From assembly GCA_008015595.1 (NCBI GenBank), contig SSFW01000024.1, positions 1-37,185 on the forward strand: DNA of 37,185 nucleotides. The letters are read 5' to 3'. The notes beneath the pieces were generated by a model. The model ran no database searches and was not told where the DNA came from. It saw only the letters and a list, made by a program, of their open reading frames with translations. Both the position numbers and the translations under genes were made by a program. The DNA comes from Nitrosomonas sp. (GTDB lineage Bacteria > Pseudomonadota > Gammaproteobacteria > Burkholderiales > Nitrosomonadaceae). Shown here piece by piece: positions 1-37,185 of this stretch (position 1 is the first letter of the stretch; every line of letters begins with the position of its first letter).

Positions 1-2384
1 AGACTATACAGCGGTAATTGCGGCTTATCGGGACGATCTCCGAACCACTCGCTCGGGCTTACTTTTCCCGTTTTATAATCGATGATGATTTGGCGACCAT
101 CGGCTAATGTATCGATACGATCGATTTTCAATTTGATTTTGAGTTCAGCTAACTCAATCTCGACGGTTTGCTCCCGACTCGTCACAGCAAACGGACTACG
201 TGTCTTTTCCAATGCTAACCACTTGTCAATTTGTGCGCTGATTCGTGCTATCTCAATCGCGCGGAAGCGATTCGTGAGCGTGTATGGATAATCAACCCTA
301 ATCTCATCGATGGCTAGCATTACTTGTGTTCGTATCAATTCTGCAAGCTGAGCCTCTGACAGAGCCATTAATTGGTGATGTGAATTGAGCGCTCCCCAGA
401 TTTTTTCCATCGCTCGATGCACTAGATTGCCGCGCTCCATTGCGTTTAACCCTATTTGCACTTTTCCTAACGGAGACGCATGGAGGCGTAATTCGGCAAA
501 AGCACGAAATGGGCAAGCAGCCTGTAATTCAAAGATACGACTTCCCCCTCTGACCAGTGTCGTTTCCACAGGAAGAGTCGTTTCTTGCTGAATAACTTCA
601 CTTTGACTTTGGGCATAAATGATATCTCGCCATAAAGGAACATTACTCAACGCTAGATCTTGAGCATCTATGGCAGTAAACCCTTTGATAAGAGGGCTAG
701 GGCGTAATATGCTTTCTTCGTTGAATTGAGGGTAACTCACGATTACCTCGTTCGCACTGCCTAAAATACGTTGCATTTGCTGCGTCGCAACCATTAACTC
801 ACGTTGCCCACTGGAATGCGGTATTTGCTGTTTGCGCTGTATCGGAATGGGAATAAACGGGTTAGGATCAAAATGGTTTAGCCATGCGCTGTCATGTAAT
901 CCTGCCACCCAAAGAAAATCAAATTCAATACCTTGCGCCTCTAATGGCCCCAGAATTTGAATGGCTTGATTGTTTACCTGGGATTGGAAGATTCGCTGGC
1001 TCGCCATTTGACTCAAGAGACTAATCGCATCAATTGCAGTCATTTCACCCATGACCCAGTCTAATGAAGCAAATTCAGCGAGTAATTCTCTCCAGGCGCC
1101 AATTAATTGGAATGTCTCATGAGACAATGAATAATCCTCAAGCCAGCCCATCCTTTTGAGAAAGCGATCAATACGCGATGACCACTGCCCGGGCCTTGCA
1201 TTGTTATAATTCACTGTTACCCATTTTTTTGTCGATTGCAACTGCTGCAAAAAAATGGGGCAAGCTGTATTACTATCGAATCGCACGCAAAAATCAATCA
1301 ATCCATCAACGGTAAATATAGGTTCACCAATTTCTCGTAGCTTGGCATCCAATAGTGCTCGCGCACTCGACTCTTGCGCCCATCCTGCGATAAGCGGAGA
1401 ACGAAGTAAATGGCTGACCGTTTCAAAACGTAACGTTGTGCCAAAAAAATTAAGTAAATTCAGCGCAGTCGTAATCGGTGAAAACTGGTTAAGCGCTTTT
1501 CCCAAGGAAAAATTATAAGGGGGTGTTAAATTTTGGCTTTCAGGGTGAAAAATCTCTGGTATTAAAATTTCATCCAGCGTATGCTGAATCGCATCGCGTT
1601 GGTTTTGTAATTGTGGTGCAACAATACCAATTCGCGTTCCAGGATTATCTTCTTGTTTTTTGCGTACCCAGCGCGCCATCCATTCCCTTTCTTCATGGAC
1701 ATCTTTGCAAGCAATTCGAAAAACTTGATTCGATTTAGTTTGACGCTCTACCCACTCAATCCGACAACCTAAATTTTCTAGGGTCGTTAAAAACTGCACC
1801 TGCAGTGGATTTAATTCATCGAAACCTGTCAATATAAGATAAAACGGTGATATTAATTTCTGAGATTTGAAAAGTGGCTGAAGTTTGTTCGCAATACTGA
1901 CAACCGAAACAAAATTCTTTTCCTTACAGATAGATTGGAAACGTAATAACCATTTCCAAAACAATTGACTGTCCTGGTTATAGCTAAACGCTGATTCATT
2001 TTGAGGAATACACCATGATCCCACCAATTGCCATGCATTTTGAACCAGTTGAATAGTGCTATGAGTGGGTTTAACCGATAAATCTGCTTTGATGATTTCT
2101 TGCCAAATTACATACTCTTGCCAAGGAGAAAGTAGTTGTTCATATTTAGGCAATAGTCCTGAAATAAGTGACTCTTCCCATAGCATTAACAACCAACTAT
2201 TCCAAGGTATGATGAACGGTGATTTCCAGACACTAAACTGCTGAGATATAAAAATTTGTTCACTCAGTCCACGTAAAACACCTGTTAAGCGTTGATTACC
2301 TGTCAGAACGATAGTGTTCTGATTTGAATCTTTTAATAACTCATTGATATTGATTTGCTTTGGATTGAGCCAATCCTGTTTCAT
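1..2384 (-). CDS. PD-(D/E)XK nuclease-family probable DNA repair protein (C-terminus cut by window edge)
   Basis: An open frame of 794 codons runs from an ATG at 2382-2384 to the left edge without a stop. The protein resembles the AddB/RecB-like 'probable DNA repair protein' family of betaproteobacteria (usually about 850-900 residues), so roughly the last tenth is missing. Visible features are an inactive-helicase-like N-terminal half, the string ILGPLEAQGIEFDFLWVAG, which resembles the last helicase motif, then ELQAACPFRAFAELRL at about residue 640, and the nuclease signature KIDRID...IIIDYKTGK (acidic residues near 755 and 769, Lys near 771) followed by QLPLY. The Cys in the ACPF motif matches the position of the first iron-sulfur ligand in AddB-type nucleases; any others would lie beyond the edge. 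It probably processes DNA ends, usually next to a UvrD/RecB-like helicase gene, which would lie to the left. The family call is by recognition of motifs; the exact role is inferred. Confidence 0.8.
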   Translation of the reverse strand, partial: MKQDWLNPKQININELLKDSNQNTIVLTGNQRLTGVLRGLSEQIFISQQFSVWKSPFIIPWNSWLLMLWEESLISGLLPKYEQLLSPWQEYVIWQEIIKADLSVKPTHSTIQLVQNAWQLVGSWCIPQNESAFSYNQDSQLFWKWLLRFQSICKEKNFVSVVSIANKLQPLFKSQKLISPFYLILTGFDELNPLQVQFLTTLENLGCRIEWVERQTKSNQVFRIACKDVHEEREWMARWVRKKQEDNPGTRIGIVAPQLQNQRDAIQHTLDEILIPEIFHPESQNLTPPYNFSLGKALNQFSPITTALNLLNFFGTTLRFETVSHLLRSPLIAGWAQESSARALLDAKLREIGEPIFTVDGLIDFCVRFDSNTACPIFLQQLQSTKKWVTVNYNNARPGQWSSRIDRFLKRMGWLEDYSLSHETFQLIGAWRELLAEFASLDWVMGEMTAIDAISLLSQMASQRIFQSQVNNQAIQILGPLEAQGIEFDFLWVAGLHDSAWLNHFDPNPFIPIPIQRKQQIPHSSGQRELMVATQQMQRILGSANEVIVSYPQFNEESILRPSPLIKGFTAIDAQDLALSNVPLWRDIIYAQSQSEVIQQETTLPVETTLVRGGSRIFELQAACPFRAFAELRLHASPLGKVQIGLNAMERGNLVHRAMEKIWGALNSHHQLMALSEAQLAELIRTQVMLAIDEIRVDYPYTLTNRFRAIEIARISAQIDKWLALEKTRSPFAVTSREQTVEIELAELKIKLKIDRIDTLADGRQIIIDYKTGKVSPSEWFGDRPDKPQLPLYS

Positions 2385-2540
2385 AGTCGGTCTGAATAGA
2401 GATCGTAATTAATCAATAGTAGAATGCTTACTCGATTCAGAGCAAATGAGAAATTTTCATGTTGCTAGCTGACTGTTGGAAATGAAATAGGTAAAATTGC
2501 GCGTTATGCTTATTTTTTGTAATACAAATCGGGAGAAGGA

Positions 2541-2996
2541 ATGAATAACAATTTTATCAAAACAGTACTTTTTATTTTCATCGTTTCTTGGTCTAATTTA
2601 GCAATTTCGGAGCAAGCTGAGTCCGCTGTGCAGGTGGCAGAAACTCAAGAAAAGGCGGATGATTCAGAGATTTTTGGCCAGGGCTGGAAATTAGTCCGTT
2701 CTCCTGAAATGGGAAATTCCGGTAAATTTGTCCATATGGTATTAGTCGATCTGGACAAAGAAATGGATAAAACGGTTTATAGTGCTGCGATTAACCGCTT
2801 ATGTGGAAAAGCAACCGATTTTTGCCGAATTCGATTCTGGACACAAGAGCGCTTTATTCCTGAAAAAGTAACGCCCACTCCTGAACAGCTCAAAGCTCAA
2901 AAGGCAGACTATCTCTTTAATCCTACTGCAGGTGTAAAGAAAACGACTTGGTCGTGCAAAGTGGACCACGATAAAAGTCATTGCGTAAATTATTGA
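2541..2996 (+). CDS. Secreted hypothetical protein with four cysteines
   Basis: A 151-residue protein with an excellent ribosome binding site (GGGAGAAGG just before the ATG). Residues 1-23 form a typical signal peptide, with likely cleavage after AIS. The mature part has four cysteines (C88, C95, C139, C148), two of them in CGKATDFCRIRFW, and the last two flank a lysine/aspartate/histidine-rich tail, so two disulfides in the periplasm are plausible. I do not recognise a named domain. It stands alone between the divergent DNA-repair gene on its left and a convergent gene on its right. The function is unknown; the gene itself is well supported by its start signal and signal peptide. Confidence 0.75.
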   Translation: MNNNFIKTVLFIFIVSWSNLAISEQAESAVQVAETQEKADDSEIFGQGWKLVRSPEMGNSGKFVHMVLVDLDKEMDKTVYSAAINRLCGKATDFCRIRFWTQERFIPEKVTPTPEQLKAQKADYLFNPTAGVKKTTWSCKVDHDKSHCVNY

Positions 2997-3009
2997 TCGT
3001 AACGAAATA

Positions 3010-3047
3010 CCCTCTTTCTTTTATTTAATTTTATCTGAGAAAGAGGG
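3010..3047. terminator. Hairpin between convergent genes, possible bidirectional terminator
   Basis: A perfect 10-bp inverted repeat (CCCTCTTTCT at 3010-3019, AGAAAGAGGG at 3038-3047) with an 18-nt loop lies just after the stop of the secreted-protein gene and before the end of the opposing gene. Neither strand has a clear T-run after the stem, so intrinsic termination is uncertain; the convergent position is the main support. Confidence 0.4.
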
Positions 3048-3120
3048 GGAAACTCCCTCGACCAGATTATTAAATCACATCTAACCTAGTCCAACAAATT
3101 CAGGATTAACAGGTTATCAC

Positions 3121-3564
3121 TCACATTTGGCGACTCTTGATAAAGTGATGATTGGGTAAAGTGTTTTGTTCGTAAGAATTCAGCCACTCATTACCAAGCC
3201 GATTGACAATCAATTCTGACAAAGTTAATCCCTCATTTTTTGCAAGTTCTGAAAGTATTTCCCAAGCATTATGGGTTAGGCTCACAGTTTTAAGTTGAGG
3301 CCTATATTTCTGCTTTTCTATTTGGTCCCTTGCAATACTGATGGCATTCTTAAGTTGTGCCCACTGAGTTTCATGCAACCACTTTTCACACCATGCATTT
3401 AAATCATTAGGATTGGCTTTGGCATCCTGATACTCACGTTCAGCGACGATACCTTGAGACGCATCTTCGCCTAGCCAGTATAAACCTGATGAGATTTGTT
3501 TATCGAGGAATTCAACTGCAGCATTCTGGTCTTGCTGTCTAATTACATATTTTTGTTTGTTCAT
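3121..3564 (-). CDS. Hypothetical protein with ribbon-helix-helix-like C-terminal segment
   Basis: A 147-residue cytoplasmic protein. The N-terminal half is rich in Gln, Glu and Trp and matches nothing I recognise. Residues about 94-128 read as a short beta strand (KTVSLTH) followed by two helices (AWEILSELAKNEGLTLSELI), which is the pattern of ribbon-helix-helix DNA-binding folds such as the MatP C-terminus. This is an inference from pattern only. A weak purine-rich site (GAGAGA) precedes the ATG. No partner gene such as a toxin is adjacent, so an antitoxin role has no support here. It could be a DNA-binding regulator or nucleoid factor. Confidence 0.6.
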   Translation of the reverse strand: MNKQKYVIRQQDQNAAVEFLDKQISSGLYWLGEDASQGIVAEREYQDAKANPNDLNAWCEKWLHETQWAQLKNAISIARDQIEKQKYRPQLKTVSLTHNAWEILSELAKNEGLTLSELIVNRLGNEWLNSYEQNTLPNHHFIKSRQM

Positions 3565-3874
3565 TTTTATTATCTCTCATTAGTTTCATAAAACTACTAA
3601 GATTTTTTATGAGTAGATAATACAAGCCAATTCATTATTCAGGCAAGTCTTTATTCAGATTTACGCGCTAAACACTTGAAACAATATTACTATCGTGTTT
3701 AAGCTGCTAGTTTATACAGTCTTATTTGAAGTAATCCTGGAGTTAAAAATTGAAATCGTAATCAGCCGACTTTGAGGTGCCTACTGTGTTACCTTTTATC
3801 ACCCAAATCCAATCACAGTTTTTTCCTAAATACATTGCAACGCTTAAATTCATACATCTTACAAATTATCTTTT
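3565..3874. other. 310-nt divergent intergenic region
   Basis: This stretch separates the start of the ribbon-helix-helix-like gene (minus) from the start of the RNA methyltransferase gene (plus), so it should hold both promoters. I found no confident -35/-10 pair, no RNA gene and no convincing small ORF. Close to the minus-strand start there is a short dyad (TTAGT and ACTAA arms, about 3579-3601) that could be an operator, but it is too short to claim. Confidence 0.4.
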
Positions 3875-4663
3875 ATGCAGATCATCACTTCCCGTGAACA
3901 CACTTTATTCAAACAGCTAATAAAGCTACTGCGTTCGACTCAACAACGAAAGCGAGAAAAACTTACCATTTTGGATGGAATACATCTTGTTCAAACTTAC
4001 TATCAGGTTTATGGATCACCATTCAAGCTCATTATCAGTGAATCTGCTTGTCAACAACCTGAAACAGAATCTTTTCTAAAGCAATTTAACCAATCATCTG
4101 AGCCTAATCGCTCTGTTGTTTTGAGCGATACCTTATTCAAACATATATCCCCTGTTGTAACTCCCTCAGGGATTATGGCTCTTATTACAGTACCGATAGC
4201 TAGCCACACTCATTCCAAGCAATTCTGTGTATTACTTGATGCAATACAAGATCCAGGAAACTTAGGATCAATACTGCGTTCTGCAGCAAGCGCTAGTGTA
4301 AATGCGGTTTATTTATCAAAAACTTGTGCAGACGCCTGGTCTCCCAAAACATTACGTGCGGCAATGGGGGCTCATTTCTTCTTAACCATTCATGAGAATG
4401 CTGAGTTAGTTCAGATAGCGGGCAATTTTCAAGGAAAAGTATTTACCACTTCAGCGTGTTCTGAACATAGCTTGTTCCAAACAAAACTTACTGAACCGAT
4501 TGCTTTTGTATTTGGTAATGAAGGATCTGGTATTTCAGGAGAATTAATGGATTGCGTTAGTAAATCACTCGCTATCCCGATGAATAAGAACTGTGAATCT
4601 TTGAATGTTGCTGCCGCTGCTGCTATATGCTTTTTTGAGAAACTTCGCCAAAACTTAAATTGA
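3875..4663 (+). CDS. RNA 2'-O-methyltransferase, TrmH/SpoU (SPOUT) family
   Basis: A 262-residue protein with the layout of TrmH-family methyltransferases: an N-terminal substrate-binding domain (about 1-105) and a C-terminal trefoil-knot SPOUT domain. All three family motifs are visible: DPGNLGSILRSAASA (motif 1, with the catalytic Arg), FVFGNEGSGIS (motif 2) and IPMNKNCESLNVAAAAAI (motif 3, the S-adenosylmethionine-binding loop). It would transfer a methyl group to a ribose 2'-OH in rRNA or tRNA; which nucleotide cannot be read from sequence. No clear Shine-Dalgarno precedes the ATG, but residues 1-20 look like a normal start for the family. It is monocistronic as far as can be seen. Confidence 0.88.
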   Translation: MQIITSREHTLFKQLIKLLRSTQQRKREKLTILDGIHLVQTYYQVYGSPFKLIISESACQQPETESFLKQFNQSSEPNRSVVLSDTLFKHISPVVTPSGIMALITVPIASHTHSKQFCVLLDAIQDPGNLGSILRSAASASVNAVYLSKTCADAWSPKTLRAAMGAHFFLTIHENAELVQIAGNFQGKVFTTSACSEHSLFQTKLTEPIAFVFGNEGSGISGELMDCVSKSLAIPMNKNCESLNVAAAAAICFFEKLRQNLN

Positions 4664-4687
4664 TGCACAACTATTTGATATTACAAC

Positions 4688-4715
4688 CACTCATACTCAT
4701 TACTGAGTATGAGTG
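4688..4715. terminator. Perfect 12-bp hairpin between convergent genes
   Basis: The arms CACTCATACTCA (4688-4699) and TGAGTATGAGTG (4704-4715) pair perfectly around a 4-nt TTAC loop. It sits 24 nt after the methyltransferase stop and about 30 nt beyond the stop of the opposing 35-residue protein gene, so it could end both transcripts. There is no T-run on either strand, so it could also act as an mRNA stabiliser. Confidence 0.5.
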
Positions 4716-4745
4716 TAAACCAATTGAACTAACGTAACGCCACTA

Positions 4746-4853
4746 TTAGACTGCAGTTACAAAATAAACAACTGCACCAATAACGATCAACCCAATCGTA
4801 GAAATAGCTACTACTTTGAACGTACTAGCTTCTGTCGCTCTATTATTTTCCAT
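4746..4853 (-). CDS. 35-residue single-pass membrane protein (unlisted small gene)
   Basis: A 36-codon reading frame with a near-ideal ribosome binding site (AAGGAGA, 8-9 nt before the ATG). The product has a polar N-terminus of about 13 residues (MENNRATEASTFK) and one hydrophobic helix, VVAISTIGLIVIGAVVYFVT, ending two residues before the stop. It has its own upstream sigma70-like promoter and a perfect hairpin downstream, so it looks like an independent transcription unit rather than a chance ORF. I do not recognise the family. By analogy to other tiny membrane proteins it may be an accessory subunit or regulator of a membrane complex, but that is only inference. Confidence 0.7.
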   Translation of the reverse strand: MENNRATEASTFKVVAISTIGLIVIGAVVYFVTAV

Positions 4854-4923
4854 AACACTTATCTCCTTATGAAAATCTATTCTTTAGTTTTATAAACCCA
4901 TAACCACAATAGGGCTGGCTAGG

Positions 4924-4952
4924 ATTCTACGCATATTTTCTAGTAATGGCAA
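4924..4952 (-). promoter_or_regulatory. Sigma70-like promoter of the 35-residue protein gene
   Basis: On the minus strand TTGCCA (-35, 4947-4952) and TAGAAT (-10, 4924-4929) are separated by exactly 17 nt, each matching the consensus at five of six positions. The predicted transcript start near 4917 gives a leader of about 64 nt before the small ORF. Confidence 0.6.
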
Positions 4953-4977
4953 TATTCTACTACTGAGAAATTTATTC

Positions 4978-5718
4978 TTAATTCATGAAACCAGTTCTTA
5001 ATGCACACGCCCAGTCCATAAAGTGGCGTGATTCAGCCAGTTTTACCATAGCTTGATAATCATAAGGAACCGATATTAAGGAAGATATCCATTGATTTCC
5101 TACTCTTTCTAGTAACGCATAATGTGCATCAGGAGTACCTGTTTCAATCGTATGAAGAAACGGTATCTCATCACTATAAGCAGGTAATCCAACACTCCCT
5201 GGGTTAACAATTAGTAATTCACCCAAAATTTTTACCGAACGTGGCTGATGCGTATGCCCACATAAAATCAATTTTTCTTTTCTATCTTTTCCTAGCCGTT
5301 CTGTAATTTCATTTGCAGTCGCTAGGCGCACTCCACTCGACACAACAGTCTCCAAAAGGTAACTATTACTACTCTCAGGTGTACCGTGGCAAAGTAAAAT
5401 ATCCTGACTCAAGTACAGTGTATTGGGTAAACTCTTCAGCCAGTCCAATTCTTTAGCTGAAAGCTGAGAATAGGCTAATTCATCTACAACGCTGCATTGA
5501 TCAGTCCCATGCACTAATATCTGATGATCATGATTACCTGCAAGCTGTATCCAATTCTGGGCCATCAGAAAATGTGCTGTTTCTAGTGGTAATAAAGGAC
5601 CAGATAAGCTATCGCCAAGGTTAATTACCTTATCAATACCTATACGATTGAAATGTGAAACGACTGCTTCTAGTGCGGGTAAATTGCCGTGAATATCTGA
5701 AACAACCGCAATCTTCAT
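4978..5718 (-). CDS. Calcineurin-like metallophosphoesterase (YfcE/MJ0936-type)
   Basis: A 246-residue protein with the full metal-binding set of the superfamily: SDIHGN (D8, H10), LGDS (D36), GNHD (N62, H63), CHGTP (H111) and CGHTHQP (H155, H157). The NPGSVGLP string after these motifs is typical of the small YfcE/MJ0936-like phosphodiesterases. It should hydrolyse phosphoester bonds in a two-metal site in the cytoplasm; the natural substrate cannot be told. The ATG start gives SDIHGN at the usual distance from the N-terminus, although there is no strong Shine-Dalgarno. It follows the Tim44-like gene on the same strand after a 132-nt gap with a hairpin, so it is probably transcribed separately. 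Confidence 0.87.
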   Translation of the reverse strand: MKIAVVSDIHGNLPALEAVVSHFNRIGIDKVINLGDSLSGPLLPLETAHFLMAQNWIQLAGNHDHQILVHGTDQCSVVDELAYSQLSAKELDWLKSLPNTLYLSQDILLCHGTPESSNSYLLETVVSSGVRLATANEITERLGKDRKEKLILCGHTHQPRSVKILGELLIVNPGSVGLPAYSDEIPFLHTIETGTPDAHYALLERVGNQWISSLISVPYDYQAMVKLAESRHFMDWACALRTGFMN

Positions 5719-5785
5719 TAGATAACAACTACATAGAAAAGAAATTTATCTTTGCTAGAATCACGAGAAAATAGAAGTACAATCG

Positions 5786-5828
5786 AATTACCCTGCCTCG
5801 CCTTTCAAAAAAATGAAACAGGGTAATT
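5786..5828 (-). terminator. Hairpin after the Tim44-like gene
   Basis: A perfect 10-bp outer stem (AATTACCCTG at 5786-5795, CAGGGTAATT at 5819-5828) encloses a second 5-bp stem (5803-5807 with 5814-5818) and a 7-nt bulge. It begins 22 nt after the stop of the Tim44-like gene. No T-run follows, so termination is likely but not certain. Confidence 0.4.
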
Positions 5829-5850
5829 GATTTATCGATTCCTTACTACA

Positions 5851-6723
5851 TTAATCAGGTTGTTGAATACCGGCGAGTAACCAAGGTGCGTTCTTCTCCT
5901 TAAGGCTTTTCTGTACATGCCAGATTTCATCAAAAGGTTCTGGTAATGCATCAGGCGCTTCTCTTAATTGACCGTTAAAACGGACGCTCGCAATGGCCAT
6001 ATCACTTGATGTCGTAACATCCAACAAGTCCGCATTAATAAAGATCACTTCCGTTTTTTGTGGGTGGTCACCACTTTCTTGTATTTGCTTATTCAATGCT
6101 TCAAATAATTCCGGAGTTGTATATTCACGAATAGCGTCAACATCACCCGCATCATTTGCTGCTTGTAAATTGATAAATGATAATTTTGCATTTTTTAAGA
6201 ACGGCTCTACCTGAAAATCTGGTGGTATCGAATTAGTTGTAGCATTACCGTCATAAGCCTTATGGGTAGAGCTTGACGATGTTGCTGCAGATGGACCTCC
6301 AGGAAATACTTGATCGGCTTGCGCTGCGCCAGCTGCTGAATACTGCATAGGACGCGATAGCTGCTCAGATTTTGGTTTACGTAGCATGCGTACAATAAAG
6401 AATATAACTGCCATTAATACAACCAGCATAAGAATATCAGCCATATTAATGCCATCAAATGCACCACCCATAAATAATGCAGCGAGTAGCCCACCAGCGG
6501 CTAAACCTGCTAATGCCCCACCCCACTTACTTCCACCAGCCGCTGGATTAGAAGCAGGTGCTGCTGATTGTGACTGAGCAGGTTTAGGCGTTGCTTGCTG
6601 ATTAATTGAATCGCGCTGCTTTCCAATACTTTTACTACCGCCTAAGCGCTTCGCTTCAGCATCAACTGGCAATAAAGTAAAAGTAAGCACCGCTAATGTA
6701 AATAAAGTAAGTATTTTCTTCAT
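5851..6723 (-). CDS. Tim44-like domain membrane protein
   Basis: Starting at the ATG at 6721-6723 gives 290 residues. This start is preferred over an in-frame ATG 18 nt upstream because GGAGAAAAAA directly precedes it and because it begins a clean signal-like sequence (MKKILTLFTLAVLTFTLLP). A low-complexity Gln/Ala/Pro/Ser stretch (about 35-65) leads to a glycine/alanine-rich and then strongly hydrophobic segment (about 67-110), probably one or two membrane spans. The C-terminal 130 residues have the alpha/beta Tim44/MBA1-like fold (starting near PPDFQVEPFLKNAKLSFINL), ending with WHVQKSLKEKNAPWLLAGIQQPD. In bacteria such proteins are envelope-associated and of unknown function; a link to protein translocation is only by homology to the mitochondrial protein. 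Confidence 0.85.
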   Translation of the reverse strand: MKKILTLFTLAVLTFTLLPVDAEAKRLGGSKSIGKQRDSINQQATPKPAQSQSAAPASNPAAGGSKWGGALAGLAAGGLLAALFMGGAFDGINMADILMLVVLMAVIFFIVRMLRKPKSEQLSRPMQYSAAGAAQADQVFPGGPSAATSSSSTHKAYDGNATTNSIPPDFQVEPFLKNAKLSFINLQAANDAGDVDAIREYTTPELFEALNKQIQESGDHPQKTEVIFINADLLDVTTSSDMAIASVRFNGQLREAPDALPEPFDEIWHVQKSLKEKNAPWLLAGIQQPD

Positions 6724-6754
6724 TTTTTTCTCCATAAACACTGTTGAGTTAGAA

Positions 6755-6763
6755 AGTATAACA
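6755..6763 (-). promoter_or_regulatory. Extended -10 promoter candidate for the Tim44-like gene
   Basis: On the minus strand TGTTATACT reads as an extended -10 element (TG, one base, TATACT) about 32 nt before the chosen start codon. No good -35 lies 16-18 nt upstream, as is common for extended -10 promoters. Confidence 0.35.
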
Positions 6764-6831
6764 TCATCGATTTATTCTTGTTTCTCATTGGAAATTTTTT
6801 GGGAATGCTAGTAGCAATTAGAATTTTAATG

Positions 6832-6849
6832 TTGGTTATTTCTAACCAA
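6832..6849. promoter_or_regulatory. Dyad TTGGTTA-N4-TAACCAA, possible operator
   Basis: A perfect 7-bp inverted repeat with a 4-nt spacer lies in the 203-nt region between the divergent Tim44-like and short-chain dehydrogenase genes. Its size and symmetry suit a dimeric repressor or activator site; no regulator gene is adjacent. It could also be a chance hairpin. Confidence 0.3.
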
Positions 6850-6926
6850 TTTATGAAATACTCTTAAAATAACTCAATAAAACACTAAACTCTAATAGCA
6901 AAAAAACAAAGGGATTGATTTTATTT

Positions 6927-7625
6927 ATGGCAACTACTTTAATCACTGGAAGTAACCGTGGCATAGGATTTGAATTTGCACGGCAATATGCGCAGAGCGG
7001 ATGGAATGTCATCGCGTGTTGCCGTCAACCCGAAAATGCTTCTAATCTTAGGCAACTTGCCAATAGCTTTCCTGATCTCGTAACGATATATCCGCTGGAT
7101 GTCGCTGATCACAATCAAATTACAAACTTATCCAACAATTTAAGAAATACTTCCATTGATCTGCTTATCAATAATGCAGGTATCTACCCACCATCTGACG
7201 ATGGTGGCTTTGGTAAGATTGATTACGAAGCATGGCACAAAGCATTTCAAATCAATACTATGGCACCATTAAGAATAGCAGAAGCATTCCTTGCACAAAT
7301 AAGTAATAGTCAATTAAAAATCATAGCGATCATCACGAGTAAAATGGGCAGTATTGATGATAATAAAAGGGGAGGAAGTTATATTTACCGATCAAGCAAA
7401 GCAGCTGTCAATATGGTTGGTAAAAGTCTTTCAGTTGACTTAAAACTACAGGGAATTACTACCGTGATTCTGCATCCTGGGTGGGTTAAAACTGATATGG
7501 GTGGCCCAGATGCATTAATTAGCCCTGAACAAAGTGTACTCGGTATGCAGCGTATATTATCGAATCTAAAATTATCCGACTCTGGAAAATTTTTTGCCTA
7601 TGATGGGAAAATTATTCCTTGGTAA
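6927..7625 (+). CDS. Short-chain dehydrogenase/reductase (SDR) family oxidoreductase
   Basis: The ATG at 6927 gives 232 residues; a TTG 12 nt upstream would add four residues but sits right next to the only Shine-Dalgarno-like string (AAAGGGA), so ATG is preferred. Classical SDR features are all present: the nucleotide-binding TGSNRGIG (residues 7-14), NNAG (82-85), active-site N110, S138 and the YxxxK pair Y154/K158, followed by HPGWVKTDMGG after the catalytic helix, typical of the csgA/sniffer-like branch. The basic residue after the glycine motif and R33 suggest NADP(H) preference. The substrate is unknown. It converges with the SGNH protein gene downstream. Confidence 0.87.
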   Translation: MATTLITGSNRGIGFEFARQYAQSGWNVIACCRQPENASNLRQLANSFPDLVTIYPLDVADHNQITNLSNNLRNTSIDLLINNAGIYPPSDDGGFGKIDYEAWHKAFQINTMAPLRIAEAFLAQISNSQLKIIAIITSKMGSIDDNKRGGSYIYRSSKAAVNMVGKSLSVDLKLQGITTVILHPGWVKTDMGGPDALISPEQSVLGMQRILSNLKLSDSGKFFAYDGKIIPW

Positions 7626-7719
7626 AGACTTGAGGAAACACTTATAGGCTCAACAATTCTGTACAAGGCACAACCGGTTAAAGTTAGTTTGGAATACTTT
7701 GCAAAATTGTATACATAAT

Positions 7720-8976
7720 TTACTGTGCTGCCCTTGCTAATATCGCAGCATCAGTAAATAACTCGGGGTAATTACTCTCACACATTAAACGTTGTTGAAT
7801 AATACGATTTTGATTCAATAGAAAACTATTCTGATCAAGTAATCTTATCCCAAATGATGTCTGTGAATGATTCATACTCATAACTTTTGAGAGAATCGTT
7901 TCATTGCTTCTCAGAATTTCTTCTAAAATAATATCCCCAAGTTCTTTCTTGAAATGACCTGCTTCCCAGTACCATTGAGTAGTAGATAAGAGATCGCCTA
8001 TTGGCGGAATCCGCTCACAGTGATAGAGACTATAACCACTGTAATCGTATAATTCTATCTGCGCTGAGTATTGATTCATATCAATAAGCTCATTGACTAC
8101 TAAAGACTTCCATTGATTAAATAATGGCCATAAATTTGTCACTTCAAAAAGTGCTAGTATCTGGGCATGATAGGGGTAAATCACAAGAATAATTTTGCTA
8201 TTATTCTCCTCTACTAGATTAAATATAGCCTGTAAGTAATTCAAACTCATTGGCGACACTGAGCCTTGAGCTTTTTTAAGATAAGTTCTAACATTTTCTT
8301 GTGCTCTTTGTTGAAATAATTTGTAATACCCTTCAGTTCGTACAATTGGTTTATATTCATTAAGTGGATTAAACCCATGAAAAGTAACGATTGCAGCTTC
8401 TTCATTGTTTTGAATAGCAAGTGTACGAAAGGCATCCTTAACGGAAGCTAGAGAAAACATGCTATCAAAACGCCAGAACCAACTTTCAATTTTTCTTTGT
8501 TGATCGATTAAATACTGAGAAGGATCAATTGATGCATTGACTTCCTGCTGAGACGGTAAATCAATAAAATCTAAAAAATCAAGGCCAAGAAAAATCAACC
8601 CCGGATTAATACCATTTTTTGTCAAATAAAGAAGCTGTTGATATACAGTTTCAATTCCTATCCCCGGTATACTTAAATTATAGGCTGATAGCCCTTTTTG
8701 ATTAAACACTGGTGCATCAGGATCAAATCCGATCTCAGCGCGAGAATTACCTAAAATAAGTACATCAGGCTTCAGTCGCTTTACTTGGGATAATTTAATC
8801 TCGTTCTGATAGCGCTCTAATGTGGGTTTAATAATATTAAATCCACGATATTGAACAATGCCATACTGGCGATAAGGATCAACGATAAGTACAAAAATTA
8901 CTACCGCTAGGCTACCAGCAATCGTAATTACTAATAGCCAGCAAAGATATCGCTGCGAATTCTGTAATTCTTCCAT
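7720..8976 (-). CDS. SGNH/AlgX-like polysaccharide O-acetylation partner, membrane anchored
   Basis: A 418-residue protein with one N-terminal membrane anchor (about residues 11-33) and a large, presumably periplasmic, domain. GNSRAEIGFDP (S78 as likely nucleophile) resembles SGNH block I, and WYWEAGHFKKELGD near residues 335-348 resembles the D/ExxH block, with Glu338 and His341. The gene starts 8 nt after the stop of the MBOAT acyltransferase gene, so the two are almost certainly co-transcribed and coupled. In AlgI/AlgX-type systems the MBOAT protein passes an acyl group across the membrane and the SGNH protein transfers it to a glycan. That role is inferred from the pairing; the substrate is unknown. 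Confidence 0.78.
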   Translation of the reverse strand: MEELQNSQRYLCWLLVITIAGSLAVVIFVLIVDPYRQYGIVQYRGFNIIKPTLERYQNEIKLSQVKRLKPDVLILGNSRAEIGFDPDAPVFNQKGLSAYNLSIPGIGIETVYQQLLYLTKNGINPGLIFLGLDFLDFIDLPSQQEVNASIDPSQYLIDQQRKIESWFWRFDSMFSLASVKDAFRTLAIQNNEEAAIVTFHGFNPLNEYKPIVRTEGYYKLFQQRAQENVRTYLKKAQGSVSPMSLNYLQAIFNLVEENNSKIILVIYPYHAQILALFEVTNLWPLFNQWKSLVVNELIDMNQYSAQIELYDYSGYSLYHCERIPPIGDLLSTTQWYWEAGHFKKELGDIILEEILRSNETILSKVMSMNHSQTSFGIRLLDQNSFLLNQNRIIQQRLMCESNYPELFTDAAILARAAQ

Positions 8977-8984
8977 ACTCTGAA

Positions 8985-10538
8985 TTAAAACTGAAAATAC
9001 AAAAAATCATTCGGGCGATTTAATGACAATAGGCTTATCACGGTAATTACCCCGATCCATACTGACCACCAGCGTGATGGTTGCCAAACTAAATAACCTA
9101 GCAAATTTCGAGTTGGACTTTTAATTTTCGAGTTTTGAAAATCTAGAGCAGGTTTAAAGTTTTGCATAATTTCTTGTGTGTTAGGGAAAAAGAAAGCAAT
9201 AAGTGCAGCTAAAGCAATCCAAGACCAAGTCTCAATAAAAATTTTCCCCCCTCCTAGATAAAATGTTATGCCTAATTCTTGAATGAATGGGGCCAATATT
9301 GTAAGTCGACTACCAATTGCATCAGGTAGTTCTATACCAAAAACTCCAAACATCCCATAAATAATTTCTAATGCATCTTCCAGCTCTGCTGAACGAAAAA
9401 AAACCCAGGCAATGCAAACTGACATAAATGTTAGACCAGTAGCAGCGATCTGCCATAACATTGTTGTTACTGGAAATTGTATTTTTTGTGAAAGCTTGAC
9501 CCATCCATGGTGAATAATTAGATAAGCTCCATGAAGTCCACCCCATATAACAAAACTCCACCAAGCGCCATGCCATAAACCACCTAATAACATAACAGTC
9601 ATTAAATTTCGATACTGCTTGAATAACCCTACCCTGTTACCACCAAGTGGAATATATAGATAATCTCTAAGAAAACGTGACAGAGTCATGTGCCACCTTC
9701 GCCAAAATTCGCTAATATTTCTTGATTTATAGGGCGAATTAAAATTTAGTGGAAGATTCACTCCAAATAGCCGTGATAAACCAATTGCCATATCTGAATA
9801 AGCTGAGAAATCAAAATAGAGTTGGAATGTATAAGCTAATACACCTCCCCATGCTATTAGTAATGATGGGGAAGAGTCCGCTTCATTAAATAAATTATTT
9901 GCGTAGGGAGCAAGGTTATCTGCAATCAAAACTTTCTTTGCCAAACCAATACAAAATATTGTTATTCCTACTGCAAAATCAGATTGAGAAAAACGATATA
10001 TTCTCGAGTCAGCAAATTGAGGCATCATTTCTTTGTGATGCAATACCGGTCCAGCAATAAGATGAGGAAAATAAGTAACAAATAGTAAATAATGAATGAA
10101 GCGATATTCTTTAACTTTTCCCTCATATGTATCCACGAGGAATGCAATCTGAGTAAATGTATAAAAAGAAATGCCAATAGGCAAGATAATGCTCAAAGTT
10201 TGAACATTTGCGCTACTAATGTAATTAACTGTAGAAATAAAAAAATCTGCGTACTTAAAATACCCGAGTAATAACAGATTTGAGATAATCGCAAAAATAA
10301 GCCAAAGCTTCCGGAATGGTTTATCTGAGAATGCAATCTTGAGTCCCATCCAAAAATTAAAGCAGATTGAACTTAGAAGAAGTGGTATGTAGTGATAGTC
10401 CCAATACCCATAAAAAACTATTGAAGCAGATGCTAACCACCCAGCTGATAAAGTATAACTATAGCGGCTCAGCCAAAAGAAACCCACAACGGTAATGGGC
10501 AAATAAAAAAATATAAAAGTAAAAGAATTAAATAGCAT
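8985..10538 (-). CDS. MBOAT-family O-acyltransferase (AlgI-like)
   Basis: A 517-residue multi-spanning inner-membrane protein. It begins MLFNSFTFIFFYLP, the usual AlgI-type start, and carries the family core NISEFWRRWHMTLSRFLRDY (about 274-293), YIPLGGNRVG and LLGGLWHGAWWSFVIWGGLHG, where H323 matches the catalytic His of AlgI and H336 is the second conserved His. It should move acetyl (or another acyl) groups from the cytoplasm to an extracytoplasmic glycan through the SGNH partner encoded 8 nt downstream. No strong Shine-Dalgarno precedes the ATG; a short in-frame leader ORF does, 18 nt upstream. No alginate genes are nearby, so the target polysaccharide is another one. Confidence 0.88.
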   Translation of the reverse strand: MLFNSFTFIFFYLPITVVGFFWLSRYSYTLSAGWLASASIVFYGYWDYHYIPLLLSSICFNFWMGLKIAFSDKPFRKLWLIFAIISNLLLLGYFKYADFFISTVNYISSANVQTLSIILPIGISFYTFTQIAFLVDTYEGKVKEYRFIHYLLFVTYFPHLIAGPVLHHKEMMPQFADSRIYRFSQSDFAVGITIFCIGLAKKVLIADNLAPYANNLFNEADSSPSLLIAWGGVLAYTFQLYFDFSAYSDMAIGLSRLFGVNLPLNFNSPYKSRNISEFWRRWHMTLSRFLRDYLYIPLGGNRVGLFKQYRNLMTVMLLGGLWHGAWWSFVIWGGLHGAYLIIHHGWVKLSQKIQFPVTTMLWQIAATGLTFMSVCIAWVFFRSAELEDALEIIYGMFGVFGIELPDAIGSRLTILAPFIQELGITFYLGGGKIFIETWSWIALAALIAFFFPNTQEIMQNFKPALDFQNSKIKSPTRNLLGYLVWQPSRWWSVWIGVITVISLLSLNRPNDFLYFQF

Positions 10539-10553
10539 TAAGAATAATTGGCC

Positions 10554-10586
10554 TTATTTTTCCACAAACATCATTCCATTCTTCAT
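10554..10586 (-). other. Possible 10-residue leader ORF before the MBOAT gene
   Basis: ATG at 10584-10586 preceded by TTGGAGAAAA opens a 10-codon frame (MKNGMMFVEK) that ends in TAA 15 nt before the MBOAT start and is in the same frame. The ribosome site is better than that of the MBOAT gene itself. It may be a leader peptide that feeds ribosomes to the main gene, or chance. Confidence 0.25.
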
Positions 10587-10726
10587 TTTTCTCCAATCAA
10601 CTGTTCTATTAAAGATAACCTATCCTATTCCAAGCTAATTTAGAAAGAATTAATAACCATCATACTGCTTCTAGCAATATTTCAATTATTAAAAAATGAA
10701 CAAAATTGGCGCTTTATAAAATCAAT

Positions 10727-11659
10727 TTACTGTTGAAAAATAGAACCTCTTGGATGGTGGCGCGCATGTAATTGTTTCAGACGCTCACGAGCAATATGGG
10801 TATAGATTTGAGTTGTAGAAATATCAGCATGCCCAAGTAGCAGTTGAACAACTCTTAAATCAGCACCGTGATTCAGGAGATGGGTTGCAAAAGCATGCCG
10901 TAACTGATGTGGAGAAAGTGATTTAGTAATGCCGGTATGCTGAGCGTAGCGTTTAATTAAATACCAAAATGCTTGGCGAGTCATCGCATCACCTCGATTG
11001 GTAATAAAAACTTTATCAGTTATCTTATTCTTTCCTGCCAATAAGCTGCTACGAACCTCGGTTATATAGCGATTAACCCAATAAAGTGCTTCTTCACCGA
11101 ACGGTATCAATCGTTCTTTATTACCCTTACCTAGTACTTTTACAACGCCCATGTCAACTCTAACCTGCAGTAATTGAAGTGTCACCAACTCTGAAACACG
11201 TAAACCCGTGGCATAGAGCAGCTCTAGCATAGCTCGATCGCGAATTCCTTGTGATTTTAAAATATCAGGTGCACTCAAAAGTATTTCTACTTCAGTTTCA
11301 GATAAACTTACTGGAAGCAATCGCGGTAGTTTTGGTCGATCAATATTTAAACTAGGATCGATCTTGATTTTTCGCTGACGTAATAAAAACTGATAAAACC
11401 GTTTTATCGTCGATAATTCTCGATTTGCAGAACTTGCTTTTATTAAAATTGCGACTCGATCGGCGAGAAAAGCAAGTAAATCTGAGTGGTCAAGTTCAGC
11501 TATCGATAGCTGTTTGCTCTTATTGTTAAGTTTCCATAACGAAAGTTGTTTTAGATCACTGCGGTAACTTGAGAGTGTATTCCTCGATAATCCATCTTCT
11601 AACCATAATGAATCAATGAATTCATCAATGAGCTTAATATCGCCATCACATAGCATCAT
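10727..11659 (-). CDS. xerD: Tyrosine recombinase XerD
   Basis: A 310-residue site-specific recombinase with an N-terminal SAM-like core-binding domain (about 8-95) and a C-terminal catalytic domain. All catalytic residues are in place: R154 (TGLRVSEL), K178 (GKGNKER), H251 and R254 (HQLRHAFATH), H277 (LLGHADIS) and nucleophile Y286 (TQIYTH). With XerC it resolves chromosome dimers at dif near the division septum. Length and the C-terminus fit housekeeping XerD rather than a phage or integron integrase. Its start overlaps the stop of ogt by 4 nt (ATGA), so the two are translationally coupled. Confidence 0.92.
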   Translation of the reverse strand: MMLCDGDIKLIDEFIDSLWLEDGLSRNTLSSYRSDLKQLSLWKLNNKSKQLSIAELDHSDLLAFLADRVAILIKASSANRELSTIKRFYQFLLRQRKIKIDPSLNIDRPKLPRLLPVSLSETEVEILLSAPDILKSQGIRDRAMLELLYATGLRVSELVTLQLLQVRVDMGVVKVLGKGNKERLIPFGEEALYWVNRYITEVRSSLLAGKNKITDKVFITNRGDAMTRQAFWYLIKRYAQHTGITKSLSPHQLRHAFATHLLNHGADLRVVQLLLGHADISTTQIYTHIARERLKQLHARHHPRGSIFQQ

Positions 11660-12159
11660 AAGCTTTCATGCCTGAGCAGCCAGCGTTTAATATCGAGCGG
11701 CATACCATCACTGGCATGCATAAAGCCACCTAATCCACCATTCTTCGCAATGACTCGATGACAGGGAATCACAATAGGCAAACGGTTGGCACCACATGCT
11801 TGACCAACGGCACGTGGTGCCGAGTGGATTTGTTTTGCAATTTCTGCGTAGCTTCTCGTTTTTCCGGGTGGAATCTCGAGAATACTAGACCAGACTCTTT
11901 GTTGATGGTGAGTCCCACTAATATGTAATAATAAATCAAACGTAAATTGAGGGTCCTTAAGGTACGCCCTCAATTGTAGGCATACTTCTTTAGCCAATAC
12001 GTTCTGTGGTATTTTTTCGGGTATATCTCTCGGTAGATAATCAATCCCCGTTAACCAATCCTCTTCTGTTCTTATGCCTAGCACTGCGAAAGGTGTAAGT
12101 AATTTAGCTTGATAAGCTTTGTCATCTTCAATTTTCACACTTGACTTATCACTTCCCAA
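11656..12159 (-). CDS. ogt: Methylated-DNA--protein-cysteine methyltransferase
   Basis: A 167-residue DNA repair protein that removes alkyl groups from O6-alkylguanine onto its own cysteine. The active-site IPCHRV is present with acceptor C133, preceded by RAVGQACGAN, whose R116 matches the 'arginine finger' that flips the base, and followed by the LGGF region that closes the pocket. The start is a TTG (12157-12159) with a good GAGGAAG site just upstream, a less common codon. The last codons overlap xerD by 4 nt. The Ada N-terminal zinc domain is absent, so this is an Ogt-type protein. Confidence 0.9.
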   Translation of the reverse strand: MGSDKSSVKIEDDKAYQAKLLTPFAVLGIRTEEDWLTGIDYLPRDIPEKIPQNVLAKEVCLQLRAYLKDPQFTFDLLLHISGTHHQQRVWSSILEIPPGKTRSYAEIAKQIHSAPRAVGQACGANRLPIVIPCHRVIAKNGGLGGFMHASDGMPLDIKRWLLRHESL

Positions 12160-12215
12160 TGCTACTTCCTCGCTATAAGCAAACTAATTTACTGATTATG
12201 AAGCGTTACTCTCAT

Positions 12216-14141
12216 TTACTTTGCAATCAAAATAGTTTGCAAAAGTAAATCGTTTAAGCGTTTTACAAAAGCAGCCGGATCCTCTAATTGTCCTCCTTCT
12301 GCAAGTAATGCTTGATCAAACAGAATATTGCTCCAATCCGAGAATTTTTCTTCCTCATATTTCAAGCGCTGAACCATTGGATGATGCGGGTTAATTTCTA
12401 AAATTGGTTTGGTAATGGGAACTTTCTGACCTGCAGATTTAAGTAATCTTTCGAGATTACCACTCATATCATACATATCTGCTACCAAGCAAGCCGGCGA
12501 TTCTGTCAAACGATAAGTGATACGTACGTCTTTAATCCTCTCTCCCAATACTTCTTTTATTCTTGAAATTAAATCTTTATAGGCTTCCGCTTCTTTTTCC
12601 TGCTCTTGTTTTTCAACTTCATCTTCAAGCTTACCGAGATCAAGACTCCCTTTCGCTACAGACTGTAAAGCTTTGCCAGCATACTCAGTTAAATTTGAGA
12701 CTAACCATTCATCGATCCGATCAGATAACAATAAAACTTCTATTCCTTTTTTACGGAAAATTTCAAGATGAGGACTGCTTCTCGCAGCCTTTAAATTATC
12801 TGCTGTTACAAAATATATTTTTTCTTGACCTTCTTTCATACGAGCGATGTAATCATCCAATGAAACGGTTTGTTCATCACTATCGCTACTCGTCGTTACA
12901 AATCGAATTAACTTAGCAATACGCTCCCGATTTGCATAATCCTCACCTACCCCTTCTTTTAAAACTTGACCGAATTCTTTCCAGAATGTCCTAAATTTAG
13001 CTTGATCTTCCTCTTTACTGCTCCCAGCAAAATCTTCGATTAAACTAAGTATTTTTTTGACTGATCCAGCTCGAATGTTATCGATATCTTTTGATTCTTG
13101 CAGAATTTCTCGAGAGACATTCAAAGGTAAATCGCTAGAATCAATGATTCCACGGACAAATCGAAGATAATTAGGAAGTAATTTTTCTGCATCATCCATG
13201 ATAAATACGCGCTTCACATATAATTTAATCCCATGACGATGTTCGCGATCATATAAATCAAAGGGTGCGCGCGAAGGAATATATAATAACTGTGTATATT
13301 CTTGTTTTCCTTCTACTTTGGCATGCACATAGGCAAGCGGTGGCTCATAATCATGTGCTACATGCTTATAAAACGCTTCGTATTGTTCTTGGGTAATTTC
13401 ATTTTTCGATCGAGCCCACAGCGCACTCGCTTGATTAATGGTTTCATCTTCATCGGTAATTTTATACTCATTACTTTCTTGAACCCATTCTTCTTTCTTC
13501 ATCATCACAGGTAAAGTGATATGGTCTGAATAACGTCGAATAATTGATTTCAACTGAAAGCCACTTAAGAAATCATCTTCACCTTCTCTTAAATGTAAAA
13601 TAATTTCTGTACCCCGACCCTTCTTCTCAACTGTTTCTAACTCATAATCTCCTTCTCCTTGAGACTCCCAACGAACACCATGCTCAGGAGTTAATCCCGC
13701 TCTTCTCGTAATTAAAGTTACTTTATCAGCTACAATAAAAGCAGAATAAAAGCCAACTCCAAATTGACCAATTAAGTGCGCATCTTTGGCTTGATCGCCT
13801 GTCAAAGAATTAAAAAACTCTCTCGTCCCTGATTTCGCAATCGTACCAATATGATCAATGACTTCCTGCCGCGACATGCCAATCCCGTTATCACTAATAG
13901 TCACAGTTCTAGCATCTTTATCGTAGCTGACTCGAATTCTAAAATCGGAGTCCGATTCATATAAGGCCGAATCAGTTAGCCCTTCAAAGCGTAGTTTATC
14001 TACCGCATCAGATGCATTTGAAATCAATTCTCTTAAGAAAATTTCTTTGTTGCTATATAAAGAATGAATCATTAACTTAAGTAATTGCTTGGCTTCAGCC
14101 TGAAAATTCATTCTTTCTTTCTGTTGTGTTGATGCTTGCAT
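12216..14141 (-). CDS. htpG: Molecular chaperone HtpG (Hsp90)
   Basis: A 641-residue, full-length bacterial Hsp90. The N-terminal ATPase domain shows [11 protein letters not shown] (catalytic Glu and Mg-binding Asn), DNGIGMS and [12 protein letters not shown] lid motifs; the middle domain has [11 protein letters not shown] with the conserved Arg; the C-terminal dimerisation domain ends at IAK. It is a cytoplasmic dimer that remodels client proteins using ATP. The ATG has a strong site (AAGGAGAAAATAC). A sigma70-like promoter sits about 20 nt upstream of the leader, and its -35 overlaps CTTGAA, the -35 core of heat-shock promoters, although no CCCCAT-type -10 follows. Confidence 0.96.
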
Positions 14142-14168
14142 GTATTTTCTCCTTAAAAACGCGGTAAG

Positions 14169-14196
14169 ATTGTATGATTAAAATATAAAAATTCAA
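14169..14196 (-). promoter_or_regulatory. Promoter of htpG
   Basis: On the minus strand TTGAAT (14191-14196) and TACAAT (14169-14174) are 16 nt apart, giving a predicted start near 14162 and a leader of about 21 nt. The -35 is preceded by C to give CTTGAA, which matches the sigma32 -35, so heat-shock control is possible but the -10 is of the housekeeping type. Confidence 0.5.
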
Positions 14197-14277
14197 GTGC
14201 TAAATCGGTAACATCAAGAAACTAGCATTTTATTATTCTTTTTCTTAGTTAATTTTGCCTAAACTAAATAATATTCC

Positions 14278-15396
14278 ATGATGCATAAAATTTTTTTTAT
14301 GATATTACTCCTGCTTATTAGCAGTTTTACCTATGCTGAAACTTCAAACTCGCAACAATCAACGAATCTACCTTTAGAAAAAATAAAATTACCACCTGGA
14401 TTCTCAATCCAACTATGGGCAACGATACCAGACGCTAAATCATTAGCAATTGGTAAACAAGGCACTGTATTTGTTAGCTCTAAAACTACAGGAAGTATTT
14501 ATGCTATCTCACAGTCTGATGGTAAAGAAAAACAGGTCAGAATAATAGCAAATGGTCTAAAGTCCCCAAGTGGAATAACCTATCATGAAGGTACACTCTA
14601 TGTAACTGCTCTCAATCGAATTTTTCGGTTTGATCAAATCGAAAATAACCTTGATCAAATTAATGAACCAGTAATTATTTATGACAATCTACCTAAGGAA
14701 TCCTTTCATAGCACAAGGTACATGGCTGTTGGTCATGATAACTTATTATATATTTCAGTTGGGGCTCCTTGTGATGCCTGTGAAGCAGATCCAATGCGCT
14801 ACGCGCTGATTGCTCGTCTCAATCCTAATGGGAGTAATTTTGAAGTCTATGCACAAGGTATCCGCAATTCGCTAGGCTTTGACTGGCATCCCAAAACCCA
14901 TGAACTATGGTTTTCTGATATTGGAAGAGATTGGATGGGAGAAGATCTTCCACCCGATGAGCTCAACTATGCTGCAACTCAGGGTTTGCATTTTGGTTTT
15001 CCTAATTGTCATGCTGGCAAAATTCTTGATCCTAAATATGGCGCAAAGCGGGGTTGTGATAAGTCTCAAGCACCCATTGCTGAACTAGAACCGCATGTAA
15101 GCCCTCATGGTATTAAATTTTATTCTGGGCGTATGTTTCCTCCTGAGTACCACGATCAACTCATCATTGCGGAGCACGGATCATGGAATCGTAGAGCTCC
15201 TGTTGGATTTCGTTTACAGCACTTTCAATTAAAAAATAATCAGATCGTTAAAAAGGAAATATTTGCAGAAGGCTGGTTTAACGACCAGAAGGTTTGGGGA
15301 AGGCCAACTGATTTACTAGTAATGCCAGATGGTGCACTACTAGTTTCTGACGATTTAGCAGGCGCTATTTATCGAATCAGTTATCAAGATAACTGA
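14278..15396 (+). CDS. Secreted PQQ-dependent sugar (sorbosone/glucose-type) dehydrogenase
   Basis: A 372-residue protein with a clear signal peptide (cleavage likely after TYA, near residue 20). The mature part begins LPPGFSIQLWATIPDAKSLA, the standard opening of the sorbosone/soluble glucose dehydrogenase beta-propeller family, and later shows VGAPCDACEADP, GIRNSLGFDWHP and EHGSWNRRAP, which line the PQQ/Ca site in relatives. It probably oxidises a sugar or aldehyde in the periplasm using PQQ, though members of unknown substrate are common. No PQQ synthesis gene is in the window. There is no Shine-Dalgarno; a TAATAT box ends only 3 nt before the first ATG and 6 nt before the second, so the mRNA may be leaderless. 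It converges on nuoN with a 26-nt gap. Confidence 0.83.
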   Translation: MMHKIFFMILLLLISSFTYAETSNSQQSTNLPLEKIKLPPGFSIQLWATIPDAKSLAIGKQGTVFVSSKTTGSIYAISQSDGKEKQVRIIANGLKSPSGITYHEGTLYVTALNRIFRFDQIENNLDQINEPVIIYDNLPKESFHSTRYMAVGHDNLLYISVGAPCDACEADPMRYALIARLNPNGSNFEVYAQGIRNSLGFDWHPKTHELWFSDIGRDWMGEDLPPDELNYAATQGLHFGFPNCHAGKILDPKYGAKRGCDKSQAPIAELEPHVSPHGIKFYSGRMFPPEYHDQLIIAEHGSWNRRAPVGFRLQHFQLKNNQIVKKEIFAEGWFNDQKVWGRPTDLLVMPDGALLVSDDLAGAIYRISYQDN

Positions 15397-15422
15397 TTAC
15401 GAACCACTTAAAAGATGAGATG

Positions 15423-16334
15423 CTACATCGAGGTCTGAATGGCTTGAAGGCTAAGACCCATAAGTGCTTGAGGAAAAACACCAGCAATTAAAACTGCCAA
15501 CCCATTTACACTGATCAGTATTTTTGCATCAAAAGAAGGTAATACAGGTGTGTTGTGTTCAGGTGCTTCAAAATACATAAGCTTAATAATACGCAAGTAA
15601 TAGAACGCACCGATCAGCGATAACACAACTGCTGTTATGGCTAGCCATACGAAACCAGCATTTACAACCGCCTGCAGCACGGATAGTTTTGCGTAGAAAC
15701 CAATCATAGGAGGAATACCTGCCATCGATAACATTAGAAACATCATGATCAATGCCAACCACGGGTTTCTCTGATTAAGACCTTTATAATCACTAAGATT
15801 CTCTGCCTCAAAACCTTCCCGGGATAAGATCATGATTATTCCAAATGCACCCAACGTCATGAGTACATAAGCGGTAACGTAGAACATAGCCGAGCTATAG
15901 CCATTCTGGTCTACCGCGATAAAACCGAGTAAAACAAATCCCATATGCGAAATCGTAGAATAAGCAAGCATACGCTTAATATTCGTTTGCATAATCGCAA
16001 CGATATTACCAATTGCCATCGAAGCAACCGCTAATATAATTAGCATACCTTGCCAATCGGCTGCTAAAGCACCAAGACCATCAACCAATAATCGAATAGT
16101 AAACCCAAATGCAGCTAATTTTGGAGCAGAACCCAGAAATAGTGTTACTGCAGTAGGAGACCCTTGATAAACATCAGGTGCCCACATATGAAATGGTGCA
16201 GCACTCAATTTAAAAGCCAGACCCGCTACAATAAAAACCAACCCGATTATCAATACTTGATGATCAATCGTTTTTGTTTGGATTGCTTCAGCAATTTTGC
16301 TCGTATGTAATTCACCGGTTGCACCGTATATCAT
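15423..16334 (-). CDS. nuoN: NuoN C-terminal part (second ORF of split nuoN)
   Basis: A 303-residue ORF starting at the ATG immediately after the internal stop. It carries the C-terminal two thirds of Nuo[12 protein letters not shown] with its conserved Lys and His, the [16 protein letters not shown] helix region and about nine membrane helices. It has no ribosome site of its own except the coding sequence of the first part, so expression would rely on ribosomes that have just ended at the TAA or on read-through. Confidence 0.7.
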
Positions 16335-16868
16335 TTACATTCCATACAACAGAAAACCAGACGCCAACGCACCTAAAACAAAAAACTTCATGGCAGCTTC
16401 TGTTGCTACTGCAGAATCCCGCTGGAGAGCAACCATCGCATATAAAGAAAGCGATAACAACTCAAGGCCTAGATAAAAAACCATAAAGTGACTTGCAGAA
16501 ATCATAACCATCATTCCTAAGGTAGCGAATAAAGAGAGGTTAAAAAACTCCCCTTTGAACATACCTCTTACACGAATATAGTTACGAGAATAAATCAGAA
16601 CCACAGCTACGGTCAGATATACCATGAGTTTCAGACTATCTGACATTAGATCATCGACAAACATCCCTGAGAAAGTGTATTGGACTTCACTTGATAAAGT
16701 CGCGAAAGTAATCACTGCACAACCTGCCAAACTAAGCAGCGAGAGGATATAAGTAAAATACCTTTGATCATTATCCAAGAAAAGATCCACTAGCATAACG
16801 ATACAAATCATTATGAGCAGAAAGATTTCTGGGTATGCTGGTGAAAAATCAGGTGACAAAAACGCCAT
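16335..16868 (-). CDS. nuoN: NuoN N-terminal part (first ORF of split nuoN)
   Basis: A 177-residue ORF with the first five or so membrane helices of NuoN, including E136 in [12 protein letters not shown] and K161 in [15 protein letters not shown], the charged pair expected at the start of the proton channel. It ends in the TAA directly before the ATG of the second ORF. It begins 51 nt after the nuoM stop, so it is the last nuo cistron. Alone it could not form the antiporter fold. Confidence 0.7.
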
Positions 16869-16919
16869 CTATTATCCTTTTTGATCTAAATTCTTGTATT
16901 ATTTTATTAATTCGCAAGG

Positions 16920-18404
16920 CTACAACTTACTATTCATTAAGTGTTCCAGTAAATTATCAACTGTTGCGTGCATCACTTCTGTGAGTGGAAATGGATACAG
17001 TCCAAACCATAGCACTGCGATGGCCAATAGGGTTAGCAGAAAACCCTCGCGTAATGAAATATCCTGAAGCTGTTCTACATTTTTATTGGCTACTTCCCCA
17101 AAAATTACCCTTTTATACATCCACAATGTATAAGCTGCGCCAAAAATGAGTGTCATTGCAGCAAAAAATGCGTACCAAAAATTCACTTTCACAGAACCCA
17201 TAATTACCATGAATTCTCCCACGAAACCACTAGTCCCAGGCAGTCCAGCATTAGCCATTGCAAACAACATAAAAAATGCAGCAAAAATCGGCATCCGATT
17301 AACAACACCACCATAATCAGCTATTTGCCGTGAATGTAGTCTGTCATACAAAACACCAACGCATAAAAACATGGCACCCGAAATAAAACCATGAGAAATC
17401 ATTTGCACCATTGCACCTTCTATTCCATAGCCATTGAATAAAAAGAAACCCAAGGTTACAAACCCCATATGAGATACTGATGAATAGGCAATCAATTTCT
17501 TCATGTCTTGCTGCATTAATGCAACAAGACCAATATAAACTACTGCGATCAGCGACAAAATAATCATCCACTCAGCCAAATAGTGGCTTGCATCAGGTGC
17601 GATCGGTAATGAGAATCTTAAAAATCCATAGCCACCTAATTTCAATAAAATTGCAGCAAGCACAACAGAACCGCCTGTGGGTGCTTCCACGTGTGCATCC
17701 GGTAACCATGTATGCACTGGCCACATGGGTACCTTTACAGCAAACGCTAACAAGAATGCTAGGAATATAAGAATTTGCGGTGTCATTGCCAGAGGAAGCT
17801 GGTGATAGCTTAATATTGAGAAGCTGCCTTCCGATTCATGATACAAATAGAGTAAGGCAACCAGCATCAACAACGAACCTAATAGTGTATACAGAAAAAA
17901 TTTAATTGCAGCATATACTCGGTTGGGACCACCCCAAATCCCAATAATAATAAACATTGGAATCAAGGATGCTTCCCAGAAAGTATAGAAAAGTACCGCA
18001 TCTAATGACGCAAACACCCCATTAACGATCCCTGACATAATTAAGAATGCGCCAAAATATTGTGAGATGCGATCGCGTATTACTTCCCAACCTGCAATTA
18101 CAACTAAAGGTGTAATTAAGCAGTTGAGTAGTATCAATGGCATGGAAATTCCATCAATACCAAGATGATAATAAACATTAAAACGTTCAAACCAAATATG
18201 TTGCTCCACAAACTGCATGCTACTTAAAGTGGAATCAAATCCCGTATATAAAGGCAGTGCAACAATGAAACCTAAAGTTGAACCTAAAAGAGAAATCCAA
18301 CGTACTAATACCACTCTATGGTCATTTCCGATGATTAATACAAAGAGACCAAAGATGATAGGTAACCAGATGACTACACTTAGAATTGGAAATCCAAACA
18401 GCAT
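16920..18404 (-). CDS. nuoM: NADH-quinone oxidoreductase subunit M
   Basis: A 494-residue, 14-helix antiporter-like subunit in the membrane arm. TFWEASLIPMFIIIG places the key glutamate at E144, as in E. coli, and KVPMWPVHTWLPDAHVEAP and KLIAYSSVSHMGFV hold the conserved Lys/His of the proton path. GGA about 8 nt before the ATG serves as ribosome site. It follows nuoL after 95 nt in which I see no gene or hairpin, and it precedes the broken nuoN. It appears intact. Confidence 0.95.
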   Translation of the reverse strand: MLFGFPILSVVIWLPIIFGLFVLIIGNDHRVVLVRWISLLGSTLGFIVALPLYTGFDSTLSSMQFVEQHIWFERFNVYYHLGIDGISMPLILLNCLITPLVVIAGWEVIRDRISQYFGAFLIMSGIVNGVFASLDAVLFYTFWEASLIPMFIIIGIWGGPNRVYAAIKFFLYTLLGSLLMLVALLYLYHESEGSFSILSYHQLPLAMTPQILIFLAFLLAFAVKVPMWPVHTWLPDAHVEAPTGGSVVLAAILLKLGGYGFLRFSLPIAPDASHYLAEWMIILSLIAVVYIGLVALMQQDMKKLIAYSSVSHMGFVTLGFFLFNGYGIEGAMVQMISHGFISGAMFLCVGVLYDRLHSRQIADYGGVVNRMPIFAAFFMLFAMANAGLPGTSGFVGEFMVIMGSVKVNFWYAFFAAMTLIFGAAYTLWMYKRVIFGEVANKNVEQLQDISLREGFLLTLLAIAVLWFGLYPFPLTEVMHATVDNLLEHLMNSKL

Positions 18405-18499
18405 GACAAATCCACTTGATTAAAATTAGAGTTTATTATTTTTTCTCTTCGATGCAACTAGTGATAGGTAAAATTGAGGATAGATAGCTAAAATCACCA

Positions 18500-20449
18500 T
18501 TATGAATGATACAACCATAAACTCATCAAAATAAAAATCCCTACTATCATTGTAAACGCGTAATGATAAATATAACCTGATTGAAAGAAGCGAACCCAGG
18601 AAGCGACCCATCCAACCAATTTGGCTGAGCCATTTACAATTAGACCATCAATAATTTTCACGTCTCCTATTTTCCACAACACGGTTCCTAGCGATCGCGT
18701 TCCAGTGGCAAATATTAAAGAATAAAGCTCATCAATATAGTATTTCCGATCAAGTAAATTATAAATTGGGCCTGATAGGGATTTAATTTTAGAAGGAATC
18801 TCTGTTTTATAGGCATAAAGATACCAAGCTACAAAAATTCCTCCAATTGAAAGCCAGAATGGAGCAGTTCCAAGTGCATGTAGCATCATTCCAAAAGCGC
18901 CAGAGAATTCTGCCTCCAATTTCATCATCGTCTCATGCTCAGATAAAAAGTAAATCGAATTCCCAAAGTAATCACCAAACACTAAAGATCCTATAATCCA
19001 ACCTGAGACAACTGTTGGTATCGCTAATACAATTAATGGAACAGTTACAACCCAGGGAGATTCATGAAGATGCTCGCGCGTATGATGATCCATACGTTCC
19101 TTACCATGGAAGGTCATAATCATCAATCGGAAGGTATAAAGCGCGGTAACGAATACTGTTGTAAGGACACAAAAATAAGCGAATCCCCCTCCTGGGATTT
19201 CAGTAAATTTTGCTGCTTCGATAATGGCATCCTTTGAAAAGAACCCTGAGAAGCCTGGAACACCAGCGCTCGCAAGTGCAGCTATAAACATAGTCCAGTA
19301 AGTGATGGGCATATATTTTTTTAATCCACCCATTCTTCTCATATCTTGTTCATGGTGCATCGCTATGATCACCGATCCTGCTCCGAGAAATAGTACCGCT
19401 TTGAAGAACGCATGCGTCATGAGATGAAAAATTGCAATTGAGTAGGCCGATGCTCCTAAAGCGACTGTCATGTACCCAAGCTGCGATAGTGTCGAGAATG
19501 CAACCACTCGTTTAATATCATTCTGGACCACTGCAACTAGTGCCATAAATAGTGTTGTGATTCCACCAATAACGATAACTGTCGATAAAGCCGTTTCAGA
19601 TAATTCGAAAAGGGGAGACATTCTCGCAACCATAAAAATGCCTGCGGTTACCATCGTTGCAGCATGTATCAATGCGGATATTGGTGTAGGGCCCTCCATT
19701 GAATCAGGTAGCCATACATGTAGTGGAAACTGTGCAGATTTCCCCATTGCACCTACAAATAATAACAAGCAAATTACGGTCAATAACATCCAGGACTGTC
19801 CAGGAATAATTTCGATTGAGTGCTTCGCCATATATTCTGCATGCGCAAAAACGATCTCATAATCCAATGTACCAAAATAAGCGAGTACTAGACCAATTCC
19901 TAGAAGAAAACCAAAATCACCTACACGATTGACAAGAAATGCTTTTAAATTTGCGTAGATTGCCGTGGGTCTGGTATACCAGAACCCAATCAATAAATAC
20001 GATACTAATCCTACTGCTTCCCAACCAAAAAATAATTGAAGGAAATTATTGGACATCACTAACATCAACATTGAGAAGGTAAATAGTGATATATAACTAA
20101 AGAAACGTTGGTAACCTGGATCACCTTGCATATAACCGATTGTGTAAACATGCACCATCAGCGAAACCAAATTAACGATTACCATCATCGTTACTGAAAG
20201 CGGGTCAATCAAAAAACCAACTTCAAATTCTGTTTCGCCTAAAACTAACCAGGTATAAATTGTTCCATTAAAAATATTTCCGGCCTGAATAACATCTTGG
20301 AAAATAATTAATGATGCAATAAGTGATACAAAAACTAGCAGAATTGTTACACGATGACTCCAAGTTGTTCCAATAAAGCGTCCAAATAACCCCGCTATGA
20401 TGGCTCCTAGTAATGGCGCCAATGGCACTAACAAATACAGTTCTTTCAT
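18500..20449 (-). CDS. nuoL: NADH-quinone oxidoreductase subunit L
   Basis: A 649-residue distal antiporter-like subunit, with the long C-terminal amphipathic helix and extra membrane helix expected at the end (ending SLWLYHS). FGWEAVGLVSYLLIGFW has the key E144; KSAQFPLHVWLPDSMEGPTP and RVVAFSTLSQLGYM carry the channel Lys/His residues. Length is close to the usual 610-690. It starts 44 nt after nuoK without a strong ribosome site. It seems fully functional. Confidence 0.95.
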   Translation of the reverse strand: MKELYLLVPLAPLLGAIIAGLFGRFIGTTWSHRVTILLVFVSLIASLIIFQDVIQAGNIFNGTIYTWLVLGETEFEVGFLIDPLSVTMMVIVNLVSLMVHVYTIGYMQGDPGYQRFFSYISLFTFSMLMLVMSNNFLQLFFGWEAVGLVSYLLIGFWYTRPTAIYANLKAFLVNRVGDFGFLLGIGLVLAYFGTLDYEIVFAHAEYMAKHSIEIIPGQSWMLLTVICLLLFVGAMGKSAQFPLHVWLPDSMEGPTPISALIHAATMVTAGIFMVARMSPLFELSETALSTVIVIGGITTLFMALVAVVQNDIKRVVAFSTLSQLGYMTVALGASAYSIAIFHLMTHAFFKAVLFLGAGSVIIAMHHEQDMRRMGGLKKYMPITYWTMFIAALASAGVPGFSGFFSKDAIIEAAKFTEIPGGGFAYFCVLTTVFVTALYTFRLMIMTFHGKERMDHHTREHLHESPWVVTVPLIVLAIPTVVSGWIIGSLVFGDYFGNSIYFLSEHETMMKLEAEFSGAFGMMLHALGTAPFWLSIGGIFVAWYLYAYKTEIPSKIKSLSGPIYNLLDRKYYIDELYSLIFATGTRSLGTVLWKIGDVKIIDGLIVNGSAKLVGWVASWVRFFQSGYIYHYAFTMIVGIFILMSLWLYHS

Positions 20450-20493
20450 TGAGCTAATAAATTAAATTTTTAGTAATCTTTTAATAAAAATAT

Positions 20494-20799
20494 CTACCCT
20501 TTGAGTTCACTCAAATCATCTACATTAATCGTTCGAAGATTTCGGAACAGCACTACTAAAATTGCGAGTCCAATTGCTGCTTCTGCTGCAGCAACTGTCA
20601 GAATAAAGAATACAAAAATTTGACCCGCTGTATCTTGTAGAAAATGAGAAAAAGCAACAAAGTTGATATTAACAGCCAGTAACATTAGCTCTATAGACAT
20701 CAAGATGATAATTACATTTTTTCGATTGAGAAAAATTCCAACGACACCAATAGAAAATAAAATTGCAGCAAGTATGAGGTAATGAGATAAAGAGACCAA
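20494..20799 (-). CDS. nuoK: NADH-quinone oxidoreductase subunit K
   Basis: A three-helix membrane subunit. I choose the TTG at 20797-20799, giving the canonical 101 residues opening with the NuoK sequence (M)VSLSHYLIL, because AGGTGA lies about 6 nt upstream. A GTG nine nt further up (20806-20808) would add three residues but has no ribosome site. [12 protein letters not shown] contains the conserved membrane Glu and [13 protein letters not shown] the second one, both on the proton route. It ends [14 protein letters not shown] (VDDLSELKG), as in betaproteobacteria. Confidence 0.92.
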
Positions 20800-20863
20800 A
20801 ATTTTCACCTATAATTTTTATTAATTTACCGCCAAAATCCTTTATATCAACCTATGATGGCAC

Positions 20864-21463
20864 TCATTCCTTTGTTTCGGGTGCCATGCTAACCATTCTA
20901 ATACGATCATTCCTTTTTACTTTAACCTGACTAGATGGGTTAGGTGATTTTTTATCGGTACGGTGCCTTAATGTCAATGCAATTGCTGCAACCATTGCAA
21001 CAAGTAAAACAACTGCTGCCAATTCAAAAACATAAACATATTCGGTATAAATCAATCGACCTAATTCCTTGGTATTACTATAATCCGAGGCTTTCGGCTG
21101 AAGCGGAATTATCTGCTTAAATTGATCCCCCATCATTACTAAACCTATCTCAACAGCAATAACTACTGCTATTAGTGCTCCAAAAGGAAACCACTTCCAA
21201 AACCCTTCTCGTAATTTGTCTAGATTGATATCTAGCATCATCACTACAAACAAGAATAAAACCATGACTGCGCCTACATAAACTAAAACTAACGCAATGG
21301 CTAAAAACTCAGCTTCTAATAGTAACCATATACCGGCAGCAGAAAAAAATGCCAATACCAATAGTAATGCAGCATATACTGGATTTCGGAACGTAATAAC
21401 TCCGAGTGCTGATAAAATCAGAACAGCTGAAAAGAAATAAAAAATTGTATCTTGTGCGCTCAT
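20864..21463 (-). CDS. nuoJ: NADH-quinone oxidoreductase subunit J
   Basis: A 199-residue, five-helix subunit next to the quinone end of the membrane arm. The third helix has the family pattern LVYVGAVMVLFLFVVMMLD, the site of the pi-bulge switch in complex I. The C-terminal 30 residues are polar and cytoplasmic or periplasmic, variable among species. It begins 10 nt after nuoI and is 64 nt from nuoK. Confidence 0.95.
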   Translation of the reverse strand: MSAQDTIFYFFSAVLILSALGVITFRNPVYAALLLVLAFFSAAGIWLLLEAEFLAIALVLVYVGAVMVLFLFVVMMLDINLDKLREGFWKWFPFGALIAVVIAVEIGLVMMGDQFKQIIPLQPKASDYSNTKELGRLIYTEYVYVFELAAVVLLVAMVAAIALTLRHRTDKKSPNPSSQVKVKRNDRIRMVSMAPETKE

Positions 21464-21473
21464 ATATAAAAAA

Positions 21474-21962
21474 TTATCGGTAGCGTGCCTCTACTTCTCG
21501 ATCCTTTGCAATTTGCTGCTCATATTGGTCTCCAACCGCGAGCAGCATCTCTTTTGTATAAGTTAGATCACCACGAACTTCACCATGATATTCAAGGACA
21601 CGCGTTTCAACGATGGCATCAACAGGACAAGCTTCCTCACAAAATCCACAAAAGATGCATTTGATCATATCAATATCGTAACGTGTCGTGCGACGAGTAC
21701 CATCCTCACGCTGTTCGGATTCAATGGTAATTGCCATCGCAGGGCAAACAGCTTCGCATAGTTTACATGCTATGCAACGTTCCTCACCATTAGGGTAACG
21801 ACGCAGTGCATGTAATCCCCTGAAACGGGGAGACTGTGGCGTCTTTTCTTCAGGGTAATTAATAGTAATTTTAGGTGCAAATAAATATCGCCCAGTGACT
21901 TTCATTCCTTTTAATAACTCAAATAAAAGAAATGATTTAAAAAAGTGCTTGATTCGTTCCAT
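21474..21962 (-). CDS. nuoI: NADH-quinone oxidoreductase subunit I (two 4Fe-4S clusters)
   Basis: A 162-residue ferredoxin-like subunit holding clusters N6a and N6b. Eight ligands are visible: C63, C66, C69, C73 ([12 protein letters not shown]) and C102, C105, C108, C112 ([12 protein letters not shown]). An N-terminal amphipathic helix would dock it on NuoH. GAGGT 9 nt before the ATG is a good ribosome site, and the start lies 12 nt after nuoH. It passes electrons to N2 in NuoB. Confidence 0.96.
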
Positions 21963-21974
21963 ATAGTTAATACC

Positions 21975-23075
21975 TCAGCTAAACCACATATTAAGAGGGA
22001 AAGTATCACGTAGTGAAACCGGTAACTGCATAACCATTCCAATCAAAACTATCCAAACCAAGGTAATTGGGATAAAAATTTTCCAACCTAGCCTCATAAT
22101 CTGGTCATATCGATAACGAGGGAATGTTGCGCGAAACCATAAAAAGAAAAACAATATAAAAGCAATCTTCAGTAATAACCAAACCATTCCTGGTATATAA
22201 GTGAATGGTGCAAAATTAAATGGTGGTAACCACCCGCCCAAGAACATGATGCTTGTCAATGTTGCGACTAATATCATGTTTGCGTATTCAGCTAGAAAAA
22301 AGACAGTAAAGGCCATACCTGAATAATCTACATGAAATCCAGCAACGATCTCAGATTCACCTTCTGCTACATCAAAGGGAGCACGATTCGTTTCAGCAAC
22401 ACCAGAAATAAAGTAAACCAAGAACATCGGAAATAATGGTATTAAATACCAATTCAGAAAACTATCCCCCTGCTGCCCTATCACAATATCACCAAGATTT
22501 AAGCTACTAGACATCATGAGCACGCAAACCAGCGCAAACCCCATTGCGAGCTCATATGAAACTACCTGGGCTGCTGAGCGCATCGATCCCAGGAAAGCAT
22601 ACTTTGAATTAGAAGCCCACCCGGCAATGATGACGCCATACACCCCTAAAGACGTCATAGCAAGAATATAAAGTAAACCCGCGTTGATATCGGCTAAAAC
22701 TAACTCTGGGGAGAAAGGAACAACGGCCCATGCAGCAAGTGCGGGCGCAATCGTAATTACTGGTGCAAGAAGAAATAAGAATTTATTGGCTCCAGTTGGA
22801 ACAATAATTTCCTTCATAATTGCTTTTACTGCATCAGCGATTGGCTGTCCCCATCCTCTTAACCAAGAAATCCCGAAGAAAGTGACTCGATTGGGCCCCA
22901 ACCTAATTTGCATATAAGCAATGATTTTTCTTTCTGCAAACGTTAAGTAAGCAACGCCTAAAAGTAAAGGCAAAACAATTGCAACAATATAGACTAGATT
23001 CTCAGCGAACAAAAACAAGGTTGATCCCAAAGTGGCACCAAACAGTTGCTCAAACCATTGTTGTATATATTCCAT
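21975..23075 (-). CDS. nuoH: NADH-quinone oxidoreductase subunit H
   Basis: A 366-residue eight-helix subunit that forms the quinone chamber with NuoB and NuoD. The highly conserved [14 protein letters not shown] and [20 protein letters not shown] loops are present, with the glutamates that link quinone reduction to proton movement. AAGG lies a few nt before the ATG, which is 22 nt after nuoG. Slightly longer than the usual 325-355 residues, mainly at the N-terminus. Confidence 0.96.
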
Positions 23076-23097
23076 TAACAGACCTTAATTTGCTCAA

Positions 23098-25488
23098 TTA
23101 CATCCGTTTGACCGATACTTCTCCAAACATACCACCTAATGTCGCAGTCTGATTAAAAGCACTTGCAATACGAATGCAGTTATCAGGAATCGATTCACTC
23201 TGCTCAACCTCTAGCTGACTTTCACCAACTCCTTGCTTTATTGTTATTTTATCACCGACTCTCAGTCCTAATTTCTCCATCAAGGAAGGCGATATGATTG
23301 CTCGAGGATAATGAGCATCACGCGTTAATTGTAAAGACGAGGCACGGCGTACAATCGGATCAGACTGATAGATATTTACCTCTCCAATCCGTTCGATACC
23401 ATTCACATTGGCCTCATTTAAATTAACTGTAAACTCATTGATCCTATTATTTAAATGATCAGCTACATTACCGTAATCAGACAAAAGTTCGGTACAAACT
23501 TGCTCAGATGTTTCATAATCAAACCCTTTCAATTCCAGCAGATTTGCTAATACTCGCAAAACTTTCCAAGCGGGTCTCGCTTCTGCTAAGGGAGAAACTA
23601 CCCCGTTAAAGCTTTGAACACGCCCTTCTGTATTAATAAATGTTCCTGATGTTTCTGTAAATGGTGCAATAGGCAAAATAACGTCAGCATAATCGGTGAT
23701 GTTACCTTTATAACTACTCAGCGATACTACAAATTCTGCACCCTTAATTCGTTCAAGCGCTGATTGAGGATTGTAAGTATCATATTCTGGTTCTAAATTC
23801 ACTAGAATATAGGCTTTACATGCGCTGACTGCTTCAGCATTCAGCATTTGGATTGCATTTAATCCAACCTCTTCTCCATTTGTTGTCAAATTACCCAATT
23901 TCCTATTAGGGATCGCACCTGCCACGTATGCGCCTACGCTATTGGCTGCTTCCCCAAAAACACCCAATTTGGCGCTAGTAACTTTGGCTATTTCTTGTGC
24001 GAGTAAAAAAATCTCACTGTAATTAGGATGATGCTGAGATAAATTCCCAAGAAAAATTCCAGCAGGTTGATTCGATACTAAATTATTTGCAATCGCTCTT
24101 GTTACATCTGTAACGTTTACTTTTGTAAGCGTTTCTTTAATCTTATCTGCAATCTCAACATATCGATACTCAATTATCGCTTTAAGAATTTGTGCTAATG
24201 TTCTTACCAATTCAGAAGGAGCAACGATTGCACGTTGAGCTACTTTCGTCAGCAAATCATCATCAGTAGAATTAACTATACTTAACTGTGCTCCACTTTT
24301 AACTGCTTGACGCACCCTCAATGCTAAAAGTGGATGATCTTTCCGCAAATTACTACCAATAATTAATATCGATTTTAAATTTGAAACTTCAGCAATAGGC
24401 ATACCTAACCATGGGATCCCTTGCTGGTAGTTATCAGCACGAAAATCAGATTGTCTCAAGCGATGATCGATATTGTTACTTCCCAACCCCCTTACTAATT
24501 TTTGTAACAGATAAAGTTCTTCAAGCGTGCTATGAGGGGAACCCAGTGCGCCAATCGCTCTTCCACCATATTGACTAACACAAGCTTTCAGATTCTGAAC
24601 CACAAATAATAGCGCTTCTTGCCAATCACAAGTTATCCATTGATTATTTCTTTTGATCATCGGCTTAGATAAGCGATCTTCAGAATTCAGACCTTCATAT
24701 GAAAATCGATCTTTATCGGACAACCAACATTCATTAATCTCCTCATTTTCTCGAGGCAAAATCCGCATGACACGATTTTGTTTAACTTGAACAATCAAAT
24801 TGCTACCTAACCCACAATGAGGGCTGATCGATTTTCTGCGAGATAATTCCCATGTTCGAGCTGAATATCGAAATGGCTTACTGACTAATGCTCCAACAGG
24901 ACAAAGATCAATCACATTCCCTGACAGCTCGGAATCAACTGTTTTCCCAACAAAAGATAGAATTTCAGAATGCTCACCACGGCCACTCATGCCAAGTTCC
25001 ATAATTCCAGCAATTTCTTGCCCAAATCGAACACACCGTGTGCAATGTATGCAGCGAGTCATATCGGTGGAGATAAGTGGCCCAAGATTCTTATTCGTAA
25101 CAACACGCTTTGCCTCTTGATAGCGAGAAGCGCTTTCACCATAACCAACCGCAAGATCTTGCAGCTGACATTCACCGCCTTGGTCACAAATCGGGCAATC
25201 GAGTGGGTGATTAATTAGTAAGAACTCCATAACACCCTTCTGCGCTAGAACAGCCTGATCAGAATGAGTGAAAATTTTCATCCCTTCTGTTGCAGGTGTT
25301 GCACATGCTGGCAAAGGTTTAGGGGCTTTCTCTATTTGCACCAGGCACATTCTGCAATTCGCTGCTATCGACAATTTCTTATGGTAGCAAAAATGTGGGA
25401 TATAAATCCCAAGCTGTTTTGCAGCGTCCATTACAGTGCTCCCTTTGGGCACCTCCAGTTGTTTCCCATTAATTTCGATATTAATCAT
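23098..25488 (-). CDS. nuoG: NADH-quinone oxidoreductase subunit G
   Basis: A 796-residue subunit of the peripheral arm. The N-terminal ferredoxin-like part binds N1b (C34, C45, C48, C62), then N5 with the unusual His ligand (H94, C98, C101, C107) and N4 (C146, C149, C152, C196). The rest is a molybdopterin-oxidoreductase-like domain that has lost its cofactor. The CxxCxxxC...C ligands for the additional N7 cluster of some species are absent; only one Cys (HCG) lies in that region. Ends with an aspartate-decarboxylase-like small domain. Confidence 0.95.
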   Translation of the reverse strand: MINIEINGKQLEVPKGSTVMDAAKQLGIYIPHFCYHKKLSIAANCRMCLVQIEKAPKPLPACATPATEGMKIFTHSDQAVLAQKGVMEFLLINHPLDCPICDQGGECQLQDLAVGYGESASRYQEAKRVVTNKNLGPLISTDMTRCIHCTRCVRFGQEIAGIMELGMSGRGEHSEILSFVGKTVDSELSGNVIDLCPVGALVSKPFRYSARTWELSRRKSISPHCGLGSNLIVQVKQNRVMRILPRENEEINECWLSDKDRFSYEGLNSEDRLSKPMIKRNNQWITCDWQEALLFVVQNLKACVSQYGGRAIGALGSPHSTLEELYLLQKLVRGLGSNNIDHRLRQSDFRADNYQQGIPWLGMPIAEVSNLKSILIIGSNLRKDHPLLALRVRQAVKSGAQLSIVNSTDDDLLTKVAQRAIVAPSELVRTLAQILKAIIEYRYVEIADKIKETLTKVNVTDVTRAIANNLVSNQPAGIFLGNLSQHHPNYSEIFLLAQEIAKVTSAKLGVFGEAANSVGAYVAGAIPNRKLGNLTTNGEEVGLNAIQMLNAEAVSACKAYILVNLEPEYDTYNPQSALERIKGAEFVVSLSSYKGNITDYADVILPIAPFTETSGTFINTEGRVQSFNGVVSPLAEARPAWKVLRVLANLLELKGFDYETSEQVCTELLSDYGNVADHLNNRINEFTVNLNEANVNGIERIGEVNIYQSDPIVRRASSLQLTRDAHYPRAIISPSLMEKLGLRVGDKITIKQGVGESQLEVEQSESIPDNCIRIASAFNQTATLGGMFGEVSVKRM

Positions 25489-25542
25489 CGATCAGCTAAC
25501 TCAAAAATTCTTATGATTGAACGGTAAAATTTTTATTACTTA

Positions 25543-26820
25543 TCACACCATACATTTTTTGTATTCAATGTGATAAGCAAATTCATCGCGAAAATGCTTT
25601 AACATAGCCCGTACAGGCATTGCTGCAGCATCTCCTAATGCACAAATGGTTCTTCCTTGTATGTTATCAGCGAGATTATCAAGTAAATCTAAATCTTCTT
25701 GCCTACCTTTCCCATGTTCGATCCGGTTAATAATCCGATACAACCATCCTGTTCCCTCTCTGCAGGGTGTGCACTGACCACAGGATTCTTCATAATAGAA
25801 ATAGGCTAATCTTTCCAGTGCTTTAACCATACACGTTGTCTCATCCATAATGATCACAGCGCCTGAGCCAAGCATAGAACCAGCTTTCGCAATTGAATCA
25901 TAATCCATATTTGTATTCATCATCACCTCTCCTGGCAAGATTGGCATTGATGAACCACCTGGAATACAACCCTTTAATTTTCGACCTCCCCGCATCCCTC
26001 CTGCTAATTCTAATAATTCTGCAAAGGGAGTCCCCATTGGCACTTCATAATTTCCAGGTTTATTGACATGTCCTGATACTGAAAAAATTTTAGTTCCGCC
26101 ATTGTTTGGTTTTCCTAATTCTAAATACTTCTCTCCCCCATTCAGAATAATCCAAGGTACAGATGCGAAAGTTTCTGTGTTATTAATCGTCGTAGGCTTT
26201 CCATATAAGCCAAAATTTGCTGGAAAAGGCGGTTTAAATCGTGGTTGCCCCTTTTTTCCTTCTATTGATTCCAATAATGCAGTTTCCTCACCACATATGT
26301 ATGCACCATAGCCATGATGATTATAGAGTTGGAAGCTAAAATTCGACCCTAAAATGTTATTACCTAAAAAACCAGCTGAGCGCGCTTCTTCGACCGCTTC
26401 TTCCATTCGTTCATAGACATCCCAAATTTCTCCATGAACATAGTTGTATCCCGTTCTAATTCCCATCGCATAGGCAGCGATCAACATGCCTTCAATTAAA
26501 ATATGTGGGTTAAATCGCATAATATCGCGATCCTTGAAAGTACCCGGTTCACCCTCATCAGAGTTACAAACCAAATATTTCTCGCCCTCATACTGACGAG
26601 GCATAAAACTCCATTTCAATCCGGTTGGAAAGCCAGCGCCTCCACGACCCCGCAATGCAGATTTCTTTACTTCATCAATAACCACTTCAGGTGATATTTT
26701 TTCACTGAAGATTTTCCTTAATGCCTTATATCCACCTCGTTTAAGGTAGTTGGTTAATCTCCAAGTATCAGGATCTGCAAAATCAATTCCTGCTAGGATA
26801 ACTTGTGTATGCTGAGTCAT
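25543..26820 (-). CDS. nuoF: NADH-quinone oxidoreductase subunit F (NADH and FMN binding)
   Basis: A 425-residue subunit where NADH is oxidised. Visible sites are the nucleotide/FMN glycine motif [46 protein letters not shown], and the N3 4Fe-4S ligands C347, C350, C353 ([11 protein letters not shown]) and C393. Its ATG overlaps the nuoE stop by 4 nt (ATGA), so NuoE and NuoF, which form a subcomplex, are made in a coupled way. Confidence 0.97.
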
Positions 26821-27293
26821 TTTTTTAATTCCTCTAGCAGTCGATCAATTTGCTCATTTGACATAAAAGAGCACATACGTTTGTTATTAACTAACAATAC
26901 TGGTGCGTCACCACACGCTCCCATGCATTCACCTTCTTTTAAGGTAAATCTGCCGTCTGCGGAAGTTTCGTTAAAACCAATACCAAGCTTCTGCTTTAGA
27001 TAGTTTGCCGCATCATTGCCACCCGATAAGGCACAAGGTAAGTTGGTGCAAACCGTAATCTTATATTGACCAACTGGTTTCAAGTTATACATATTATAAA
27101 ATGTAGCAACTTCATAAACCGCTATTGGTGGCATATCTAAGTAATTCGCAACAAAATCCATGGTTTCACTCGAAAGCCAACCTTTTTCAGTTTGTGCAAT
27201 CGCAAGCGCAGACATTACTGCAGATTGCTTCTGATCAGCAGGATATTTAGCAATCTCTTTATCAATTTTCTTTAGGGATTCAGTACTTAACAT
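26817..27293 (-). CDS. nuoE: NADH-quinone oxidoreductase subunit E
   Basis: A 158-residue thioredoxin-like subunit with the N1a 2Fe-2S cluster: ligands C82, C87 (VCTNLPC) and C123, C127 (GECMGAC). The N-terminal helical bundle (about 1-75) packs on NuoF. It starts 2 nt after nuoD ends and overlaps nuoF by 4 nt, so the block nuoD-E-F is tightly coupled. Confidence 0.96.
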
Positions 27294-27295
27294 GT

Positions 27296-28552
27296 TTACC
27301 GATCAATTTCACCAAAAACGATATCTTGCGTGCCAATAATTGCCACGAGGTCTGCAATCATATGCCCTCGAGACATTTCATCTAATGCTGCCAAATGGGC
27401 AAAACCCGGCGCACGAATTTTTAACCGATAAGGCTTATTTGCCCCATCAGAGATTATATATATACCAAACTCTCCTTTGGGATGCTCAACTGCAGCATAG
27501 ATTTCACCCGGAGGAACATGAATACCCTCTGTAAAAAGCTTAAAATGATGGATTAACTCTTCCATATTTTGCTTCATTGCAGCACGGGGAGGAGGCGCAA
27601 TTTTATAATTGTCTACAATTACTGACCCGCTATTTTCACGAAGCCAAGCAACGCACTGCTTCATGATGCGATTTGATTGCCTCATTTCTTCAATTCGAAC
27701 AAGATACCGATCGTAACAATCACCATTCACTCCTACCGGTATATCAAATTCGACTTGATCGTAGACCTCATAAGGTTGTTTCTTACGCAAATCCCATTCA
27801 ATACCAGAACCTCGCAACATCGGTCCTGTAAATCCTAAAGCTTTAGCTCTTTCAGGGGAAACAATACCAATATCAACTAGCCGTTGCTTCCATATTCGAT
27901 TATCTGTAAGCAGCGTCTCATACTCATCAACATAACCAGGAAATCGATTAGTAAAATCTTCGATAAAATCCAACAAAGAACCTTGACGATTTTCGTTTCT
28001 TTGTTTGATTACTTGTATATCACTTACACCATCTGTTGCTTGATATTGTGGCATCGTATCAGGCAAATCACGATAAACACCGCCTGGACGATAATAAGCA
28101 GCGTGCATCCTTGCACCAGATACTGCTTCATAGCAATCCATTAAATCTTCTCTATCGCGAAATGCATACAGAAAGACAGTCATTGCACCAACATCTAATG
28201 CATGTGCACCTAACCACAAAAGATGGTTCAATATCCGCGTAATCTCATCGAACATCACACGAATATACTGGGCTCGTAATGGCACTTCAATTTTGAGTAA
28301 CCGTTCAATCGCCATTACATAGGCGTGCTCATTAACCATCATGGACACGTAATCCAGGCGATCCATGTAGGGAACTGATTGAATATACGTTTTACTTTCT
28401 GCCAGCTTTTCTGTTGCCCGATGTAATAATCCAATATGTGGATCAGCCCTGATTATTACTTCACCATCAAGCTCCATTACTAATCGTAATACACCGTGTG
28501 CAGCTGGGTGTTGTGGGCCAAAATTCATGGTGTAATTTCGTATTTCAGCCAT
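27296..28552 (-). CDS. nuoD: NADH-quinone oxidoreductase subunit D
   Basis: A 418-residue, 49-kDa-type subunit related to [NiFe]-hydrogenase large chains but without metal ligands. [19 protein letters not shown] near the N-terminus provides the quinone-contacting His; the C-terminus ends in FGEIDR as usual. It is separate from nuoC, not fused as in E. coli. The ATG lacks a Shine-Dalgarno and lies inside one arm of a 12-bp inverted repeat whose other arm covers the nuoC stop. Confidence 0.96.
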
Positions 28553-28611
28553 AGCTTATTTTATTTTTATAGTTAAAAAAAGTTGCATATCGATCAATCT
28601 AAGCTATGGCT
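28547..28611 (-). promoter_or_regulatory. 12-bp inverted repeat across nuoC stop and nuoD start
   Basis: In mRNA sense the arm AGCCATAGCTTA (28611-28600) contains two bases of the nuoC stop codon and pairs perfectly with TAAGCTATGGCT (28558-28547), which contains the nuoD start codon, leaving a 41-nt loop. The hairpin would hide the nuoD ATG unless a ribosome finishing nuoC opens it, a plausible translational-coupling device. It is not known to me from other nuo operons. Confidence 0.5.
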
Positions 28612-29221
28612 AATCACCATAATGTTCTTCACGAATAATATAAGGTGTTATTTCACGTGGCTCGATTGTGATGGGTTGATATATAACTCGTTTCTGATCT
28701 GGATCATATCGCATTTCAACATGACCAGATAACGGGAAATCTTTACGGAAGGGATTCCCAATAAACCCATAATCAGTAAGAATTCTCCGCAAATCAGGGT
28801 GGTTAACAAAAACTATTCCATATAAATCGAAAGCTTCGCGCTCGAACCAATTTGCTGAAGGCCAAATATCAATAACCGAATCAATCATAGGTAATTCATC
28901 ATCGTTAAGAAAAGATCTCACTCTTAAACGATGGTTATGTTTAATTGATAGTAAATGATAAACAACCGCAAACCGCCGACCCCCACGTGCTTTTCCTGCA
29001 AAATCAGCATTGGTATAAGTTGAATAGTCAACACCACACAGATCAATTAGCGTATCGAATGCTAAGTCAGGATGGTCGCGCAAAATTTTTGCGACATCCA
29101 ACAAATCTTGCGATTCCAGCACTACGGTTAACTCATTTAGATGAATTGCCTGATCTACTAATTTATTACTTAGAATATTAGCGATCGACGACGCAAGTTT
29201 TTCAGCGCGACTCATTGACAT
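28610..29221 (-). CDS. nuoC: NADH-quinone oxidoreductase subunit C
   Basis: A 203-residue, 30-kDa-type subunit of the connecting module. The signature [20 protein letters not shown] followed by [20 protein letters not shown] is fully present. It bridges NuoD and NuoG in the peripheral arm. The start could be the first Met or the third residue (MSMSRAEK); neither has a ribosome site. It starts 11 nt after nuoB and is followed by the 57-nt gap with the inverted repeat. Confidence 0.95.
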
Positions 29222-29232
29222 AAAATTGGTAT

Positions 29233-29703
29233 TTAACGAGCGATAGTATTAGTTCTTTTTATCTTATTCTGCAATTGAAGAATACCATAAAGCAGTGCTT
29301 CTGCTGTTGGTGGACAGCCTGGAACATAAATATCAACGGGCACGATTCGATCACAACCACGTACGACTGAGTAAGAATAATGGTAATATCCGCCCCCATT
29401 GGCACACGATCCCATGGATATAACCCAGCGTGGCTCAGCCATTTGATCATATACTTTTCTTAAAGCAGGCGCCATTTTATTGCAGAGCGTCCCTGCTACT
29501 ATCATAACATCCGATTGTCGAGGGCTTGGTCTAAAAACAATCCCAAATCGATCAAGATCGTAACGCGAAGCCCCCGTTTGCATCATCTCAACCGCACAAC
29601 AAGCCAATCCAAAAGTCATTGGCCACATCGAGCCTGTACGACCCCAATTGATGACTGAATCTAAGCTTGTCGTTATAAATCCGCGATCTACAGTACTATC
29701 CAT
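29233..29703 (-). CDS. nuoB: NADH-quinone oxidoreductase subunit B
   Basis: A 156-residue subunit carrying the terminal 4Fe-4S cluster N2, which reduces quinone. Ligands are the adjacent pair C35-C36 ([10 protein letters not shown]), C100 ([10 protein letters not shown]) and C130 (VPGCPP). GTGGGA about 9 nt before the ATG acts as ribosome site, and the gene starts 4 nt after nuoA ends. Intact and typical of betaproteobacteria. Confidence 0.97.
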
Positions 29704-29707
29704 AAAT

Positions 29708-30076
29708 TTAATCCCACTCTAAAGCGCCCTTTTTCCATTCGTAGATAAAACCCACGGTAAGAATGCCCAGAAATACCAACATAGCAACGAATCCAAAAAG
29801 TCCGATTTCTTCTAATACAACTGCCCAAGGAAACAAGAAAGCAATCTCTAGATCAAATAGAATGAATAAAATTGCGACCAAATAATACCGAACGTCAAAC
29901 TTCATCCTGGCGTCTTCAAAAGCGGAGAATCCACACTCATAAGGCGATAACTTTTCATCATCCGGATTATTTGGTGCTAAAAACCAGCCTGCCAACATTG
30001 ATAAAATGCCTATCAACAATCCAACAACAATAAAAAGCAATATTGGGAAATAATTACCAAGCATTGTATTAATCAT
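29708..30076 (-). CDS. nuoA: NADH-quinone oxidoreductase subunit A
   Basis: A 122-residue, three-helix membrane subunit, first gene of the operon. The loop [20 protein letters not shown] with its conserved Cys is involved in the active/deactive switch region of complex I, and [12 protein letters not shown] marks the second helix. A second Met at residue 5 (ATG at 30062-30064, beginning [11 protein letters not shown]) would match the usual NuoA start better; neither has a clear Shine-Dalgarno. The first start would leave only about 12 nt of leader behind the predicted transcript start. Confidence 0.94.
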
Positions 30077-30095
30077 AAAAATTGATTTTATTCTT

Positions 30096-30123
30096 CTTAT
30101 ATTATTGACCTAAGGCAAGTCAA
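30096..30123 (-). promoter_or_regulatory. Promoter of the nuo operon
   Basis: On the minus strand TTGACT (-35, 30118-30123; five of six consensus) and TATAAG (-10, 30096-30101; five of six) are 16 nt apart. The predicted transcript start is near 30089. This is the best sigma70-like promoter in the region and is placed right before nuoA. Confidence 0.65.
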
Positions 30124-30189
30124 ATAAACCACTGCATAAATTTATGAGGGTATTGGAATTTGTTATCAAATACACCTTGTTATTTTTTA

Positions 30190-30216
30190 GTTAAGTTTAT
30201 GTTAAGTACTCTTAAG
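30190..30216. promoter_or_regulatory. Tandem GTTAAG repeats upstream of nuo
   Basis: GTTAAG at 30190-30195 and 30201-30206 are 11 bp apart, and CTTAAG follows at 30211-30216. Hexamers repeated once per helical turn are typical of tandem binding by OmpR/PhoP-type response regulators. The group lies about 67 bp upstream of the nuo -35, an activator-like position. The binding protein is unknown. Confidence 0.3.
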
Positions 30217-30604
30217 CATTTTATACCGAACAGGATAGTTATAACGCGATTTATCTAAAAAGATAACTAATTAGCGTTCAATATAACAACACTCTCCTCT
30301 TCTCATCAGCACCTTTAACACAAAAACTTAAGAGCACGTTGAGTAGAATGTTAACATAGGACTATTAACTACTCAAATGAAGGAATGCTAGAGTTGACTA
30401 GCTTATGACTATAAAGCTCCCTTCGTCTAATAAATTCAACATCGTATGAATCCTCGTATAACAACCACAAGCAGTTGAATTTTGTTTATTTATATCCTTA
30501 CAAGAGATTATTAAAAGCTAACACACCTAACCTTATTCACCATGCAATCAAACCGGAAAAATCAAAGTAATTCATAATCAAAGTAGTTATCTTCTTTTAA
30601 AATT

Positions 30605-30634
30605 TTGTTATCGCATCATAAGCGGTTGTTATAT
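30605..30634 (+). promoter_or_regulatory. Candidate promoter of the glrK-like operon
   Basis: TTGTTA (30605-30610) and TTATAT (30629-30634) are 18 nt apart, about 110 nt before the kinase start. Both boxes are only moderate matches. Confidence 0.25.
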
Positions 30635-30752
30635 ACTCAAAAAAATAGAGTGACCGATTGTAGTACGGCTATATAACTTATCAATCATTAAAGATTAAAG
30701 GTAAATATAGATATGAAGCTGAATTTCTTATTGAAATAATAGGATATCAACA

Positions 30753-32267
30753 ATGGGAATTTCTACTGATCCCGTCACAACTAAAACTACTAGCCGAAAA
30801 ACTGATTTTGCCTACCAAGCAGAATTAAGACACAACCCAAAATCCTTTCTGAAGTTAATCTTGCTTGGATTCTCAATTGTAGGCTTACCTTTGATTGCTG
30901 CTTTAGTTTATAGCGCGATTCGGATTGATCAATTAGCAGACCAAAGCCGGAATACAATTTATAGCGCTACGCAAATTACCTATGGAAGCAGTATACTCAT
31001 CGATGAAATCATCGTAATGGAGCGCAGTATTCAGCATGCTATTATTTTAGAAGACTCGTCTTTGCTCGAAAGTTATTTTAAAGCTCATGACAACTTTGAA
31101 AAAACCGCTACCACGCTATTAGAAGTCTCACCTTACATCGAGCAACAGCTTTTACTCGAGAAACTAAGACTGTATGAGACAAATATTTATCGTGAAATTC
31201 TTAATCTATCTGATACGCCTCAAGAATTTAAATATTTATTGGATCGCTTTGCCAGTTTGCTTATCCTTGCTCAGGACTTCTCCACAGACAATTATCAATT
31301 AATTGGCAGTAAAGTTAATGAAATGAGTGACTTAGCTCTACATGCCAGAACTTTGGTCGAATGGGAACTGCTCATCCTTATTCCATTTGTAATTTTACTT
31401 GCACTCATTTTTTCAGTTTTTATTGCCCGACCTCTTCGCCAAATCGATGAAGCAATCTATGATATGGGGCAAGGAAAGCTTTCACGCCCTGTGCGAGTTG
31501 ATGGACCTCAAAATCTTAAGTATTTAGGTTCTCGATTGGATTGGATGCGCCGCCGACTTCTCAAGCTTGAAGAACAGAAAATTCAGTTTCTACGTCATGT
31601 TTCGCATGAACTCAAAACACCTTTGAGTGCGATTCGTGAAGGTGTCAATCTTCTGGCGGAAGGAGTGGCCGGTGATCTTAACCAAAAACAAAACCAAATC
31701 ATTACTATTCTTCAAACGAGCAGTATCCAATTACAAAAACGTATTGAAGATTTGCTAAATTTTAGCGCACTCCAATCCAATAAAACTGCTTTAATAAAGC
31801 AACGTGCAAATCTAGCCTATATCATTACAGAAGTAATAAAAAACCAGAATCTTTCAATTCTTAGTCGGAAAATTAAAATCGATTTGAACTGCCCAAAATT
31901 AATTCTAGAATGTGATAAGCAGAAAATCAGCACCGTCATCGATAATTTACTTTCCAACGCTGTAAAATTCTCGCCAGAAGCAAGCTGCATAAAAATTCAT
32001 GCTAAGCAATTCGACCATACTATCTGGCTTGATATCATCGATTCAGGTGTTGGTGTTGATATCGCGGATGAAGATAAAATATTTGAACCCTTCTATCAAG
32101 GCCGCACAGCCCCCATTAGCAAAATTCGTGGAACAGGTCTTGGATTATCCATAGCGAGAGAATACGCATACGCTCATGGCGGGAATATCGAACTTATTCA
32201 ACATCCTGATGAACCCGGGGCCCATTTTCGTTTAACGCTTCCAGTTGTAGATCTTGAGGAACGATAA
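30753..32267 (+). CDS. glrK: GlrK/QseE-like sensor histidine kinase
   Basis: A 504-residue membrane kinase. A cytoplasmic lead of about 32 residues precedes the first helix (about 33-54); a helical periplasmic sensor region (55-203) and a second helix (204-225) lead to a HAMP segment, the HisKA dimerisation helix with phospho-acceptor H285 (RHVSHELKTPL), N box (DNLLSNAVKF, 397-406), G1 (DSGVGVD, 430-436) and G2 (GTGLGLS, 460-466). Order and neighbours (small lipoprotein, then sigma54-type regulator) match the glrK-qseG-glrR (qseEGF) operon of enterobacteria. AGGA sits 8 nt before the ATG. The signal sensed here is unknown, and the long N-terminal lead is unlike the E. coli protein. Confidence 0.83.
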   Translation: MGISTDPVTTKTTSRKTDFAYQAELRHNPKSFLKLILLGFSIVGLPLIAALVYSAIRIDQLADQSRNTIYSATQITYGSSILIDEIIVMERSIQHAIILEDSSLLESYFKAHDNFEKTATTLLEVSPYIEQQLLLEKLRLYETNIYREILNLSDTPQEFKYLLDRFASLLILAQDFSTDNYQLIGSKVNEMSDLALHARTLVEWELLILIPFVILLALIFSVFIARPLRQIDEAIYDMGQGKLSRPVRVDGPQNLKYLGSRLDWMRRRLLKLEEQKIQFLRHVSHELKTPLSAIREGVNLLAEGVAGDLNQKQNQIITILQTSSIQLQKRIEDLLNFSALQSNKTALIKQRANLAYIITEVIKNQNLSILSRKIKIDLNCPKLILECDKQKISTVIDNLLSNAVKFSPEASCIKIHAKQFDHTIWLDIIDSGVGVDIADEDKIFEPFYQGRTAPISKIRGTGLGLSIAREYAYAHGGNIELIQHPDEPGAHFRLTLPVVDLEER

Positions 32268-32810
32268 TTGGTAAATAACTTTAAGTTATTTGTATATTTT
32301 GCAATTATTTTTTCCATAACCGGATGTGCAATGCATCCCGTTCAGAAAGCAGAAATACCTGTGATTTATACTGAACAAACTGCGCCCTCTCCTCCGAGCG
32401 ATATCGAAAATTTAATGCTCTACTATCAAGCGCTGCAAGATAAAAAACCATTCGAACTTCAATGGGAATTCACTTATGCAAAACATCATTATCGAAATGA
32501 TAAAAATGCAGAAAACCGATTTAAATACATTCTTCTTGTTACTTTACCCAACACCAATTTCAGAGATACTTCTTTAGCATTGAATTTATTAACCAATTGG
32601 CCTGAGGATATTCCACTATCTCCTAATTTAATTAGTTTTAGAAAAATATTAATGACTTCTCTTAAGGACCGGCAATCTGCGAAATATAATAACCAAAGCC
32701 TTTTACAAAAATTAAAAGCTTCAGAAGGAAAAATCAAAGCGCTACAAGATAAAATCGATGCAATTAAAAGTATGGAAAGACAATTATTTCGAGGAAAGAT
32801 ACCCCAATGA
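32268..32810 (+). CDS. qseG: QseG-like lipoprotein between kinase and regulator
   Basis: A 180-residue protein starting at a TTG directly after the kinase stop, with GAGGA about 8 nt upstream. Residues 1-19 are a signal peptide ending in the lipobox ITGC, so C20 should be lipidated. The middle is helical, and the last 40 residues (QSLLQKLKASEGKIKALQDK and on) look like a coiled coil. Sequence similarity to E. coli QseG/YfhG cannot be judged by eye; the name rests on position, lipobox and coiled coil. In enterobacteria QseG is an outer-membrane lipoprotein that activates the kinase. Its ATGA end overlaps the regulator start. Confidence 0.65.
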   Translation: MVNNFKLFVYFAIIFSITGCAMHPVQKAEIPVIYTEQTAPSPPSDIENLMLYYQALQDKKPFELQWEFTYAKHHYRNDKNAENRFKYILLVTLPNTNFRDTSLALNLLTNWPEDIPLSPNLISFRKILMTSLKDRQSAKYNNQSLLQKLKASEGKIKALQDKIDAIKSMERQLFRGKIPQ

Positions 32811-34195
32811 GTAAATGTGATACGTTAACTGCAAAAAAAATCTTACTTGTTGATGATGATACCGATCTACTTGAATTATTATCAATACGCTTATCAGCCG
32901 CTGGATTTGAAACAATAACCACCAATAGTGCTGAAGCTGCAATAAATTGCCTAGATCTCACTCGCCCTCATCTTGTCATCAGCGATATGCAAATGAGTGG
33001 ATTAGATGGCATGGCCTTATTTGAACACATTCATCGTACAAACCCTACCTTACCCGTTATCATTTTAACTGCCTACGGCACCATCCCAGATGCTGTCAAT
33101 GCCGTACAGCGGGGTATTTTTGGCTATCTTACAAAACCTTATGATCCTAAAACATTACTTGATCAAGTTGACCAAGCGCTCCGGCTATCATGTACCAATT
33201 CAGTTAACGACCAAACTGAAGCTTCATGGCGAAAAACGATTATTACCCAAAGCGCAGAAGTTGAAGATTTGCTCACGAAAGTTGAGCTTGTCGCAGATGG
33301 AGATGCGAGTGTATTACTTAATGGGGAAAGTGGCGTTGGAAAAGAACTGTTTGCGCGAGCGATTCATCAAGCCTCAAAGCGCGCAAATCAGCCTTTTGTA
33401 ACAATTAACTGTGCTGCTATTCCAGAACAATTACTCGAGTCTGAATTATTTGGTCACGTCAAAGGTGCCTTTACAGGCGCCATTAGAGATCACAAAGGAT
33501 TGTTTCAATTAGCAGAAGGGGGAACGTTATTTTTAGACGAAATTGGAGATATGCCCCTCCTTCTTCAAGTTAAATTATTACATGCCCTGCAAGAAAGAGT
33601 GATTCGACCTGTAGGATCGATGCAGACTGTTCCTATCAATGTACGGATTATCTCTGCCACACACCGCGATCTCAAGGAAGGTATTGCCGAAGGCGTGTTT
33701 CGAGAAGATCTTTATTATCGATTATATGTGGTCGGCTTAACGATCCCCTCGCTAACCCAACGTCGTGAAGATATCCCACTACTCGCCAATCATTTTCTTA
33801 GGTTATTTGCGAATAAATATGAAAAAAATATTAATGGATTTGCGCCTGAAGCAATTAATTTTCTGCTTAGCGCCGCTTGGCCTGGTAATGTTAGACAATT
33901 AATGAATGTAATCGAACAAAGTGTTGTGTTATGTGCGGTTCAAATCATTCCCTATGATCTAGTTTATGATGCCATGCACAAAGAAGAAACTCAGTTGATT
34001 TCATTTGAAGAAGCACGCAGACAGTTTGAGAGAGACTATTTAGTACGATTACTGAAAATTACTTCAGGCAATGTCACTCAAGCGGCCAAGCTCGCTAAAA
34101 GGAACCGTACAGAATTTTATAAACTATTACAACGACACCAACTCGATTTTACGCTCTACAAACAACAGGAAAAACTGAAGGGGGCTTATTCTTAG
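32807..34195 (+). CDS. glrR: GlrR/QseF-like sigma54-dependent response regulator
   Basis: A 462-residue NtrC-family activator. Receiver domain with D16-D18, phospho-acceptor D60, T88 and K110; AAA+ domain with Walker A GESGVGKE (173-180), the sigma54-contacting GAFTGA loop (220-225) and Walker B GGTLFLDE (238-245); C-terminal Fis-type helix-turn-helix (SGNVTQAAKLAKRNRTEFYK, about 425-444). RNRTEFYKLLQRHQL near the end is close to GlrR. Phosphorylated by the upstream kinase, it should activate -24/-12 promoters. Its targets are not visible; the polysaccharide genes just downstream are one possibility. Confidence 0.88.
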   Translation: MSKCDTLTAKKILLVDDDTDLLELLSIRLSAAGFETITTNSAEAAINCLDLTRPHLVISDMQMSGLDGMALFEHIHRTNPTLPVIILTAYGTIPDAVNAVQRGIFGYLTKPYDPKTLLDQVDQALRLSCTNSVNDQTEASWRKTIITQSAEVEDLLTKVELVADGDASVLLNGESGVGKELFARAIHQASKRANQPFVTINCAAIPEQLLESELFGHVKGAFTGAIRDHKGLFQLAEGGTLFLDEIGDMPLLLQVKLLHALQERVIRPVGSMQTVPINVRIISATHRDLKEGIAEGVFREDLYYRLYVVGLTIPSLTQRREDIPLLANHFLRLFANKYEKNINGFAPEAINFLLSAAWPGNVRQLMNVIEQSVVLCAVQIIPYDLVYDAMHKEETQLISFEEARRQFERDYLVRLLKITSGNVTQAAKLAKRNRTEFYKLLQRHQLDFTLYKQQEKLKGAYS

Positions 34196-34403
34196 CTTTC
34201 GTAATAACAAATCAAAAGCACTGCTAACTTGACTGTTGTAAAAACTATAGCCTTTACTGATGACTACAGGATGAACATAAAAGGTCATCAAGTATTCTGA
34301 TCATAATTTTCTAGTTTTTTTAAAACAAACTACTTGTTGCTGCTTAACTAAGTTGCAACATAACAAAGTATAAGCTACCAAAAACTAATAGGAACTCTAT
34401 ATC

Positions 34404-35732
34404 GTGACAGGGGTTAAAGAATATTTACTTCGTGGCAGTTCATGGGCACTTTTTGGAAAGTTTGCTACTGTATTTCTCAATTTACTGCTGATGAGCGTAT
34501 TAACTCGAACATTACCGCCGGCAGAAATGGGTTTATATTTTCTAGCATTCAACCTGGCAACTTTCTTTTCAATTATAGGTCGTGGCGGATTAGAAAATAC
34601 CTTATTACGCTTTATTGCTCAAACCAATGAGCCTAGTCAATCTGCTCGATTAAAAAGCGTTTTAATAAAAGGAAGTATTTTATCTCTTGCAGTAATTCTT
34701 CTGACACTCTTTATAGCAATCATTTCAATTCCTTGGCTAAGCAATAACTTATTCCACTCTGAACGACTAGCTTCAATTACATACCTGATTGCGATATGGT
34801 CAGCCTTATTAGCAATACAATTTGTCACCGGAGAGGTATTTCGTGGTTTTCAAGAAATTAAAAAAGCAATATGGTTTGGGGGATTATTGGCAGCAATAAT
34901 TAGTGTTATTTTACTATCCTTAGGCTACTGGCTTGATTTATCACTATTCCTCTCAACAGCTGTCACGGTTCTTATTGTTGCGATTGTTATCAGCAATAGT
35001 CTTGCCCTATTCTCGTTATTTCAGAAAACAAAACCTTTGGAGCAGAGTAACGCTAACCTTATTAGCTATAAAGAGTTAATTAACCATTCTTGGCCATTAT
35101 TGATTAATGCGCTAACATTATTTCTACTCTCCCAATCTGACCTTTGGCTATTAGGTACTTTTGCCAGTGAGAAAGAAGTTGCAATTTATGGAGCAGCTAG
35201 TCGCCTAGTATTGCTAACAGCAATGTCACTAGCAATCGTAAATGCTGTAGTTCCCCCACTTATTGCGCGAATGCATATACAAAATGATATGCCTCACCTA
35301 GAAAATTTACTACGCACTGTGGCAACACTTGCAGCAATACCGGCTCTTATTGTACTTGCTCTATTCATCTTTTTCTCTGAACCGATCATGACTATCATTT
35401 ATGGTGAATATTATCAGGCAGGAAGCACAGTGTTACTTATACTTTGTATTGGCCAGATAGCAAATGTATTAGTTGGATCGTGTGGATACACTCTTATAAT
35501 GACAGGACATCGTAATACAATGATGGTGATTTCCCTTATATCTGCTTTAGTGGCAATAACATTGGGTATTGTCTTAGTTCATTTTTATGGTGTAATTGGC
35601 CTTGCAGGTGCTTATGCTTTTGCATTAACTTCACAACAAATAGCTATGTGGCTTGTTGTTAGATTGAAATGCGGGATATGGACTCATGCAGGAATCAATT
35701 TTTTTCAGCCCTCTATCTTCTTTAAGAAATAA
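34404..35732 (+). CDS. Oligosaccharide flippase family protein (Wzx/MATE-like)
   Basis: A 442-residue protein with about 12-14 membrane helices over its whole length, beginning with the standard flippase opening (YLLRGSSWALFGKFATVFLN) that includes the conserved GSSWALFGK motif. The polysaccharide transport family flips lipid-linked glycan units to the periplasmic face. The start is a GTG with GGAA some 9 nt upstream, 208 nt after the response regulator, a gap with only weak hairpins. The sulfotransferase gene follows after 13 nt, so they share a transcript. Substrate unknown. Confidence 0.85.
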   Translation: MTGVKEYLLRGSSWALFGKFATVFLNLLLMSVLTRTLPPAEMGLYFLAFNLATFFSIIGRGGLENTLLRFIAQTNEPSQSARLKSVLIKGSILSLAVILLTLFIAIISIPWLSNNLFHSERLASITYLIAIWSALLAIQFVTGEVFRGFQEIKKAIWFGGLLAAIISVILLSLGYWLDLSLFLSTAVTVLIVAIVISNSLALFSLFQKTKPLEQSNANLISYKELINHSWPLLINALTLFLLSQSDLWLLGTFASEKEVAIYGAASRLVLLTAMSLAIVNAVVPPLIARMHIQNDMPHLENLLRTVATLAAIPALIVLALFIFFSEPIMTIIYGEYYQAGSTVLLILCIGQIANVLVGSCGYTLIMTGHRNTMMVISLISALVAITLGIVLVHFYGVIGLAGAYAFALTSQQIAMWLVVRLKCGIWTHAGINFFQPSIFFKK

Positions 35733-35745
35733 AGAGCAAGAAATC

Positions 35746-36639
35746 ATGATTGAAAAACCAAGAGTACCTGACATATATATAATTGGTGCCCAAAAATCTG
35801 GAACCACCACATTGTACGATTGGCTTTCACAACACCCACAAATTTACGGACATCCACTTGCAAAGGATTATCCTTTCTTTAGTAGTAGCCAAACCTTCAA
35901 GGAAGGTTTATCGCAATTTTCTTCGTTTCTGAAAAAAGCACCAAAAAATACTCTAGCTCTTGGTGGTGAAGCAAACGCAATGTACTCATCATCAAGTATA
36001 CAGAGAATGCAAGAGGTAATACCTTTTGCTTACTTAATCGCGATTCTGCGTGAACCTGTAATTCGCGCCTATTCTGCATATACATATGCTATTGAACGCT
36101 TGATGGAAAATAGACCTTTTGGCCAAGCGATTAGTGAAGAATTACAAGGATTAGTATATGAACCAACTGATGCGCTTCAGCGTGATTACCTTGGTCATGG
36201 TCATTATGCACAACAGTTGCGTGAGGTATTTCAGTTCTTCCCAAGAGAACGTGTCAAAATTGTCTTTTTCGAAAATTTAAAGGCGGACCCTATAACTGAG
36301 CTCAAAGCAATCTTTGAGTTTTTAGATATAAAGAATGACTTCATTCCTGATCTAAGTATTCGCAATGAAACCAAAGGGAGTCATCGTAGCAAATGGCTTA
36401 CTAAACTTACATATGCCAAGCCTTCTTCTGAAAAATTACGAAAACTAGGTAAATTACTTGTACCATTTTCAATACGCACGTCAATAAGGCAAAAGTTAGC
36501 TGAGTTTAATCGCATTGAAGCTCCAAAACCTGAATTCCCTGATGATGTTCGTTCCTTGCTGCGAGAATATTACAAAAAAGAAATCACCGCACTTGAATCT
36601 TTACTCGACAAAGAAATTAATGTATGGCACACAAACTAA
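35746..36639 (+). CDS. Sulfotransferase family protein
   Basis: Starting at the ATG 35746-35748 gives 297 residues; a longer in-frame extension upstream would overlap the flippase gene and lacks support. YIIGAQKSGTTTLYDWL (about 9-25) is the 5'-phosphosulfate loop that binds PAPS, with the catalytic Lys, and LREPVIRAYSAYTY is the 3'-phosphate-binding motif with its Arg and Ser. This is the heparan-sulfate/NodH-like branch that sulfates sugar hydroxyls using PAPS. Between a flippase and a secreted glycoside hydrolase it most likely decorates a cell-surface or secreted polysaccharide. The stop lies 16 nt inside the next gene. Confidence 0.85.
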   Translation: MIEKPRVPDIYIIGAQKSGTTTLYDWLSQHPQIYGHPLAKDYPFFSSSQTFKEGLSQFSSFLKKAPKNTLALGGEANAMYSSSSIQRMQEVIPFAYLIAILREPVIRAYSAYTYAIERLMENRPFGQAISEELQGLVYEPTDALQRDYLGHGHYAQQLREVFQFFPRERVKIVFFENLKADPITELKAIFEFLDIKNDFIPDLSIRNETKGSHRSKWLTKLTYAKPSSEKLRKLGKLLVPFSIRTSIRQKLAEFNRIEAPKPEFPDDVRSLLREYYKKEITALESLLDKEINVWHTN

Positions 36640-37185
36640 GACTCTTTGTAGTTTTATTGATGCTCATCATCAACCCTATGATTTCTTTAGCCGAGAATGA
36701 TAATTGGCATCAGCTTGAAATTGGATTTAATCTTGATTATCCTGATCGAGTACCACTCTTTGAATCTGCGTTATCTAAAATAAGCGAATTAGGCATTCGC
36801 CATGTGTATATTTACGAGATTTTTGATGGGAAACAGGGAAATGAATATCAAGCCCGACTAAAGAAAGCACTCGATAGTGTACTAAAACATGGAATGATTC
36901 CTATGATCTGCATTTCCAATATCCATGCACGATTACAACTTACCAGTAAAGAAATAAAAAAACAACTTAATGCTGCTTTACCTTTATCTATTGAAAAACA
37001 AATTGACGGGATTCTAACTTATTCAAATCGCTACCCTCCCAATGATTGGCAAAGTTACACTGCTAGCATTCAAGAATTAATTGATTTTTTATTCTCTACC
37101 TACGGAAGTGAAATTGTTCAAACCTGGCCATTTGAAATTGGTAATGAACCTGATGCGCCTCGATACTTTTGGGGAAAGCCTTCAC
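36624..37185 (+). CDS. Secreted clan-A (GH39/GH5-like) glycoside hydrolase, cut by window edge
   Basis: The ATG at 36624-36626 overlaps the sulfotransferase gene by 16 nt and opens a frame that runs to the right edge (187 complete codons). Residues 1-23 are a signal peptide (likely cleavage after SLA). The start of a TIM barrel follows: LEIGFNLDYPDRVPLF, GIRHVYIYEIFDG, MIPMICISNI, and WPFEIGNEPDAPRYFWG, where NEP holds the acid/base Glu as in GH39/GH5 enzymes. It may trim or release the polysaccharide made by this locus. The nucleophile and the family cannot be fixed without the rest. Confidence 0.75.
   Translation, partial: MAHKLRLFVVLLMLIINPMISLAENDNWHQLEIGFNLDYPDRVPLFESALSKISELGIRHVYIYEIFDGKQGNEYQARLKKALDSVLKHGMIPMICISNIHARLQLTSKEIKKQLNAALPLSIEKQIDGILTYSNRYPPNDWQSYTASIQELIDFLFSTYGSEIVQTWPFEIGNEPDAPRYFWGKPS

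Follow-up and report, generated by a model that had tools for sequence, protein, structure and literature searches.

The nuoN locus

The window, that is the whole analysed stretch of 37,185 nt, is the entire contig SSFW01000024.1 of Nitrosomonas sp. (GCA_008015595.1). The host genome is a draft of 2.55 Mb in 176 contigs with a completeness of 89.6%. Judging by NuoN, its nearest named relatives belong to the communis/nitrosa group of Nitrosomonas (approximately 77-79% identity). The nuoN gene lies on the minus strand and consists of 177 codons, TAA, 303 codons and a terminal TAA. The features of the locus are as follows:

16868 to 15423, minus strand: nuoN, one frame but for codon 178
16338..16868, minus strand: first piece of nuoN, 177 codons, an ORF of its own owing to the internal stop
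16335..16337, minus strand: internal TAA at codon 178, a TCN serine codon in the aligned relatives
16332..16334, minus strand: ATG immediately after the stop, by alignment the inherited Met179 codon and no new start
15423..16334, minus strand: second piece of nuoN, 303 codons and the terminal TAA
16920..30076, minus strand: the thirteen remaining nuo genes (nuoM to nuoA), all of them uninterrupted frames

The earlier note on this DNA had described nuoN as split by a single in-frame TAA (16337-16335) followed at once by ATG, with thirteen other nuo genes intact, and both observations hold. The genes nuoM, nuoL, nuoK, nuoJ, nuoI, nuoH, nuoG and htpG, as well as both halves of nuoN, align over nearly their full length to the Nm132 locus (L033) and contain no internal stops. 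The genes nuoA-F were considered as single open frames from the list of ORFs only. The names of nuoM, nuoK and nuoJ follow from NCBIfam matches; the remaining nuo names are putative assignments from the sequences.

A DNA search of the host draft yielded one copy of nuoN, with no second intact copy elsewhere in it. The protein search of the same genome with NuoN produced three matches; among the matches listed, besides nuoN itself, is the place of nuoM (31% identity). TAA terminates 16 of the 31 window ORFs taken as genes and is therefore a normal stop in this genome.

State of the two NuoN pieces

The two pieces correspond to consecutive parts of one protein. The first matches positions 3-178 of the NCBIfam NuoN model NF004442 (E 3.9e-65) and the second matches positions 180-481 (E 1.1e-148), so that together they cover the whole model (483 positions) with one position missing between them; the halves are in one frame and complete, as had been claimed. 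The cut-off of this model is 523 bits. Taken separately the pieces score 220.7 and 496.3, and hence no single full-length protein passes. The second piece alone exceeds the cut-off of TIGR01770 (338.2 vs 332.6). The Pfam family PF00361 is matched at positions 1-53 by the first piece and 55-293 by the second. With a long piece of the gene on either side of the stop, both in the same frame, a chance pattern of ORFs can be dismissed.

The residues Glu136, Lys220, Lys250 and Lys394, which we take to be the counterparts of the channel residues of the E. coli proton path, are all retained in the window NuoN. This agrees with the earlier note, which placed conserved channel residues on each side of the stop. 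We further counted substitutions at conserved columns, defined as those with a conservation of 97% or more among the other relatives. The first piece has one substitution at 72 such columns (as many or more in 36 of 80 relatives), and the second has one at 126 (as many or more in 36 of 79). By this measure neither half departs from an ordinary NuoN under constraint. No decay beyond the stop was seen in nuoN, either at the conserved columns or in the alignment to relatives, and therefore the lesion is either very recent or an error.

The nonsynonymous distances (dN) to Nm132 are 0.170 and 0.151 for the two nuoN pieces, 0.100 for nuoM, 0.094 for nuoL, 0.144 for nuoJ and 0.212 for nuoG. Between the relatives L033 and L036 they are 0.110 and 0.144 for the nuoN pieces, 0.113 for nuoM and 0.138 for nuoL. 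On the window lineage nuoN, and in particular its first piece, thus changes somewhat faster than nuoM or nuoL, which could reflect mild relaxation and would speak against a gene that is ordinary apart from the stop; synonymous sites are saturated, and therefore no ratio is claimed and the rate signal is weak. The count at conserved columns gives 7 changes in 324 for nuoG (as many or more in 6 of 71 relatives) and 4 in 266 for nuoM (as many or more in 9 of 74). On these alignments both deviate more than nuoN and are on the high side. The genes nuoL, nuoK, nuoJ and nuoI are ordinary in this respect.

Codon 178 and the following methionine in relatives

The stop was compared with the best 80 of 326 nuoN loci from the species collection. 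Codon 178 encodes serine in all 79 relatives aligned at this position (TCC in 27, TCA in 24, TCG in 20, TCT in 8). The eightieth relative (L098) has a broken frame and is unaligned here, as its best aligned piece begins past codon 178. The next codon in the 79 relatives is ATG in 69 cases, TTG in six, and CTG and TTA in two each. On this alignment, the window ATG at 16334-16332 is the inherited codon for Met179. Because it is inherited, its presence after the stop is uninformative. Indeed, a stop at Ser178 would precede ATG in most relatives, and therefore the adjacency is no evidence of a designed restart. This is the comparison with close relatives that the earlier note had proposed, and the split proved to be unshared.

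Broken nuoN frames in other genomes

NuoN was matched in 121 of 125 genomes of the family and in 84 of 85 genomes of the genus; no match passed the threshold in G003, G115, G132 or G148. A stop at codon 178 occurs in none of the other matched family genomes, and the two-piece arrangement is likewise absent from all of them. Rows flagged as containing a stop were those of the window genome, G016, G099, G062 and G114. Recurrent stops in G099 (TAA), G062 (TAG) and G114 (TAG) were rejected: residues 1-478 are free of stops on the alignment, and the flags were therefore taken as the genes' own ends. The genes of G004 and G013 are short since their contigs end, and were not considered broken. Neither was G109, which is divergent, with the first 35 residues unmatched and no stop.

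What remains is a broken nuoN frame in three of the 121 matched genomes, each with a different lesion. The isolate H5_AOB4 (G016, locus L098) has TGA at codon 171, soon followed by a frameshift. In the same region (819-10879) nuoM has two stops, and nuoL and nuoG have changes of frame. Considered as an independent break near codon 178, this case was set aside: since nuoM, nuoL and nuoG are also damaged, we read it as an error-rich assembly, although this is not proven. In G142 (L177, G142:C93:41300-43200) there is a frameshift near residue 270.

Background of interrupted frames in the draft

In 261,587 bases, comprising the window and 20 other contigs, 53 long same-frame ORF pairs were found, nuoN included. 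The survey was one of stops. Ten of the 52 pairs besides nuoN were subjected to family searches with their pieces, part of them at E up to 1e-20. None of these 10 pairs was clearly one gene cut by a stop; the pairs at L127, L132 and L137 are ambiguous. In four of the 10 the two sides belong to different families, namely ribF/ileS, aat/arginyltransferase, secD/secF and efflux adaptor/permease. Each of the secD and secF pieces covers its own model in full, and both also match the fused SecDF models. In five pairs only one of the two sides matches a family, and in one (L137) neither does. Thus the sample contains no flood of nonsense errors, and one isolated consensus error would fit it without difficulty.

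At L132 (146-1459), two long same-frame ORFs are separated by TAG, the first having no Pfam family and the second matching GNAT; this may be one broken gene or two genes. The loci L132, L124 and L135 (contigs C90, C20 and C120) have a G+C content of 0.51-0.55, compared with 0.38 in the window, and these contigs are possibly mobile or foreign.

Origin of the stop codon

The most probable explanation, at roughly 85%, is a nonsense lesion of an ordinary kind, confined to the codon of one invariant serine in single-copy nuoN and due to either a consensus error or a recent mutation. The stop itself, the serine of the aligned relatives, the single copy in the host draft and the absence of further decay in the gene are observed; the cause of the TAA and its effect on complex I are inferred. 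On this reading, the invariant Ser178 codon would have come to read TAA in an otherwise ordinary single-copy gene. The chances that the TAA is a consensus error of the draft genome seem about even. A real and very recent nonsense mutation, of the strain or of a part of the sampled population, is a serious if less probable candidate. Both gradings are judgements, not calculations. Should the stop be real, the product would be a fragment of 177 residues that breaks off within predicted helix 6; the second piece would be made little or not at all, and complex I would be impaired.

An error or a young mutation agrees with the nuoN frames broken in other drafts and with the fragmentation of the host draft. 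On the other hand, the assembly is not visibly error-rich in the 10 searched ORF pairs, which argues against an error, and the nuoN of G016 is interrupted only seven codons from the window stop. In ammonia oxidisers, NADH is expected to be supplied by reverse electron flow through complex I. A null nuoN should harm this supply; a long-lived null is therefore unlikely, which favours an error, or else a variant that is recent or carried by a minority. The earlier note had offered three readings, and the one that fits best is its recent mutation or base-calling error, while its reinitiated two-piece NuoN gained no specific support.

Alternative explanations

One possibility is a functional split, in which translation terminates at TAA and reinitiates at the adjoining ATG, and the pieces of 177 and 303 residues assemble in the membrane. 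The stop and the start adjoin without a gap, which is within reinitiation distances, and the reinitiation that the earlier note suggested for TAA-ATG is possible in terms of mechanism; what it took from the adjacency is explained by Met179, the restart codon being the inherited methionine. Both pieces are constrained and the four charged residues named above are retained. However, a very young lesion would leave the same constraint, the split is seen in no other matched genome, and an invariant serine would be lost through the stop. All in all, we consider such a split improbable.

Ribosome binding was estimated by pairing the 20 bases upstream of an ATG with the 16S tail. The internal ATG has a GGA upstream, ending 6 bases away, and the predicted binding of -3.3 kcal/mol is similar to that of the nuoM start (-3.1); the own start of nuoN has -5.6. 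However, this energy is ordinary, being equalled or exceeded at 70 of the 186 internal ATGs in the nuo genes and htpG, with the site counted among the 70.

The position of the break is also of relevance. In the model of NuoN from L033 (mean pLDDT 67), residue 178 falls inside helix 153-184 and not in a loop, the next long helix being 203-228; this is a moderate-confidence model of a relative's protein. From the ends of the match, codon 178 corresponds approximately to residue 175 of chain 3rko_N, which we take to be the E. coli chain. On the model, a chain break at 178 is conceivable, yet no obvious linker is present there. If it were real and functional, a proton-pumping subunit of complex I would tolerate a chain break inside a helix. 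The more specific proposal is that the lineage makes a two-chain NuoN by termination-reinitiation at Ser178/Met179, assembled near the end of helix 6, as a first step of subunit fission; it is harder still to credit. No case of a split antiporter-type subunit was found among the literature matches listed. The passage on premature stops in PMC6232127 says that none arose in colonised participants, and it does not concern nuoN.

Complex I might instead be in the process of being lost in the window lineage, or run without NuoN. Besides the interruption of nuoN itself, this would agree with a dN to Nm132 that is larger for nuoG and nuoN than for the other nuo genes compared, and with the raised counts at conserved columns of nuoG (7/324) and nuoM (4/266). 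However, the thirteen other nuo genes are open frames, and nuoL, nuoK, nuoJ, nuoI and nuoN itself are ordinary at these columns. As to a substitute, a search for an NQR2/RnfD protein gave no match in the host genome, of which about 10% may be missing, while 4 of 14 control genomes were positive. Loss of complex I, or its operation without NuoN, is very unlikely.

The least likely alternative is that TAA is read through or suppressed to give full-length NuoN. In its favour, the two pieces share a frame and are both constrained. Against it, ARAGORN assigns sense anticodons to 38 of the 39 tRNA hits from Rfam, and TAA is the natural stop of the 16 window genes counted above. The remaining hit, the weakest and at a contig end, was not called by ARAGORN. 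No TAA-reading anticodon occurs among the 38 called tRNAs, a set from which a suppressor could be missing in the draft; tRNA-Thr, tRNA-Trp and tRNA-Ile are absent from the hits, and the set is therefore incomplete. Both tRNA-Ser genes seen have the TGA anticodon.

Contig C156 (5.7 kb; L170, 37-1164) contains eleven tRNA genes in approximately 1.1 kb, namely Leu, Glu, Tyr, Lys, Arg, Pro, Ala, Ser, Asp, Met and Arg. This cluster could be the tRNA array of a mobile element.

Comparison with known systems

The NuoN proteins of Nm132, Nm90 and Nm33 share the length and domain of the window NuoN, with 77.5-78.7% identity over the whole protein; the difference from the aligned relatives is TAA in place of their common serine.

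Passages of PMC10666635 and PMC6728339 describe very short stop-start distances that permit reinitiation in E. coli and Haloferax. The termination-reinitiation pairs treated there have stop and start directly adjacent, as at the window TAA-ATG. However, the cases in these passages are gene pairs, mostly with short overlaps, whereas in the window the start codon lies within a single gene, where it encodes a conserved methionine. The nuoN case is chiefly of value as a warning: if a stop in a draft genome happens to precede a conserved methionine, its ATG may give a false impression of design.

The closest parallels to the nonsense lesion are the drafts G016 and G142 of the same family, in which the nuoN frame is also broken. 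The window differs from them in having a lone TAA at codon 178, whereas G016 combines TGA at 171 with a frameshift and damage to nuoM, nuoL and nuoG, and G142 has its frameshift near residue 270.
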